A DNA stretch of 59,664 nt from contig JAHEZH010000010.1 of assembly GCA_023251155.1 (NCBI GenBank), positions 1 to 59,664 on the forward strand. Direction: 5' to 3'. This DNA comes from Flammeovirgaceae bacterium. GTDB lineage: Bacteria; Bacteroidota; Bacteroidia; Cytophagales; Cyclobacteriaceae. Both the position numbers and the translations under genes were made by a program. The number at the start of each line of letters is the position of its first letter. The stretch's first letter is position 1. Positions 1 to 59,664 of this stretch are shown piece after piece. Under the pieces are notes generated by a model. It was not told the origin of the DNA, did not search any database, and saw only the letters and a list, made by a program, of their open reading frames with translations.

Positions 1-1
1 T

Positions 2-433
2 TTCTTCCGCACGGATCCCTCCAAGAAGCTCAACCTGACGTCGGATTTCAGTACGGGTACCTATTTTAATGGTAAACTGATGGCCGGAGATTTTACCTTA
101 CAGTTTGCACCGATTCCGCATCTTTCGATCAAAGGAAGATTCAATCGCTATCATTTTAAAAATGTAGGTAAAGAATCGATCACCAAAGATGTAGATCTCT
201 ATAGCATCGAAGGTCGCTTTGCATTGAATCCACGCGTACAGCTTATTAGTTTTTACCAGAAAAATTCAGAGAATAGTTCGGATAACTATAACATTCGGCT
301 GTCATGGGAATACCGGCCGTTGTCATTCGTCTACATCGTGTATAACCACCGAAGTTCTTTCGATACGCAGCTGGAACGACACACCATCGAAGATCATGTG
401 ATCGCGAAAGTGAGTTATCTGCACCAGTTTTAA
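2..433 (+). CDS. DUF5916-like outer-membrane protein, C-terminal fragment
   Basis: The window opens inside this gene, and the reading frame is open from base 2 to the TAA at 431-433. The visible 143 residues are rich in alternating aromatic and polar strands (for example LSWEYRPLSFVYIVYNHR) and end in an aromatic residue (YLHQF), as expected for the last strands of an outer-membrane beta barrel. The WEYRP...VYNHR pattern near the end resembles the tail of DUF5916 proteins, which carry an N-terminal carbohydrate-binding-like module followed by a barrel. The N-terminal part is outside the window, so the family call rests only on the tail. Function is unknown. Confidence 0.6.
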   Translation, partial: FFRTDPSKKLNLTSDFSTGTYFNGKLMAGDFTLQFAPIPHLSIKGRFNRYHFKNVGKESITKDVDLYSIEGRFALNPRVQLISFYQKNSENSSDNYNIRLSWEYRPLSFVYIVYNHRSSFDTQLERHTIEDHVIAKVSYLHQF

Positions 434-619
434 CCCGAAATCCTGATTTGACGAAAGCATCTGCGGCTTTCAAAAGCAATCCCTCGATTTGAGGAATGAT
501 CTTTTGATGATCATGAACAATGGAGCTGAGAGGATAGAATGATCGATTTCCAAAGTCGATATTCGTTTTTGGTGATTAAGCCGGTTTTGTATCACGAAAA
601 GACGTGGACATACACCACT
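434..619. other. Short intergenic region between convergent genes
   Basis: This 186-base gap lies between the end of the DUF5916-like gene and the end of the minus-strand yigZ gene. I see no credible coding frame, no tRNA-like fold and no strong terminator hairpin followed by a T-run. Confidence 0.4.
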
Positions 620-1231
620 TCATTTAATACGATTAATCTTGTTGCCCAATGCGATCAGCAATTCAATCTTCTGCAGCATCCGGGTTTCGTCTTTCAATCG
701 CACTTCACCCTTTAGTTCTCCGCTTTCATTGAATTGCTGATCCAGGATCGTAATATCAAACTCTTTGATCAACCGCATTACCTCCGGGGTGGCGGTATAA
801 TTGTAGTGCAGCTCAATCTTCACCATCACTTCTTTCTCAATGATCACTGCTTTGTTCAAGGCATCTTCGGCAGCGATTTTATATGCGCTGATCAATCCGC
901 CCACCCCCAGCTTTGTTCCGCCAAAGTAGCGCACCACTACGATCAATACATTGGTCAGGTTCTTCGATCGGATCTGACCAAGGATCGGATCACCGGCCGA
1001 GTGGTTCGGTTCACCATCATCAAAAGCCCGGTATTTTGCTTTGTCTGCGCCCAGCACAAAAGCAAAACAATGATGACGGGCATCGTAATACTCTTTCTTC
1101 AATGCTTCAATTTTGATTTTCACTTCTTCTTCAGAAATGACCGGGTAGGCAAATGCCATAAATTTGCTTCCTTTCTCTTTGTAATCACCTTCTGTGGCCG
1201 ACTGGATGGTATGAAAAGAGAATACAGACAT
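620..1231 (-). CDS. yigZ: YigZ/IMPACT family protein
   Basis: This 203-residue protein has the full length of the bacterial YigZ family, which is related to eukaryotic IMPACT. The signature segments are all present: ARHHC at 51-55, DDGEPNHSAGDP at 71-82, and RYFGGTKLGVGGL at 101-113. The C-terminal 70 residues match the size of the second alpha/beta domain (DUF1949-like). Family members are cytosolic and are thought to bind nucleic acid or ribosomal components; the biochemical role is not settled. It stands alone on the minus strand, so context adds nothing. Confidence 0.93.
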   Translation of the reverse strand: MSVFSFHTIQSATEGDYKEKGSKFMAFAYPVISEEEVKIKIEALKKEYYDARHHCFAFVLGADKAKYRAFDDGEPNHSAGDPILGQIRSKNLTNVLIVVVRYFGGTKLGVGGLISAYKIAAEDALNKAVIIEKEVMVKIELHYNYTATPEVMRLIKEFDITILDQQFNESGELKGEVRLKDETRMLQKIELLIALGNKINRIK

Positions 1232-1359
1232 AGGGTAACCTAACGTGTGACTTTTGCGTCAAAGAAAATAAGACTTCAGTCAGTATGCAACCTTCTTCGT
1301 GCCCTTGCGTCTATTAGGCTGAATGGATTTTAACTTCTCCCATCGTAAATAAGTACATT

Positions 1360-2178
1360 ATGAAAAAATCAATTTCCCTGCTTCTCATTGTCTTGCTGGC
1401 CAGCTCACTGTCATGGGCGCAAAACAAGAAAACGGTAAACCTCGATACATTTACTAAAATCTCTTTCCGCGTGCCGGGCAAATTGTACCTGCGTCAGGGC
1501 AGTCCGCAAAAAGTAGAGATCGAAGGTGATAATGATTTATTGAAAGAACTCGACCCACGCGTGGAGAGTGGCAAGCTGATCATTGGCAAAGAAGGCAAAT
1601 GGAATTGGGGGATGAACTGGGGCAAGGATGAAAAAGTCAACGTATATGTTACTGTAAAAGATATTGATGCGATCAGTGTATCCGGCTCGGGCGATTTAAT
1701 CGGTCAGACTAAAATTACTTCCGGTAATCTGAATTTGAATGTAAGTGGATCGGGATCATTGACGATTGAGGCAACAGCAAGCGGTGAATTGGAAGCGGAC
1801 GTATCGGGCTCCGGCCATATCGATTTCAAAGGATCATGTGAACGTTTTGACAGCGATGTAAGTGGCTCCGGCCGTATTACCATGGATGCCGTTATCCAAA
1901 ACGAAGCAAGTGTAGGTATTTCTGGCTCGGGGAAAATTGAAGCAAGCGGCTCGGCCAAAGAAATGAAAGCATCGATTACCGGCTCAGGTAAAGTATATGC
2001 TTCTAACTTTGTGGTGGATAAATGTGAAGTGCGCATCTCCGGTTCGGGTGATGTGGAAATCAATGTGAAGAGCGACCTTGATGCGAATATTACAGGCAGT
2101 GGCAGTGTGAGCTACAAAGGTAACCCCAGTCATATCAACAGCCATTCGTCAGGCAGCGGTCATGTGCGGAAGATGTAA
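1360..2178 (+). CDS. Exported DUF2807 (GIN-domain) protein with SGSG repeats
   Basis: A 272-residue protein with a Sec signal peptide (KKSISLLLIVLLASSLSWA, cleavage before Q21). After an adhesin-like N-terminal stretch, the chain carries nine regularly spaced turns of the form SGSG or TGSG, at roughly 17-24 residue intervals, up to the C-terminus. This is the hallmark of the head GIN domain/DUF2807 family, predicted to fold as a right-handed parallel beta-solenoid with each G-rich turn at a corner. Such proteins are common in Bacteroidota envelopes, but their role is unknown. A clear hairpin terminator follows at 2208, so it appears monocistronic. Confidence 0.9.
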   Translation: MKKSISLLLIVLLASSLSWAQNKKTVNLDTFTKISFRVPGKLYLRQGSPQKVEIEGDNDLLKELDPRVESGKLIIGKEGKWNWGMNWGKDEKVNVYVTVKDIDAISVSGSGDLIGQTKITSGNLNLNVSGSGSLTIEATASGELEADVSGSGHIDFKGSCERFDSDVSGSGRITMDAVIQNEASVGISGSGKIEASGSAKEMKASITGSGKVYASNFVVDKCEVRISGSGDVEINVKSDLDANITGSGSVSYKGNPSHINSHSSGSGHVRKM

Positions 2179-2207
2179 TGGTATTGGATTTTGTAACTTC
2201 ATTCGAG

Positions 2208-2238
2208 AGCGGGAGATGAGTCTTCCGCTTTTTTATTT
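2208..2238 (+). terminator. Rho-independent terminator after DUF2807 gene
   Basis: AGCGGGAGA (2208-2216) pairs with TCTTCCGCT (2221-2229) around a TGAG loop, with one G-T wobble. A run of T residues follows directly. It sits 30 bases after the DUF2807 stop codon. Confidence 0.85.
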
Positions 2239-2487
2239 TCACTCATTTATAAAGTGATCCTTTAAAATCCGAATGGACCTGCTCCGTACATCGTGCAGGT
2301 CGTACTGCGCGTTAGGCAGATATCCGTTTCACTTTTGCAGTTCCGGCCATAGCCGGTAAATGGAAAAAGTAGGCGATCGATTATGTACGTATGCGATCCG
2401 TCTGTCAACGGTAAAATAGTCAATCGCACAAATCCATTTTTATTTTCCCTCCGTCCACCTTACTTTCAATCTTTTCACACAGGGTAT
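2239..2487. promoter_or_regulatory. Leader/intergenic region ahead of the ABC ATPase gene
   Basis: This 249-base stretch separates the DUF2807 terminator from the likely start of the ABC ATPase. The ATPase frame is open upstream to an ATG at 2383, but that extension lacks family similarity. The region contains a 7-bp inverted repeat, GACCTGC (2276-2282) with GCAGGTC (2295-2301), which could form a leader hairpin. I do not see a copy of the metal-box-like sequences found upstream of the TonB receptor. Confidence 0.35.
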
Positions 2488-3114
2488 ATGATTAAGGTGA
2501 CGGGTTTGAGCTATTCCTACCAAACGGGGCATTCGATTGCGTTTCGCGATTTCGAGGTGAATAAAGGTGAGCATTGGCTATTGCTGGGTGAATCCGGAAG
2601 CGGCAAAACCACATTACTTCATTTACTGGGCGGATTACTTAAATCACAACAGGGAAAAATTGAAGTAAATCAGACTGACATTACCCGATTGAGTGAAAGC
2701 TCACTTGATCACTTTCGTGGGAAACATTACGGCTTCATCTTCCAGAAAAACCATTTGATCGCCGCTCTTACGGTAAAGAAGAATTTGCTCATGGCTCCCT
2801 TTCTGGCTGGGTTACAACAAAATGAAGATCGGGTGCACAGCGTACTATCGCAACTGGGGTTGGAGAATAAATTAAATGCAAAAATCAGTGAACTAAGTTA
2901 CGGACAGGCACAGCGTGTGGCCATAGCACGCGCTGTATTGAATCAGCCAGCATTGATTTTGGCGGATGAACCTACCTCTGCACTGGATGATAAAAGTTGT
3001 GATCGTGTTACAGCGTTGCTGCTCGAAGTAGCATCACAAAACAATGCCACGCTGGTGATCGCCACACACGATCAACGCCTGAAATCAAAAATCAAAAACC
3101 AGATAGCGCTTTAA
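2488..3114 (+). CDS. ABC transporter ATP-binding protein (LolD/MacB-like), putative metal module
   Basis: I chose the ATG at 2488 (MIKVTGLSYSY) because the family begins here; the in-frame ATG at 2383 adds 35 residues without similarity. The 208-residue protein has Walker A GESGSGKT (34-41), a signature LSYGQAQR (variant of LSGGQ), Walker B LILADE and the following PTSALDD. These place it in the LolD/MacB group that powers FtsX-like permeases by mechanotransmission rather than classical import. The permease gene starts 4 bases after its stop, so the two are almost certainly one complex in the inner membrane. Context suggests a role in metal homeostasis (see permease). Confidence 0.93.
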   Translation: MIKVTGLSYSYQTGHSIAFRDFEVNKGEHWLLLGESGSGKTTLLHLLGGLLKSQQGKIEVNQTDITRLSESSLDHFRGKHYGFIFQKNHLIAALTVKKNLLMAPFLAGLQQNEDRVHSVLSQLGLENKLNAKISELSYGQAQRVAIARAVLNQPALILADEPTSALDDKSCDRVTALLLEVASQNNATLVIATHDQRLKSKIKNQIAL

Positions 3115-3118
3115 TACG

Positions 3119-4360
3119 ATGAATCTTTTTTCACTGGTTTGGAATTACCTCAAGGCAAAGCCGCTCAATACCGTATTGAATATTTTTCTGCTGGCATTGG
3201 GTATTGCCGTCATCAATATACTTCTCCTGTTCAATAAGCAACTGGAGCAAAAGATCACCGAAAACGCTAAGGGAATTGATTTAGTGGTAGGGGCGAAAGG
3301 AAGCCCATTGCAATTGATCTTATGCAACATTTTTCATATTGATTTCCCTACCGGAAATATCAGGTTGTACGAGGCAGAGCGTCTGGCCAGGCATCGCCTT
3401 GTAAAGAAAGCAATACCGTTAGCATTGGGAGACAGTTATCAGAATTTTCGCATCATCGGTACCAACCAGGATTACACCCGGCTATATGAAGCGGAGCTTG
3501 CTCAGGGCGACTGGTGGAAGAACGATCTGGATGTAGTAATAGGCGCTACCGTAGCCGAGGCCACCGGCATAAAAACAGGCGATACGTTTTCCAGTGCCCA
3601 TGGCTTGAGTAATGAGGGCCATGCTCATGACAATGCGTTGTACGTAGTAAAAGGCATTCTGAAAAAGAAAGGCAATGTGGTCGATAATTTGCTTTTTACT
3701 AACATCGGCAGTGTATGGAAAGTACATGAAGCGCATGAAGAAGGCGAGGGACATCCCCACACGGATAGCATTACAGATCCCTCGCCATTGGTACCTTCGG
3801 TAGCACGTGGTGATAGCACCAGAGAAATTACTTCACTGCTCATTCAATACCGTAACCCTATTGCGGCGATTCAGTTGCCGCGACTGATTAATTCGCAGAC
3901 CAACATGCAGGCGGCATCACCCGCATTTGAAACAGCACGATTGTTTTCAATCCTCGGTGTAGGTGTCGATGTATTGATGGGTTTTGCTTATGTGCTCATC
4001 TTTATTTCTGCATTGAGTATATTCATTGCCTTGTACAATTCATTGAAAGAACGTCAATACGATCTGGCCATCATGCGCTCGATGGGTGCCAGTCGTGGAA
4101 AACTGTTTGTTGCCGTGGTGATGGAAGGAGCTGCACTGACGGTGATCGGAAGTGTGTTCGGTATTTTGCTGGGGCACGCAGTGTTGTATGCGTTCACGCA
4201 GCTGGTGGCAGAAAGTCAGAAAGCAGGAGTTACTGCTCTTGTATTTTATTCCGAAGAAGCAGTAATCGTTGGCGGAAGCATTGTGCTGGGACTATTTTGT
4301 TCATGGATTCCTGCAGCACAGGCATACCGCACCGATATTCATAAGGTACTGGCGGCCTAA
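3119..4360 (+). CDS. FtsX-like ABC permease with histidine-rich loop (ZrgB-like)
   Basis: A 413-residue FtsX-type permease. It has one N-terminal membrane helix (about 18-38), a large extracytoplasmic domain, then three C-terminal helices typical of the FtsX domain, including the coupling motif LYNSLKERQYDLAIMRSMGAS. The extracytoplasmic domain carries seven histidines in two clusters, AHGLSNEGHAHD (160-171) and HEAHEEGEGHPH (203-214). As I recall, permeases in the Vibrio zinc-regulated zrg locus have the same HGL...H...VWKVHE arrangement. The histidines suggest metal binding; the transported substrate is inference. It forms an operon with the preceding ATPase and probably with the secreted protein 67 bases downstream. 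Confidence 0.88.
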   Translation: MNLFSLVWNYLKAKPLNTVLNIFLLALGIAVINILLLFNKQLEQKITENAKGIDLVVGAKGSPLQLILCNIFHIDFPTGNIRLYEAERLARHRLVKKAIPLALGDSYQNFRIIGTNQDYTRLYEAELAQGDWWKNDLDVVIGATVAEATGIKTGDTFSSAHGLSNEGHAHDNALYVVKGILKKKGNVVDNLLFTNIGSVWKVHEAHEEGEGHPHTDSITDPSPLVPSVARGDSTREITSLLIQYRNPIAAIQLPRLINSQTNMQAASPAFETARLFSILGVGVDVLMGFAYVLIFISALSIFIALYNSLKERQYDLAIMRSMGASRGKLFVAVVMEGAALTVIGSVFGILLGHAVLYAFTQLVAESQKAGVTALVFYSEEAVIVGGSIVLGLFCSWIPAAQAYRTDIHKVLAA

Positions 4361-4427
4361 TCGCAAATACGTTGTTTGGGAAAAGAGATTTTAGTAAGCT
4401 TGTGAATAGTGAAATTCAAATTCTGCC

Positions 4428-4871
4428 ATGAAGAACTCGTTTTACCGGTTATCATTTCTCGTATTCATTAGCGCGAGCTCCTTCGCTCAAACCCCCGATA
4501 CATGGGCATCTTTTGCCAAGACAAAGTTTGAAGCGAAGTACAATGATAAAGCAGGAGAATACTTTTTATATCCCGGCTTCACAGAGGAGTTGAAAAGTCA
4601 GGTAGGTAAAGAAGTGAGCCTGGAAGGCTATTATTTACCTATTGAAGTAGAAGGTAACGCGTACATTATTTTATCCAAGTTTCCTTACAGTCAGTGCTTC
4701 TTTTGTGGCGGTGCCGGTCCAGAGTCCATTGCAGAAGTCACCTTTAAAGTAAAGCCCGGTAAATTTGAACCCGATCAATACCTGCGGGTGAAGGGCAAAC
4801 TCAAACTTAATATCGATGATATCGATCACGGTAACTTTCTTCTCGAAGAAGCGGTGTTAGTAGCGAAGTAA
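4428..4871 (+). CDS. Small exported protein with CxxC motif, DUF3299-like
   Basis: This 147-residue protein has a signal peptide ending ASSFA (cleavage before Q21). The mature part is a compact beta-rich domain with KEVSLEGYYLP (61-71), a CFFC motif at C90 and C93, and the strand YLRVKGKLKL. This layout resembles DUF3299, an OB-fold-like periplasmic family that often accompanies FtsX-type permeases at metal-regulated loci. The resemblance is by pattern only. It follows the permease gene in the same direction and probably belongs to its operon. The CxxC pair could bind metal or form a disulfide. Its stop codon is one base from that of the convergent TonB receptor. Confidence 0.6.
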   Translation: MKNSFYRLSFLVFISASSFAQTPDTWASFAKTKFEAKYNDKAGEYFLYPGFTEELKSQVGKEVSLEGYYLPIEVEGNAYIILSKFPYSQCFFCGGAGPESIAEVTFKVKPGKFEPDQYLRVKGKLKLNIDDIDHGNFLLEEAVLVAK

Positions 4872-4872
4872 T

Positions 4873-7110
4873 TTACTCCAGTGTATAGCGTACTCCTAAG
4901 AATCCTTTGATCCCCTGAATCGGTGCATAGTTGTAAGAGGTGTCAAACGTGTAGCCGTAAGGATTGTTTTCGTGTATGGTTTTATCGAACGGATCGAAGG
5001 GACGAAGCAGTGCATACTTCGGAATGAAATTCAACACATTCTTAGCGCCACCATAGATTTCCCATGGCCCTAATGTCTTGGTGATTTGCACATTCATTAA
5101 AGCAAACCAGGGTGACTGCTCCGGGCGATAGTCATTAGGGACTACCGGCAAATGCATCGGGCCATTTACTTTTCCGGTAATATCAAAACTCAATTGGGCA
5201 GGATCAATACTATAACTCATCGTCAGTGTTCCGGAAAATTGAGGTGCATAGAACTGTGGTATTGTATTGGTCTCCCCGTTGATCGTTTCTTTACGATACA
5301 CGTCCATTAAGGTTATTCCGGAAATTACTTTCAGTGAATTGGCAAATGAAAAATCAGCGTTCAGCGTAACCCCCCGCGAGATGGCGTGTCCCTGAAGGTT
5401 ATCGTAGATGATCAGGTTAGGATCGGTGGCATAGTCACCAATAATTTTATTGGTGAAATACGTATAAAACAAGCTGCCATCGAGGTTGATAAAACCAGAG
5501 GAGTGTGTGATTACTTTCGAATAGCTGGCATTCACATTCCACGATTGCTCCGGCTGAAGTGAATTTTTCACAATAACCCGCCGTGCACCCGTTAACGCAG
5601 CATGTTCTTCGGTAAATAAGTTTACTACGCGATAACCACTTCCGCTGGTGAGGCGTAGTGTTTCCGTTTTCGAAGGGGAGTATTTTAAACTCAATCGTGG
5701 AGTAAAAATGCTTCCATGAATGTTATGATGGTCATAACGTGCTCCAGCTAACAAAGTAACTTTTGAAAATTCGATTTCGTCCTGAACAAAAATTCCCGGA
5801 AGGAAAGTCTTGCTTGCGCGATTGACACCGTCTGCGGTAGCTGTGCCCGGTGTATTGTCATCATAGTTGATGAAACGAACCGGAAGTCCGGCCAGTAGTT
5901 CATGTTGACCAATACGTTTATTCCATCGCAGCTGTGCGAAAGCCGTTTGTTGTTCTGCATCATACTTTACAATGCCGTAATAGGAATCCTGCTTATGGTA
6001 ATTGTACGATGCATCTACGTTGAAATTTTCACTTCCGGGAAGTTGATAGTTAGAAATGAATTCGGCTCGGTTGGTATAGATCGATTCTCCGTAATACGTA
6101 TCACTGCCACGGTATTCTTTTGTCCATTGCAATTCACCGCCCCAGCGGTTCTCGCTCACATACCGTGCAGCCAAAGACAGGTTTTTGCCCGAGGCGCGAT
6201 TGATGGTCCACTTATTAAAAACAGAAATGCGATTTTGTAAAGGAACATCAGTAAAGTTATCATGATTGATGTCGTGCTTTTGCTGAAAGAGGAAATAGTT
6301 AATCCCCAACAAACTGTTTGCTTTATCGGTTTTTATTGCCGTGGAGATATCCATGTTGTATTCGCCCAGCGTGGTGCCAAATACATCGGCTTTCCATCGC
6401 GGGGATGAAGCCGCCTCTTTGGTGATGATGTTGATTACCCCGCCCACGGCTTCTGATCCATACAAGGTAGATGCTGGTCCTTTCACCACTTCCATCCGTT
6501 TCACCATGCTGTTGGGTATACCCGATAAGCCATACACGGTTGACAAGCTGCTCACGATGGGCATGCCATCAATCAAAATCATGGTATAAGGTCCTTCCAA
6601 TCCATTGATATGAATATCGCCGGTGTTGCACACATTACAGTTCAATTGTGGTTGTACCCCATTGATGGTGGATAAGGCCTCGAATACATTGGGAGTCGGA
6701 TTCTTTTTGAAGAAAGCGGGCGAATAAACTTCAACAGAAATCGGCGAACTTAATTTGCTCACCTCACGCATGGTACCGGTAATCACCACTTCATCCAGCT
6801 GCGAAACATCCTCCTTTAACTCAATAGTCATGTTCATGATTTGATGATCACGTACCGTTACCGATTTTTTGAAAGGCAAGTAGCCAACGGACGTAGCCAT
6901 CACCGAATAGGTGCCAGCGGGAATTCCGATCAGCTGGAAGTGCCCTGTTGAATCGGATGTTGCACCTGCAGAGGAAGAAGACAATGCAATGCTGGCGTAC
7001 GCCAATGGCTTGCCTTGCGATTGGATACTACCTTTTATAACGGCTTGTGAATGGCCATAATGGATGCCTGCAAGTAAAGCCAGGGAGAATGCAATCAGTT
7101 GTTTTTTCAT
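4873..7110 (-). CDS. TonB-dependent outer-membrane receptor, probable metal or metallophore uptake
   Basis: A 745-residue receptor of normal length. It has a signal peptide (1-21), a carboxypeptidase-regulatory-like domain (about 24-100), a TonB-box-like DEVVITGT (106-113), a plug with ILIDGMPIV and VVKGPASTLYGSEAVGGVINIITK-type motifs, and a barrel ending in aromatic/charged residues (VRYTLE). The plug has a CNVC motif (C158 and C161), unusual in ordinary sugar or siderophore receptors. Together with the convergent ABC/His-rich permease genes and two operator-like sequences upstream, this favours uptake of a metal or its chelate. The ligand is not determined; zinc is my first guess, iron or copper are alternatives. 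Confidence 0.93.
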   Translation of the reverse strand: MKKQLIAFSLALLAGIHYGHSQAVIKGSIQSQGKPLAYASIALSSSSAGATSDSTGHFQLIGIPAGTYSVMATSVGYLPFKKSVTVRDHQIMNMTIELKEDVSQLDEVVITGTMREVSKLSSPISVEVYSPAFFKKNPTPNVFEALSTINGVQPQLNCNVCNTGDIHINGLEGPYTMILIDGMPIVSSLSTVYGLSGIPNSMVKRMEVVKGPASTLYGSEAVGGVINIITKEAASSPRWKADVFGTTLGEYNMDISTAIKTDKANSLLGINYFLFQQKHDINHDNFTDVPLQNRISVFNKWTINRASGKNLSLAARYVSENRWGGELQWTKEYRGSDTYYGESIYTNRAEFISNYQLPGSENFNVDASYNYHKQDSYYGIVKYDAEQQTAFAQLRWNKRIGQHELLAGLPVRFINYDDNTPGTATADGVNRASKTFLPGIFVQDEIEFSKVTLLAGARYDHHNIHGSIFTPRLSLKYSPSKTETLRLTSGSGYRVVNLFTEEHAALTGARRVIVKNSLQPEQSWNVNASYSKVITHSSGFINLDGSLFYTYFTNKIIGDYATDPNLIIYDNLQGHAISRGVTLNADFSFANSLKVISGITLMDVYRKETINGETNTIPQFYAPQFSGTLTMSYSIDPAQLSFDITGKVNGPMHLPVVPNDYRPEQSPWFALMNVQITKTLGPWEIYGGAKNVLNFIPKYALLRPFDPFDKTIHENNPYGYTFDTSYNYAPIQGIKGFLGVRYTLE

Positions 7111-7121
7111 ATTTAGATTTA

Positions 7122-7129
7122 CAAAATTA
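7122..7129 (-). promoter_or_regulatory. Candidate -7 promoter element (TAATTTTG) of the TonB receptor gene
   Basis: On the minus strand TAATTTTG matches the Bacteroidota TAnnTTTG consensus and lies 11 bases upstream of the ATG at 7110. No clear TTG is found at the -33 position; that position instead overlaps the DtxR-like box at 7134-7149. Confidence 0.45.
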
Positions 7130-7133
7130 AAAA

Positions 7134-7149
7134 TTTAGATTAACCTAAA
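7134..7149. promoter_or_regulatory. DtxR/IdeR-like operator candidate
   Basis: TTTAGATTAACCTAAA is a 16-base imperfect palindrome with 7 of 8 symmetric pairs. On the minus strand it reads TTTAGGTTAATCTAAA, close to the first two-thirds of the DtxR/IdeR box (TTAGGTTAGSCTAACCTAA). It lies just upstream of the candidate -7 element, a position suited to repression. The regulator is inferred. Confidence 0.45.
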
Positions 7150-7175
7150 AAATAGTTTCGATTATTAGGTTGAAA

Positions 7176-7214
7176 ATAATTAATATTTGCAACATTGTTG
7201 CAAATATTAATTAT
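7176..7214. promoter_or_regulatory. Perfect 39-bp palindrome upstream of the TonB receptor, Fur-family-like operator
   Basis: Nineteen bases on each side of T7195 are perfectly complementary (7176-7194 with 7196-7214). The core reads TTTGCAACATTGTTGCAAA and the outer arms are AT only. The GCAAC-n3-GTTGC core has the symmetry and size of Fur/Zur/Mur-class operators. It starts 66 bases upstream of the receptor ATG. It has no GC-rich stem plus T-run, so a terminator is unlikely. Confidence 0.6.
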
Positions 7215-7575
7215 AAAATTCACTTTTGACGAAGATTCAATGTGAATTGAAAAAAGTAGAATGGGCTGAGCTGCCGATTAGGTTAGTTTTCTTCTTCCGA
7301 ATGGTGGGTGCGGCAGCTTAAGCTCATTCTTACTATTGCTTCAGTGGCGCTTTAAAATTTTTTTGACCGGCTTAAAAAACAGCTGATTCCGGGTAAGAAT
7401 AAACCGGGTGGATGATAGGAATGCTGTTGCTCATCGTTATGCCTTGCACGTGCCGTAAGGGGGCATTTGACTAGTGTGCTTTTGATTTTATAAGCATGAT
7501 TGATTACAACCACTTGACCGTTTTGAGTGTCTATGTGTAACTAATAAAGTCCGAATCCAGGCATTCTTAATCAGG
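7215..7575. other. Intergenic region with a long imperfect inverted repeat
   Basis: This 361-base region lies between the divergent TonB receptor and Kunitz genes. Its main structure is an imperfect inverted repeat of about 19-20 bases, 7258-7276 against 7311-7330, enclosing a 34-base loop. The loop carries the half-site TTAGGTTAG, like one half of a DtxR box. No coding frame looks real. I see no clear promoter for the Kunitz gene. Confidence 0.45.
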
Positions 7576-7821
7576 ATGAAGCCAGCTATCAGATTCACGA
7601 TTGTTTTACTAAGCATTGTATCGGTGCAATGTGAAAAGGATTGCATTAAAAGCGAAAAATGCAACTTAGAGCCGGATGGAGGAATGTGTATGGCTGCATT
7701 TCGAAGGTATTATTACGACAAGAATGAAAAGAAATGCAAAGAATTTATCTGGGGTGGATGCGGAGGGGCAGTTCCCTTTGAAACCCTGGAGGAATGTAAA
7801 GGTGGCTGTCAGTGTGATTGA
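7576..7821 (+). CDS. Small exported Kunitz/BPTI-type protease-inhibitor-like protein
   Basis: This 81-residue protein has an export signal (about 1-18) ending SVQC; C19 may be lipidated, although Q at -1 is unusual for a lipobox. Residues 29-78 show the complete Kunitz cysteine framework: C29, C38, C54, C62, C74, C78, with gaps of 8, 15, 7, 11 and 3 residues. BPTI has 8, 15, 7, 12 and 3. Other hallmarks fit: G36 before the second cysteine, FRRYYYD in the first strand, and F57-I-W-G-G-C62. The residue at the inhibitory P1 position is M39, followed by A40, suggesting an elastase- or chymotrypsin-like target if it inhibits at all. C23 and C80 flank the domain and could form an extra disulfide. 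Kunitz domains are mainly animal; bacterial cases are few. Confidence 0.85.
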   Translation: MKPAIRFTIVLLSIVSVQCEKDCIKSEKCNLEPDGGMCMAAFRRYYYDKNEKKCKEFIWGGCGGAVPFETLEECKGGCQCD

Positions 7822-7998
7822 ATATCGGGTATATACGCCTGGTTGATCTCATGCTGAGGTGGATAGGGTTATAGTCTTACCATGGCTGTTTTTCTTGCAA
7901 TGACATGGTCCTTCGTTCTGTGAGGGCACCAAACCGCGGAGCTGGTAAATACATTATCTTTTCTCTATATCATCCGTACTACCTGCGGCTTATACATC
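7822..7998. other. Intergenic region, nothing recognised
   Basis: This stretch between the Kunitz gene and the metE leader contains a loose inverted repeat (ACCATG near 7880 and CATGGT near 7905) but no T-run and no credible gene. Confidence 0.3.
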
Positions 7999-8006
7999 TA
8001 TATTTG
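7999..8006 (+). promoter_or_regulatory. Candidate -7 promoter element (TATATTTG) of the metE riboswitch transcript
   Basis: TATATTTG matches TAnnTTTG exactly and lies about 35 bases upstream of the start of the cobalamin riboswitch, where a promoter is expected. No good TTG is seen at -33. Confidence 0.5.
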
Positions 8007-8039
8007 CAACATCAACCGTTCTTTGTTTGTATAAACCAT

Positions 8040-8276
8040 CATAGCCGTTGCAGGTTTCCCTTAGCGGGGAATTAATAAGGAACCGTGTGTGAATCACGGG
8101 CTGTCGCGCAACTGTAATCCTGTTCTGCTTTGGATAACCCTTGAAGCAGAAACAAGCTTTGTTCTTAATACCATTGTCTGCCAGCTGGCGGATGAGAAGG
8201 TGAACAAGGTCAGGGAAGCCAGGAGACTTGCCTATAACGCCATGACATTTTGCTTCCGCGATATGAAGCAGAGGTC
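8040..8276 (+). promoter_or_regulatory. Cobalamin (AdoCbl) riboswitch controlling metE
   Basis: The conserved core is visible in order: GGGGAAT at 8067-8073, the stem around CCGTG/CACGG (8083-8099), GCTGTCGCGCAACTGTAA (8100-8117, G at 8100), and the B12 box GCCAGGAGACTTGCC (8218-8232). Spacing between core and B12 box fits class I cobalamin riboswitches. Immediately downstream, GAC...TTTTGCTTC (8244-8256) pairs with GAAGCAGAGGTC (8265-8276) with one bulge and wobbles; this may be part of the expression platform. The first gene downstream is metE, the classic target: AdoCbl would repress this B12-independent enzyme. Confidence 0.92.
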
Positions 8277-8420
8277 AGGCATGACTTAATTTTAAGGACC
8301 AGCGTTCTGCCATGTCCTGTATGGTCATTCCTTTCTTTCAACAACGTATTGCGTAAGTAAATAGGTGATCCAACAAAAGGTTGCGCAGTCAATCTATGTT
8401 TCACTTAAACAAAAGCAACA

Positions 8421-10742
8421 ATGCTTACGCAAAATCTTGGCTATCCGCGCATCGGTAGCCATCGCGAACTGAAGAAGGCCAGTGAAAGTTACTGGTCGGG
8501 CAAGTCTACCTTCAAGAATCTCTTGCAGGTAGGGAAGAACATCCGTCATGAAAACTGGCAGCTGCAAAAGCAAGCCGGTATTGACCTGATTCCTTCCAAT
8601 GATTTTTCATTTTATGACCAGGTGCTGGATATGTCACTCACGGTGGGTGCGATTCCTGAACGCTATCATGAAGTGATATTGAACAACGCCAACTCTGAAC
8701 TGGACTTGTATTTCGCTATGGCGAGAGGGTATCAGAAGGAAGGTTTGGATATTACCGCTATGGAAATGACCAAGTGGTTCGATACCAACTACCACTACAT
8801 TGTGCCTGAGTTTTATAACGACCAGCCCTTCAAACTCTTCTCTACCAAAATCATAGATGAGTTTTATGAAGCCAGGCAGGCAGGTATTCTTACCAAGCCA
8901 GTGCTACTTGGCCCAGTTTCCTATTTGTTATTAGGTAAAGAAAAAGAAGCGGGCTTCCACCGTATTGATTTGCTGAAGAATTTACTTCCGGTGTATATCG
9001 ATCTGTTGAAACGATTGGAAAAACTGGATGTACAATGGGTGCAGTTTGATGAACCATTCCTGGCATTGGACCTGAATGACAAAGAAAAGAAAGCCATTGC
9101 TTACGCGTACGCGGAAATCAGAAAGGCGTTTCCTGCACTGAAGACTATCGTAGCCACGTACTTTGAGGGCTTGCGCGATAATCTCTCCGTAGCGGCATCA
9201 TTACCCGTTTGTGCTTTGCATGTTGACTTAGTGCGTGCGCCTCAGCAAATAGACGAATTGCTTAAAGCCATTCCTGAAAAGATGACACTTTCGCTTGGTG
9301 TGGTGGATGGACGTAACATCTGGAAGAATGATTTCAGTAAATCACTTGCTTTAATCAATAAAGCAGTAGCAGCTCTTGGTGAGAAGCGAGTGATCATTGC
9401 ACCCTCCTGCTCGTTGATACACACTCCATGCGATCTTGATTTGGAGACCAATGACGATACGTTGCTTCCTGAAATCAAAAACTGGATGGCTTATGCCAAA
9501 CAGAAGCTGAATGAACTAGCTGTATTGAATAAACTGGCTTCGCAGGAAACGAAAGAGCAGTTCACCTCTTCATGGATTGAAAACCAGAAGGCCATTGAAA
9601 GTAGGAGAACATCTGCTCGTATTCATAAGCCGGAAGTAAAGCAGCGCGTAGCTGCATTGACCGCTGCTGATGCCAACCGTCATAGTCCTTTTGCTATTCG
9701 CCAGAAGAAGCAGCAGGATACACTGAAGCTCCCTTTCTTTCCGACAACTTCGATTGGTTCGTTCCCGCAAACTGATGAAGTGCGCAGCTGGAGAGCACGT
9801 TTCAAGAAGAACGAGTTAACACAAGCCGGTTATAATGATTTGATCAAGGCAGAAACGGAAAAGGCCGTGCGCTGGCAGGAAGAAATCGGTATTGATGTAT
9901 TGGTACACGGTGAATTTGAGCGTAACGACATGGTGGAATACTTTGGTGAGCAACTGCAAGGCTACGTGTTCTCGAAGAACGGGTGGGTGCAGAGCTATGG
10001 CTCGCGTTGTGTGAAACCTCCCATTATTTATGGAGATGTATCGCGCCCTGAACCGATGACGGTATTCTGGACTACCTTTGCTCAGTCATTGACGAAAAAG
10101 CCGATGAAAGGAATGCTTACCGGCCCGGTGACCATTCTGCAGTGGTCTTTTGTACGTGATGATCAGCCCAGAAAAGATACCTGTACACAAATCGCGTTAG
10201 CCATTCGTGATGAAGTGGTGGATCTGGAGAAGGCCGGAATACAAATTATTCAGATTGATGAACCCGCTATACGTGAGGGACTACCCTTGCGCAGAGCGGA
10301 TTGGGAGATGTATCTCGATTGGGCGGTAAGAGCATTCCGTATATCGGCCAGTGGTGTGAAGGATGAAACACAGATACATACGCATATGTGCTATTCTGAG
10401 TTTAATGACATCATCAAGAACATTGCGGATATGGATGCCGATGTGATCACCATTGAGACCTCACGCTCGCAGATGGAATTGCTGGATGCATTTGTTGATT
10501 TCAAGTATCCGAACGAGATCGGACCGGGGGTGTACGATATTCATAGTCCCCGTGTGCCAACGACAGAAGAGATGGTTGCTTTACTTCACAAAGCACTTCA
10601 CGTACTGCCGAAGAGAAACATATGGGTTAACCCTGACTGTGGATTGAAAACACGAAAGTGGCCGGAAACGGATACAGCTGTCCGTAACATGGTGAATGCC
10701 GCACAGCAGATGAGAGAAATAGCTGAAACAGTGAGTGTTTAA
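8421..10742 (+). CDS. metE: Cobalamin-independent methionine synthase MetE
   Basis: A 773-residue enzyme of the length expected for MetE (5-methyltetrahydropteroyltriglutamate-homocysteine S-methyltransferase), which makes methionine from homocysteine in the cytosol without B12. The N-terminal half begins with the family sequence NLGYPRIGSHRELKKA. The C-terminal catalytic barrel starts at TTSIGSFPQT and carries the zinc ligands in HTHMCYSEF (about residue 655) and NPDCGLKTR (about residue 739). It lies 144 bases after the cobalamin riboswitch and ends at a strong terminator, so it is a single-gene B12-repressed unit. Confidence 0.98.
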   Translation: MLTQNLGYPRIGSHRELKKASESYWSGKSTFKNLLQVGKNIRHENWQLQKQAGIDLIPSNDFSFYDQVLDMSLTVGAIPERYHEVILNNANSELDLYFAMARGYQKEGLDITAMEMTKWFDTNYHYIVPEFYNDQPFKLFSTKIIDEFYEARQAGILTKPVLLGPVSYLLLGKEKEAGFHRIDLLKNLLPVYIDLLKRLEKLDVQWVQFDEPFLALDLNDKEKKAIAYAYAEIRKAFPALKTIVATYFEGLRDNLSVAASLPVCALHVDLVRAPQQIDELLKAIPEKMTLSLGVVDGRNIWKNDFSKSLALINKAVAALGEKRVIIAPSCSLIHTPCDLDLETNDDTLLPEIKNWMAYAKQKLNELAVLNKLASQETKEQFTSSWIENQKAIESRRTSARIHKPEVKQRVAALTAADANRHSPFAIRQKKQQDTLKLPFFPTTSIGSFPQTDEVRSWRARFKKNELTQAGYNDLIKAETEKAVRWQEEIGIDVLVHGEFERNDMVEYFGEQLQGYVFSKNGWVQSYGSRCVKPPIIYGDVSRPEPMTVFWTTFAQSLTKKPMKGMLTGPVTILQWSFVRDDQPRKDTCTQIALAIRDEVVDLEKAGIQIIQIDEPAIREGLPLRRADWEMYLDWAVRAFRISASGVKDETQIHTHMCYSEFNDIIKNIADMDADVITIETSRSQMELLDAFVDFKYPNEIGPGVYDIHSPRVPTTEEMVALLHKALHVLPKRNIWVNPDCGLKTRKWPETDTAVRNMVNAAQQMREIAETVSV

Positions 10743-10754
10743 TTTTTTGATAAC

Positions 10755-10788
10755 AGCGCAGCCGGAGTTTTCGGCTGCGCTTATATTT
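10755..10788 (+). terminator. Terminator of metE
   Basis: AGCGCAGCCG (10755-10764) pairs perfectly with CGGCTGCGCT (10772-10781) around a GAGTTTT loop, starting 13 bases after the metE stop. The trailing sequence TATATTT is only partly T-rich and also matches a -7 element for the next gene. Confidence 0.75.
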
Positions 10789-10789
10789 G
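10782..10789 (+). promoter_or_regulatory. Candidate -7 element (TATATTTG) just before the CWC gene
   Basis: TATATTTG matches TAnnTTTG and ends only 7 bases before the ATG at 10797. If active, transcription would begin at or beside the start codon, giving a nearly leaderless mRNA. It overlaps the tail of the metE terminator. Confidence 0.35.
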
Positions 10790-10796
10790 CGATCGT

Positions 10797-11045
10797 ATGA
10801 ATGATCATCCGCAGTACAAACACGAACCTAAAGCCTGCCCGCGATGTCAGGCGGTGTTTGAATGCAAGGTGGGAAACGTGGGAAACTGCCAGTGCCAGGC
10901 AGTGCAGCTGAGTGATGATCTTCAGAAACGAATCCAGAATGAGTTTGAAGATTGTCTTTGTGCGGATTGCCTGAAGGAATTAAGAAGAGTGCATTACCTG
11001 AAATCGCTGCAGGAAAAAATAAAACGATTATTTGTTAACCGATAA
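10797..11045 (+). CDS. Cysteine-rich CWC family protein
   Basis: An 82-residue cytosolic protein with eight cysteines in pairs: C14-C17, C23, C31-C33, C53, C55 and C58. The pattern CPRC...F.CK...CQC.......CLC..CL matches the cysteine-rich CWC family, probably a small zinc-binding fold of unknown function. It stops one base before the ATG of the PAS gene, and that gene in turn leads into a thioesterase, so the three probably share a transcript. Confidence 0.85.
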   Translation: MNDHPQYKHEPKACPRCQAVFECKVGNVGNCQCQAVQLSDDLQKRIQNEFEDCLCADCLKELRRVHYLKSLQEKIKRLFVNR

Positions 11046-11046
11046 A

Positions 11047-11523
11047 ATGAAAGACAGTACCAAGAAAAAGCGCATGCATCCGTTGCTGAGCTGGGACATT
11101 ATTGCTGACCGTATGACGGGCCAGGTACCCGATAAAGATCTGAAGGCATTGCAGGAGTTAAAGAAGAAGTACAAATGGAACGTAAACATCACTACTTTGC
11201 TGAAGAGTGCTTTTGATGCAATTGTGATTACCGATGTACAAGAAAATATCTGCTGGACTAGTAAAGGGTTTGAGCAGATGACCGGTTATAAAGTTTCGTT
11301 CGCCAGAAACAAGAAGCCCACCTTTCTGCAGGGAGCAAAGACCAACCAGGCAAGTAAAGTAAAAATCAGGGAAGCCATTAACCGAAGGCAACCGGTAAGC
11401 GAAACGGTTATTAACTATCGGAAAGATGGCAGTGAATACACGTGCCGCGTAGCGATCAGCCCTTTGTATAACTCAGAAAATACACTCACTCACTTTATAG
11501 CGCTGGAAAGCGAGGTGAACTAA
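11047..11523 (+). CDS. Single PAS-domain protein, LOV-like but lacking the photoactive cysteine
   Basis: I prefer the ATG at 11047, one base after the CWC stop; a TTG at 11032 would overlap that gene. The 158-residue protein has a short N-terminal region and one PAS domain (about 50-158). Within it, the run FLQGAKTN...IREAINRR...NYRKDGSEY closely follows LOV domains. The LOV hallmark GRNCRFLQG is replaced by ARNKKPTFLQG (86-96), so the adduct-forming cysteine is missing and the loop is two residues longer. The second flavin-contacting Asn is C133 and the Gln near the end is E154. It may be a flavin- or other-ligand PAS sensor or a purely protein-binding domain. No output domain is present. 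Confidence 0.8.
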   Translation: MKDSTKKKRMHPLLSWDIIADRMTGQVPDKDLKALQELKKKYKWNVNITTLLKSAFDAIVITDVQENICWTSKGFEQMTGYKVSFARNKKPTFLQGAKTNQASKVKIREAINRRQPVSETVINYRKDGSEYTCRVAISPLYNSENTLTHFIALESEVN

Positions 11524-11532
11524 CCCATTTGT

Positions 11533-11922
11533 ATGACCACCATTGACGAACGCATTGAGCGCTCCACTACTAAAATATTCAAAGCGGTATTCCCCAATAC
11601 CACGAATCATTACGATACGCTTTTCGGAGGAACCGCCATGCACCTGATGGACGAAGTAGCTTTTATAACGGCTACCCGTTTCAGCCGGCTGCGCATGGTG
11701 ACCGTATCATCCGATAAAATTGATTTCAAGAAACCCATCCCCAGTGGTACCATCATCGAATTGATTGGCCGGGTAACTAAAGTAGGTAACACCAGCCTGC
11801 AGGTGCGGGTAGATATTTATACCGAACAGATGTACAGCGATGAACGCGAACTGGCCGTATCAGGCGGGTTTACCTTTGTAGCCATTGATGAACATAAGAA
11901 TCCGGTGAGGATATTGAGGTGA
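11533..11922 (+). CDS. Acyl-CoA thioesterase, hotdog fold
   Basis: A 129-residue single hotdog domain of the YciA/BACH type. The segments NHYDTLFGGTAMHLMDEVAFITATRF and VDFKKPIPSGTIIELIGRV-like strands (here IDFKKPIPSG) are the family signatures; the Asp of LMDE is the usual catalytic residue in this group. It would hydrolyse acyl-CoA thioesters in the cytosol. It follows the PAS gene by 9 bases. It converges with the GH30 gene across a hairpin-rich gap. Confidence 0.92.
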   Translation: MTTIDERIERSTTKIFKAVFPNTTNHYDTLFGGTAMHLMDEVAFITATRFSRLRMVTVSSDKIDFKKPIPSGTIIELIGRVTKVGNTSLQVRVDIYTEQMYSDERELAVSGGFTFVAIDEHKNPVRILR

Positions 11923-11940
11923 GGGTAATTTGAAAATTAA

Positions 11941-11968
11941 TCCATCGATCATATTGAATTGTATCCGT
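11941..11968. repeat. 28-base direct repeat, copy 1 (intergenic)
   Basis: The 28 bases beginning TCCATCGATCATATTG match 12192-12219 inside the GH30 gene at 27 of 28 positions, same orientation. Copy 1 lies about 70 bases beyond the GH30 stop codon, in non-coding DNA. Confidence 0.85.
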
Positions 11969-11972
11969 CACC

Positions 11973-12022
11973 GTGGTTTGTGTCCTCACAAACCACTACA
12001 TCATTCGGTTCGTGAGGACACA
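11973..12022. terminator. Two mutually exclusive hairpins between convergent genes
   Basis: GTGGTTTGTG (11973-11982) pairs perfectly with CACAAACCAC (11987-11996). Overlapping it, TGTGTCCTCAC (11979-11989) pairs perfectly with GTGAGGACACA (12012-12022). Only one can form at a time. There is no adjoining T-run on either strand, so it is at best an atypical bidirectional terminator or an RNA switch-like element. Confidence 0.5.
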
Positions 12023-12038
12023 CGTTGAGATAAATTGA

Positions 12039-13463
12039 TCACCAGACAAAAGTACCCACCGCCCCACCGGCAAGCGAAACACTGGCTGCTTTGTCTTTAT
12101 GCTGAATAGCCAATGACTTTGCTTCTTTGCCTTCATTCAAAACGATCACTACTTTTTTTCCTTCAGGAGTAAGAAAAGCCACATTAGGTAGTCCATCGAT
12201 CATATTGGATTGTATCCGTACTGAGCCAGGCCGTACAAACTTGGACGCATGCGCAATGATGTAGTATGATACCTTGCGCGTTACGTTATTACTTTCCCCA
12301 ATCGTCAAAGCTCCCTGGCACATATCGCAACCGCCATCACTGGTGTGGGGATCAAAGTTTTCATCCGAAGCCAGATTCCATTCCAACACAGTACGACTCC
12401 AGTTGCGTGTGGCACCGATGATCAGCGTTTTGATGTGCCAGTTCAGGTCTCCGGCAAACTCTCCATTACCCGAAGTCCATTGCTCGGTGAAGTATATATT
12501 TTTATCCGGATGTGCGTCATGTACTTTCGATAGTGCATCGATCTCCCCCACATACATGTGAAAGGCCGAGCCATCAATGTACGGTTTTGCTTCTGTATCA
12601 TTCAATATGCTGATCGGGTATTCCGGATGATCGCAGTTGTGGTCAAACACGATGATTTTTGTTTTGATCGCTGCACGTTGAAATGCCGGCCCGAGGTGTT
12701 TTTTGATAAACAACGCCTGCTCTTGAGCATTCATTAGTAAACTGGGCGTGTTCTTGGGGTTCTCCGGTTCGTTTTGAATCGTCACCGCATCAATGGTAAT
12801 TCCTTCTTTCGCCATGGCCTGTAGGTATTTCACAAAATAGTTCGCGTAGGCATCATAGTATGCTGTCTTCAGCCTCCCGTCTTTAGGCAAGCCGTTGGTT
12901 TTCATCCACACGGGCGGTGTCCAGGGACTGCCCATGATTTTAATATCCGGGTTGATCGCCAGAATTTCTTTCAGCACCGGAATAAGATTCACCGTATCCG
13001 AGGAAAGATTGAAGTGTTTCAGTTCCGGGTCTGTTTTTCCTTTTGGAAGATCATCGTAAGTAAATACATGATCATCCAGATCCGATCCGCCAATACTTAC
13101 CCGCAGGTAGCTGATGCCAATGTTGTTTCCATCCGTCAGGAACAGTTCTCTGAGCAGTGAATCGCGCTGAGCAGCATTGAGCTTTTGATTGATTGCCCAC
13201 GCACTTCCCCCTGTCAATGCATAGCCAAACCCATCGATGCCTTGGTAGCGTTGGGTAGTATCAACAGTTAGCAGCACCGCTGCATCGGGTTTGCTATCGC
13301 CAAATGATAAGGAGGGCTGTTTGGCAAACAATGAAGTTTGATCACCTGTGGTCAGCCAGAATGCTACTTCTTTTTTATTGGATAATTCCTTTGACGAACA
13401 AGCCAAAGCAAGCACACCACTGATAAGAATGATAACTTGTGAGAGAGGAAAGGGCAGCTTCAT
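12039..13463 (-). CDS. Glycoside hydrolase family 30, exported lipoprotein
   Basis: A 474-residue GH30 enzyme (glucosylceramidase/beta-glycosidase superfamily). The N-terminus is a lipoprotein signal ending ALACSS (C22), so it is probably anchored in the envelope. The typical GH30 features are GIDGFGYALTGGSAWAI near the start of the barrel, TPPVWMKTNG, the acid/base Glu in TIQNEPENP (about residue 231) and the nucleophile Glu in YFTEQW (about 326), then a C-terminal beta domain. Likely substrates are beta-glucosides or related glycans; the exact specificity cannot be read. Codons near 12192-12219 are duplicated downstream of the gene. It is divergent from the CocE-type hydrolase. Confidence 0.95.
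   Translation of the reverse strand: MKLPFPLSQVIILISGVLALACSSKELSNKKEVAFWLTTGDQTSLFAKQPSLSFGDSKPDAAVLLTVDTTQRYQGIDGFGYALTGGSAWAINQKLNAAQRDSLLRELFLTDGNNIGISYLRVSIGGSDLDDHVFTYDDLPKGKTDPELKHFNLSSDTVNLIPVLKEILAINPDIKIMGSPWTPPVWMKTNGLPKDGRLKTAYYDAYANYFVKYLQAMAKEGITIDAVTIQNEPENPKNTPSLLMNAQEQALFIKKHLGPAFQRAAIKTKIIVFDHNCDHPEYPISILNDTEAKPYIDGSAFHMYVGEIDALSKVHDAHPDKNIYFTEQWTSGNGEFAGDLNWHIKTLIIGATRNWSRTVLEWNLASDENFDPHTSDGGCDMCQGALTIGESNNVTRKVSYYIIAHASKFVRPGSVRIQSNMIDGLPNVAFLTPEGKKVVIVLNEGKEAKSLAIQHKDKAASVSLAGGAVGTFVW
12192..12219. repeat. 28-base direct repeat, copy 2 (inside GH30 gene)
   Basis: This copy encodes RIQSNMIDG of the GH30 C-terminal domain and matches 11941-11968 with one substitution. Recombination between the two copies would remove the last about 50-60 codons of the gene. 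Confidence 0.85.
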
Positions 13464-13804
13464 AATGTAATGGTTACACGGATTATAAAATTAAAGTTGG
13501 TAATAATTTGTGGAATGTCCAGATCTGTCGGTTGTCCATTTCTGAGTTGTTCTTTTCTTCTCTGCCACTATTCCGGATGGGAGACGGTCAGACTTCCGTT
13601 ATACCCTCTTTTTGAGATAGCGAATTTTCATGGTGATCCTGCCCGCACAGTGTGGCCGTTCATTCACCAGTGTATAGTAGTATCGTGTACGATGAAGGAG
13701 CGTATTTGAAAAGCAGGAACCCCTTGTCACCGATAGCTGCATTTTGTCCCTTGTTTGTTGCCAACTGCCAACTTATTGCGTTACTTTTCCAAAAATCGAA
13801 ACTC
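13464..13804. promoter_or_regulatory. Divergent intergenic region between GH30 and CocE-type genes
   Basis: This 341-base region should hold promoters for both flanking genes. A candidate plus-strand promoter is TTG at 13758-13760 with TACTTTTC at 13782-13789, spaced 21 bases, ending 15 bases before the ATG at 13805. Short open frames here lack any protein-like character. No operator-like palindrome was noticed. Confidence 0.35.
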
Positions 13805-15706
13805 ATGAAGCCATTACTCTTTGCACTATTGAGCCTTGTTGCTATCGGTGCCTATGCGCAAGTACCTGACTCTGTTTACATCAAGCAGAATTATGAAAAA
13901 ATGGAAGTGCAGATACCAATGCGCGATGGTGTTAAACTCTTCACTTCCATCTATCTTCCCAAAGATAAGAGTAAGACCTATCCTTTCCTCCTGCAGCGCA
14001 CCTGCTACAGTGTGGCACCTTATGGAAAAGACAAATACAAGCGGAGCCTTGGGCCATCAAAATACCTCATGAAAGATGGATACATCTTCGTTTATCAGGA
14101 TGTGCGTGGCCGCTGGATGAGTGAAGGCGTGTTCACCAATATGACTCCAAATATCCCTGGAAATAATCCGAAGAATAAAACAGCCACGGATGAAGCTTCC
14201 GACACCTGGGATACTATCGACTGGCTGATTAAAAACATTAAAGGCAATAATGGCAAGGCAGGACAATACGGAATTTCTTATCCCGGTTTCTATACCGCCG
14301 CTGGTATTCCGGATGCCCACCCGGCATTGAAAGCGTCATCGCCACAAGCACCGATCTCAGATTTTTTCTTTGACGACTTCCATCATCAGGGAGCTTACCT
14401 TCAAAGCTATACCGCAGCCCTGGGTGTGTTTGGTTATCAGCACGACAAGCCCACGGACAAAAGCTGGTATGATGACAAGCTGAAACGCTTTTTCGATGAG
14501 CAGGCCAAAGATGGTTATGAGTTTAATCTTGCACTTGGTCCATTGAAAAATGTCACTGAGAAATACCACAGTGATAACTTTTTCTGGCAGGAAATTATCA
14601 ATCATCCAAATTATGATGAGTTCTGGCAGAAGCGTAGCATACTTCCTCACCTGAAAGAGGTAAAGCATTCAGTAATGACCGTGGGAGGATGGTATGATGC
14701 TGAAGACTTATACGGACCGCTGAATATTTACAAAACCATTGAGCGCACCAGCCCCGGTGCGAACAATATCATAGTAATGGGCCCGTGGAGTCACGGTGAC
14801 TGGGCAGGCGAGCGTGGTTTTCAGCAGGTGAACCATATTTATTTTGGTGATAGCATCTCTACGTTCTATCAGCGCACTATTGAACGCCCGTTCTTTAATT
14901 CCCTGTTGAAAGACGGCAAACAACCCGCGTTGCCCGAAGCGTATATGTTTGACTGTGGCTTGAAACAATGGAGACAGTTTAAAGAATGGCCAACCAGAGA
15001 AATTGCCCCGGTAAAACTTTACTTCGCAGAAGGAGGGAAGCTATCCGTGAATGTGCCAACCAAAGCAGAGGCAGTATTTGATTACATCAGCGACCCTGCC
15101 AAACCGGTACCGTATACATCGCAAACAGAAGCAATGGTCTTTACGCCACGCAGGTTCATGACCGATGATCAGCGCAATGCCGCTCATCGCCCGGATGTAA
15201 TTACGTTCCAGACGGAAGTGCTTACCGAAAATGTAACACTGGCCGGAGCGATTGCAGCCAAGCTGAAAGTGGCCATGAGTGGTACCGATGCAGACTTCAT
15301 TGTGAAACTGATTGATGTTTATCCGAATGACGAACCGAATGATCAACACAATCCTCCCAACATCATCATGGCCAACTACCAGCAATTGGTTCGTCATGAA
15401 GTATTCCGTGGCCGCTTCCGCAATAGTTTTGAAAAACCGGAACCGTTCAAGCCAGATGAAATTACGGATGTGCAATTTGCTTTACAGGATATACTTCACA
15501 CCTTCAAAAAAGGTCACAAGATCATGGTGCAGATTCACAGCACCTGGTTCCCCTACATTGACCGCAATCCACAGAAGTACGTAGATAACATCTATAAAGC
15601 CAATGCAGAGGATTTCATTAAATCGACTATAAAAGTGTATGGCTCTTCGGTAGTAGAAGTGGGTGGTGATCAACTGAACACCAAGATTGAAACGTTAAAG
15701 AAGTAA
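13805..15706 (+). CDS. CocE/NonD family exported hydrolase (X-Pro dipeptidyl-peptidase S15 fold)
   Basis: I start at the ATG at 13805, which gives a clean signal peptide (KPLLFALLSLVAIGAYA); the frame is open further upstream but without similarity. The 633-residue protein has an alpha/beta-hydrolase domain with PMRDGVKLFTSIYLPK, the oxyanion/tyrosine region YQDVRGRW, the nucleophile Ser in YGISYPGF (about 158), and the His-containing GPWSHGDWAG. A C-terminal jelly-roll domain follows (about 400-633). The family includes alpha-amino-acid ester hydrolases, cocaine esterase and X-Pro peptidases, all periplasmic or secreted here. Substrate is unknown. It may share a transcript with the SGNH and Asp-box genes downstream. 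Confidence 0.94.
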   Translation: MKPLLFALLSLVAIGAYAQVPDSVYIKQNYEKMEVQIPMRDGVKLFTSIYLPKDKSKTYPFLLQRTCYSVAPYGKDKYKRSLGPSKYLMKDGYIFVYQDVRGRWMSEGVFTNMTPNIPGNNPKNKTATDEASDTWDTIDWLIKNIKGNNGKAGQYGISYPGFYTAAGIPDAHPALKASSPQAPISDFFFDDFHHQGAYLQSYTAALGVFGYQHDKPTDKSWYDDKLKRFFDEQAKDGYEFNLALGPLKNVTEKYHSDNFFWQEIINHPNYDEFWQKRSILPHLKEVKHSVMTVGGWYDAEDLYGPLNIYKTIERTSPGANNIIVMGPWSHGDWAGERGFQQVNHIYFGDSISTFYQRTIERPFFNSLLKDGKQPALPEAYMFDCGLKQWRQFKEWPTREIAPVKLYFAEGGKLSVNVPTKAEAVFDYISDPAKPVPYTSQTEAMVFTPRRFMTDDQRNAAHRPDVITFQTEVLTENVTLAGAIAAKLKVAMSGTDADFIVKLIDVYPNDEPNDQHNPPNIIMANYQQLVRHEVFRGRFRNSFEKPEPFKPDEITDVQFALQDILHTFKKGHKIMVQIHSTWFPYIDRNPQKYVDNIYKANAEDFIKSTIKVYGSSVVEVGGDQLNTKIETLKK

Positions 15707-15781
15707 TTTCGAATGACCAATTGCGAAGTACGATTTGATATTTGTCAAACCGTATTTCGTCAATCTAAAACCGTACGTACT

Positions 15782-16450
15782 ATGAGGAATTTTCTTTTTG
15801 TTGCCCTTCTTGCTGTGGTTACTACTGCTTCCTACTCGCAACGCACGTGGGATACCATTCCTGTTTTGCCCGATGTATATAAGCAGCGTACGGAGCTATT
15901 TAAAAAAGAGCCGGTGGTTACCGGTAAGATTGTATTTCTTGGGAATAGCATTACCCAGGGTGGAAATTGGAAAAAACTGCTGGGCGATTCTACCGTGATT
16001 AATCGGGGTGTAGGTGGTGATATTACTTACAGTATGCTGCTACGCCTCGATGATGTGATTCAGCGCAGACCATCCAAAGTGTTTTTACTGATTGGAATCA
16101 ATGACATCAGTAAAGGCATCCCTGAAGAAGTGATTATGGAAAATATTTTTATGATTGTATCCAAGCTACGGTCGGCCAAAGCCGAAGTAGTGGTGCAAAG
16201 TGTACTTCCGGTTAATCCATCAGTGAAGGATTTTCCTGAAAAGTATGCTAAACAGGAGCAGATCATCGTACTCAATACACAACTCAAGAAATATGCTGAC
16301 CGGCTGAAGTACACGTTTGTAGATTTATATACGGAGTTCCTTGATAAGGAAAATCGGTTGGATGTGAAATACACGCATGACGGGCTTCATCTCAATGCTG
16401 CGGGGTATTCCAAATGGGTAGCTATTTTAAAAGCGCATAAATACTTGTAA
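15782..16450 (+). CDS. Exported SGNH/GDSL-family lipase or esterase
   Basis: The start at 15782 gives a signal peptide (RNFLFVALLAVVTTASYS); the upstream in-frame ATG at 15713 lacks one. The 222-residue protein has all SGNH blocks: FLGNSIT with the nucleophile Ser, GVGGDIT, LIGINDISKG and the catalytic pair in DGLHLNAAGY. Enzymes of this group deacetylate sugars or hydrolyse short esters, and their presence beside GH30, CocE and Asp-box genes suggests work on decorated glycans or peptides outside the cell. This is inference from context. Confidence 0.93.
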   Translation: MRNFLFVALLAVVTTASYSQRTWDTIPVLPDVYKQRTELFKKEPVVTGKIVFLGNSITQGGNWKKLLGDSTVINRGVGGDITYSMLLRLDDVIQRRPSKVFLLIGINDISKGIPEEVIMENIFMIVSKLRSAKAEVVVQSVLPVNPSVKDFPEKYAKQEQIIVLNTQLKKYADRLKYTFVDLYTEFLDKENRLDVKYTHDGLHLNAAGYSKWVAILKAHKYL

Positions 16451-16475
16451 GATTACAGCCACTACCCGATACGAT

Positions 16476-17759
16476 ATGAGAGGAAGAATTTTTGTTCTGT
16501 TCAGTATTTCCTTTTTCGCTTCACAGGCACAGTTTAAAAATATACGTATTACCAATATTGAAACGGGCTATTCAGTGTCCATCAGTGCTATTGTCAACCC
16601 GAAGAACACCGCCAACAGTAGTGCAAATATTGGCGGCCGCCTTTTTTATACGCAAGATGCAGGAGCAACCTGGAATGAATCAGGTTCGGTCACAGCCAGT
16701 AACGGCAGTAGTACTTATCTTACTGCCGATGCGAAAGGGCATACTTACTTTTTCTGGTCAGCCAAAACAGATGCACAAGGTGTTGCCAGTGATGCCGGCA
16801 CTCATCGTATTCTGGTGAAGAAGTCGGAGGATGGTGGAAACAGCTGGCAGGAAAATGGTTTTATCGCAGCGGACGTTACCAAAGATCAACTCTATCCGCG
16901 AGTGACTATTCACCCGCGCAAGCATACCTTGTTGGCGGTATGGACGCAGTTTGACAAGTTGGGTTTGAAAGAGGCAGCCTGCCAGTCGCTTGTGTACCTG
17001 GGCAGATCCGGAGGTGGAAAAAAATGGTCGCCACCCATACAAGTCAGTCGCGACCCCGGAGATTGCATGGATGGTGAAAATCGCGCGGGTGGGACAACAC
17101 CGGTGATCAGTATGGACGACAAAGCCTATATTGCCTGGTCCAATCGTGAAACTATTTTCTTTGATCGCTCTTATGATGGCACCACCTGGCTGGGTGAAGA
17201 TCTTGCCCTGACCAAACAACCCGGAGGATGGTCGATGCCAGTACCGGGCATCGGTGAAGTAAATGGCATGCCGGTATTGATGATTGATAATAGCACCAAT
17301 CCGTATCACGGCAGTATTTATATAGTGTGGGCTGATCAGCGAAATGGAAAAGACGATACCGATATATGGATCATGCGCTCCAGCAACCGTGGTGATAACT
17401 GGACACAGCCCCTACGTGTGAACCAGGATGCACCGGGCAAGCATCAGTTCATGCCGTGGTCAACTATTGATCAGGCAACAGGGCATGTCTATATTGTGTT
17501 TTACGATCGCAGGGAACACGATGATGCGCAGACCGATGTTTACATCGCTTACTCCGTAGATGGCGGAAATTCATTTAAAGAGAAGAAAATCAGCGAAAAC
17601 GTATTTACGCCCACGGAAGGAAAACCATTCAGTACACAAAATGCCGTTGCCGCACATAAAGGAGTAATTACCCCCGTGTGGACACGCTCTGACCATGGCC
17701 AGCTCAGTGTATGGAGTGCGGTGATTAATGAAAGTGATCTGTTGAATTCAAAGCAATAG
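16476..17759 (+). CDS. Exported Asp-box (BNR/sialidase-like) beta-propeller protein
   Basis: This 427-residue protein has a signal peptide (GRIFVLFSISFFASQA) and at least five Asp-box motifs of the S-x-D-x-G-x-x-W type: TQDAGATW, SEDGGNSW, SYDGTTW, SNRGDNW and SVDGGNSF. These mark a six-bladed propeller such as in sialidases. I do not see a convincing set of sialidase catalytic residues (arginine triad and the FRIP motif), so I call it a propeller protein and not a proven sialidase. It follows the SGNH gene by 25 bases, so the two are probably co-transcribed. Confidence 0.83.
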   Translation: MRGRIFVLFSISFFASQAQFKNIRITNIETGYSVSISAIVNPKNTANSSANIGGRLFYTQDAGATWNESGSVTASNGSSTYLTADAKGHTYFFWSAKTDAQGVASDAGTHRILVKKSEDGGNSWQENGFIAADVTKDQLYPRVTIHPRKHTLLAVWTQFDKLGLKEAACQSLVYLGRSGGGKKWSPPIQVSRDPGDCMDGENRAGGTTPVISMDDKAYIAWSNRETIFFDRSYDGTTWLGEDLALTKQPGGWSMPVPGIGEVNGMPVLMIDNSTNPYHGSIYIVWADQRNGKDDTDIWIMRSSNRGDNWTQPLRVNQDAPGKHQFMPWSTIDQATGHVYIVFYDRREHDDAQTDVYIAYSVDGGNSFKEKKISENVFTPTEGKPFSTQNAVAAHKGVITPVWTRSDHGQLSVWSAVINESDLLNSKQ

Positions 17760-17840
17760 CAGGGTTAAGGAAGTTCATTCACATTTGATTGTTACCTCCG
17801 AACTTCTAACTTCCGCTATCGAATATTCTGACCCCGATTT

Positions 17841-18389
17841 ATGAAGATCTATACTAAAACAGGTGACAAAGGAACAACGGCACTCTTCGGTGGTAAGCGC
17901 GTTCCAAAATCGGACCTGCGAATCGATGCCTATGGTACGGTAGATGAACTGAACTCATACATTGGCCTGCTTCGTGATCAGGAGGTAAATCAAAAGCGGA
18001 AAGAAATATTGATTGAAATACAAGACCGGTTGTTTACCGTAGGTTCGATACTGGCTACTGAACCCGGTAATACCAACGTAAAAATTCCCACTTTGTCGGA
18101 TAGTGATATTACCTACCTGGAAAAAGAGATTGATGCGATGGATGCACTGCTTCCTCCCCTGAAGTTTTTTGTGTTGCCGGGAGGCCATGTGTCGGTTTCC
18201 TTTGGACATGTCGCACGCACGGTGTGCCGAAGAGCCGAGCGATTAGTGATTGCACTGGACGCGGTTGAGAAAGTAGATCCATTCGTTATTCAATACCTCA
18301 ATCGTCTTTCCGATCATCTGTTTATGCTTTGCCGCAAGATGGCGCAGGAGCTGAATGCCGAAGAAGTGGCCTGGAAGCCGAGGATGTAA
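17841..18389 (+). CDS. pduO: Cob(I)yrinic acid a,c-diamide adenosyltransferase, PduO type
   Basis: A 182-residue PduO-type ATP:corrinoid adenosyltransferase, which converts cob(I)alamin to adenosylcobalamin in the cytosol. It begins with the ATP-binding loop YTKTGDKGTTALFGGKRVPK, followed by AYGTVDELNSYIG, and later has the conserved RRAERLV and YLNRLSDHLFMLCR helices. The full trimeric-bundle length is present. Its presence implies that the organism uses B12, and it gives meaning to the AdoCbl riboswitch ahead of metE. No other cobalamin gene is adjacent. Confidence 0.95.
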   Translation: MKIYTKTGDKGTTALFGGKRVPKSDLRIDAYGTVDELNSYIGLLRDQEVNQKRKEILIEIQDRLFTVGSILATEPGNTNVKIPTLSDSDITYLEKEIDAMDALLPPLKFFVLPGGHVSVSFGHVARTVCRRAERLVIALDAVEKVDPFVIQYLNRLSDHLFMLCRKMAQELNAEEVAWKPRM

Positions 18390-18469
18390 TCGTTTATTCT
18401 GAATTTCGGAGCTGTAATTTCACCGCTTGTCAGTGTATTTCTTTAAGTGTTTTGCTGGCTGATTCTAAA

Positions 18470-19555
18470 ATGAAAAAAAACAGTTCTGTTCTTCTTCTGG
18501 TTTTTATTTCCATCACCTTTCAATCCTGCCTGGTAGGCCGCTTTGCATGGTACAATTTCTCTGACATTACCGATTATAAAATCTTTCCATCACGGCCATT
18601 GCCAAAATCAACTCAACCATTTCGTTTTGTTGAAGCACCTCAGAGAGAAAAAGTAGGTCAAGCCAGTGTAAAGGTGATTGACAGCATTGCTACCGCCAAC
18701 AACTCGGTTGCTTTCTTAATCATCAGAAACGATTCGTTGCTGCTGGAACATTACTATCAGGGATATACGGATAGCTCAACTGTAGCCTCGTTCTCTATGG
18801 CCAAGTCCTATACCTCCGCATTGATTGGTGCTGCCATTGCCGATGGTTTTATAAAAAGTGTAGATGAACCGATCACCAATTACCTGACAGAATTAAAAGG
18901 TAAAGAAGGATTCGATAAAGTCACCATTAAGCATGTGCTGCAAATGACCAGTGGAATCAAAGCCAATGAAAGTTATTACAACCCATTCGGGCAGGCCGCT
19001 AAACTGTATTATGGACGAACGCTGCGCAGGTCATTAAAGCATCTGCATACTGACTATGCACCAGGAACACAGTTCGCCTACCGCAGTGTGAATACACAGT
19101 TGCTTGGATTTATTGTTGAGCGGGCTACCCGGAAAACCGTTACTGCTTATCTCAACGAGAAAATATGGAGCCATCTCGATACGGAGTTTGATGCCAACTG
19201 GAGTATCGACAAGAAGAAAAACGGAATGGAAAAAACGTTTTGTTGTCTCAATGCCAAAGCACGCGACTTTGCCAAGTTGGGAAGATTGTACCTGAATAAA
19301 GGTAACTGGAATGGCAAACAGCTATTGCCTGCCGATTGGGTCAAACAATCTACAGTGGCGGAGCGAAAAGAAGGCGGTGTGGCATATTACAAGTATCAGT
19401 GGTGGCTTTCAAGAAACGGGTACTATGCGGACGGCCTGCATGGTCAGTTCGTCTACGTAAATCCTTCAAAAAACCTCATTATCGTACGGCTGGGTAAAAG
19501 GTCGGGCGATGCGTCATGGCCGGCTGTTTTTGAGCAATTGGCGAGTTATTTATAA
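18470..19555 (+). CDS. Serine beta-lactamase-fold hydrolase, lipoprotein (class C/esterase-like)
   Basis: I start at the ATG at 18470, which yields a lipoprotein signal ending ITFQSC (C20); the longer frame runs back into the pduO gene. The 361-residue protein has the class C penicillin-binding/beta-lactamase motifs SMAKSYTS (SxxK), YRSVN (YxN) and LHGQFVYV in the KTG position (HxG). Such proteins are D-aminopeptidases, esterases or 6-aminohexanoate hydrolases; true lactamase activity should not be assumed. It is 80 bases after pduO and probably has its own promoter. Confidence 0.9.
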   Translation: MKKNSSVLLLVFISITFQSCLVGRFAWYNFSDITDYKIFPSRPLPKSTQPFRFVEAPQREKVGQASVKVIDSIATANNSVAFLIIRNDSLLLEHYYQGYTDSSTVASFSMAKSYTSALIGAAIADGFIKSVDEPITNYLTELKGKEGFDKVTIKHVLQMTSGIKANESYYNPFGQAAKLYYGRTLRRSLKHLHTDYAPGTQFAYRSVNTQLLGFIVERATRKTVTAYLNEKIWSHLDTEFDANWSIDKKKNGMEKTFCCLNAKARDFAKLGRLYLNKGNWNGKQLLPADWVKQSTVAERKEGGVAYYKYQWWLSRNGYYADGLHGQFVYVNPSKNLIIVRLGKRSGDASWPAVFEQLASYL

Positions 19556-19956
19556 TTAAAAATCAGTGAGCGAAGGGGCATATCAGACCAGTATTACTCC
19601 GGAACAGTAATTTAGATTGCGCTGTCGATAAAAAATCCTCAACTTCAGAAACCAACGTAGGTATTAGCAAAATGGGTGATAGTTATCTGTTTCAATCGGT
19701 GTAGCCACAGAAATCAGGTAGCGTACATTCCTCTATTTAAAGGTACAGGAGTGCATGGACCACCATTTTTTCCGCCTATTAATGTGACTTTTAATCAAGT
19801 TCTAAATCTTATATATGGTAAATTGTAATTGCCTGACCTCCATAAAATGCTGCTCGTGTCAATCGGAGCAGTTTTAGCTCTTGGGCTGAATGGATGATTG
19901 GGGAGCTATAAAATATCAAAAACGGAAATAATCGCCTTTTAAAGAAGCTAATTACT
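19556..19956. promoter_or_regulatory. 401-base region upstream of the RND efflux operon
   Basis: This gap should contain the efflux operon promoter. I see the inverted repeat CTGCTC...GAGCAG (about 19851-19872) followed by TTTT, which may be a weak terminator. I see no regulator gene and no convincing operator. Confidence 0.35.
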
Positions 19957-21042
19957 ATGAGTAGAGTTCTCATGTTCATGAGTTTGTGTGTCGTACTAGT
20001 GTACACAAGCTGTTCGTCGAAACACGAAGAAAAAGAAGAGGAATATAAATTCCTGGTCACCAGTCCTCTGAAAAGAGATACCCTGGTTACCCGTTCGTAT
20101 GTATGTCAGATCCGCTCCATTCAGCACATTGAGTTGCGTGCTCTGGAAAAAGGGTACCTGCAAAATATCTATGTCGATGAAGGTAAAAATGTGAAGCAGG
20201 GTCAGCTGATGTTTCAAATTATGCCCCTGCTCTACAAAGCCGAAGTGCAAAAGGCCGAAGCCGAAGCAAAGTTTGCCGAGATCGAATACAAAAACACCAA
20301 GCAGCTGGCCGACAGCAACGTAGTGTCGCCAAATGAACTCGCTCTGGCCAAAGCAAAATTTGACAAAGCCAATGCCGAAATGTCGTTAGCCAAGGTGCAT
20401 CTTGGGTTCACTGAGATCAGAGCTCCTTTTGATGGAATCATGGACCGCTTTCAGGTGCGGTTGGGAAGCCTGGTAGATGAAGGCGATTTATTAACTACGC
20501 TTTCGGATAACAGCCAGATGTGGGTGTACTTCAATGTACCTGAAGCCGAATACCTGAACTACAGATCGCATTTAAAGAAGGATAGTGCTATGCGGGTAGA
20601 ACTTCAGATGGCGAATAATGAAATGTTTGAATATCCGGGACTGGTAAAGACCATTGAAGCTGATTTCAATAACGAAACCGGTAACATCGCTTTCAGAGCT
20701 ACCTTCCCTAATCCGAAAGGATTACTAAGACATGGCGAAACCGGTAATATCATTGCTACAGCCCCTCTTAAAAACGCCTTGATTATTCCTCAAAAAGCAA
20801 CGTTTGAAGTGCTGGAAAAAAGGTATGTTTTTGTCGTAGATAAGGACAACGTGATCAGACAAACGGAAATCACCGTTGCTGCTGAACTTCCCGACTTGTA
20901 CGTGATTGCATCGGGTATTACAGAAAACGACAAGATCATGCTGGAAGGTATTCGTAAAGTGAGAAACGAAGAGAAGATCGGAGAGTATAAGTTTGAGGAC
21001 ATGAAGACTGTGCTTCCTCGCTTAAATGTATATGTCGAATAG
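19957..21042 (+). CDS. RND efflux periplasmic adaptor (membrane fusion lipoprotein)
   Basis: This 361-residue lipoprotein has a signal ending VYTSC (C19) followed by an acidic linker. It has the MFP layout: a barrel-sandwich half (IELRALEKGYLQNIYVDEGKNVKQGQLMFQI), a coiled-coil hairpin (about 75-135), the second half (GFTEIRAPFDGIMDRFQVRLGSLVDEGDLL), then beta-barrel and membrane-proximal domains. It would bridge the inner-membrane pump and the outer-membrane channel encoded directly downstream (29 bases to the pump gene). Confidence 0.95.
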   Translation: MSRVLMFMSLCVVLVYTSCSSKHEEKEEEYKFLVTSPLKRDTLVTRSYVCQIRSIQHIELRALEKGYLQNIYVDEGKNVKQGQLMFQIMPLLYKAEVQKAEAEAKFAEIEYKNTKQLADSNVVSPNELALAKAKFDKANAEMSLAKVHLGFTEIRAPFDGIMDRFQVRLGSLVDEGDLLTTLSDNSQMWVYFNVPEAEYLNYRSHLKKDSAMRVELQMANNEMFEYPGLVKTIEADFNNETGNIAFRATFPNPKGLLRHGETGNIIATAPLKNALIIPQKATFEVLEKRYVFVVDKDNVIRQTEITVAAELPDLYVIASGITENDKIMLEGIRKVRNEEKIGEYKFEDMKTVLPRLNVYVE

Positions 21043-21071
21043 TTTCCAATTTCATTTAACAGGATTATAAA

Positions 21072-24000
21072 ATGTTTAATGCATTTCTAAAGAGGCCGGT
21101 ACTCGCGATAGTACTTTCACTTGTGATTATATTCATGGGGGTACTGGCGATAAATACACTGCCTACTTCGCAGTTCCCGTCTATTGCACCGCCTGTGGTC
21201 ATGGTGTCCGCATCGTATCCGGGTGCCAGTGCCAAGACACTGACGGAGTCCGTAATTATTCCTATTGAGCAAGCCATCAACGGTGCCTGGGGTATGCGCT
21301 ACATGTCTTCCGATGCCACCAGTGCGGGTGAAGCTAACGTACAGGTCATTTTTGAACCCGGTACGGACATCAATCAGGCGTTGGTTCAGGTATCGAACCG
21401 TGTAGAACAGGTGCGAAACCGCTTACCTGAATTGGTGCAACGTGAGGGGGTGATCATTACACCGGTAATTCCAAGTATGTTGATGTATGTGAACTTGTAC
21501 AGCACAGAGAAGAGTGCGAACATGAAGTTCTTGTTCAACTATGCCGGGGTTACGATGATTCCTGAGTTACAACGGATCAATGGTATTGGTTCGGCACGTA
21601 TCCTAGGTAGCCGCCAGTATGCCATGCGTGTTTGGTTGAATCCGGAACGCATGCGGGCCTATTCCATCTCTCCCGATGAAGTCATGGAGGCATTGGGTGA
21701 TCAGAGTATCATTGGTAAACCCGGTCGTATTGGTCGCGGTGACAGCAAACGTGCCGAAGCACTCGAATATGTGCTGGCATATTCCGACCGGTATAGTGAT
21801 CCGAAAGAATACGAGAACGTCATCATCAAAGCCAACCCGAAAGGGGAGTTACTTCGGTTGAAAGATATTGCAACGGTAAACCTGGGTAGTGAGTACTATG
21901 ATATTTATTCCAATATCAACGGATATCCCTCTGCGGCGATCGTGCTCAAGCAAACCTATGGTAGTAATGCCAGCGTGGTGATTGAAAACGTAAAGAAAAA
22001 ACTGGAAGAGCTGAAAAAGGATTTTCCTCCGGGAATGAAGATCGAAATCAGTTATGACGTATCGCAGTTCCTTGATGCATCAACCGAAAACGTAATCCAT
22101 ACCCTGCGTGATGCATTCATCCTGGTGGCGTTAGTGGTATTCGTTTTCCTGGGTGACTGGAGATCGACATTGATTCCTACACTGGCAGTGCCAATATCGT
22201 TGATCGGTGCCTTCATCTTCATGCAGGTATTCGGGCTTACCATAAATATGATTACCCTCTTTGCCATTGTGTTGGCGATTGGTATTGTGGTCGATGATGC
22301 GATTGTGGTGGTGGAAGCCGTGCATGCGAAAATGCATGAAGAACATTTGTCTCCGTATAAAGCGGTGCAAAAAGTATTGGGTGAAATCAGTGGTGCCGTT
22401 ATCGCAATTACCTTGTTGATGACTGCCGTGTTTGTGCCTATCGCCTTCATGTCTGGTCCTGTCGGGGTATTCTATCGTCAGTTCTCGATTACAATGGCGA
22501 GTTCCATTGTGCTCTCGGGTTTCGTAGCACTTACACTTACACCGGTACTTTGCGCCATGATCTTAAAGAACACGCACGGGCAGCCAAGAAGCAGAAATTT
22601 ATTCAACCGCTTTATCGATAGTTTCAACAGTGGCTTCGAAAAAATAACGGATAAATACGTGTGGGTGCTGAGAAAGATTGCGCATCGAAGATGGGTGACG
22701 ATCACGATGTGGATTGTCTTCAGCGGTGGTATTGTTTTGATTGCGAGCAACCTGCCTTCCGGATTTATTCCCAGTGAAGATCAGGGGATGTTGTACGCTA
22801 TCGTGCAAACCCCTCCCGGATCTACACTTGAGCGAACCAACGATGTATCCATTCAGCTTCAGAAGCTGGCTTCGAAAGTGGAAGGGATACAGTCCGTTTC
22901 CTCTATTGCCGGCTACGAAGTGCTTACAGAAGGTCGTGGATCGAATGCCGCTACCTGTCTGATTAACTTAAAACCGTGGTCAGAACGTGAGCACACGGTA
23001 CAGGAGATCACAGCGGAGCTGGAAGAACTATCCCGGCAGCTTCCCGGTGCAACCATTGAATTCTTCGATCCTCCGGCAGTGCCAGGTTTCGGTGCAGCAG
23101 GTGGGTTTGCGTTGCAGATGCTGGATAAGAACCCTGACGGTACGTATGAAGATCTTGAAAAAGTAAAGAACGAGTTCATGGCTGCGCTGGAAGAGCGTAA
23201 AGAGCTTACCGGTTTGTTCACTTTCTTTAGTGCCAACTATCCTCAGTATGAAATCGAGATCGATAATCAACTGGCCATGCAGAAAGGGGTATCCATTGGT
23301 AATGCCATGAATACGCTGTCCATTTTCGTAGGAAGTACGTATGAACTTGGTTTCATCAAATACCAGCGTTTCTTCAAAGTATTCGTGCAGGCCGCTCCTG
23401 AATTCCGACAACTTCCCAAAGATGTATTGAATCTGTGGGTGAAGAGTGACCGTGGTGAGATGGTTCCATTCTCAGCGTTCATGAAAATCAAAAAGAAACA
23501 GGGGGCCAATGAAATCAACCGTTTCAATATGTATAACACGGCAGCTATTCGCGGAGGTCCGGCAAAAGGATACAGCTCAGGTGAAGCCATCGCGGCTGTA
23601 AAAGAAGTGGCTGCTAAAGTATTGCCTCGCGGATATGACATTGACTGGGCTGCCCTTTCGTATGATGAAGTGAGACGTGGTAATGAAGCGGTCTATGTGT
23701 TCCTGATTGTATTGGCCTTCGTGTATCTGGTATTGGCTGCACAGTACGAAAGCTTTATCATTCCACTGGCCGTAGTACTTTCATTACCGGCAGGTGTGTT
23801 TGGTTCCTTCATGCTGATTAAAGCCATGGGGCTGGCCAACGATATCTATGCGCAGGTGGGGTTGATCATGCTGGTAGGGTTGTTAGGTAAGAATGCCGTA
23901 TTGATCGTAGAGTTTGCCGTGCAGAAACATACCCAGGGGGCCACTGTATTGGAAGCGGCCATTGAAGGTGCCAAGGTGCGTTTCCGTCCTATCCTGATGA

Positions 24001-24278
24001 CGTCTTTCGCATTCATTGCCGGTTTGATCCCATTGGTACTGGCGCACGGAGCAGGTGCTATTGGTAACCGTACTATTGGTTCATCTGCCCTGGGAGGTAT
24101 GCTTTTCGGAACAGTGTTCGGGGTGATCATTGTACCTGGCTTGTATTACATCTTTGGTAGTATGGCTGCCGGTCGTAAAATGATCAAAGATGAAGACGAA
24201 GGATCTTTAACTGAAGACCTGGCTCATAGAATGGACGATTTTCCACAAATCAATGAAAGTGATAATCATGGACACTAA
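21072..24278 (+). CDS. RND efflux pump, HAE1 family (AcrB-like)
   Basis: A 1068-residue inner-membrane proton antiporter of standard AcrB length. Visible features are TM1 with LVIIFMGVLAINTLPTSQFPSIAPP, the proton-relay aspartates in IGIVVDDAIVVVEA of TM4, the repeated second half starting near residue 540 (HRRWVTITMWIVFSGG) and the Gly-rich TM10-TM12 region. This places it in the hydrophobe/amphiphile (HAE1) class rather than the heavy-metal class. Substrates are drugs or lipids; no specificity can be read. It is translationally linked to the channel gene, whose start lies inside its last codons. Confidence 0.97.
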   Translation: MFNAFLKRPVLAIVLSLVIIFMGVLAINTLPTSQFPSIAPPVVMVSASYPGASAKTLTESVIIPIEQAINGAWGMRYMSSDATSAGEANVQVIFEPGTDINQALVQVSNRVEQVRNRLPELVQREGVIITPVIPSMLMYVNLYSTEKSANMKFLFNYAGVTMIPELQRINGIGSARILGSRQYAMRVWLNPERMRAYSISPDEVMEALGDQSIIGKPGRIGRGDSKRAEALEYVLAYSDRYSDPKEYENVIIKANPKGELLRLKDIATVNLGSEYYDIYSNINGYPSAAIVLKQTYGSNASVVIENVKKKLEELKKDFPPGMKIEISYDVSQFLDASTENVIHTLRDAFILVALVVFVFLGDWRSTLIPTLAVPISLIGAFIFMQVFGLTINMITLFAIVLAIGIVVDDAIVVVEAVHAKMHEEHLSPYKAVQKVLGEISGAVIAITLLMTAVFVPIAFMSGPVGVFYRQFSITMASSIVLSGFVALTLTPVLCAMILKNTHGQPRSRNLFNRFIDSFNSGFEKITDKYVWVLRKIAHRRWVTITMWIVFSGGIVLIASNLPSGFIPSEDQGMLYAIVQTPPGSTLERTNDVSIQLQKLASKVEGIQSVSSIAGYEVLTEGRGSNAATCLINLKPWSEREHTVQEITAELEELSRQLPGATIEFFDPPAVPGFGAAGGFALQMLDKNPDGTYEDLEKVKNEFMAALEERKELTGLFTFFSANYPQYEIEIDNQLAMQKGVSIGNAMNTLSIFVGSTYELGFIKYQRFFKVFVQAAPEFRQLPKDVLNLWVKSDRGEMVPFSAFMKIKKKQGANEINRFNMYNTAAIRGGPAKGYSSGEAIAAVKEVAAKVLPRGYDIDWAALSYDEVRRGNEAVYVFLIVLAFVYLVLAAQYESFIIPLAVVLSLPAGVFGSFMLIKAMGLANDIYAQVGLIMLVGLLGKNAVLIVEFAVQKHTQGATVLEAAIEGAKVRFRPILMTSFAFIAGLIPLVLAHGAGAIGNRTIGSSALGGMLFGTVFGVIIVPGLYYIFGSMAAGRKMIKDEDEGSLTEDLAHRMDDFPQINESDNHGH

Positions 24279-25698
24279 GAGAACAATGAAATATGTATTG
24301 ATCAGCTGTGGGTTTCTCCTGTTCGTTGGTTGTGCTTCACCGCTGAAAGAAAGAAAGGAAAATAAAACCGTACCTACGAGTTTCAACAACTCGCAGGATA
24401 CGGTGAATACAGCAAAAATGAAGTGGAAAGAATTCTTCACTGACCCTTATCTTGAAGTATTGATCGATACGGCGCTGAAAAATAACCAGGAGTATAACAT
24501 CACACTGCAGGAAATCATCATCGCTCAGAATGAAATCAGAGCAAGAAAGGGAGAGTACTTACCATTTGTTGGATTAGGTGCTGCAGGAGGTGTTGATAAA
24601 GTAGGAGAGTACACACGCAATGGTGCTGTAGAAAAAAACCTGAACATCAAAGACGGAACCAAATTCCCTGATCCATTAACGGATATGATGTTCGGAGCGA
24701 ATGCTTCATGGGAAGTGGATATCTGGAAGAAGTTGAGAAATGCCAAGAAGTCGGCCGTGCTGCGCTACCTGGGTACTGTGGAGGGTAGAAACTTTATGGT
24801 CACCAACATCATCTCAGAGATTGCTACTTCCTATTATGAATTGATGGCGTTCGATAACCAGCTGGAGATTCTGAGACAGAACATCGAGATTCAACAGAAT
24901 GCACTGGAGATCGTGAAGATGGAGAAGCAAGCTGCTAAAGTGACTGAGCTGGCGGTGCGCAGGTTTGAGGCGGAAGTGTTGAAGAACCAAAGCCGTCAGT
25001 ACCACATCCTCCAGCAAATCGTGGAGACAGAGAACAGAATCAACTTCCTGATCGGTCGTTATCCACAACCTGTTCAGCGTAATTCACAAGGGTTTCAGAG
25101 CCTGGTTCCTGCTAAAGTACAAACAGGGGTTCCATCACAGCTATTGCAAAACCGACCGGATATCCGCCAGGCAGAACTTCAACTGGCGGCAGCCAGGCTG
25201 GATATAAAAGTAGCAAGGGCTAATTTCTATCCTTCTTTGCGCATCACCGCAGGGGTAGGTTACAATGCATTCAATGCGAAGTACCTGGTAACTTCACCTC
25301 AGTCATTGATGTACACCTTAGCGGGAGAGTTAGTGGCTCCGTTGGTGAACCGAAATGCAATCAAAGCGTATTACTATTCGGCCACAGCAAAACAGATACA
25401 GGCAGCCTACAATTATGAGCGCACTATTTTGAATGCGTATGTAGAAGTAGCCAATCAGGTAGCGAACATCAGCAATCTGGAGCAAAGCTATAATCTGAGA
25501 ACACAACAAGTGCAGGCGCTTACTCAATCCATTGAAATATCGACACGTCTGTTCCGTTCGGCACGTGCAGATTATATGGAAGTATTGCTTACACAGCGGG
25601 ATGCCGTGGAGGCAAAGTTTGAACTGGTAGAAACCAAGATGGAACAAATGCATGCCATGGTCAGTGTATATCGTGCACTGGGCGGTGGCTGGAAATAA
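24268..25698 (+). CDS. RND outer-membrane channel, NodT/TolC-like lipoprotein
   Basis: The protein has a lipoprotein signal ending FLLFVGCAS and two repeats of the outer-membrane efflux domain, with long helices and the usual NRPDIRQAELQLAAARLDIKVARANFYPSL and LTQRDAVEAKFELVETK segments. I chose the ATG at 24268; ATGs at 24253 and 24286 are also in frame, and all but the last overlap the pump gene. At about 476 residues it is a normal length. It completes the tripartite pump. A strong terminator follows 29 bases after the stop. Confidence 0.94.
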   Translation: MDTKRTMKYVLISCGFLLFVGCASPLKERKENKTVPTSFNNSQDTVNTAKMKWKEFFTDPYLEVLIDTALKNNQEYNITLQEIIIAQNEIRARKGEYLPFVGLGAAGGVDKVGEYTRNGAVEKNLNIKDGTKFPDPLTDMMFGANASWEVDIWKKLRNAKKSAVLRYLGTVEGRNFMVTNIISEIATSYYELMAFDNQLEILRQNIEIQQNALEIVKMEKQAAKVTELAVRRFEAEVLKNQSRQYHILQQIVETENRINFLIGRYPQPVQRNSQGFQSLVPAKVQTGVPSQLLQNRPDIRQAELQLAAARLDIKVARANFYPSLRITAGVGYNAFNAKYLVTSPQSLMYTLAGELVAPLVNRNAIKAYYYSATAKQIQAAYNYERTILNAYVEVANQVANISNLEQSYNLRTQQVQALTQSIEISTRLFRSARADYMEVLLTQRDAVEAKFELVETKMEQMHAMVSVYRALGGGWK

Positions 25699-25726
25699 TA
25701 AAGTTTAAGGGGTTAAACAGTTGATG

Positions 25727-25779
25727 AAATGATCAGCTGGATGAGTGTAAAAACTTATTCATGCTGATCATTTTTTTTT
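25727..25779 (+). terminator. Terminator of the RND efflux operon
   Basis: AAATGATCAGC (25727-25737) pairs perfectly with GCTGATCATTT (25763-25773), followed by a run of T. The intervening bases can form additional weak pairs. Confidence 0.88.
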
Positions 25780-25918
25780 GGAGATGAATCACAACGGCAG
25801 ATACCGGATCGCTTTGGAATTAATCATCATTGAAACTCGGTCCTAACTTACCATCAGCTAAGCGCATGGTAAACATGGCCATTCTTGCTATCTTGAAAGC
25901 TCTTTTTAAATCTATTCC

Positions 25919-26875
25919 ATGAGACGAACGCTGATCCTTTTTTTATGTCTGTCAGGGGTGCAATTGACGATCGCACAAACACCATTTGTCTCCCACGAAA
26001 CCGAACTGGCTGTGGGTAATGATGTTCTGTACGGTACGTTCCTCGAGCCGGAAAAAGCAGCAAGCACCATTGTACTGTTCATTGCAGGCTCAGGCCCAAC
26101 GGATCGTGATGGCAACAGTGCGGCAGGATTGAAAACCGATTGCACGAAAAAACTGGCGGAAGCATTAGCTGCAAAAGGTATTGCCAGTGTGCGCTATGAC
26201 AAGCGTGGTGTGGCCAAAAGCAATAAGGCAGCAAAATCAGAAGCGGCTCTGCGCTTTGAGGACTATGTGAAAGATGCCGTAAGCTGGATCCAATGGATTC
26301 AGGCGGAAAAGAAATTTAAAAAGATAATCGTTGCAGGGCATAGTGAAGGGTCATTGATTGGTATGCTGGCAGCTAAAGAAACGAATGCTTCTGCTTTCAT
26401 CTCTCTGGCCGGAACAGGCCGTGCAGCGGATGTGGTGATTATGGATCAGCTGTCAAAGAATCCCAATAACCCGGAGAAGGTGAAGCAGGAGGCTGCGCAG
26501 GGATTTGCCAGCCTGAAGCAAGGTAAAACAGTGGACCAGATTCCTCCTTATCTCATGTCGCTTTTTCGCCCCTCGGTACAACCTTATATGATCTCGTGGC
26601 TGAAGTATGATCCCGCGAAAGAGATAGCTGCGTTAAAAATACCTGTACTGATTGTTCAGGGTACCACCGATCTACAGGTTTCGGTAACCGATGCACAACT
26701 GTTAAAGCAAGCCAGGCCTGATGCCCAGCTTAAATTAATAGACGGTATGAATCATATTTTTTGTGATGCAACACCTGATGTGGCTGCGAACATGGCCACG
26801 TACACGAAGCCGGAGCTTCCCCTCCATAAGGAGCTGGTGCCAGTGGTAAATGATTTTATAAGTAAGGTGAAATAG
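25919..26875 (+). CDS. Exported alpha/beta hydrolase
   Basis: This 318-residue protein has a signal peptide (RRTLILFLCLSGVQLTIA) and a serine-hydrolase core: GSGPTDRDGN near the oxyanion loop, RYDKRGVAKS, the nucleophile elbow GHSEGS, the Asp in VQGTTDLQVS and the His in GMNHIF. This set is shared by periplasmic dienelactone-hydrolase-like esterases common in Bacteroidota. Substrate unknown. Its stop codon abuts that of the convergent exonuclease gene. Confidence 0.92.
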   Translation: MRRTLILFLCLSGVQLTIAQTPFVSHETELAVGNDVLYGTFLEPEKAASTIVLFIAGSGPTDRDGNSAAGLKTDCTKKLAEALAAKGIASVRYDKRGVAKSNKAAKSEAALRFEDYVKDAVSWIQWIQAEKKFKKIIVAGHSEGSLIGMLAAKETNASAFISLAGTGRAADVVIMDQLSKNPNNPEKVKQEAAQGFASLKQGKTVDQIPPYLMSLFRPSVQPYMISWLKYDPAKEIAALKIPVLIVQGTTDLQVSVTDAQLLKQARPDAQLKLIDGMNHIFCDATPDVAANMATYTKPELPLHKELVPVVNDFISKVK

Positions 26876-27466
26876 TTAATTACCCGTAACCGTCTCCCAG
26901 ATTTTCAAACACACCCACGCATCCGTAGCGGCATAGCTGATTTGTTTCGGGTCCAGATGCTCGGCTTCCCAGTTGCTGGTTTGTGCGCCTTTGGAAATGC
27001 GGAAGCCGAGTAAAAGTGCCGTCAGTTTTTTCACGCTTTCTACCTCCAGGCCTGCCAGCCTCGTGAGCTCGGTAAGCTCTACAAAACCCGCGGGTTTGAA
27101 CCGCTTTAACACCTGTACTGCTTTGATATCATCACGGATACCAACACCTACTTTTTCAATGTTTTCATTTTGCAGGAAGGCAAGCATCTCATCGGTGATG
27201 CCGGTAGTCTTGAGGCGAATCAAAAAAACTTTGTCAGGCAAGGCAATCTGCATCAGGGCCACCTTGTTACGATGTCCTTTTACAAAAACGGGCTTGGTTT
27301 CAGTATCGAACCCAACACGTTTGTGCTGGCCGATTTCATCAAAAACACGAGCGATTTCTTCCTGTTGTGATACGACTACAATCTGGCCTTCATAGGCTCC
27401 AAGAGGTAGCAGATTTATTTCATCATTAGAAATAGTAACGATATCGAACTTCACTGATCGCGCCAT
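26876..27466 (-). CDS. 3'-5' exonuclease, RNase D-like DEDD superfamily
   Basis: A 196-residue single DEDD domain. The metal-binding residues are visible as VGFDTETKP (D and E), VGIRDDIKAV and YAATDAWVCLKIWE (Tyr plus Asp of the DEDDy type). No HRDC domain is present, so it is a minimal exonuclease acting on RNA or DNA ends in the cytosol. It is transcribed toward the hydrolase gene with no bases between the two stops. Confidence 0.92.
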   Translation of the reverse strand: MARSVKFDIVTISNDEINLLPLGAYEGQIVVVSQQEEIARVFDEIGQHKRVGFDTETKPVFVKGHRNKVALMQIALPDKVFLIRLKTTGITDEMLAFLQNENIEKVGVGIRDDIKAVQVLKRFKPAGFVELTELTRLAGLEVESVKKLTALLLGFRISKGAQTSNWEAEHLDPKQISYAATDAWVCLKIWETVTGN

Positions 27467-27551
27467 GCGTGCTAAAGGTAGGAATAGATTGGTAAACTTG
27501 AATTTTAGCGGCTGATGTTTTTTAGTATTTTACACGCCAGAATACCTGGCC

Positions 27552-29210
27552 ATGCAAACTAAACTATTCCGAAAGAAGTCGCTAACAGAACTAAGTCAGC
27601 AAGAGACACACGGTACTCATCTGAATAAAGTCCTGAATGTTAGGGATCTTACTTTTATGGGAATAGCCGCGGTGATTGGTGCGGGTATCTTTTCCACCAT
27701 CGGGCAGGCTTCCTACAACGGAGGGCCAGGGGTTATTTTCCTGTTCATGATCACGGCAGTGACGTGCGGATTTACGGCGTTATGTTATGCTGAGTTTGCC
27801 TCGCGCATTCCGGTATCGGGCAGTGCCTACACCTATTCTTACGTGAGCTTTGGTGAGCTGGCAGCATGGATCATCGGCTGGGCATTGATATTGGAATACG
27901 CCATTGGTAATGTAGTGGTTTCTATCTCCTGGAGCAGCTATTTCTCCAACCTGCTGGAAGGGGTAGGTATCCACATGCCGGCATGGCTGGGTACCGATCC
28001 GGTCACTGCCGAAAATGCTTTTGACACGGCCGTAGCTGCCGGTGCCGACACCTCTCAGTTAGCCTGGGCTACAGCTCCCCTGATTGCCGGACATCGTTTT
28101 ATTATTAATCTTCCTGCATTTGTTATCGTGGTGCTCATTACCCTACTCGCTTATGTGGGTATCCGCGAGAGTAAGAAGAGTGCCAACTTCATGGTAATTA
28201 TGAAACTGGTAGTCCTTGCCATCATTGTTGCCATCGGGGTATTCTATATCAATACCGATAACTGGAACCCGATGATGCCCAATGGATTTTCAGGAGTATT
28301 GAAAGGAGTGTCGGCCATCTTCTTTGCCTATATCGGGTTTGATGCCATCAGCACTACCGCTGAAGAATGTGCTAACCCGCAGCGTGATTTGCCTCGCGGC
28401 ATGATTTATTCATTGGTCATCTGTACGGTTATTTATGTGATCGTTACACTCGTGATTACCGGCATGGTTAACTATTCGGAGTTCAATAATGTAGTCGATC
28501 CGCTGGCGTATGTGTTTGAGAAAATTCATCTCAGCAAGATCGGATTCTTTATTTCAGTGAGTGCTGTAATTGCCGCTACCAGTGTATTGCTGGTATTCCA
28601 ACTGGGGCAGCCTCGTATATGGATGAGCATGAGTCGCGATGGATTATTACCAAAGCGGTTTTCAAAAATTCATCCGAAGTACCATACCCCCGCTTTTGCC
28701 ACCATCATCACCGGTGTTATTGTAGGCATTCCTGCTCTTTTTGTAGAGAGTGCGCTGATGACCGACCTCACCAGTATCGGAACGCTGTTCGCATTTGTGC
28801 TGGTGTGCGGAGGTGTACTAATGCTTCCTAAAGATGAAACACCCAATACGACCAAGCGTTTTCGCTTGCCTTATATCAATGGCCGTTTCATTGTGCCGGT
28901 GCTGTTTGCCGTTTTTGTTTATGGATTTAGCGAGCGGGTTGAAAATGCATTTCTTAACCTGTCGAACGAAAGCCATCAGGAGGTACTTTTTTCCCTGTTC
29001 ATTATCGCAGCAACGATTATTACAGCATTTTCCGTGATCAAGTCCCTTTCATTGATTCCTGTGCTGGGCATGCTGTGCTGCCTTTACCTGATGATTGAGA
29101 TCCCTGTACGCAGCTGGATTGCTTTCTTCGCATGGATGGCCATAGGGTTGATCATTTATTTCAGCTACGGATACTGGAGAAGTAAACTCGCTCAAAAACA
29201 GGAAGCTTAG
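27552..29210 (+). CDS. APC-family amino-acid permease
   Basis: A 552-residue inner-membrane transporter with at least 12 hydrophobic helices. The first helix carries the APC motif GIAAVIGAGIFSTIG, which forms the unwound substrate site, and TM6 has FFAYIGFDAISTTAEE. The sequence follows the cationic amino-acid transporter/YfnA group. Substrate specificity within amino acids cannot be read. It stands alone; the gap after it shows no strong terminator. Confidence 0.94.
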   Translation: MQTKLFRKKSLTELSQQETHGTHLNKVLNVRDLTFMGIAAVIGAGIFSTIGQASYNGGPGVIFLFMITAVTCGFTALCYAEFASRIPVSGSAYTYSYVSFGELAAWIIGWALILEYAIGNVVVSISWSSYFSNLLEGVGIHMPAWLGTDPVTAENAFDTAVAAGADTSQLAWATAPLIAGHRFIINLPAFVIVVLITLLAYVGIRESKKSANFMVIMKLVVLAIIVAIGVFYINTDNWNPMMPNGFSGVLKGVSAIFFAYIGFDAISTTAEECANPQRDLPRGMIYSLVICTVIYVIVTLVITGMVNYSEFNNVVDPLAYVFEKIHLSKIGFFISVSAVIAATSVLLVFQLGQPRIWMSMSRDGLLPKRFSKIHPKYHTPAFATIITGVIVGIPALFVESALMTDLTSIGTLFAFVLVCGGVLMLPKDETPNTTKRFRLPYINGRFIVPVLFAVFVYGFSERVENAFLNLSNESHQEVLFSLFIIAATIITAFSVIKSLSLIPVLGMLCCLYLMIEIPVRSWIAFFAWMAIGLIIYFSYGYWRSKLAQKQEA

Positions 29211-29459
29211 AACAGAAAGCCAACCCTTTTCTGGCAGTGACTTGGCCTTACTGACTTTCTACTTCCAGCTGTATAAGTAGCTGGTGGCTCGTCAAAAGTG
29301 GGAACATGAAAGTAGGCATGGCCTACCATTCAATTGGCCAACGTGCTTTTCAAGAGTGATGTTGGATTTGCTCTGAGTACAACCCCCATGATTATGGCAG
29401 ATGAAGCGTAACCAATTCAGAAAATTCATTTACCTTCCGCTACTCAATCGTTTGAAAAT

Positions 29460-29966
29460 ATGAATGTCTTCTCACTGGTTCAGAAAGCAAAATCATCCGG
29501 ATTCTATTTATGGCTGCTCAACCTGGCCTTTGAAAGAATGGTGCCGTTCAACCGGCCTCATGGTTTTCGTATCGCTGAAATAGGCGACTATCATCTGATC
29601 ACGTACCTGCCTTACAAAACCAAAAACCTGAATCACCTCAAAGGACTTCATGCCTGTGCCCTGGCGACACTGACTGAAATCACAGGTGGTTTTATTCTCG
29701 TCACACGCCTCGATCCTAAAAAATACAGGATCATTCTGAAGAAACTGGAGGTGGATTATATCTATCAGGGTAAGACAGACGCCATGGCCGAATTTAAAAT
29801 ATCGGAAGAGTGGCTGCAGAATAAAGTGATCCGGCCGTTGGAAACAGCAGAGTCGGTAGAAGTGGTGACTGAAATCAATATTAAGGATACCAAAGGAAAC
29901 CAGCTCACCGCAGGTAAAGCGCACTGGCAAGTGAAAGACTGGAGTAAGGTGAAAACCAAGGCTTGA
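29460..29966 (+). CDS. DUF4442 hotdog-fold protein
   Basis: A 168-residue protein matching the DUF4442 layout, a thioesterase-like hotdog domain: an N-terminal helix (AFERMVPFNRPHGFRI), the central NHLKGLHACALATLTEITGG helix and the later EINIKDTKGNQLTAGKAHWQVK strands. A role in acyl-CoA hydrolysis is suggested by fold only. It precedes the Mpo1-like gene by 32 bases. Confidence 0.82.
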   Translation: MNVFSLVQKAKSSGFYLWLLNLAFERMVPFNRPHGFRIAEIGDYHLITYLPYKTKNLNHLKGLHACALATLTEITGGFILVTRLDPKKYRIILKKLEVDYIYQGKTDAMAEFKISEEWLQNKVIRPLETAESVEVVTEINIKDTKGNQLTAGKAHWQVKDWSKVKTKA

Positions 29967-29998
29967 AAACCGTTCGTGTTTAACGTAATTTTAAACGT

Positions 29999-30475
29999 AT
30001 GAGAAAGATTGATCTGCTTCTTCAGGAATATGGCGAAAGTCATAAGAATGCGACGAACAAAGCGATCCATTGGATCTGTGTGCCTTTGATATTCTTCAGT
30101 ATTGTCGGTTTGATTTTTTCTATTCCTTCAGGCATTGTTCAGAAAATACTGGGCGAAGGTAATCCGTATGCGAACTGGGCAACACTGGCTTTGGTAATCG
30201 TGATCTGTTACTACGTTACGTTGTCTGTTCCACTGACGGTGGGCATGGCGTTGTTTGGCCTGTTGTGCCTGGTGATTTCCAATCGGATTGCTTCAGCAGG
30301 ATTACCACTTTGGCAGGTAAGTATCACTATCTTTGTGTTGGCATGGATCGGTCAGTTTTATGGACACAAAGTAGAAGGGAAGAAACCTTCATTTTTGAAA
30401 GACATTCAGTTCTTGCTGATTGGACCGGCCTGGCTAATGCATTTTATTTATAAGCAATTAGGAATTCCCTATTAA
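29999..30475 (+). CDS. Mpo1-like (DUF962) membrane protein
   Basis: A 158-residue protein with three to four membrane helices. It has the family histidines in NKAIHWICVPL near the start and FYGHKVEGKKPSFLKDIQFLLIGPAWLMHF near the end. The yeast relative Mpo1 is an iron-dependent dioxygenase in fatty-acid alpha-oxidation; bacterial members are assumed to act on lipids. The next gene begins immediately at a TTG directly after this stop, pointing to translational coupling. Confidence 0.9.
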   Translation: MRKIDLLLQEYGESHKNATNKAIHWICVPLIFFSIVGLIFSIPSGIVQKILGEGNPYANWATLALVIVICYYVTLSVPLTVGMALFGLLCLVISNRIASAGLPLWQVSITIFVLAWIGQFYGHKVEGKKPSFLKDIQFLLIGPAWLMHFIYKQLGIPY

Positions 30476-31411
30476 TTGAAAGAATTCAGGCTTCACGAAG
30501 GACAACTTCCCGAAAGTATAAAAGAAGACTTTCCGCTTTCTTTGTTCAACCGAAGCAATCATCTGCGCTCACAGAATAATTCCGCATTGCATTCTTTTTA
30601 TTTTTTAAGTAACGACAAGGCCGTTGCCGTTATTCATTTCAACATTGATAACGGCATCGCAGTAAGTTTGCCTCGTGTTCCGTTCGGGTCGGTTGAGTTT
30701 TCAAAAAACTTAAGCCCGGAAGAGCTCTCTGATTTTCTTGATCGCGTAGAGCAACGGTTGGCGGCCATGAAAATTAAAAAAATCATCATTAAAAACGCGC
30801 CTCTGATTTACGTTTCTCAGAAAAGATCGTTGTTGGAAGTATTGCTGTTGAATAGAAAGTATGTAGCCACCAATGCCACCCTCACGGCTTCCATCGGTGT
30901 CGATCCGTTTGACTTTCGTACCAAAATCCGTAAGAATGAACTTCGCAGACTGAAAAAATGTGAGCGTGAACAGTTCTTGTTCAAAGAAATAGGTATTGAA
31001 GAATTAGAAACGGTATATGATTTTATTTCCAATAGCCGGAAGGAAAGAAATCAGTCGTTGAGTATGACACTGCATGAGCTAAAACAAACCGTTGGATTTT
31101 GCCCCGGTGATTTTTTTCTTTTCGGTGTCTTCTCGAACAATAGTATTGCCGCAGCATCTGTTTCGGTAGTGGTGAATAAAAATGTGCTCTATAATTTTTA
31201 CCCTGCCCGCGCCCGTGCTTTTGATACGTTCAGCCCCATGGTGATGTTGATTGAAGGAATGTATCGGTGGTGTCAGTCGAAAGACATCAAGCAGTTGGAT
31301 CTGGGTACTTCATCCGTAGAGAATAAGCTCAACTTCAGCTTATTGAATTTTAAACTGAACGTGGGCGGCTCCGTCTCGGAGAAGCTTACTTTTGAGAAAC
31401 AGCTGCTGTGA
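30476..31411 (+). CDS. GNAT/FemAB-like acyltransferase
   Basis: A 311-residue protein beginning at TTG with no gap after the Mpo1-like stop. The second half looks like a GNAT/FemAB fold: ETVYDFISNSRKERNQSLSMTL, then FFLFGVFSNNSIAAASVSVVVN and the strand LYNFYPARARAFDTFSPMVMLIEGMYRWCQSKDIKQLDLG. Such proteins often modify envelope polysaccharides or peptides. It lies just before a family 2 glycosyltransferase with one base between, so a joint role in glycan modification is plausible. Confidence 0.75.
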   Translation: MKEFRLHEGQLPESIKEDFPLSLFNRSNHLRSQNNSALHSFYFLSNDKAVAVIHFNIDNGIAVSLPRVPFGSVEFSKNLSPEELSDFLDRVEQRLAAMKIKKIIIKNAPLIYVSQKRSLLEVLLLNRKYVATNATLTASIGVDPFDFRTKIRKNELRRLKKCEREQFLFKEIGIEELETVYDFISNSRKERNQSLSMTLHELKQTVGFCPGDFFLFGVFSNNSIAAASVSVVVNKNVLYNFYPARARAFDTFSPMVMLIEGMYRWCQSKDIKQLDLGTSSVENKLNFSLLNFKLNVGGSVSEKLTFEKQLL

Positions 31412-31412
31412 T

Positions 31413-32258
31413 ATGAATGCGCCTCTTGTTACCGTCATCTGCCTGTGTTACAATCACGAACGATTTGTAATAGATGCTCTTCAGTCGGTATTACAACAAA
31501 CCTATTCTGCGGTTCAATTAATTGTAGTGGATGATCATAGTAAGGACAGAAGTGTTTGTTTGATTAATCAATTTGTTAAAGATAACCCATTTATCACATT
31601 CATTCGTCATGCCGAAAATAAAGGGAGTTGTTCTTCTTTCAATGAAGCCTTAAAGCTGGCAAAAGGTGAATTTGTCGTTGACCTGGCGGCTGATGATGTG
31701 CTGCTTGCTGATCGGATACAAATTGGAGTTAATGCGTTGCAGCAATCAGGAAATGATTATGGCGTTCATTTTTCGGATGCGGAAATTATTTCTGAGCAGG
31801 GTATTTGCCTGGGCAATCATTCTGATCGCTTTCCGCACGATGCGATTCCGCAGGGAGATATTTATAAGGAATTGATCAAACGCTATTTTATATGCACGCC
31901 TACTTTAATGTTTCGTAAAAAGATTCTGGACGAATTAGGTGGATATGATGAAACATTGGCTTTTGAAGATTTCGATTTTCTGATCAGGTCATCGCGAAGA
32001 TATAAGTTTGTGTACTCATCGGTTGTTTTAGTAAAAAGGAGATTGGTACATAACTCTATGTCACAGCAACAATTTAAACGATCAAGTGATCAACGATGGT
32101 CAACGCTTGATGTATGTAAGAAAATCAAATCACTGAATCGATCGGAGGAGGAGAATCGATCATTAAAGATTCGATTGCGTTACGAAATTTTACTTTCATT
32201 AAAATTGCTGGACTTTAAACTCGCTTTATCATTCTATCAGTTGAGAAGAAGTATTTGA
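31413..32258 (+). CDS. Family 2 glycosyltransferase
   Basis: I start at the ATG at 31413, one base after the preceding stop; an upstream TTG would overlap it. The 281-residue protein is a GT-A fold enzyme with VTVICLCYNHERFVIDALQSVLQQTY, the VVDDHSKDRS nucleotide-sugar loop, and the metal-binding LAADDVLL (DxD-like). There are no membrane helices. It would transfer a sugar onto a surface glycan precursor at the inner-membrane face. Its stop directly abuts that of the convergent rsgA gene. Confidence 0.93.
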   Translation: MNAPLVTVICLCYNHERFVIDALQSVLQQTYSAVQLIVVDDHSKDRSVCLINQFVKDNPFITFIRHAENKGSCSSFNEALKLAKGEFVVDLAADDVLLADRIQIGVNALQQSGNDYGVHFSDAEIISEQGICLGNHSDRFPHDAIPQGDIYKELIKRYFICTPTLMFRKKILDELGGYDETLAFEDFDFLIRSSRRYKFVYSSVVLVKRRLVHNSMSQQQFKRSSDQRWSTLDVCKKIKSLNRSEEENRSLKIRLRYEILLSLKLLDFKLALSFYQLRRSI

Positions 32259-33179
32259 TTACTTCCGGTTATCCTGCCCGCCCACCATACTGAGATAGCT
32301 TTCGTATCGGCTAAACGCAATGGTGCCCGCTTCTACAGCATCCTTGATCGCGCACCTGGGTTCGTTGATGTGGAGACAGCTTCTGGCAAACTTACAGTCA
32401 TTACGTAAGTCGCGCATTTCAGGGAAGTAATCGGAAATCTCCTGTTCCTCCATGGCGACCAGCCCCCACTCTTTAATTCCTGGCGTATCGATGATGAATG
32501 TCTCCGTATTCAATTGAAACATCTCAGCAAAGGTAGTGGTATGAGTGCCCTTATTGGAGTGATCAGAAATTTCGCCCGTTGTTTGTTGTATCTGCGCGGG
32601 AGCAAGACGGTTAAGTAAAGTTGATTTGCCCACACCGGAATGACCGGCTACCAACGTTATTTTGTGTTGCAGGAGGGATTGCATTCGTATCAGATCATCG
32701 TCGGATAATGCAGAGATGAAAAATGTTTTTACACCAATGTTTTCATAAAGTGCCTGCAGCTGGGCCACTTCGTTCGCCCATTCTTCTGAGAGGAGATCTT
32801 TTTTATTGAAAACAACGATCTGAGGAATACGAAACGATTCGGCCGCCACTAAAAACCGATCGATAAAACCAAGTGAAGTGCGCGGTTGTTTTACCGTGGC
32901 AATCAATACGACCTGATCAACATTGGCAGCCAGTACATGCGCATGTCCGGTTCGTTTCACGGACTGTCGCAGAATATGATTTTGACGTGGCAGCAATTCA
33001 ACAATAGATCCGTACTCGTGTTCCAGCTCAATCTTCACTTCGTCACCGACGGCAACCGGATTGGTTTCTTTGATTTCATCCAGACGTATTTTACCCCGCA
33101 TGCGACACGCATATCGCTGGCCATCTTCTGCAAGTACATCATAGAACGACCCGGTAGAGCGCATCACCCTTGCTTTCAT
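32259..33179 (-). CDS. rsgA: Ribosome small-subunit biogenesis GTPase RsgA
   Basis: A 306-residue protein with an N-terminal OB fold (RMRGKIRLDEIKETNPVAVGDEV), then the circularly permuted GTPase order: the G4 motif NKKD before the G1 motif GHSGVGKST and the G3 motif DTPG. The C-terminal zinc site is complete, with C, C, H and C in DCKFARSCLHINEPRC. RsgA checks late 30S assembly and releases itself on GTP hydrolysis. It precedes kdtA on the same strand in reverse order of transcription (kdtA is upstream by 49 bases). Confidence 0.97.
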   Translation of the reverse strand: MKARVMRSTGSFYDVLAEDGQRYACRMRGKIRLDEIKETNPVAVGDEVKIELEHEYGSIVELLPRQNHILRQSVKRTGHAHVLAANVDQVVLIATVKQPRTSLGFIDRFLVAAESFRIPQIVVFNKKDLLSEEWANEVAQLQALYENIGVKTFFISALSDDDLIRMQSLLQHKITLVAGHSGVGKSTLLNRLAPAQIQQTTGEISDHSNKGTHTTTFAEMFQLNTETFIIDTPGIKEWGLVAMEEQEISDYFPEMRDLRNDCKFARSCLHINEPRCAIKDAVEAGTIAFSRYESYLSMVGGQDNRK

Positions 33180-33228
33180 AATGCGTGGTCAGCGTTCAGT
33201 AGATCCATGGCTTTTGTCATTCAATAAG

Positions 33229-34476
33229 TTATTTTTTTGCCGTGAGCAATTTTCTGGAATACTTCATGATTTTTTCGGTGGCTCCTAAATTTTCTTCTAC
33301 ATAAAGTTTCGTCACCTCACAGGCCAGCTGAAAACTTTCCGGTACGTTCAGTAATTCATACTTCATCTTCAGATCGGTGTAGTCCGCAATCTCAAATGCA
33401 CCACCGCGATTGATCAGGTCCACCGCTTCGGCAAACTTCGCAAAGTTTTTATTGCCAAAGAAGATAGGCACACCATAACAGGCCGCTTCCAGAATGTTGT
33501 GAAGGCCTTTTCCAAAGGCACCTCCGATATAAGCAAACTCGCCATAGCGATACAATCGTGAAAGCATGCCCATATTATCAATGATAAGCACCTCGTAGTC
33601 ACTCAACGCTGTATTGCCGGCCGCCAATGAATAGCGAATCGATTTTACCTGTAGCATCTTCTCGGTATATGCCAGCGATGCCTCGGATATTTCATGGGGA
33701 GCAATGATGAACTTCATGCGACTCTCATTGATAAACGGAGCAAGCACATCCAGATCTTCCGGCCAGCAACTGCCCACTACGAATACCATGCTGTCACTCT
33801 TAAATGTTTTGGCAAGGGGTATTTCTTCGGCTTGCTTTACTATTTCATGTACGCGGTCAAATCGTGTGTCTCCGGCCAATTGGCAATTGGTAATACCGAT
33901 GGATTTCAGAAGCTTTACGGATTCATCGTTTTGCACGAAGAAATAAGTGAACTGTTTTAATATGGTTCTGTAGAACCCACCGTAACTCTGGAAAAACAAT
34001 TGATCAGTACGGAAAATGGCAGACACCGACAGGAGAGGAATATTTCTTCTCTTCAGCTCCATCGAATAGTTGAGCCAGAACTCGTACTTCACAAATAATG
34101 CCATCACCGGTTTTGTCATTTCCACAAACCGTTTTGCATTGGAGGAAGTATCCCAGGGAAGATAAAAGACATAGTCGGCCAGCGGGTAATTTTTTCTTAC
34201 CTCGTAGCCGGAGGGGGAGAAAAACGTGAGTAAAATTTTATGATCGGCAAATTCCTTTTTAAAAGATTCAATAATGGGGCGCCCCTGTTCGAATTCGCCC
34301 AGCGAGGCACAGTGTACCCAAATCAGGGGCGCTGTATTACCCGCTACCGCAGTATTAATTTTTGCGATTATGTCCTTACGACCAGTTACAAAAGCGCTGG
34401 CTTTTGAATGAAAGGGGGCTGCCAGTTTAAAAGCGATGCGGAGAAAAGAAATACCGAGATTGTACAGGAAAATCAT
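33229..34476 (-). CDS. waaA: 3-deoxy-D-manno-octulosonic acid transferase
   Basis: A 415-residue KDO transferase (KdtA/WaaA) that adds KDO to lipid A at the inner membrane, a GT-B fold enzyme. It starts with a membrane-anchoring segment (NLGISFLRIAFKLAAPF) and has IWVHCASLGEFEQGRPII with the catalytic Glu, LLTFFSPSGYE, and the C-terminal AFGKGLHNILEAACYGVPIFFG donor site. It confirms a lipopolysaccharide outer membrane. It likely shares a transcript with rsgA. Confidence 0.96.
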   Translation of the reverse strand: MIFLYNLGISFLRIAFKLAAPFHSKASAFVTGRKDIIAKINTAVAGNTAPLIWVHCASLGEFEQGRPIIESFKKEFADHKILLTFFSPSGYEVRKNYPLADYVFYLPWDTSSNAKRFVEMTKPVMALFVKYEFWLNYSMELKRRNIPLLSVSAIFRTDQLFFQSYGGFYRTILKQFTYFFVQNDESVKLLKSIGITNCQLAGDTRFDRVHEIVKQAEEIPLAKTFKSDSMVFVVGSCWPEDLDVLAPFINESRMKFIIAPHEISEASLAYTEKMLQVKSIRYSLAAGNTALSDYEVLIIDNMGMLSRLYRYGEFAYIGGAFGKGLHNILEAACYGVPIFFGNKNFAKFAEAVDLINRGGAFEIADYTDLKMKYELLNVPESFQLACEVTKLYVEENLGATEKIMKYSRKLLTAKK

Positions 34477-34580
34477 TCGGTAAATATAGAAAGCCTTTGC
34501 CGATGCAGCGATTTTGAAATGACCCGGATCTTAATTTTTACCAGTAATTTCTTAGTTTCACGTTTATTAAATCTACCTCT

Positions 34581-35627
34581 ATGACAAAAGTGCTCTACCG
34601 CTTTTTATTATGTTTTATGCTGGCGTTCACTACGCAGATGGCCTTTGCACAGGGTGACCTGGGCGATGCGCTGAAAGGCTCGCTTAAAGACGCCAACTAC
34701 CTGGCTAATGGCTATGCCGCCCCGATGCTTAAAGTAATGGGTACAGGTATTAATGCCGGATGGAATAACACGGCCAAAGCCCACAAAACATTGGGCCTCG
34801 ATCTTACGATTACCGTAAGTCCGGTTTTTATTCCGGGTTCAGATAAATTCTATGAAGTAGATAACAGTAAGCTGGAAAACATTCAGTTGTCTCAGACCCA
34901 TACCGGCCAGGCGGTGGCCATCAATACAGGCAAAGCTTCGGTGCCTACTATTTTTGGACCGGAAGAAAAGCCCCGTTACATTTTTGCGAATAATGTGAAC
35001 GGTGTAAAAGTGCCTGATCCTACCAAGAATTCTTTTCAAGGCCCTCCCGGTATCGATCTGAAAAAGAATATCGGTATGAACGCCTTACCCGTACCGATGT
35101 ATCACCTGGGTATTGGTATTTATAAGAACACCGATATCAAATTCCGTTTCTTTCCTCAGCAGCAATTTGGCGATAGTAAAGTGAGCTTGTTTGGTGTGGG
35201 GGTACTGCATGATGTGAAGCAGTGGATTCCGGGAATCAAGAATCTGCCATTCGATCTTTCTGCTTTTGTTGGCTATACAAAATTAAAATATGAAATCGCG
35301 TTGGATCAACCTGGCCAGGTCGGTCAGTTTGATGTAACCGGTACAACCATTCAAGGTTTGATCTCCAAGAAATTTTCAGTGATTACTTTCTACGGTGGTA
35401 TTGGCTATAATATCGCCAAAACCAACCTGGCCCTTAAAGGAAACTACGACCTGGATGAGAATGGCTCTTACGAAACCAAAGACCCACTGGCATTATCAGC
35501 AACAGCCAACGGGATGCGTGCTACAGCCGGTATGCGCCTGAAACTAGCGGTATTTACTTTCCACGGTGATTATACAATTCAGAAATACAAAACACTCTCG
35601 GTAGGCTTTGGTATTGCCATCCGCTAG
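34581..35627 (+). CDS. DUF6588 family outer-membrane protein
   Basis: This 348-residue protein has a signal peptide (residues about 1-23, ending FA before Q24). The mature part has the DUF6588 pattern: ANYLANGYAAPMLKVMGTGINAGWNNTAK near the start, a strand-rich middle with LPVPMYHLGIGIYKNTDIKFRFFPQ, and repeated beta strands ending FGIAIR. It is probably an outer-membrane barrel of about 12 strands. Function is unknown. A strong terminator follows. Confidence 0.82.
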   Translation: MTKVLYRFLLCFMLAFTTQMAFAQGDLGDALKGSLKDANYLANGYAAPMLKVMGTGINAGWNNTAKAHKTLGLDLTITVSPVFIPGSDKFYEVDNSKLENIQLSQTHTGQAVAINTGKASVPTIFGPEEKPRYIFANNVNGVKVPDPTKNSFQGPPGIDLKKNIGMNALPVPMYHLGIGIYKNTDIKFRFFPQQQFGDSKVSLFGVGVLHDVKQWIPGIKNLPFDLSAFVGYTKLKYEIALDQPGQVGQFDVTGTTIQGLISKKFSVITFYGGIGYNIAKTNLALKGNYDLDENGSYETKDPLALSATANGMRATAGMRLKLAVFTFHGDYTIQKYKTLSVGFGIAIR

Positions 35628-35658
35628 TTGTGTAACATTATTTCCCCATTTGAATGAA

Positions 35659-35696
35659 GAGAGGCCGTCCATAAGGGATGGCCTCTTTCTTTTTAC
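35659..35696 (+). terminator. Terminator after the DUF6588 gene
   Basis: AGAGGCCGTCC (35660-35670) pairs with GGATGGCCTCT (35676-35686) with one G-T wobble and a five-base loop, followed by a T-rich run. Confidence 0.9.
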
Positions 35697-35784
35697 TACC
35701 TTGTCACCTCTATAGTTACGTCTTTATGAAAAATCTGTCCCGGGCCGCCGTCTTCGATCATTTCACCTCTTGCTTTCAAAGGGT

Positions 35785-36774
35785 TTGAAGAAACAGGTCG
35801 TCATTGTTTTTTGTACTCTATTATCCGTTGCTGGCATGGCAACCGGTAGCGATACTACTGTTTATTACCAGGCCTACAATCACCAGATTACAGGGCGTTT
35901 TTTTGTGTCGAATAAGTACACCAATTTCCGTCTGCGCGGAGACGGGTATTCCTTGTTTTACCGACCTACCACTTCGTATAATCTGGGTGTAGGGTTCACA
36001 CACGAATGGCTCACACTCAACGTAGGCTATGGCTTTGGTTTTGTCAACCCGAACGTGGACAAGAAAGGAACGCGTTCTATCGACTTGCAATTTCATCCTT
36101 ACGGAAGAAAAATCGCCATTGATGTATTGGGTCAGTTTTATAAAGGCTACCAGAGTTCAGCTCCGTATGATCAGTTGCGCACCGATATACGGGTGAATGC
36201 TGTAGGTGCCACCATTCAGTACATTTTCAATTATAATAAGTTCTCTTATCGCGCAGCGTTTCTGCAAAGTGAATGGCAAAAGCGCTCGGCAGGAACATGG
36301 CTGGCCGGGTTTGAAGTGTATGCCGGGGCGGTACGGGCAGATAGCTCGTTAATACCTGATCAGGAGTTTCTCCGCCAGAAGTTAATGGAATCTAAATTTG
36401 TCGAGTTTGGACCGAGTGTGGGCTATGCCTATACGTATGTTTATCGCGAGCATTACTTTGTTACCGGTTCGGCATCGGTAAGTCTGGATGTTGGTTTCAA
36501 TACCACACTGGCCGAGGATAAGGGCAAGGATAAAGAAGCAGGCTTTAGCCCGAATACCTTGCTTAAATTTTTTGGAGGCTACAATTCATCCAAGTGGGCC
36601 ATTACCGCCATCTATCTGTACAATACACTGAACCTGGTTCCCAACGAACAATCGCAAAAGATTTCCATGAGCACAGGAAATTTCCGTATCCATTTTGCAT
36701 ATCGCTTCAAGCCAAGCAAAAAAACACGCAGGCTGTTAAAACCATTGGACGATATCAAGAAGATTGACGGTTAA
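35785..36774 (+). CDS. DUF4421 family outer-membrane protein
   Basis: There is no in-frame ATG at the N-terminus; I use the TTG at 35785, which gives a signal peptide (KKQVVIVFCTLLSVAGMA). A TTG at 35770 is the alternative. The 329-residue protein follows the DUF4421 pattern, with alternating strands (FRLRGDGYSLFYRPTTSYNLGVGFTHEWLTLNVGYGF is the hallmark segment), and is likely an outer-membrane barrel. Function is unknown. Confidence 0.8.
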   Translation: MKKQVVIVFCTLLSVAGMATGSDTTVYYQAYNHQITGRFFVSNKYTNFRLRGDGYSLFYRPTTSYNLGVGFTHEWLTLNVGYGFGFVNPNVDKKGTRSIDLQFHPYGRKIAIDVLGQFYKGYQSSAPYDQLRTDIRVNAVGATIQYIFNYNKFSYRAAFLQSEWQKRSAGTWLAGFEVYAGAVRADSSLIPDQEFLRQKLMESKFVEFGPSVGYAYTYVYREHYFVTGSASVSLDVGFNTTLAEDKGKDKEAGFSPNTLLKFFGGYNSSKWAITAIYLYNTLNLVPNEQSQKISMSTGNFRIHFAYRFKPSKKTRRLLKPLDDIKKIDG

Positions 36775-36831
36775 CCCTTCTCCTTACAATATTTGTGTTT
36801 CGGGTCCGTCTTTACGTATCAGAATTCATTC

Positions 36832-37944
36832 ATGAAACTACTCCAACGCATCATGCTCATTTTTGTCATTGTGGTCGCTGTGCTATGCATAGGCACTTTC
36901 CTGTTTCTGCAACAGCCGGTTTTTGGAAAAGATCCGGCCGGTACGCGCCTGGAGCGAATCAAAAAGTCTTCGCATTATAAAGACGGAAGTTTTCAGAACG
37001 CCCACGATACCCCCATGCTTTCGCCGGATGCTTCCTATCCGAAAATGATGTATAATTTTTTCTTTGGTAAGTCGAAAAATGCCGAGCCCGATATCCGTAT
37101 TCCTTCGGTACAAACGGACTTGAAGGCATTGAAAGAAGCCACGCCCAGTATTGTTTGGTTTGGTCATTCCGCTTACCTGATCAAAATCAACGGGAAAAAC
37201 TTTTTGATGGATCCGGTATTGAGTGGAAATGCATCACCCGTTTCGTTTGTAGGTAAAAGTTATCCGGGAGCTGATGTGTACACGACCGACGATTTTCCCG
37301 AACTGGATGGCGTTATCATTTCGCACGATCATTATGATCACCTCGACTATAAAACGATTTTGAAACTGAAGAATAAAACCAAACATTTCTATACCGCATT
37401 GGGCGTAGGAGCTCACCTCGTGCATTGGGGTATTGAGGAGGAAAGAATTACGGAATTTGATTGGTGGGAAGATATGGATCTGGGTGATCGCATGAAGATA
37501 ACGGCTACACCGGCACGTCACTTTTCAGGCCGCGGGTTAGGGCGGGGTAAGAGCTTTTGGGCATCGTATGTTATTCAGTCACCCACTCATCGTATTTACC
37601 TGGGTGGTGATTCCGGTTACGATGATCACTTTAAAGCGATTGGTGACAAGTACGGACCATTTGATATTGCGTTTTTGGAATGCGGTCAGTACAATGAGCA
37701 ATGGCCCTTCATACACATGATGCCTGAGCAAACGGTGCAGGCCAGTATCGACCTGAAAGCAAAAGTATTGATGCCGGTGCACTGGGGAAAATTCACGCTG
37801 GCCGTACATCCCTGGAACGAACCGATCGAGCGTGCTACCCAAGCCGCGGATAGCCTGAATGTGAAACTCACCACGCCTAAAGTGGGAGAGCCCATCATTC
37901 TAGATAAGTCATATCCTTCTGAAAAATGGTGGAGGAAAAAGTAA
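36832..37944 (+). CDS. Membrane-anchored metallo-beta-lactamase-fold hydrolase (NAPE-PLD/UlaG-like)
   Basis: The start at 36832 gives an N-terminal anchor (about residues 5-24). The 370-residue protein has VWFGHSAYLIKINGKNFLMDP and the metal-binding SHDHYDHLD motif, then a conserved TPARHFSGRG with a further His, LGGDSGYDDHF with the bridging Asp, and a final MPVHWGKF His. This pattern is shared by NAPE-phospholipase D-like and UlaG-like enzymes. A periplasmic-facing location is inferred. Substrate is unknown, perhaps a phospholipid or lactone. Confidence 0.92.
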   Translation: MKLLQRIMLIFVIVVAVLCIGTFLFLQQPVFGKDPAGTRLERIKKSSHYKDGSFQNAHDTPMLSPDASYPKMMYNFFFGKSKNAEPDIRIPSVQTDLKALKEATPSIVWFGHSAYLIKINGKNFLMDPVLSGNASPVSFVGKSYPGADVYTTDDFPELDGVIISHDHYDHLDYKTILKLKNKTKHFYTALGVGAHLVHWGIEEERITEFDWWEDMDLGDRMKITATPARHFSGRGLGRGKSFWASYVIQSPTHRIYLGGDSGYDDHFKAIGDKYGPFDIAFLECGQYNEQWPFIHMMPEQTVQASIDLKAKVLMPVHWGKFTLAVHPWNEPIERATQAADSLNVKLTTPKVGEPIILDKSYPSEKWWRKK

Positions 37945-38046
37945 TGAAGAGCTAACTGTTAATAGTTAATAGTCGTGCTGCCGGCTGGAAAATTTATTCA
38001 GGAACGGTCATTACCTTTTAACAATTAACGATCTTTACGCTCCGTT

Positions 38047-38544
38047 ATGGAAAAGATTCGTGTATTATTCGTTTGCCTTGGCAACATCTGCCGGTCGCCT
38101 TTAGCAGAAGCTATTTTTAAACATAAGATAAAAGAGCGCAACGTGGAGCACTTGTTTGAAGTGCATTCCTGTGGCACGGCCAACTACCATATTGGCGATA
38201 GTCCTGATAGCCGCACCATTGCCAACGCAAAAAGGAACGGGGTAGAGATAGATCATGCGGGCCGGCAGTTGTGCGTAGCGGATTTCGATAGCTATGATTA
38301 CATTTTTGTCATGGATCAAAGCAACAGGAAAAATGCATTGCGGCTAACGGCTAATGCTATCCATCACACGAAAGTGATCATGATGCGCGAGTTCGATACC
38401 ATCGGTAAGGGAGAAGATGTTCCTGATCCGTACTATGGAACGGAGAAGGATTTCCAGGAGGTATTTGATATACTCAATCGAAGCACCGAGAACCTGTTGC
38501 TTGATTTTTTGAAAAGAGAAAAACAGAACGGATTTAGTTTTTAA
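38047..38544 (+). CDS. Low-molecular-weight protein-tyrosine phosphatase
   Basis: A 165-residue LMW-PTP with the catalytic P-loop VCLGNICRSP (C10 and R16) and the general acid in DVPDPYYG. Family members act in the cytosol on phosphotyrosine, often on tyrosine kinases controlling polysaccharide export, or on arginine phosphate. No kinase gene is adjacent. Its last 11 bases overlap the end of the convergent aspartate kinase gene. Confidence 0.96.
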   Translation: MEKIRVLFVCLGNICRSPLAEAIFKHKIKERNVEHLFEVHSCGTANYHIGDSPDSRTIANAKRNGVEIDHAGRQLCVADFDSYDYIFVMDQSNRKNALRLTANAIHHTKVIMMREFDTIGKGEDVPDPYYGTEKDFQEVFDILNRSTENLLLDFLKREKQNGFSF

Positions 38545-39799
38545 GAAGTACTTGCAGTGTTGATCGGGAAGACTGTTCCAGGATCACTCCTTTTTTTGAT
38601 CGGTACTCGTTGAATGTTTTCTGATCGTAGTTCTTGATCGTAATCAGGGTAAGGCCGGTATTGTAATACACTTCAAAATGCTTGCTCAGTTCACCTATCA
38701 GCGGCATTACTTTGTTATCACGAAAATCAACACAGAAAGAAAAAGAGATGGCCGAGTTCTGCATGACGTTGATATGCACACCATGTCCGGCCACTAATTG
38801 AAAGACCACCTGTAGTTGTTCTTCGCTGAAGAACGTATAGTCAGTGACTTTGCAGGAGATCAAACACTGATTATCCTTAAACACAATCAGAGGAGGAAGC
38901 TGGAATACCGAGCACTCATGAATTTTAGTCCCGGGCAGCGAAGGGTCATCAAAATTTTTAACCAATAGTGGAATGTTTTTATTGGCTAATGGTTTTATTG
39001 TTTTGGGATGAATGACGGATGCACCATAGTACGTCATCTCTGCTGCTTCTTTGAAAGGCAATTCGTCAAACACAACGGCACCGGATAATCGTTTCGGGTC
39101 AGCGTTCATTACTCCGGGCACATCTTTCCAGATGGTAACGGATTGTGCATGGAGGCACGAGGCAAAAATAGCGGCACTGAAGTCAGAACCATCGCGCCCC
39201 AGCGTTACGGTTTTGTGATTGCTGTCGCTACCTAAAAATCCTTGAGTGATCATCACATGGTCATTCAAGGCAAAAAGAAGCGGTTGACAATTCTTTTCGG
39301 TTTCTTCCCATCGGATTTTCCCTTCGCGCCACGAAGAGTCAGTGCTCACCACTTTTCGTGCATCAACCCAAACGGTGGGAATACTATTCTTGATTAAGAA
39401 GGCCGCCAGTATTTGGGTAGATAAAATTTCTCCGAACGACACGACCTGGTCGTACACTTCATCGTACTCGCCGGGTTGGAATAACTGTTTCTCCAGCTCT
39501 GTATAAGTGAATTCTATTTTATCGAACAGGTCATCTCCCTTTTCAAAGAGTTCAGATAAAACATCATCATGGTATTTTTTGATGAACGCTAATTCTTTCC
39601 GGTAATCACTACCCGATCGGTAATCATTCACTAACCGCTCCAATGCATTGGTCATTTTGCCCATAGCAGAAACCACTACTAAAAGAGGAGTAGTCCGTTG
39701 TGAGCGAATCAGCTCCGTCACATTGCGGATCGAAGCGGCATTCTGCACCGATGCACCGCCAAACTTGAATACCCTGATAGTTGACTTTGACATATTCAA
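38534..39799 (-). CDS. Aspartate kinase
   Basis: A 421-residue monofunctional aspartokinase that phosphorylates aspartate at the start of lysine, threonine and methionine synthesis. It has the substrate loop FKFGGASV (usual KFGGTSV with Ala for Thr), VSAMGKMT, LGRDGSDFSAA and two C-terminal ACT-like regions (about 310-421), suggesting allosteric control. Homoserine dehydrogenase is not fused. Its end overlaps the phosphatase gene by 11 bases. The allele type cannot be assigned to one of the E. coli isozymes. Confidence 0.95.
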   Translation of the reverse strand: MNMSKSTIRVFKFGGASVQNAASIRNVTELIRSQRTTPLLVVVSAMGKMTNALERLVNDYRSGSDYRKELAFIKKYHDDVLSELFEKGDDLFDKIEFTYTELEKQLFQPGEYDEVYDQVVSFGEILSTQILAAFLIKNSIPTVWVDARKVVSTDSSWREGKIRWEETEKNCQPLLFALNDHVMITQGFLGSDSNHKTVTLGRDGSDFSAAIFASCLHAQSVTIWKDVPGVMNADPKRLSGAVVFDELPFKEAAEMTYYGASVIHPKTIKPLANKNIPLLVKNFDDPSLPGTKIHECSVFQLPPLIVFKDNQCLISCKVTDYTFFSEEQLQVVFQLVAGHGVHINVMQNSAISFSFCVDFRDNKVMPLIGELSKHFEVYYNTGLTLITIKNYDQKTFNEYRSKKGVILEQSSRSTLQVLLKN

Positions 39800-39856
39800 T
39801 CGATCAGGATAACGGATAGGTGATTTCCTGAAAAATAGAAAACACTATTCTATGGA

Positions 39857-40276
39857 TTAAGCTTTCTTTTCTTCTTCGGTTGTTTCGAATATTTCAGGAG
39901 CATATTTCTGAAGCTGGCCATACCACTTCACCAGTTTCTTCAAATCAGAAACATATACACGGGCTTCATCAAATTCAGGGACTACCGATTTCATAAAAGC
40001 TTTCAGTTCCGAATTATCCGAGTTGGCATCTACGCCCAGATCGTTACCATATTCCTTATTGATTTTTTTAAGCACTTCTTCCAAAGGCACAGTGCCTTCT
40101 TTGGTGGTGGTATAAATCGAAATTTCGTGAAGCAATGATATACGGCTGCTTGCCGAAGCAACGAGCTTGGTCTTTGCCTCGTCCAGTGACTCCAGCACCA
40201 CTCCTGATTTGGTAGGAGCCAATACTTTAAACAAACTTCCTTTTCCCGATAAAGAGGCAATTTCAGATAACTTCAT
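39857..40276 (-). CDS. DUF5606 family protein
   Basis: A 139-residue cytosolic protein. I prefer the ATG at 40276 (MKLSEIASLSGKGSLFKVL), which matches the family start; an ATG two codons upstream is also possible. The N-terminal half is a small beta barrel-like domain with VVLESLDEAKTKLVASASSRISLLHEISIYT; the second half is helical and charged. This family is Bacteroidota-specific and has no known function. It lies between aspartate kinase and engB and is probably co-transcribed with engB. Confidence 0.85.
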   Translation of the reverse strand: MKLSEIASLSGKGSLFKVLAPTKSGVVLESLDEAKTKLVASASSRISLLHEISIYTTTKEGTVPLEEVLKKINKEYGNDLGVDANSDNSELKAFMKSVVPEFDEARVYVSDLKKLVKWYGQLQKYAPEIFETTEEEKKA

Positions 40277-40316
40277 GATCACGTATTGAATTTAAGGACT
40301 GCAAAACTATAAAATT

Positions 40317-40916
40317 TCAACCTCCGGTTTTAATGGCGTTTTCAATAAAGTCCAAAACTTCATCGCGGCCTGTTTTCTTTTCGGCAGAGGTGGTGATGAA
40401 GGGAGGCATTTCTTCCCAGGTTTTTAGCAAAGTCTGTTTGTATTTGATCTGGGAGGCCGCCAGTTGTCCCCTTTTTGGCTTATCACTTTTTGTGAAAATG
40501 AGGGCAAAGGGCAGGTTTCGTTCTCCCATCCACTGAATAAAATCAAGATCTATTTTCTGAGGCTCTAGCCGGGAATCGAGCAGGATGAAGGTGCAATAAA
40601 GGTTTTCTCTCTTTTGCAGGTAATTTTCAATCATACCGCCCCAGCTTTCTCTCGAAGTTTTACTTACCCCGGCAAAACCATATCCCGGCAGATCCACCAG
40701 GTACCAGGCGGCATTGATCAGATAATGATTAATCGTCTGAGTCTTACCGGGTTTACCCGATGTTTTGGCCAGGTTCTTATTGTTTACCAGCATATTAATA
40801 AGGGATGACTTGCCCACATTAGACCGGCCAATAAAGGCAAATTCCGGCTTATTCGGCGGGGGGCAATGCGCCAGTTTCGTGTTGCTGATGGTAAATTCTG
40901 CTGAACGGATGATCAT
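40317..40916 (-). CDS. engB: Ribosome biogenesis GTPase EngB (YihA/YsxC)
   Basis: A 199-residue TrmE-Era-EngA-EngB-Septin GTPase. The G motifs are G1 GRSNVGKSS, the G2 region [13 protein letters not shown]3 DLPGYG and G4 TKSDK. EngB acts in large ribosomal-subunit assembly in the cytosol and is usually essential. It is followed on the same strand by the DUF5606 gene after 40 bases. Confidence 0.97.
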
Positions 40917-41085
40917 TGAAACGACTTAAAGTATTAATTTAACAGCAAAATACTAAGAATGTAATGTACGCGTACTTTACGACTCAAGATAATGCCTTTG
41001 CTTATTGTTAGATTTTGTTAAATTGCCTGTCTTGAATTGATTGAAAGTTATAAACGAACACGTAAGTATAAACCTATTTTTTGCG

Positions 41086-43215
41086 ATGCGCAGTATCAAG
41101 CGAATACTGATTTTTTTAGCGGTCTTCATTATTGCACCTCAATTCCTGTTTGCCCAGCAAACGCAGGATAAGGAGCAATCAAAGCTATACCAGGAACAGG
41201 CACAGTTGATGATTGAAGGATCATTGGCCTTTGATGATATACGTGGCGTTATGGTCCTTGCGGCAGATGCGGATACGACCAACATCAAAGCCAACTTTGA
41301 TGCTGGTGAACTACATTTAAAAACGATAGGTAAGGACCTTGCTAAAAAGTATTTTTTAAGAATTTACAGACAAGACCCGGATTACCGTTTTGATCTGGAA
41401 TATTTTATTGGAAGAAGTTATCAGTACGGATTAGCTTTTGATAAGGCGCTTAATTTTTATACGCTTTATAAAGATAAGTTGACAAAAAAACCGAATTACG
41501 CAGGTAAGGATAAAGTCGACATGAAAGAAGTGGACCGCAGAATTCTTGAATGCCAGAATGGAAAGGAATTTGTTGCCAACCCGAAGAATTTCTCCATTGT
41601 AAATATTGGTCGTGAAATCAATTCCGAATTTGACGACTATGGTCCTGTATTAAATGAAAGCGAAACCGAAATGGTATTCACCACGCGCAGACGCGATGGC
41701 AACTTGAATGAAAACGTGGCCATTGACAACGTTCCGTTTGAAGATATGTTTATGTCAAACAAGTCAGGAGGAACATGGGCAAGAGCGAAGAACATGGGTA
41801 CGATTGTGAATACCCCCACTAATGAGTCAAGCCTTGCCTTATCTGCCGATGGTAAAACACTTTTCATTTATAGAGATGAAGGATTGGGTGATATTTATTT
41901 CAGCGAAAAAGCAGATGATGGTACGTGGAGTTCACCGGAAGCATTGCCCGGAGTCATCAACTCTTCTTACCGCGAAGCATCCATCTCGATTACGAAAGAC
42001 GAAGATGTCCTTTATTTCTCCAGTACACGCCCTGGTGGTTACGGGGGATCTGATATCTACATGTGTACCAAGGACAGCAAAGGAGAATGGAGCCGTGTGA
42101 AAAACCTGGGTCCGGGTATTAACACGGAGTATGATGAGGATGGTCCTTTCATTTTCTATGACAGCAAAACACTGTATTTCAGCTCTACCGGAAGAAAAGG
42201 AATGGGTGGATACGATATTTTTAAATCCACGCTTATCAATGCCGATAAAAGTGAATGGAGTGAACCGGAGAACCTCGGGTTCCCCATCAATACTCCTGAT
42301 GACGATGTTTTCTATGTAAGCACCAAAGATGGTGTAAGAGGCTATTATGCATCTGTTCGTGATGATGGTATGGGCTATCTCGATATTTACATGATCACCG
42401 TGCCTGAAGAGAAGAAAGAAGAGCCGGTAGTGGCCAAAAACACAGATCCGGTTAAGGAAGAACCGAAGAAGGAAGAGCCGGTGAAAGAAGAGCCTAAGCA
42501 GGTAGAAACAGTGGCTAAGGAAGAACCTAAGAAAGAAGAACCCCGGAAAGAAGAACCAGTTAAAGAAGTTCCTAAAAAAGCAACCACTCAGCCGCTTACA
42601 TATATTGTTTCCGTGGTCGATGCAACGACCAAATCCGCATTGGATGCAACCGTGAAATTGCAGGGACTGAAAGACAATGTAGTCGTGGGGGTTATTCCGC
42701 AGGGAGCGGGCGTATTCCAGTTTACTATCACCTCGGCCACTGCAAAAGACTATCGTCTCTCGGTAGAGCGGGAAGGCTACGTGTTTCAGAACTTGTCTGT
42801 TCGCATAGAAGGTAAACAGAAAGAAGCGAAGACCGTGAATAAAACCGTAGAGATGCGTAAGCTGATGGTGGGTGTATCTTCCATACTTCGCAATCTCTAT
42901 TTTGATTTTGGGAAGGCTACATTTAAAGATGAATCATACAATGAATTGAATAAACTGGTGACCATGATGCAGCAGAATAGCGGTCTGAATGTGGAGATTT
43001 CAGGGCATACCGATGCAGTCGGGTCTAACGCATTCAACAAGCAGCTTTCGCAGCTGCGTGCCAATGCCGTGAAAAACTATGTGGTGGGTAAAGGCATTGA
43101 TGTGAGAAGAATTACGGCAGTAGGCTATGGAGAAGAGAAGCCCCTGGCCAGCAATGATGATGAAGAAGAAGGCCGTGAGTTCAACCGCAGAGTGGAGTTT
43201 AAGGTATTGAAATAA
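41086..43215 (+). CDS. OmpA-family protein with TPR, PD40 propeller and regulatory-like domain (PorE-like)
   Basis: The start at 41086 gives a signal peptide (SIKRILIFLAVFIIAPQFLFA); the TTG upstream at 41041 lacks one. The 709-residue protein has an N-terminal TPR-like helical region, a PD40/WD40-like propeller (motifs such as DDYGPVLNESETEMVFTTRR, ALSADGKTLFIYRD and YFSSTRPGGYGGSDIY), a KEEP-rich linker (about 455-515), a carboxypeptidase-regulatory-like domain, and an OmpA peptidoglycan-binding domain (VEISGHTDAVGSNAFNKQLS, AVGYGEEKPLA). This domain order matches PorE of the type IX secretion system, and porT lies nearby. Several paralogues of such proteins exist per genome, so identity with PorE is not proven. 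Confidence 0.9.
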   Translation: MRSIKRILIFLAVFIIAPQFLFAQQTQDKEQSKLYQEQAQLMIEGSLAFDDIRGVMVLAADADTTNIKANFDAGELHLKTIGKDLAKKYFLRIYRQDPDYRFDLEYFIGRSYQYGLAFDKALNFYTLYKDKLTKKPNYAGKDKVDMKEVDRRILECQNGKEFVANPKNFSIVNIGREINSEFDDYGPVLNESETEMVFTTRRRDGNLNENVAIDNVPFEDMFMSNKSGGTWARAKNMGTIVNTPTNESSLALSADGKTLFIYRDEGLGDIYFSEKADDGTWSSPEALPGVINSSYREASISITKDEDVLYFSSTRPGGYGGSDIYMCTKDSKGEWSRVKNLGPGINTEYDEDGPFIFYDSKTLYFSSTGRKGMGGYDIFKSTLINADKSEWSEPENLGFPINTPDDDVFYVSTKDGVRGYYASVRDDGMGYLDIYMITVPEEKKEEPVVAKNTDPVKEEPKKEEPVKEEPKQVETVAKEEPKKEEPRKEEPVKEVPKKATTQPLTYIVSVVDATTKSALDATVKLQGLKDNVVVGVIPQGAGVFQFTITSATAKDYRLSVEREGYVFQNLSVRIEGKQKEAKTVNKTVEMRKLMVGVSSILRNLYFDFGKATFKDESYNELNKLVTMMQQNSGLNVEISGHTDAVGSNAFNKQLSQLRANAVKNYVVGKGIDVRRITAVGYGEEKPLASNDDEEEGREFNRRVEFKVLK

Positions 43216-43257
43216 TCCATATTGTGAATCAGGTTCTTTTTAATGAATTTTGAGCAT

Positions 43258-43290
43258 GGGCCAACGGATGTTCATCGTTGGCCCTTTTCA
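43258..43290 (+). terminator. Terminator after the OmpA/PD40 gene
   Basis: GGGCCAACG (43258-43266) pairs perfectly with CGTTGGCCC (43276-43284), followed by TTTT. It lies 42 bases after the OmpA stop and argues against the longer ubiE start at 43243, which would begin inside it. Confidence 0.88.
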
Positions 43291-43299
43291 TTTGATAAC

Positions 43300-44019
43300 A
43301 TGGTAGTACCGTATAAAAAAGAGCAGACAGGCAAGAAGGAGCAGGTAGCCCATATGTTTAACAGCATCAGCGGCCGGTATGACTTTCTCAACCATTTTCT
43401 GAGTCTGGGCATCGATATCGCCTGGCGCAAAAAAGCGATTAAACTACTAAAGCCCATCAATCCGAAGCTGATTTTGGATGTGGCTACCGGTACAGGTGAT
43501 TTTGCCATAGAGGCATTAAGCCTGCATCCGGATAAAGTAATTGGTATCGATATCTCCGATGGGATGCTGGATGTGGGGAGAAAGAAGATGATCGAGAGAA
43601 AATTCGACCATAAAATAGAGCTGATAAACGGAGATTCGGAAAACCTTCCTTTCGAGGAAAATAAGTTTGATGCACTCATCGTTGCATTTGGTGTACGGAA
43701 TTTTGAGAACCTGGAAAAAGGACTGAGTGAGATGCTCCGGGTGATTAAGCCGGGGGGCAAAGTAGTTATTCTCGAATTTTCTAAGCCGGCTCGTTTTCCG
43801 TTCAAACAGTTCTATAACTTTTACTTTAAATTTATTTTACCGAAAATCGGAAGGTGGGTCTCGAACGACCAGGCAGCATACACCTATCTCCCTGAGTCGG
43901 TACAGGCTTTCCCTGACGGAGAGGATTTCGTACAGATTCTTTCCAGGTTGGGCTATAAAAACACGACATGCACGCCACTTACGTTTGGAATAAGCTCGCT
44001 CTACACCGGAACAAAATAA
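43300..44019 (+). CDS. ubiE: Demethylmenaquinone methyltransferase UbiE/MenG
   Basis: I start at the ATG at 43300, downstream of the terminator. The 239-residue SAM-dependent methyltransferase carries the family start MFNSISGRYDFLNHFLSLG, motif I ILDVATGTGDFAIEA, and AFGVRNFENLEKGLSEMLRVIKPGGKVVILEFSKP. It makes menaquinone from demethylmenaquinone, the last step for the respiratory quinone of Bacteroidota. Its 3' end overlaps the start of the porT gene by 52 bases in another frame, an arrangement that recurs in this phylum. Confidence 0.97.
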   Translation: MVVPYKKEQTGKKEQVAHMFNSISGRYDFLNHFLSLGIDIAWRKKAIKLLKPINPKLILDVATGTGDFAIEALSLHPDKVIGIDISDGMLDVGRKKMIERKFDHKIELINGDSENLPFEENKFDALIVAFGVRNFENLEKGLSEMLRVIKPGGKVVILEFSKPARFPFKQFYNFYFKFILPKIGRWVSNDQAAYTYLPESVQAFPDGEDFVQILSRLGYKNTTCTPLTFGISSLYTGTK

Positions 44020-44705
44020 TTCTGGTATTGGCTTTAGGCATCACTGCTTTTCAGGCAGAGGCTCAGCGCTATAAATATGCTACGCAGAATAACCCTAATT
44101 ATGATGAGCGAAAGATCAGTTATGGTTTTGTCATCGGGTTACATACTTCAGCGTATCAGGTAAAGTATTCCGATCAGTTTGTCACTCCAAATTTTGATAC
44201 CGTTCATTCCGTAATGGCTCCCAGCTCATTCGGTTTTTCGTTGGGATTTCTGGTTAACCTACGCCTTAATGAGGTATTGGATTTGCGCCTGATGCCCAAG
44301 GCCGGTTTCTATAATCACAAGCTCGAATACAATTACACGAATGAAGTCAAACAGGAGCAGGTGGTAGAAACTACGGTTTTGGAATTTCCCTTGCTGCTTA
44401 AATATAAATCGGCACGCAGGGGCAATGTGCGCATGTACATGCTGGGAGGGATGACTCCCGGTTTTGAATTGTCAGGAAAAAATGATGTGCAATCCGGCAC
44501 GACCAATATCGATATCAAGAGCTCCAATTTTAGTCTGGACACGGGTATCGGGTTTGATTTTTATTTTCCGCTTTTCAAGTTTTCACAGGAGATTCGTTTT
44601 TCAAAAGGGGTATCTAACATGCTGGGACCTAACCCCAGTGTTTTTAAAGATCCATTAAAGCGATTGAATACGAATACCATTTCCATCTATTTCATTTTCC
44701 AATAG
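43968..44705 (+). CDS. porT: Type IX secretion/gliding protein PorT (SprT)
   Basis: A 245-residue outer-membrane barrel protein. The signal peptide (NKIILVLALGITAFQAEA) requires a start inside ubiE, so the ATG at 43968 is the credible one. The mature part begins RYKYATQNNPNYDERKISYGFVIG and has about eight amphipathic strands, ending SIYFIFQ, as in PorT. PorT is needed for type IX secretion, and the ubiE-porT order is conserved in Bacteroidota. The family also merges with the general outer-membrane beta-barrel group, so the functional call rests partly on context. Confidence 0.82.
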   Translation: MHATYVWNKLALHRNKIILVLALGITAFQAEAQRYKYATQNNPNYDERKISYGFVIGLHTSAYQVKYSDQFVTPNFDTVHSVMAPSSFGFSLGFLVNLRLNEVLDLRLMPKAGFYNHKLEYNYTNEVKQEQVVETTVLEFPLLLKYKSARRGNVRMYMLGGMTPGFELSGKNDVQSGTTNIDIKSSNFSLDTGIGFDFYFPLFKFSQEIRFSKGVSNMLGPNPSVFKDPLKRLNTNTISIYFIFQ

Positions 44706-44722
44706 CGCAACGAAGTACCATC

Positions 44723-45481
44723 ATGCAAAAACGAATAGCACTTATTACCGGTGCCACCTCCGGCATTGGCGAAGCCACTGCTCACTTGCTCGCTCAGAAT
44801 AACTTTAATCTGATCCTGTGCGGACGAAGGGAAGATCGGCTGATCAAGCTGAAAACAGAGCTGAGTTCTTTTACAGAAGTGGTGACACTGTCTTTTGATG
44901 TGCGCGATAAGCACGATGTCAGGAAGGCCATCACTTCGCTCTCCTCACCATGGAATAAAATAGATGTGTTAATCAACAACGCAGGAAACGCACATGGTCT
45001 TGACCCCATTCAAACCGGAAACCTTGATGACTGGGATGCCATGATGGACATCAATGTGAAAGGATTACTGTATGTTTCGCATGAAGTGCTTCCGATTATG
45101 GTGGAGCGGAAGTCAGGCCACATCATCAATATTGGATCGATAGCAGGAAAAGAAGTGTATGCCAATGGAAATGTGTACTGCGCCAGTAAAGCCGCAGTGG
45201 ACGTGATCACCCGAGGTATGCGTATCGATTTGAATGCATATAATATCAAACTCACTGCTATCCATCCCGGCCTGGTGGAAACTGAATTTTCGGTGGTGCG
45301 ATTTAAAGGAGATACCGACAGAGCCTCCCAGGTTTATAAAGGATTTGATCCTCTGCAGGGAAAGGATATTGCAGATCTTATTCTTTTTGCATTGACTCGC
45401 CCTGCTCACGTAGTGATTGCTGACCTCGTAGTACTGCCTACTGCACAGGCAAGCGCCACATTGGTGAAGAAGGAGCTTTAG
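44723..45481 (+). CDS. Short-chain dehydrogenase/reductase (YdfG-like)
   Basis: A 252-residue classical SDR with the NADP-binding TGATSGIGEA loop, NNAGNA, and the catalytic Ser, Tyr and Lys in INIGSIAG and YCASKAA. The C-terminal segment resembles YdfG-type 3-hydroxy-acid/serine dehydrogenases. Cytosolic; physiological substrate unknown. Its stop overlaps the convergent esterase stop by four bases. Confidence 0.94.
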   Translation: MQKRIALITGATSGIGEATAHLLAQNNFNLILCGRREDRLIKLKTELSSFTEVVTLSFDVRDKHDVRKAITSLSSPWNKIDVLINNAGNAHGLDPIQTGNLDDWDAMMDINVKGLLYVSHEVLPIMVERKSGHIINIGSIAGKEVYANGNVYCASKAAVDVITRGMRIDLNAYNIKLTAIHPGLVETEFSVVRFKGDTDRASQVYKGFDPLQGKDIADLILFALTRPAHVVIADLVVLPTAQASATLVKKEL

Positions 45482-46134
45482 ATCAGATTCCTCAGCGTAG
45501 CTTCATCGATTTCATGCTTGCCATCAAAAACCACCCGCCTGGGGCGAATGTTCAGTTTCGTGTTGAATGACTCCAGTTCATTCAATCTCTCGGGGTTAAT
45601 GAACGGATCATTTGTTCCGTAAACCTGAATCATTTCTTTTGCCTGTAGCAACTCTTTTTCTCTATCAAAATCCATATCGGTAGGGAATACACCTGCCCAG
45701 AGTATAAGCCGATCGAAATGAATGCGACCATTCACGGCCCAGCGTGAAACAGTGGCTGCACCTTGAGAGAACCCAAGAAGTGTAATGGATTTGATTTTTC
45801 GTTTACCGATTTCCTTTTCATAGAGGGCATCGAGGTAAGTGAGATAGTTGTCAATATCCATCTGCCGGTTTTCTTTTGTCATCCATGTAGCCCCCACACG
45901 ATGAGAATTTCGAAAGCCACCTTCTTTCAATTCGTTTACGTAGAATCGGGAAAGACCTTCCGGAGCGATGATGCAGGTGTTTTTGTTTTCGAGCAGGGCA
46001 AACTTTCGGATAAAGTAATGGGCCAGCTGGCCATAGCCATGAATCACAAACCACACCTGCTCCGTATCGTCATTGATTTCACCTAACCTGGAGTAACGTG
46101 CTTTGAATGAAAAATCCAGTTCGTTTTGAGTCAT
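45478..46134 (-). CDS. Phospholipase/carboxylesterase-type alpha/beta hydrolase
   Basis: A 218-residue cytosolic serine hydrolase of the YpfH/acyl-protein-thioesterase-like group. The catalytic residues are the Ser in LLGFSQGAAT, the Asp in YGTNDPFI and the His in FDGKHEID. There is no signal peptide. It may hydrolyse short-chain esters. Four bases of overlap with the SDR gene at their ends leave no room for a terminator between them. Confidence 0.92.
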   Translation of the reverse strand: MTQNELDFSFKARYSRLGEINDDTEQVWFVIHGYGQLAHYFIRKFALLENKNTCIIAPEGLSRFYVNELKEGGFRNSHRVGATWMTKENRQMDIDNYLTYLDALYEKEIGKRKIKSITLLGFSQGAATVSRWAVNGRIHFDRLILWAGVFPTDMDFDREKELLQAKEMIQVYGTNDPFINPERLNELESFNTKLNIRPRRVVFDGKHEIDEATLRNLI

Positions 46135-46142
46135 GTCAAGAA

Positions 46143-46185
46143 AAAGTAAAAAAATAACCCCGTGAGTTTCAGCCTCACGGGGTTA
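46143..46185 (-). terminator. Terminator of the minus-strand 46-51 kb genes
   Basis: TAACCCCGTGAG (46155-46166) pairs perfectly with CTCACGGGGTTA (46174-46185). On the minus strand the hairpin is followed by a T-rich run. It lies just after the stop of the small secreted protein and before the esterase start. Confidence 0.93.
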
Positions 46186-46207
46186 AGTATAACATCTTTA
46201 AAAAGGA

Positions 46208-46636
46208 TTAACGCTTGAATCCAAGAGCACTACCACCGCATTTGCCACCTCCATCGAAGGTGTACTGGATGTAGTAAATACCTGTTGCGTTGCATGGATA
46301 GGCAATGGCAGAAACCAGTTGCCCGTTGATTTTACTTGATGCCACTTTGTTACGGTTAGAATCAAACAAGCTTACTACAATACCATCCGTAGCCGTTCCG
46401 TTAGCACAAAGGTTGATCATGTATTGCGTTCCTTTCGTGAATACGTAGCTATACTCTACTTTATCTTTCGCACCACCTTCACCGTCTACCTTGTAGCTTT
46501 TGAGAAAGTTGAATCCGTCAGCTAATTTAGGAATACATGCGTTGCTGAAACCATCAGCGTTACATTGACCAATCAAGTTGTAAGATGTAAAACCAGAGAT
46601 GAGCAGCAGAAATACAATTGCACCTATCTTTTTCAT
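46208..46636 (-). CDS. Small exported protein of unknown function
   Basis: This 142-residue protein has a signal peptide (about 1-23; GFTSYNLIGQ precedes C24). The mature part has six cysteines (C24, C33, C96, C113, C131 and near it) and short beta strands such as YSYVFTKGTQYMINLCANG and GIYYIQYTFDGGG. The layout suggests a small jelly-roll-like pre-peptidase C-terminal type domain, but I do not recognise the family. It is the last gene before a strong terminator and lies 40 bases from the lipoprotein gene upstream of it. Confidence 0.7.
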   Translation of the reverse strand: MKKIGAIVFLLLISGFTSYNLIGQCNADGFSNACIPKLADGFNFLKSYKVDGEGGAKDKVEYSYVFTKGTQYMINLCANGTATDGIVVSLFDSNRNKVASSKINGQLVSAIAYPCNATGIYYIQYTFDGGGKCGGSALGFKR

Positions 46637-46676
46637 AATGTATAAATCGTGTGTATTACTAAGTCTTGTTATTGGA

Positions 46677-47573
46677 TCAATTAATAATCTTATTTCTAAG
46701 GGTATTCGTCAGGTTGCGAATGGCTTCTACATCCGCATCCGTAATGTCAATTGTAGTGGTGCTATTGTCTTTAATCATGGCCACTCCATTTACAATTTCC
46801 ATGGTAGATTCCTTATACGTATAAGTGATATTGATTTTATCAAAAGCAGCTTTCAATTGCTCCAGATCCTTCAATAAGGATGCCATATTTTCATCGTCTT
46901 TATAGAAAGAGAAAAGCAGTACAATTTGCTCCAGAATGATCTTTTGTTCACCAATGGTTTCCTTCAAGGCGGCATTTTTTGGATTTCTTGCCGCCACCTG
47001 ACACGTGATCTGCATGGCTTCAACCCATCCACCCGTCAGTGAAAGTACACTCAGGTTGGAGCGACTTTGCGTTTGCAGGTAGTGATTGATGTTGTTAAAA
47101 TTCTGGGTGGTAATCAACAGCAGGGAGTCGAGGTTTTTGCTGTTGGTCGCCAGTCTTCCAATGGTTTCAATATCAAAAAACTGCCCAATGTTCAGCCCGT
47201 CAGCGATGGACTTGATGGAGGCCAGGTATTTGATACCGTCTTCATTGCGTTCGTAAATGTTGGTGTATCCCAAATCGGTACCGTAAACTCCCAGATTAAG
47301 CGCTTTTTGATAGCTGCTGTTGTATTTGGAGAGATTGTCGGGAGAGTTCAGGAAGGACACATCGTACTTAGTACCCGACTCCTTCAGGAGAACTGAAATT
47401 TCCAGAGGACTCGGAATGGATTGTAAAACACTACTGATGACTTCCTCATCGATAGTGGGGCCTTGTGTTTTGGCGGAATCCAAACTCGCCAGGAATTCCT
47501 TTTCATCTGGTTTTTTTCCTGAACCGCATGCGGCTAAGACCACCGCCAAAAGAGCTATAAGTACTGTTCTCAT
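46677..47573 (-). CDS. Lipoprotein of unknown function
   Basis: A 298-residue lipoprotein with signal LIALLAVVLAACGSGKK (C16). The mature part is almost all alpha helical, with conserved-looking segments IPSPLEISVLLKESGTKYDVSFLN, LNLGVYGTDLGYTNIYE-like sequence, and an acidic middle. I do not recognise the family, but similar helical lipoproteins sit next to ABC exporters in Bacteroidota. It follows the 1018-residue ABC gene by 64 bases on the same strand, so it may be an accessory of that exporter. Confidence 0.75.
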   Translation of the reverse strand: MRTVLIALLAVVLAACGSGKKPDEKEFLASLDSAKTQGPTIDEEVISSVLQSIPSPLEISVLLKESGTKYDVSFLNSPDNLSKYNSSYQKALNLGVYGTDLGYTNIYERNEDGIKYLASIKSIADGLNIGQFFDIETIGRLATNSKNLDSLLLITTQNFNNINHYLQTQSRSNLSVLSLTGGWVEAMQITCQVAARNPKNAALKETIGEQKIILEQIVLLFSFYKDDENMASLLKDLEQLKAAFDKINITYTYKESTMEIVNGVAMIKDNSTTTIDITDADVEAIRNLTNTLRNKIIN

Positions 47574-47637
47574 ACCTTAAAATTATCGTATGCAAAATTA
47601 AAAATTCACTCCTCCTTACCAAAAACCTTACGTTCGT

Positions 47638-50600
47638 TTACTTCTTCTTAGGAATGTTAACTTTTTCGAACGAACTGATCAATTTACGTAAAAGCTCGAA
47701 GTATAAAGCCAAATAAAGGGCAATGGACATCATCCATATAACCAATATATTGAAAATGTAAGTACTAATGTTAACTCCGAATAGATTCTTATTGGGAAAA
47801 AAGAAAGCCGTGCGGTAGTCCAGTAGGGAAGATGGTTTCGGATCCTGGAAAATAGGATTGATCTGCTGGATCAGTTCACCCTTGTATTCCATCAATCGCT
47901 CTTTTGTATTTACGTTTTTAACCAGGTCAGCCAGGCTTTCGTTGTAGTATTTGTTTTTATAGTCATTGACGGAATATCCTGCTGTGTTTTTTTCAAAATA
48001 GGCCATTGCCTTTTCTTCAATATCCACGTTCCTGTTGTATTCCTTTTGATAATACTTCTGAAAATTGTCGAGGTATGTTTGAATTGCCTGACCTATTTCT
48101 TTTGTGTATTTGCCGGGCACCAGTACTTCCTTCAGATCGATCTTCTCTACGCCCTGCCGGAACGGTTCATCTCCCAGCTCATCACGAAGAATAGATAAAT
48201 TATACCCCATGATTTTTTTAACTGAATCGTTCGGGTTGTTAATATTTTCGAGCAGGTACATATTCTTACGCTTCAGTTCATCGCCAAGGTACCCCGCTTT
48301 GAAATCGGCTTTTGATCCTTCGCTGTTAAACTGGTAATACGGCTGCTCGTATTCATTGTTTTTGAATTGATACACGGCCATGGCTTCATACGCCCAGCGC
48401 GAAGCCATCATGTCGGCTACTACCGGCACTTTGCCTTTGGTGCTGATCAGGTTATTGAGTTTATCAAAAGGGAATAGCAATCCGCTCAGGATCATCTGAG
48501 GGATGAGTAGCAGCGGAATCATTACATATACCGTAACAGCCGAATTGAAGGCCGAACTGATATTCAATCCCAATACATTGGCAAAACAGGAAGTGCTGAA
48601 CAGTACCAGCCAGAAGGCGAACGTCATTCCTTTGATTTCCAGTATGAGGTGCCCGATAAAGACATACGATAAGGTTTGGATGGCGGAGAGCATGAACAGG
48701 ATACCCAGCTTCGAGAACAGATAACTATTCCAGCTCAGGTTGAGGAACGATTCACGTTTCAGTATTCGCCTGTCACGAATGATTTCTTCGGCACTTACCG
48801 TAAGCCCCATGAACAATGCCACGATAATGGACATGAGCATGAAGGCAGGGAAGTTGTCGTTGAAACGGAAAATGTATTCTTTGCCACCGGGTGCGCTTTT
48901 GTACTTGATGATAAAGGCAAGTATAATGGCCAGCAGCGGGCCTTCTAGCAAATTGATCAGCAGGTATTGCTTGTTGCTGAGCTTGGCCAGGAAATCGCGT
49001 GTGCTGAAAATCTTGATTTGCTTGATCCAGTTGGGAATTTTTAATGTAACGGGCGGAGCTTCACGGATATCCTCAATGCGATTGATCTTGAACCGCTCCT
49101 TATACATTTCATTCCACTTGACCGGAGTAACCTTGCGCTTGTTGGTAGGTTCACCGTATTCATCGACTACTTTCGCTTCGATGATATTGAAGATCTGTTC
49201 CGGGTTTACATTACCGCAGGTTTCGCATTGCCCGCGGTTGCTGTCTACCTGATGTGTTGATTTCTTAAAATAGGTAACGGCTTCTACCGGAGGGCCATAA
49301 TAGGAAGGATAACCACCGGTATCCATAATGATCATCTTGTCAAACATCTTATAAATGTCGGACGATGGCTGGTGGATCACCACGAAGATGAGCTTGCCTT
49401 TCAGTGAGAGCTCCTTCAGTAAGTCAATTACATTTTCTGAATCGCGCGAAGAGAGGCCAGAGGTGGGTTCATCCAGAAAGAGAATGGCGGGCTCGCGGAT
49501 TAACTCTAAAGCAATGTTTAATCTTTTACGCTGGCCACCGCTGATGGTCTTTTCCAGTGGATTACCCACTTTCAGGTCTTTACGCTGATCAAGACCTAAA
49601 TTTTCAAGTACTTCCATGACGCGTTTCTGCAATTGCTCTTCGGTATAGTCAGCAAAGCAAAGTTTCGCGTTATAGTATAAGTTTTCGTAAACAGTTAATT
49701 CCTCGATCAGTAAATCGTCCTGCGACACAAATCCGATTACGCCTTGTATCTGATCTTTCTGAGTATGGATATTAAAACCATTGATCAGAATTTCACCTTT
49801 ACTCGGTTTTTCCAAGCCCGCAAGGGCAAGCAGCAAAGTGGTTTTACCGGCACCGCTGGCTCCCATGATACCGATGAGCTTACCTGGGCCTTCGGATATG
49901 ACCACATCGCGTAAGCCAATAGCACCGTTGGGAAATTTGAATTCCTCGATGTTGGCGTTGAAAGATAATTTGGTTGTTCTTAACTCTTCGTTGAAAGCAG
50001 AGACCAGGTCACTGTAATAGTGCGCGTCACCGGCCTGTGTTTTGATGGTGCTTCCATGAGAGAACAAATACACCCTGTTGGATTGCATGATGAATCCATT
50101 GAGTATGGTTGCTTCCTCACCCAGGTATTTGGTGAAGTACATATCCACACTGGATACACGCATAAAGACCAGGTTACCTTCCAGGTGAGCGTGTCCGTGT
50201 TTTTGCAATTCGGCCGATTTGCCCGGAGCCGAATTGACGATAAGGATATCAGGGAAATTGAGCTGAGCTACATCTTCGCTGATGACGAATGACTCAATGA
50301 GCAGATACTGTTCCTGCACAATGTTAAACACAGTCGATACCGTGTTTATAATTTCCATACGTTGAGGAGTGAAGTTCTTGTCAGAACCTACCAACTCCAG
50401 CAACTTGATCAGTACAATGGTCTTTTGTTTTTGAGTAAGCGTCTTGTTGATCTTCTTGCAGATCCCCAGGGTTTTAACAGAATCTTTTACGGAAGTGAGT
50501 TTGTTCTTTTCTTCTTCTTTTCCATAACCTGAAAAATCATCATAGAGCTGAACGTATTCCTTTACGGAATCCTGGTCCAGTTCCTGTTGAAAAAAACGGA

Positions 50601-50694
50601 TAATAAACTGTCTCTCGTTTTCTGTAACACCACCATCCTGCTTTGTGATAATCGCAAAAAGCTGGGTTAGCGCCTTGAGTATTTCCTCACTCAT
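47638..50694 (-). CDS. ABCG/White-type ABC exporter with extra N-terminal domains
   Basis: A 1018-residue half-transporter fused in the order ATPase then permease, as in the ABCG group. Before the ATPase lie a helical domain resembling TerB (1-145) and a beta-rich stretch of about 80 residues resembling an FHA domain (150-235). The ATPase has Walker A GASGAGKTT (about 275-283), signature SGGQRKRL and Walker B LFLDEPTSGL. A CETC motif lies near residue 485. The membrane domain (about 560-1010) contains a long extracytoplasmic insert of about 200 residues before the last helix. Substrate is unknown. It lies downstream of the siaA/B/C-like genes with a 78-base gap and is probably linked to them. 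Confidence 0.88.
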   Translation of the reverse strand: MSEEILKALTQLFAIITKQDGGVTENERQFIIRFFQQELDQDSVKEYVQLYDDFSGYGKEEEKNKLTSVKDSVKTLGICKKINKTLTQKQKTIVLIKLLELVGSDKNFTPQRMEIINTVSTVFNIVQEQYLLIESFVISEDVAQLNFPDILIVNSAPGKSAELQKHGHAHLEGNLVFMRVSSVDMYFTKYLGEEATILNGFIMQSNRVYLFSHGSTIKTQAGDAHYYSDLVSAFNEELRTTKLSFNANIEEFKFPNGAIGLRDVVISEGPGKLIGIMGASGAGKTTLLLALAGLEKPSKGEILINGFNIHTQKDQIQGVIGFVSQDDLLIEELTVYENLYYNAKLCFADYTEEQLQKRVMEVLENLGLDQRKDLKVGNPLEKTISGGQRKRLNIALELIREPAILFLDEPTSGLSSRDSENVIDLLKELSLKGKLIFVVIHQPSSDIYKMFDKMIIMDTGGYPSYYGPPVEAVTYFKKSTHQVDSNRGQCETCGNVNPEQIFNIIEAKVVDEYGEPTNKRKVTPVKWNEMYKERFKINRIEDIREAPPVTLKIPNWIKQIKIFSTRDFLAKLSNKQYLLINLLEGPLLAIILAFIIKYKSAPGGKEYIFRFNDNFPAFMLMSIIVALFMGLTVSAEEIIRDRRILKRESFLNLSWNSYLFSKLGILFMLSAIQTLSYVFIGHLILEIKGMTFAFWLVLFSTSCFANVLGLNISSAFNSAVTVYVMIPLLLIPQMILSGLLFPFDKLNNLISTKGKVPVVADMMASRWAYEAMAVYQFKNNEYEQPYYQFNSEGSKADFKAGYLGDELKRKNMYLLENINNPNDSVKKIMGYNLSILRDELGDEPFRQGVEKIDLKEVLVPGKYTKEIGQAIQTYLDNFQKYYQKEYNRNVDIEEKAMAYFEKNTAGYSVNDYKNKYYNESLADLVKNVNTKERLMEYKGELIQQINPIFQDPKPSSLLDYRTAFFFPNKNLFGVNISTYIFNILVIWMMSIALYLALYFELLRKLISSFEKVNIPKKK

Positions 50695-50772
50695 CGTGAA
50701 TCGTTAATTGTTAAAGGTTAATTGTCAATCGGGGGCAGTAATTACGATCAACGTTAACTATCAACGGTTTGA

Positions 50773-51135
50773 TTAATACGTTTTGAATTCGAAGGGGATT
50801 TCCACCAACTCAGAAAACTCTTCACCTGCTTCTTCCATGTCTTCATCATCTTCGTGAAAGTACCAGAGTATTTTCATGCCTTTGATATCTTCCAGTGCAG
50901 AAAGCACATCCAGAATCAGTTTAGAGGAAGCGGTATTGAAGTATTCCAGTTTGAAAACAAATTCAGTAGAAGCATTGGCTTCGGCAGCATATTTCTCCAG
51001 CCACTCTAACACAGGGCGGTAAAATTCAGCTGAATCTTCGGGGAGTGAACGACCTGAAATTTCAAAGATTCCATTCTTCTTATCCAACATGATTTTCGGT
51101 GTGTCCTCAGTTCCTTCTAGATTTAAAATTTCCAT
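50773..51135 (-). CDS. siaC: SiaC-like regulatory phosphoprotein (DUF1987)
   Basis: A 120-residue DUF1987 protein. In Pseudomonas aeruginosa, SiaC is phosphorylated by SiaB and dephosphorylated by SiaA, and its free form activates a diguanylate cyclase, SiaD. The residue reported to be phosphorylated there is Thr68. Here the motif YFNTASSK puts a Thr at position 68 (N67, T68). The N-terminal LEGTEDTPKIMLDKKNGIFEISGRSLPED is typical of the family. It lies 43 bases after the SiaB-like gene. No SiaD-type cyclase is visible; the next gene is an ABC exporter, so the output here may differ. Confidence 0.92.
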   Translation of the reverse strand: MEILNLEGTEDTPKIMLDKKNGIFEISGRSLPEDSAEFYRPVLEWLEKYAAEANASTEFVFKLEYFNTASSKLILDVLSALEDIKGMKILWYFHEDDEDMEEAGEEFSELVEIPFEFKTY

Positions 51136-51178
51136 GATTATCCAGTTTATAAATGATAATGTTTTTTGTCGATTGTAA

Positions 51179-51733
51179 TTATTCTTTTTCGCGCGATACG
51201 TTCACCTTCAGGCAGAAGAAGGCGTAGTCGGCATCCATTTCAGGAAAAATAAATTCAAGCTTTTCGCCTGACTTACGGGCCATGTCTACAAAGCCAAGAC
51301 CAGCACCTCCCTTTTCAGAGATCTGTGTGTTCTTGATGATTGCCTTGTACATTTCTTTTAACCCTTCCTTATCCTGTGCATTCAGGTCTTCCAGGTTTTT
51401 AGTGAGGCTGGCTACGTGTTCTTTGGCAATAGGATTACCAGTAAGAATGCTGTAACGGTTTTCATCTTTAGAAATCATGAAAATTGCACTGGAGCTTACC
51501 AAAGAGCCTGCCTTAGTACCTTTTTCACTACTGTGTTTAACAATATTCTGAAGGGCCTCCACCATCACATTAAAAACCTTTCGCTTTATGCTCGAGTCCT
51601 CTCCGGAAGAGTCGAGGTTACGCTCGGCCATGGCGAGAATCGATTTGGTAGTTTCCTGGGTGAAGTCCCCTTCGTATACCAGAATCAACTTCTGTGTCAT
51701 CATGGTGCGATGCAGGTCGTAAATGAAATTCAT
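51179..51733 (-). CDS. siaB: SiaB-like HATPase protein kinase (DUF6272)
   Basis: A 184-residue SiaB-type kinase with a HATPase fold like anti-sigma factor kinases. The N box is EALQNIVKH (E59, N63, H67), and the G-rich lid is GGAGLGFVDMARKSG (about 141-155). In the Pseudomonas system SiaB phosphorylates SiaC. It lies between the SiaA-like phosphatase and the SiaC gene in the same order as siaABC. Catalytic activity is inferred from motifs. Confidence 0.92.
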   Translation of the reverse strand: MNFIYDLHRTMMTQKLILVYEGDFTQETTKSILAMAERNLDSSGEDSSIKRKVFNVMVEALQNIVKHSSEKGTKAGSLVSSSAIFMISKDENRYSILTGNPIAKEHVASLTKNLEDLNAQDKEGLKEMYKAIIKNTQISEKGGAGLGFVDMARKSGEKLEFIFPEMDADYAFFCLKVNVSREKE

Positions 51734-51816
51734 TGCTTTAGAGTTTGAAGTCCGAATTTAGAGTTTTTGATTTATTAAAATAATTGTTTTGTGGTCTTTT
51801 CCTGAATCTGAGTGCT

Positions 51817-54800
51817 TTAGAACTTAATACCGATCAGCAAGACGTCATCCGTTTGCTTGTGTTCTCCGCGCCATCCTTCCCATTCGGTATCAAAGATTTC
51901 ACCGGCCTCTTTCATGGCCAGCGTATTCACGCGCTCAATAATTTCGCGCACTTTCTTCGGCCCGAATTTACGACCTTCCGGTCCACCAAACTGATCAGGG
52001 AAACCATCGGAGCTGAAATACATGGAATCTCCGGGATTGAACTGAATTTTCGTATTGGTGAAGTTAGTCTGATTTTTATAGATACCTCCTCCGATCGGGA
52101 ATTTGTTTCCTTTCACCTCATCCATCACACCATCTTTGATGTAATACAGCGGGCGGTGTGCGCCGGAGTATTCCACCTCGCGGGTTTCGATGTTGATACG
52201 GCAAAGGGCGATATCCATACCGTCTTTGGTCGCACTGTCATCCTGATCCTGACGAAGGGTTTGGGTTACACCTTCATCCAGCAGGTCAAGGATTTTACCC
52301 GGATCAGTAACTTTACGGCTTCGTACAATATCATTCAACAGGAAGTAGCCGATCAAGGAGAGCAATGCTCCTGGTACACCGTGGCCGGTACAATCTACTG
52401 CGGCAATAAAGATGTCGTTCTTCATCTGTACAAACCAAGGGAAGTCTCCGCTGACTACGTCACGGGGTTTGTAGAGGATAAATGAATCCGGCAAGGTCTT
52501 ATTGACCAACCGCGTATTGGGCAGAATGGCATTCTGGATACGCTTGGCGTAGTTGATGGAGTCGTTGATCTTCTTGTTCTTGTTCTGAATCTCCACCTCA
52601 ATCATTTTACGCTCGGTGATATCGTGCGATACAACGAGTACCGATTCCAGGTGTTTGTTTTCATCGTACTCCGGCATGGCATTTACCTGCATGATCAGTT
52701 TGCCCTGACCAGAAGGGAAATCCATTTCAGTCGATACTTTATCGTTGGTGGTATTTACCTGCTCAACAATCTGCAACCATTTGTCCAGAATAGTGCTGTC
52801 CAGATCGGTTTCTCTTACCTTCTTATTGAGGAAATGATTGGGCTTCTGACCGGTGAACGCCTCGATTACCGGGTTGATGTAGGAGATGGAATCATTTTCA
52901 AGACGGGCGATAAGGTCAAGCGAGTTTTCAGAAAGGGCCTGCATCTTGCTTCGCATGCGTTGTTCCTGTTCAGCTCTTCTGCGCTCGGTAATATCGCGCG
53001 AGTTGACAATGTATCCGCGTATGGCAGGGTTAGCCATATTGTTGGTACCGGTCGATTCAATCCATACATAAGCGCCATTGCTGCTCTTGTATTCGTATTG
53101 CACGGTTGCTTTTTCGTCTGGCTTATTCTTCAGATGTGCAAACAATTCTTTGAATGATTCCAGGTGATCGGGATGAACTTTATCCAGATCCTTTGTTCCC
53201 TGCAGGTCTTTCTGAGCATAACCCAAGATCGGCTGCACGGAAGGAGAGATGTAACGGATCGTGCCGTCCTGCTCGTAGATGGTGATGACTTCCGAAGCGT
53301 TTTCCAGCAAGAGCTGCATCCGCTTCTGCTGATTGTTTACTTCTTCGATCTGTTCTTCCAGGCGCTGGTTACTGCGTTGCAGTTCTTCAGAGGTAGCCTG
53401 CATTTCTTCTGCATTCTGGCGAAGTACTTCCTGCTTTTCTTTCAGCTCATTACTCATGGCCTGTGATTCGGCCAGCAAGGTGCGTGTGCGTTCGTTCACC
53501 TTGATGTTGAAGATGGTACGGGCAAGAATCAAACTTAACTCTTGCACAAACTTTACCTGCGATGAGTCAAATCGTTTGAACCCGGCAAACTCCAGCACAC
53601 CATACACTTCTTCGTTGGTGATCAACGGCACAATCAAAATACAGGTTGGTTTCTGATCACCAAGGATACCCGAAGTGATACTCATGTACTCGTCGGGTAT
53701 TTCTGTGCGCATCACTGTGTCCTGCTCGATGGCGGCCTGACCTACCAGGCCTTCAGCAAAGCGGAAAGATTTCTTTAAGTATTTTTTACGATTGTAGGCA
53801 AAACTGCTGCGTAGTTCGATCCGCTTCTCACCGCTCTCATCATTCACTACATAGAATGCACCCTGTATTGCACCAATCTTTCCAAGAATGAATTTGATCA
53901 CGTCATCACCCAGTTCATCCAGGGTGTCGTGCAATCGGAGAATTTCTCCTACCTCGGCCACCCCGCGCACAATCCAGTTGCGTTCCGTATCTCTGCGCTC
54001 ATTCTCAATCAGGTTGTTACGCATATCGATGAGTGACAGACCGAGCGTATCGTTTTCACTGGCCGGGCTGAATGCGGTATCAAACTTTCCTTCTCCTACT
54101 TTCTGTGCAAATTCAGCATTGCCTTTCAGCACCAGTACCAGTTCATCTACCTTCACCGCCATGCGACCGAATTCATCGCTTGAGTGGTTGTCGCTTGGTT
54201 CTGGCAGCACTCCTTTTGACACCATCTCTAATGTGTTGCGCATGGTATTGAGAGGCTCGGTCAGTGAGCGGGCAAATATCATCGAGAATAACACTCCCAG
54301 GATCACGATCGTGATACCGGCAAAAACGTAGATGTTAACCAATTGCTTGTTGGCTAATTCAATCTCACTAAAGTCGAACTTAGTGACGATGATCCAGTTG
54401 CCAATTTTAGACTTGGTCCAGCTCGCTACTACTTTGGTATTGCGATAGTCAGTAGCTTCTCCATTTCCTGTTTCTGATTTCTGAGCGAACTGTGCCAGCT
54501 CTGCTTTCTTGTCGGTAAGATCCAGCGTTTTTAATGCCGCTGCGGTGTCCAGTCGCACGGGGCCCTGCACCAGTACCTTTTTGGTACCGGGATCTTGTTT
54601 CAGAATAACCACTTCACCGGATGCTCCCAGTTTATCGGCTCTGCTTAAGGAGGTGAATAAATTCTTTACATCTATTTTGCCAATTAAAATCAGTTCACCT
54701 ACCTGCACCCCTGCGTACAGGGTGTATTGTTTATCCGATTCTCTTTTCACATTGCTGAATGCCACCTCATGCGCCGCATCGCTGAAGAACGAATTGTCGA

Positions 54801-55161
54801 CTGCCGAAAAATGATTTCCTGCCGCCTGCTTTGCATCGGTCGATTGAACAATACTTCCTTTGCTATCCGTAATGATTACTTCGCTCCACTGAAATGCGCT
54901 TTTTATTTTTTCTGCATTTACCTGGTTGGTCGAATCAGTGGAATTCTGCACTAAGTGTAATGAATTGCTGATGGCCGAGAGATAATTGTCCACCACTACT
55001 TTGTTGACAGCTGAAACTGCACTCAGCTCTGAGGCGATGCGTTCTTGCGCCGCTTTCTGATTGATTTTATAAGTGAACAAACTGATCGTAACCACCGAAG
55101 CGATGGTCAGCAGGAGGATGAGGCCCGTTATCTTTGCACTTATTTTAAAATTTCTAAACAT
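51817..55161 (-). CDS. siaA: SiaA-like membrane PP2C phosphatase with HAMP, GAF and two PAS domains
   Basis: A 1114-residue sensor phosphatase. Order: TM1 (about 10-30), an extracytoplasmic cache-like domain (about 31-275), TM2 (about 275-298), HAMP (about 299-350), GAF (about 410-550), coiled coil (about 550-615), PAS1 (about 620-740), PAS2 (about 745-870) and a SpoIIE/PP2C domain (about 905-1114). The PP2C metal-site motifs are visible as VSGDF, DCTGHGVPGALLS, SSDGFPDQFGG and TDDVLLI. Canonical SiaA has only the cache, HAMP and PP2C parts, so the GAF and two PAS domains are additions that integrate cytosolic signals. It would dephosphorylate SiaC. It lies 20 bases after the GAF gene and 83 bases before the SiaB gene. 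Confidence 0.95.
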   Translation of the reverse strand: MFRNFKISAKITGLILLLTIASVVTISLFTYKINQKAAQERIASELSAVSAVNKVVVDNYLSAISNSLHLVQNSTDSTNQVNAEKIKSAFQWSEVIITDSKGSIVQSTDAKQAAGNHFSAVDNSFFSDAAHEVAFSNVKRESDKQYTLYAGVQVGELILIGKIDVKNLFTSLSRADKLGASGEVVILKQDPGTKKVLVQGPVRLDTAAALKTLDLTDKKAELAQFAQKSETGNGEATDYRNTKVVASWTKSKIGNWIIVTKFDFSEIELANKQLVNIYVFAGITIVILGVLFSMIFARSLTEPLNTMRNTLEMVSKGVLPEPSDNHSSDEFGRMAVKVDELVLVLKGNAEFAQKVGEGKFDTAFSPASENDTLGLSLIDMRNNLIENERRDTERNWIVRGVAEVGEILRLHDTLDELGDDVIKFILGKIGAIQGAFYVVNDESGEKRIELRSSFAYNRKKYLKKSFRFAEGLVGQAAIEQDTVMRTEIPDEYMSITSGILGDQKPTCILIVPLITNEEVYGVLEFAGFKRFDSSQVKFVQELSLILARTIFNIKVNERTRTLLAESQAMSNELKEKQEVLRQNAEEMQATSEELQRSNQRLEEQIEEVNNQQKRMQLLLENASEVITIYEQDGTIRYISPSVQPILGYAQKDLQGTKDLDKVHPDHLESFKELFAHLKNKPDEKATVQYEYKSSNGAYVWIESTGTNNMANPAIRGYIVNSRDITERRRAEQEQRMRSKMQALSENSLDLIARLENDSISYINPVIEAFTGQKPNHFLNKKVRETDLDSTILDKWLQIVEQVNTTNDKVSTEMDFPSGQGKLIMQVNAMPEYDENKHLESVLVVSHDITERKMIEVEIQNKNKKINDSINYAKRIQNAILPNTRLVNKTLPDSFILYKPRDVVSGDFPWFVQMKNDIFIAAVDCTGHGVPGALLSLIGYFLLNDIVRSRKVTDPGKILDLLDEGVTQTLRQDQDDSATKDGMDIALCRINIETREVEYSGAHRPLYYIKDGVMDEVKGNKFPIGGGIYKNQTNFTNTKIQFNPGDSMYFSSDGFPDQFGGPEGRKFGPKKVREIIERVNTLAMKEAGEIFDTEWEGWRGEHKQTDDVLLIGIKF

Positions 55162-55181
55162 ACAATTCCTGGTAATTTCTA

Positions 55182-55970
55182 TTAACCGATTTTATCTGCA
55201 AGTAAGGTGGCCATTTCATCAATTTGCTTTCTGATGTTTTCTTTCAATGGCGAGAACGTAGCCAACTCCATGACTCCTTTTATTTCATTTCCTTTTCTGA
55301 TCACGGAGAGAAGCAGGAATCTTGGTGACGCACTTCCCAGCCCACTCAGCACCGTGATGTATCCTTCCGGAATATCATCGATATAAAGACTCTTTCCGGA
55401 CAAGGCTGCCTGCCCGACCAGGCCTTCGCCGAATTCAAATTGTACTTTGTTGCTTTCTGCCATATTCAGGGCATAACCCGAGCGAAGTTCAAGCACACGC
55501 TTGTCGTCTTTCTGAGCGGCTACATAGATCGCACCCTGCCCGGCATCCAGCTGCTTGCTGATGGAGTTAAGGCCTGACTGAAGTGTTTCTTTTTCGCCCT
55601 TGACCTGATCGATGGCCGCCCGAAATGCTTTGACCAGGTCGGAATCTTCTGCCTGTCCTCCGCTGGTTCCTTCAGTTGTTGCGTTTTCGGTTTTACGCTT
55701 TTCCAGGTAAACGATGGTTTCTTTTTTGGTGAGCAGTGCAAAGAGAACGGCACCCAGGCCGATCAAGAACGTGATGAAGATGACCGCGAATAGCTGAATG
55801 AATACGGGCCATGCTCCGTCTACACTGGCTACCTGACCTTTGTACACCAGGTTGTGCGGAAGCATAAACAAAACGAATGCAGATACAACGATGCCTGCAA
55901 AAAAGAATACGCTGATGACCTTGCCCAGCCTGGCCTGATCTTTAAACAATTGTGTAATACGTTGCGTCAT
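55182..55970 (-). CDS. Membrane GAF-domain protein
   Basis: A 262-residue protein with two membrane helices (about 15-35 and 52-75), a short linker and coiled coil, and one GAF domain (about 110-262). The GAF motif GEGLVGQAALSGKSLYIDDIPEGY closely resembles those of the SiaA-like phosphatase and the 57.6-59.4 kb protein. No output domain. The gene overlaps the cheB stop by four bases (ATGA), so translation is likely coupled. Its probable role is to sense a ligand and pass the state to partners in this operon. Confidence 0.88.
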   Translation of the reverse strand: MTQRITQLFKDQARLGKVISVFFFAGIVVSAFVLFMLPHNLVYKGQVASVDGAWPVFIQLFAVIFITFLIGLGAVLFALLTKKETIVYLEKRKTENATTEGTSGGQAEDSDLVKAFRAAIDQVKGEKETLQSGLNSISKQLDAGQGAIYVAAQKDDKRVLELRSGYALNMAESNKVQFEFGEGLVGQAALSGKSLYIDDIPEGYITVLSGLGSASPRFLLLSVIRKGNEIKGVMELATFSPLKENIRKQIDEMATLLADKIG

Positions 55971-56560
55971 TTATACTGTCTGTCTAGTTCTTTCAAAAAA
56001 TCTACAATCTCATCTACTTTCATCACGTGATCGATTTGTGTCAGTGCCATGGCAGCCTTCGGCATGGTATCGATCATACACTCGGCCGGTTCCTGCACCA
56101 GGGTAAGCCCCCCTTTGTCTTTGATGTACTTCATGCCCAGACCTCCATCGCGGTTAGCGCCTGAGAGAAGTATACCAATCAGCTTGTCGCGATACACATA
56201 CGCGGCCGTGCCCAGGGTGATGTCAATAGCGGGCCGCGAGTTATTGATCATCTCTTCCGTAGATAAGGCGAAGTAATTTCCCAACTCCACGGACAGGTGA
56301 TAGTTGGAAGGAGCCAGGTACACTGCCCCCTTTTTAATGGGTTCCTTATCGTATGGTTCACTTACCTGCACTACACTTTTTATTGACAAGGCCTCCACGA
56401 ATCCATTGCGCACGTGCTTGAGCCGGTGGAGGCACATGATGATTGGAAGAGGAAAGTTCTTTGGCAACTGCGAAAGTATTTTCACAATCCCCTGGAAGCT
56501 GCCTGCTGACCCCCCTATAACAACGGCTTTGTAGCTGTTATTTAAGTTGTATTTATTCAT
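55967..56560 (-). CDS. cheB: Stand-alone CheB-type protein-glutamate methylesterase
   Basis: A 197-residue CheB catalytic domain without a receiver domain. The catalytic triad is visible: Ser18 in IGGSAGS, His45 in CLHRLKH and Asp138 in GANRDGGLGM. CheB removes methyl groups from glutamates of chemoreceptors. No chemoreceptor or CheA is nearby; the partner CheR gene is 13 bases upstream, and the next genes code for membrane GAF sensors. The pair may methylate and demethylate these sensors. This is inference. Lacking a receiver, its activity is not controlled by phosphorylation in the classical way. Confidence 0.95.
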   Translation of the reverse strand: MNKYNLNNSYKAVVIGGSAGSFQGIVKILSQLPKNFPLPIIMCLHRLKHVRNGFVEALSIKSVVQVSEPYDKEPIKKGAVYLAPSNYHLSVELGNYFALSTEEMINNSRPAIDITLGTAAYVYRDKLIGILLSGANRDGGLGMKYIKDKGGLTLVQEPAECMIDTMPKAAMALTQIDHVMKVDEIVDFLKELDRQYK

Positions 56561-56573
56561 GGGCCTGCTTCCC

Positions 56574-57398
56574 TTAGTCCTTTATCTTCTTATACACTTT
56601 TTCCTCATTGTTCACCACGATGAACTTGCTGGCGATGTCGCACCAGATCAGTGACTCTTTCGAACCAATGGCCAGGTACCCGTACTTGAACAAACTCTCG
56701 TGGAATTTCTTCAATACATCGTTCTGCAGCGACTGGTTGAAATAGATCATTACATTGCGGCACAGGATCAGATCAAACTTGTTGAAGATCTCGCCGGTTA
56801 CCAGATCGTGTTTTCGGAAGGAAACGTTCTTGACCAGGTCTTTGTCAAACACAGCCCGGCCGTTTTCTTCCTTGTAATAATCCTTCAGTGATTTTTTTCC
56901 TTCGTAGCGGATATAGTTTTTTTCGTTCAGCTCCATGTTTTTGATGGGATAGGAGCCTGATTTTGCTTTCTCTAATATGTTTACATCCAGATCGGTAGCG
57001 ATGGTAGTAACCTGGTCCAGTATGCCCATTTCCTTTAACAGGATGGCCATGGAAAACACTTCTTCACCCGAAGAGCATCCTGCATGCCAGATCTTGAATT
57101 CTTTGTGGTTGAGCTGAATGCCAGGGATGATTTCATCGCGAAGGATACGCCAGAAACTGGGGTCGCGGAACATCTCGGTCACGTTCACGGTCAGCTCATC
57201 CAGAAACTCGTCAATGAAAGTGGGTTGTTCGGTTAATTTCTTGATAAGTGCTTCTACACTCATGCTTTTTAGTTCCAGAATCCTCAGCATACGTCTTTTA
57301 AAAGACGACATGGCGTAGTTTCTGAAATCGTATCCGTGCTTCTTTTGGATCAGCTCGGTGATTCTTTTTAAGTCTGCAATGTCAATGTCTTGAACCAC
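56574..57398 (-). CDS. cheR: CheR-type protein-glutamate methyltransferase
   Basis: A 274-residue CheR with both the N-terminal helical domain (LKRITELIQKKHGYDFRNYAMSSFKRRMLRIL) and the SAM-binding domain. Motif I is WHAGCSSGEEVFSMAI, motif II TDLDVNILEKAKSG, and the later LCRNVMIYFNQ is the catalytic-site signature. It is the first gene of the run that continues through cheB, the GAF gene, siaA, siaB and siaC. It would methylate glutamate residues on a partner sensor. No chemoreceptor gene is adjacent. Confidence 0.96.
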   Translation of the reverse strand: MVQDIDIADLKRITELIQKKHGYDFRNYAMSSFKRRMLRILELKSMSVEALIKKLTEQPTFIDEFLDELTVNVTEMFRDPSFWRILRDEIIPGIQLNHKEFKIWHAGCSSGEEVFSMAILLKEMGILDQVTTIATDLDVNILEKAKSGSYPIKNMELNEKNYIRYEGKKSLKDYYKEENGRAVFDKDLVKNVSFRKHDLVTGEIFNKFDLILCRNVMIYFNQSLQNDVLKKFHESLFKYGYLAIGSKESLIWCDIASKFIVVNNEEKVYKKIKD

Positions 57399-57628
57399 AG
57401 GAAGAGGATTAAATAAACCAACTAAAAAACAATACTGCTAAACTTTAACAGTAAGCCCAAAAATAAATTAACCTGATTTTACAGGCCTGCTTATAAGGAG
57501 GTAAAACTTACATGTGTTTAATCTCACCTCTTCACCTCATTTATTTCTTAAAGGGCTTCGAAATTAAGCATTTCGCTCAGGTTTTGGATAGCCCCTCCAA
57601 ACTCTTATTTTTTTTTAATGGCCAAGTC
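57399..57628. promoter_or_regulatory. Intergenic region upstream of the cheR operon
   Basis: This 230-base gap lies between the receptor-like gene at 57629 and cheR. It is AT-rich and should hold the cheR promoter, but I see no clear TAnnTTTG element on the minus strand and no terminator hairpin after the receptor-like gene. Confidence 0.35.
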
Positions 57629-59365
57629 TCACCTTTTTCGCGAAAGCTCGGCTTGGGTAATTTTCAGTGCTTCCAGTTGAATCTGAAGGGTTTCCTGCAT
57701 TTGTTCTGCCATAGCCCAGTCGTTTCCACGGGCAGGCTCCTTCAGCTTTTGTTCTAATTCTGCTATTCTGATCAGGTAATCGCGCTCCTTGCGGCTCATC
57801 TCTTCCTGGGTGGCCGTCAGCTCTTCCATGTTCTGGCGCATCTCTTCTTCCTGTGCGTGCATCGCTTCGGCTGCCATCTTCGATTCTTCCAGTAGTTTGC
57901 GGTTGCGCTGGTTGTTTTTCACCGATGCCAGGGTACTGGCCAGTGTTTCGCCCAGCTTTTCCACAAAACTGATTTCATGCGGCAGGTAAGGTTTGAAGGA
58001 AGCAAGTTCCACCAGCCCGTACACATTCATGTCTACTTTCAAAGGCACTACTAGGATGGCTTTCGGGTTTGCCTCGCCCAGGCCCGAGGTGATGCGGATG
58101 TAATCTTCCGGTATCTCGCTCAGGTAAATCGTATCTTTTTCCAGGTACGCCTGGCCTACCAGGCCTTCGCCTAATTTCAGTTTCTGCTGCTCGTATTTTT
58201 TGGTGTTGAAAGCATAGAGGGAGATCAATTCCAGGTATTTGTTCTGGTCATCTTCATCGTTCAGCACGTAAAGGCTGCCCTGATTGGAGCCAGTGTACTG
58301 CACCAGTGTAGCGATGATCGAATCGCCCAGTACGTGAATGTTGTCATTGCTTGATCGCAGGATGTCCACAAATCGGGCGACACCTTCATTCGCCCATTTT
58401 CGTTTCTGCTCTTCCTCATTCATGGTCTTCAGCTTGGTTTGCATCGATACCAGTGAGGCGGCCAGGTGATTGCCTTCCACGGACTGATCCGTTTGAGTGT
58501 ACACGGTTTCCAGGTTGCCTTCGCCAATGTTTTGCACAAAGGAGGAAGCCTGATTGAGCTGATCGATAATGTGATTAAGCCCGCCGGCTACTTTTCCTAT
58601 TTCATCGGCCTCCACCTGATCGACATACTCGCGATTAATAGCGGCTTTTTCGATTTTCTTTAAGGGCAACACTATCTTCTTGCGGAAGATAAATACGGCT
58701 ATGAACAGCAGTGCGATGGAAATGAATGTGCTTGCCCCGATAACAAACACCAGCAGCGACCAGTTGGCCTCCGCATCTTCGTGTATATCTTTTTCCAGCG
58801 CGCTGAACTGGCCGGAAAAGATGAGCCATTGCCCAGGGAGTACGGTATGTGCTTTCGCAACAGCCGGGTCTATTATTTTTTGTGTTACCGGTTGTGTTAC
58901 TTCGTTGGTTACGCTATCCGACACCACTTCGGTGACAGTCGTCATCACCGTGCTGTCTTTCCATACTTCATGTGTGGTGATGGTGAACAGGCTTTTTTTG
59001 TAAGCTTCCCATGTTTCCAGAGAGCGGTTCAGGGTAATCTGCGTAAGCCGCGATACCGGACTGATCGCTTCTTTGGTGCTGCTGATCACACCTCCCTCTT
59101 TCAGTATTTTAAATTGGGTATTGAGTTCTTCTGTTCCGGCTACGATCGCATTGAGTTTACTTTTTTCTCCACGAAGGAAAAGAGCGACATCCGTAGAAAG
59201 CTGTAATGCCTTCATCTGGCTGGTGTGGATCACCCGCTCTTGTTTTTCATTTACACTCCATCGATGTAAGCATACACGGATCACCACCAACTGGATAATC
59301 ATGACAAGCGTAAACAGTACCGCCAGGGCTACCGATTTACTTTGGAGATTTTTGAGCCTGAACAT
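57629..59365 (-). CDS. Membrane receptor-like protein with HAMP and GAF domains, no output domain
   Basis: This 578-residue protein has TM1 (about 12-32), an extracytoplasmic region (about 33-205), TM2 (about 208-232), HAMP (about 233-285), GAF (about 340-485; GEGLVGQAYLEKDTIYLSEIPEDY) and a C-terminal coiled coil (about 490-578; MRQNMEELTATQEEMSRKE). It stops at the coiled coil with no kinase, cyclase or PP2C domain, so it probably works through partners such as the nearby phosphatase or CheR/CheB. The extracytoplasmic part contains repeated TVTEVVSDSVTNEVTQPV sequence. It may be a methylation target of CheR, but this is inference. Confidence 0.9.
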   Translation of the reverse strand: MFRLKNLQSKSVALAVLFTLVMIIQLVVIRVCLHRWSVNEKQERVIHTSQMKALQLSTDVALFLRGEKSKLNAIVAGTEELNTQFKILKEGGVISSTKEAISPVSRLTQITLNRSLETWEAYKKSLFTITTHEVWKDSTVMTTVTEVVSDSVTNEVTQPVTQKIIDPAVAKAHTVLPGQWLIFSGQFSALEKDIHEDAEANWSLLVFVIGASTFISIALLFIAVFIFRKKIVLPLKKIEKAAINREYVDQVEADEIGKVAGGLNHIIDQLNQASSFVQNIGEGNLETVYTQTDQSVEGNHLAASLVSMQTKLKTMNEEEQKRKWANEGVARFVDILRSSNDNIHVLGDSIIATLVQYTGSNQGSLYVLNDEDDQNKYLELISLYAFNTKKYEQQKLKLGEGLVGQAYLEKDTIYLSEIPEDYIRITSGLGEANPKAILVVPLKVDMNVYGLVELASFKPYLPHEISFVEKLGETLASTLASVKNNQRNRKLLEESKMAAEAMHAQEEEMRQNMEELTATQEEMSRKERDYLIRIAELEQKLKEPARGNDWAMAEQMQETLQIQLEALKITQAELSRKR

Positions 59366-59477
59366 AGCGTTTCAAAAATAGGCTTTTTTGATTGCCCTTA
59401 AAGCTTCATGTAGTATTAGGGGCATTTTTGCTCTATTTTTATTATCCGTTGTCGGCCTTCCGGCCAGTTTAATGAGA
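59366..59477. other. Short intergenic region between two minus-strand genes
   Basis: This 112-base gap lies between the end of the cytidine deaminase gene and the start of the HAMP/GAF receptor-like gene. It should contain the latter's promoter. I see no terminator or operator here. Confidence 0.35.
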
Positions 59478-59664
59478 TTACTCCAGGCTTTCCTTACCAA
59501 AGCCGAAAGGCAGGAGCGAGGCCGATGAAGCGCACTTCACCCATTGCTGCTCTGGCCCCAGCATGACAATTTCCAGCGGTTGGCTTTGGCGGTTTTCATA
59601 TTCGGTAAGCACCTGGCGGCAGGCACCACACGGGGCGGCAGCTACCAGTTCTTTATGGTTTTTC
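59478..59664 (-). CDS. cdd: Cytidine deaminase, C-terminal fragment
   Basis: The window ends inside this gene; the stop is at 59478-59480 on the minus strand. The visible 62 residues contain the zinc-binding PCGACRQVLTEY motif, in which two cysteines bind zinc, followed by the strand LEIVMLG and the C-terminal SSASLLPFGFG. This is typical of tetrameric Cdd, which converts cytidine to uridine for pyrimidine salvage in the cytosol. The Glu-containing HAE motif lies outside the window. Confidence 0.9.
   Translation of the reverse strand, partial: KNHKELVAAAPCGACRQVLTEYENRQSQPLEIVMLGPEQQWVKCASSASLLPFGFGKESLE

Follow-up and report, generated by a model that had tools for sequence, protein, structure and literature searches.

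Background

The SiaABC(D) system of Pseudomonas aeruginosa is a switch consisting of a membrane HAMP-PP2C phosphatase, a SiaB-type kinase and the phosphoprotein SiaC with its Thr68, with the diguanylate cyclase SiaD as output and a gene order that matches the siaA-siaB-siaC order of the locus described here. Chemosensory (MCP/CheA) pathways, which include Wsp and Frz, possess a CheR/CheB pair and EExxA[ST] sites in the coils of HAMP-containing receptors, and receptor methylation as a form of memory has been described chiefly in chemosensory arrays. PMC1079850 prints a consensus for MCP methylation, PMC2535941 gives the methylation sites of FrzCD, PMC5549992 describes Rv1747 of Mycobacterium tuberculosis as an FHA-ABC transporter, and PMC8457831 reports that phosphorylation of T68 abolishes the binding of SiaC to SiaD and proposes that DUF1987 proteins modulate neighbouring proteins.

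The locus described here, from a Flammeovirgaceae bacterium, shares with the Sia system all three components of the switch, and with the chemosensory pathways the CheR/CheB pair and the coil sites in HAMP-containing receptors. Unlike the former, it is without a diguanylate cyclase, its phosphatase has an extra GAF domain, coil and PAS domain, cheR and cheB lie upstream and an ABC transporter gene follows siaC. Unlike the latter, both of its candidate methylation substrates are without an MCP signalling domain, CheB is without a receiver domain and the output is a SpoIIE/PP2C phosphatase. Compared with Rv1747, the transporter adds a TerB domain and adjoins a SiaB/SiaC switch. No description of this gene combination was found in the literature covered, outside which subscription papers and preprints lie.

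Methods

The window, i.e. the whole stretch of DNA analysed, comprises 59,664 nucleotides, and its reading frames were compared with Pfam and NCBIfam. Close homologues of SiaC and CheB were sought in 146 genomes of the order Cytophagales; SiaC matches below 58% and CheB matches below 52% identity (gaps judged by eye) were dropped before counting, among them the SiaC copy on C223 of the genome under study. Two sets of loci were compared. The order sample consists of regions from 68 of the 78 genomes with a SiaC homologue (69 loci, L154-L222), excluding the genome under study and nine other such genomes. The named loci were picked by CheB similarity as the best 80 of 481, and at least seven of them duplicate a siaC gene of the order sample. 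Both sets, with these repeats, were pooled for the 139-row SiaB and SiaC alignments and for the motif counts in homologues.

Results and discussion

Organisation of the locus

The seven genes named by the sequence-only reading (HAMP-GAF, cheR, cheB, GAF, siaA, siaB and siaC) all lie on the minus strand where it had placed them, and the list of reading frames and the Pfam and NCBIfam matches agree with the content it claimed. The limits drawn there were too short, as three more genes continue in the same direction 3' of siaC, encoding an ABC transporter, a putative lipoprotein and a small secreted-like protein. The gaps from cheR to siaC are 13, -4, 20, 83 and 43 b, and the HAMP-GAF gene lies 230 b from cheR. 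A terminator-like 12-pair stem (46155-46185) with a T run (feature 46148..46185, minus strand) after the last gene is the strongest such site in the scanned region; since 19 sites were found against 15.7 (sd 5.0) expected, only its strength and position speak for it. The strict pattern TTTG-N17..21-TANNTTTG, which we take to be the Bacteroidota-type promoter consensus, has a single match within the window (47593..47623, minus strand), before the lipoprotein gene.

The first gene encodes a HAMP-GAF receptor-like protein of 578 aa (57629..59365, minus strand; GAF_2 1.4e-13, HAMP sub-threshold at E 0.0075) with a C-terminal coil, judged by eye, and no output domain in the Pfam scan. It is the least fixed part of the locus, a same-strand match being present in 36 of the best 80 of 481 named loci. 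CheR (274 aa, GTG start, 56574..57398, minus strand; Pfam CheR 3.3e-44) has homologues of 56-84% identity in the order. CheB (197 aa, 55967..56560, minus strand) is a stand-alone methylesterase domain (CheB_methylest 1e-47), the Pfam scan showing no other domain in it, and its S18, H45 and D138, presumably the Ser-His-Asp catalytic triad, are invariant in 14 aligned sequences. The membrane GAF protein (262 aa, 55182..55970, minus strand; GAF_2 5.3e-10), whose gene overlaps cheB by 4 b and occurs in 79 of the best 80 of 481 named loci, has two hydrophobic stretches at its N-terminus as judged by eye.

The SiaA/B/C-like switch

The SiaA-like protein (1114 aa, 51817..55161, minus strand) comprises an N-terminal sensor region, HAMP, GAF, coil, PAS and SpoIIE/PP2C. 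Pfam matches to SpoIIE (E 3.9e-17), GAF_2 and PAS_9 (two stretches), a HAMP match of 24.4 bits, just below the cut-off of 25, and a match of the PP2C part to the P. aeruginosa entry 6k4e (144.9 bits) identify it as a membrane HAMP-PP2C phosphatase like that of the SiaABC switch. The SiaB-like kinase (184 aa, 51179..51733, minus strand) carries DUF6272 (E 4.4e-42), matches 6kko_A and belongs to the SiaB-family kinases (NF038262, 179 bits against a cut-off of 85), with N63 and GAGLG at an identity of at least 97% over the 139 pooled rows. The SiaC-like protein (120 aa, 50773..51135, minus strand; PF09345, E 7.5e-40) aligns with the DUF1987 chain of 6kko, and its T68, equally conserved over 139 rows (at least 97%), occupies the position of the phosphorylatable Thr68. 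The cut-offs of the NCBIfam equivalogs modelled on P. aeruginosa are not reached by the SiaA-like (221 bits, cut-off 700), SiaB-like (kinase_SiaB, 84 bits, cut-off 225) or SiaC-like (phos_prot_SiaC, 88 bits, cut-off 150) proteins. Two more SiaC copies are present in the genome, one of them beside an ECF sigma gene.

Distribution in the Cytophagales

Among the 146 genomes, a close SiaC homologue was found in 78 and a close CheB homologue in 78, with both in 76, SiaC without CheB in two and CheB without SiaC in two. SiaC-CheB pairs within 12 kb occur in 60 genomes, on the same strand and with CheB upstream in all 60, which excludes chance adjacency of cheR/cheB and siaABC in one genome. The order cheR-cheB-GAF-siaA-siaB-siaC, followed by the TerB/FHA-like ABC gene, is conserved in 74 of the best 80 of 481 named loci and supports the earlier proposal of a Sia-type switch merged with cheR and cheB; siaB, siaC and the ABC gene occur together in the same number, the contig ending first in the remaining six, and genes for a putative lipoprotein and a small secreted-like protein mostly come next. 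The full set is found, for example, in L253 of Ohtaekwangia koreensis, a cultured relative. One genome scored as lacking SiaC (G048) has a contig (L228) that starts inside a SiaC of 73% identity, and another (G102, 92% complete) has SiaC and the motif discussed below, with no CheB domain found. Many Cytophagales-type bacteria retain this cluster, whose union of chemotaxis-type methylation enzymes with a phosphorylation switch and a membrane transporter points to sensory adaptation without a need for chemotaxis receptors.

Proposed pathway

The gene content, conserved order, catalytic and phosphosite residues, motif placement and co-occurrence, all directly observed, may be accounted for by a pathway in which methyl-tuned GAF receptors set the phosphatase activity and phosphorylation of SiaC controls the transporter, a reading to which we give an even chance. 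Stimuli would be sensed by membrane HAMP-GAF receptors, namely the 578-aa protein, related proteins encoded elsewhere in these genomes and, in addition, the SiaA-like phosphatase. Glutamates in the EExxAT coil behind GAF would be methylated by CheR and demethylated by CheB, setting gain or adaptation, and the state of the coil would shift the balance between the SiaA-like PP2C and the SiaB-like kinase, and thereby how far SiaC is phosphorylated at Thr68. Depending on its phosphorylation state, SiaC would then dock on the cytoplasmic TerB/FHA-like part of the transporter and switch transport. The products of the two genes that follow, a putative lipoprotein and a small secreted-like protein, would act together with the transporter. 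We infer the methylation and its target glutamates, the contact between SiaC and the transporter with its sign, and the cargo.

In a broader and somewhat more tentative form, GAF/PAS receptors with an EExxAT coil and no MCP tip may constitute a second methyl-accepting class, in which adaptation of a SiaA/B/C switch that gates an ABC transporter comes from a dedicated CheR/CheB pair, the hosts being bacteria that perhaps have no chemoreceptors at all. If true, an order-wide operon ties CheR/CheB to a partner-switching phosphatase and methylation adaptation becomes a portable device; the retention of one CheR/CheB pair by many of these genomes in which no chemoreceptor is found would be explained, and DUF1987/SiaC would gain an output besides c-di-GMP synthesis.

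Output of the switch

GGDEF matches are absent from the genome under study and present in one of the 146 genomes of the order; SiaD is therefore not the output, as had been suspected from the sequence alone. The output candidate proposed as the best is the 1018-aa protein encoded at 47638..50694 (minus strand), which joins TerB (1.4e-6), an FHA-like part, an ABC ATPase (ABC_tran 8.1e-32) and an ABC-2 membrane protein (ABC2_membrane 3.3e-19). FHA domains bind phosphothreonine through Arg and Ser/His residues. The stretch of about aa 150-232 may have an FHA-like fold. Neither Arg nor His is among its near-invariant residues (123 rows; 16 rows), and, in a further difference from Rv1747, the conserved residues do not appear to include the classical phosphothreonine-binding ones.

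The putative lipoprotein (298 aa, 46677..47573, minus strand; 71 of the best 80 of 481 named loci) has a C16 conserved in at least 90% of 50 aligned sequences, a lipobox-like pattern in no more than 66 of 114 rows and a mostly helical model (pLDDT 84.2). The small protein (142 aa, 46208..46636, minus strand; 65 of the best 80 of 481) has a hydrophobic N-terminus, judged by eye, and no Pfam match above cut-off.

The alternative that survives best, unlikely as it is, accepts the switch and the coil methylation and holds that SiaC targets another protein (a further phosphatase, some kinase or a pair of sigma and anti-sigma factors), the transporter genes being merely co-regulated. It would accommodate the further SiaC copies, with the ECF sigma gene beside one, the position of the sole strict promoter-like match and the separation of the transporter from siaC in 8 of 68 order-sample loci. 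The transporter adjoins siaC on the same strand, however, in the other 60 and in 74 of 74 loci from the best 80 of 481, and its N-terminal part is matched in 77 of the 78 genomes with a SiaC homologue. One genome scored as lacking the transporter (G057) has a 45% match adjoining siaC in L176. The N-terminal part also matches 12 genomes without a SiaC homologue, and it has paralogs.

Candidate methyl-accepting sites

A strict version of the MCP methylation consensus has two matches in the window and none in 100 shuffles, and both fall in the HAMP-containing proteins. EELTATQEE (57800..57826, minus strand) occupies aa 514-522 in the HAMP-GAF protein, and EEMQATSEE (53383..53409, minus strand) occupies aa 585-593 in the SiaA-like protein, where it separates GAF from PAS. 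In the pooled homologues, which include the repeated loci, the strict motif is present in 25 of 26 HAMP-GAF proteins; among 135 SiaA homologues it is absent in 43 and its relaxed form in 27, the relaxed form lying inside the GAF-PAS linker in 94 of 129 rows. Column by column, E585 is conserved in 117 of these 129 rows, E586 in 114, A589 in 103 and T590 in 122. The surrounding SiaA coil is itself well conserved, so that the motif is not singled out. Among 120 homologues of the small membrane GAF protein the strict motif occurs in none and the relaxed one in three, and this protein is thus not an obvious substrate. E/A-rich coils can produce EExxAT by chance.

Across the order, the strict motif was found in 76 of the 78 genomes with a CheB homologue and in 11 of the 68 without, an association partly built in because SiaA often carries the motif, and many of the listed matches fall outside the locus. 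The reversed pattern gave one match each in 7 of the 146 genomes. The motif in both HAMP-GAF proteins and its link to CheB lend backing to the predicted glutamate methylation of the sensors that the sequence-only reading had suggested.

None of the eight locus proteins scanned with Pfam has an MCP signalling domain, the mark of receptors in MCP/CheA pathways. CheR and CheB might nevertheless act on different receptors, either MCPs or GAF/PAS receptors that stand alone, their operon place ensuring co-expression only and the phosphoswitch escaping methylation control. MCP matches do exist in 39 of the 78 genomes with a CheB homologue, the genome under study (six, outside the locus, with eight CheB matches) and 38 others, and the motif was seen in receptor-like proteins elsewhere. 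It was also seen in the PAS-containing MCPs of three such genomes, selected for the closeness of listed motif and MCP positions. We consider this reading improbable, as no MCP match was found in the other 39 and the motif is present in the SiaA-like phosphatase. Of the 76 genomes that hold both SiaC and CheB homologues, 38 have no PF00015 match, 29 of them with a single CheB domain and nine with more than one, and CheR/CheB must there have another substrate. That EExxAT is merely a feature of GAF/PAS coiled linkers, CheR and CheB modifying something unrelated, would suit the broad conservation of the linker and the 11 motif-bearing genomes without a CheB homologue (two with no CheB domain found), but is very improbable given that, in four families of mixed composition, the motif is present in 19 of 19 cases with a CheB homologue and in 2 of 24 without.

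Organisation of the locus

The seven genes proposed by the sequence-only reading were all confirmed as open reading frames on the minus strand, carrying the domains stated for them. In order of transcription, they encode a HAMP-GAF protein of 578 aa (57629-59365), CheR (56574-57398), a stand-alone CheB domain (55967-56560), a membrane GAF protein of 262 aa (55182-55970), a SiaA-like phosphatase of 1114 aa (51817-55161), a SiaB-like kinase (51179-51733) and SiaC (50773-51135). A distance of 230 bases separates the end of the HAMP-GAF gene from cheR downstream, and the intergenic gaps from cheR through siaC are 13, -4, 20, 83 and 43 bases. That reading had closed the unit at siaC, a boundary that did not hold, since three more genes follow in the same direction. 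The first (47638-50694), 78 bases beyond siaC, encodes a TerB-ABC transporter; the second (46677-47573), after a gap of 64 bases, a putative lipoprotein; and the third (46208-46636), after a gap of 40 bases, a small secreted-like protein. Of the terminator-like sites in the region scanned, the strongest (46155-46185, minus strand; 12 pairs and a T run) comes after this third gene. The only Bacteroidota-type promoter-like match in the window lies directly 5' of the lipoprotein gene; this gene and the small one after it may therefore be transcribed on their own as well.

Conservation of the gene order

Conservation was examined in an order sample of 146 genomes, many of them draft assemblies, with homolog sets cut at the identity gaps visible in the match tables (at least 58% identity for close SiaC and at least 52% for close CheB); strict thresholds were applied in the phylum sample. 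Close SiaC and close CheB were each found in 78 genomes and both in 76. The two lie less than 12 kb apart in 60 of these 76 (median distance 5.7 kb), always with CheB upstream of SiaC on the same strand (60/60), on separate contigs in 14 and far apart on one contig in 2. Named genomes were scanned by CheB alignment and the best 80 of 481 loci were retained, from hosts titled Fulvivirga, Chryseolinea, Ohtaekwangia, Marivirga, Persicobacter, Rhodocytophaga and others. Among these best 80 loci, CheR and CheB share a strand in all 80. Also encoded on that strand are the 262-aa-type GAF protein (79 loci), SiaA (77), SiaB, SiaC and the ABC transporter (74 each), the lipoprotein (71), the small secreted-like protein (65) and the HAMP-GAF protein (36); in the six loci devoid of SiaC, the contig ends before the siaC position. 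The CheR/CheB, Sia and transporter genes almost certainly constitute one conserved functional unit.

Some variant arrangements were also observed. Genome G002 carries three SiaB-like genes in tandem (stretch L222, 7924-9681) alongside one SiaC and an ABC gene, with its CheB homolog on a different contig and no strict motif (see below). G126 has two loci (L211 and L215), one being cheR-cheB-GAF-siaA-siaB-siaC without the transporter. In the other, cheR, siaB and siaC recur in that order, joined by the genes for the transporter, the lipoprotein and the small protein. The CheB homolog at G138:C29:23405-23989 contains one in-frame TAA, maybe reflecting a broken gene or a sequencing error.

Candidate substrates of CheR and CheB

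Of the 146 genomes, 53 gave a match to the chemoreceptor (MCP) signalling domain. Among the 76 that have both SiaC and CheB, 38 gave none, and in these CheR/CheB must therefore have a different substrate; exactly one CheB domain is present in 29 of these 38 and more than one in 9. A strict DNA pattern encoding EE-hydrophobic-x-A-T-x-E-E matches twice in the 59,664-base window as against no match in 100 shuffles, at aa 585 of the SiaA-like protein and aa 514 of the HAMP-GAF protein, both behind a GAF domain; the pattern is a strict version of the consensus for MCP methylation sites (PMC1079850). The strict motif occurs in 25 of 26 HAMP-GAF homologs and 92 of 135 SiaA homologs, and in none of the homologs of seven other proteins tested; its relaxed form occurs in 108 of the 135 SiaA homologs and in 9 proteins across the seven other families combined. 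The coils that bear the motif are likely substrates of CheR/CheB. Salmonella PhoP provides a precedent for CheR acting on a non-MCP protein (PMC8546571). There, however, the site found in vitro was an arginine, and methylation of the glutamates by CheR was not observed (PMC8546571).

Genome-wide, 76 of the 78 genomes that carry the CheB homolog have the strict pattern (37 of 39 among those without an MCP match), versus 11 of 68 that lack the homolog; the pattern is also present in 2 of 34 genomes where no CheB domain was found; the reversed pattern, used as control, gave a single match in each of 7 of the 146 genomes. Within four families mixed for the CheB homolog, the figures are 19/19 with and 2/24 without it. 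The link is not confined to SiaA, since 20 stretches outside the locus, picked among the matches listed for MCP-less genomes, hold 21 motif-bearing ORFs. Ten of the 21 were domain-scanned, giving seven GAF or GAF-PAS proteins in which no output domain was found, two histidine kinases and one SpoIIE protein. A 932-aa GAF protein of G087 (L329:4155-6953, plus strand) has five EExxATxEE motifs at 70-residue spacing, resembling a tandem array of putative methylation sites. In three MCP-bearing genomes, picked for closeness of motif to MCP, the two share one ORF with PAS domains.

The Sia switch and its output

The SiaC of the window aligns to the DUF1987 chain of 6kko with Thr68, which at least 97% of 139 aligned rows share, facing the threonine of that chain's NTSS, and SiaB aligns to 6kko_A with N63 and GAGLG conserved. 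The PP2C part of SiaA matches 6k4e (144.9 bits) and retains D906, D923, D1052 and D1106, which we take to be metal ligands. By these alignments, the parts of the switch look functional. In Pseudomonas aeruginosa, phosphorylation of T68 blocks SiaC-SiaD binding, and the authors suggest that DUF1987 proteins modulate neighbouring proteins (PMC8457831).

GGDEF was matched in 1 of the 146 order genomes and not in the window's own genome and, thus, SiaD cannot be the output here, as the sequence-only reading had anticipated. On balance, the transporter is probably the target of SiaC. In the most likely scheme, receptor methylation would tune the phosphatase, which would in turn set the phosphorylation of SiaC, whose phosphorylation state would gate the transporter.

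Two TerB-ABC transporter paralogs were observed in the window's own genome (L360:2944-6003 and L361:1-2923, both minus strand) on contigs without a SiaC match, and the transporter family is therefore wider than the Sia module. This genome also has two extra SiaC copies, 59% (L223:9563-9925, minus strand) and 54% (L224:9972-10334, plus strand) identical, both keeping the NT[AS]SSK phosphosite and having no siaA or siaB matches within their stretches; the L224 copy lies downstream of an ECF sigma gene (L224:8154-8684) and two small genes. Two genomes above 9 Mb, G044 and G094, have at least 28 SiaC-family matches each, and in family f14 (12 genomes) the number per genome runs from 11 to 28, a large expansion of the SiaC-type proteins.
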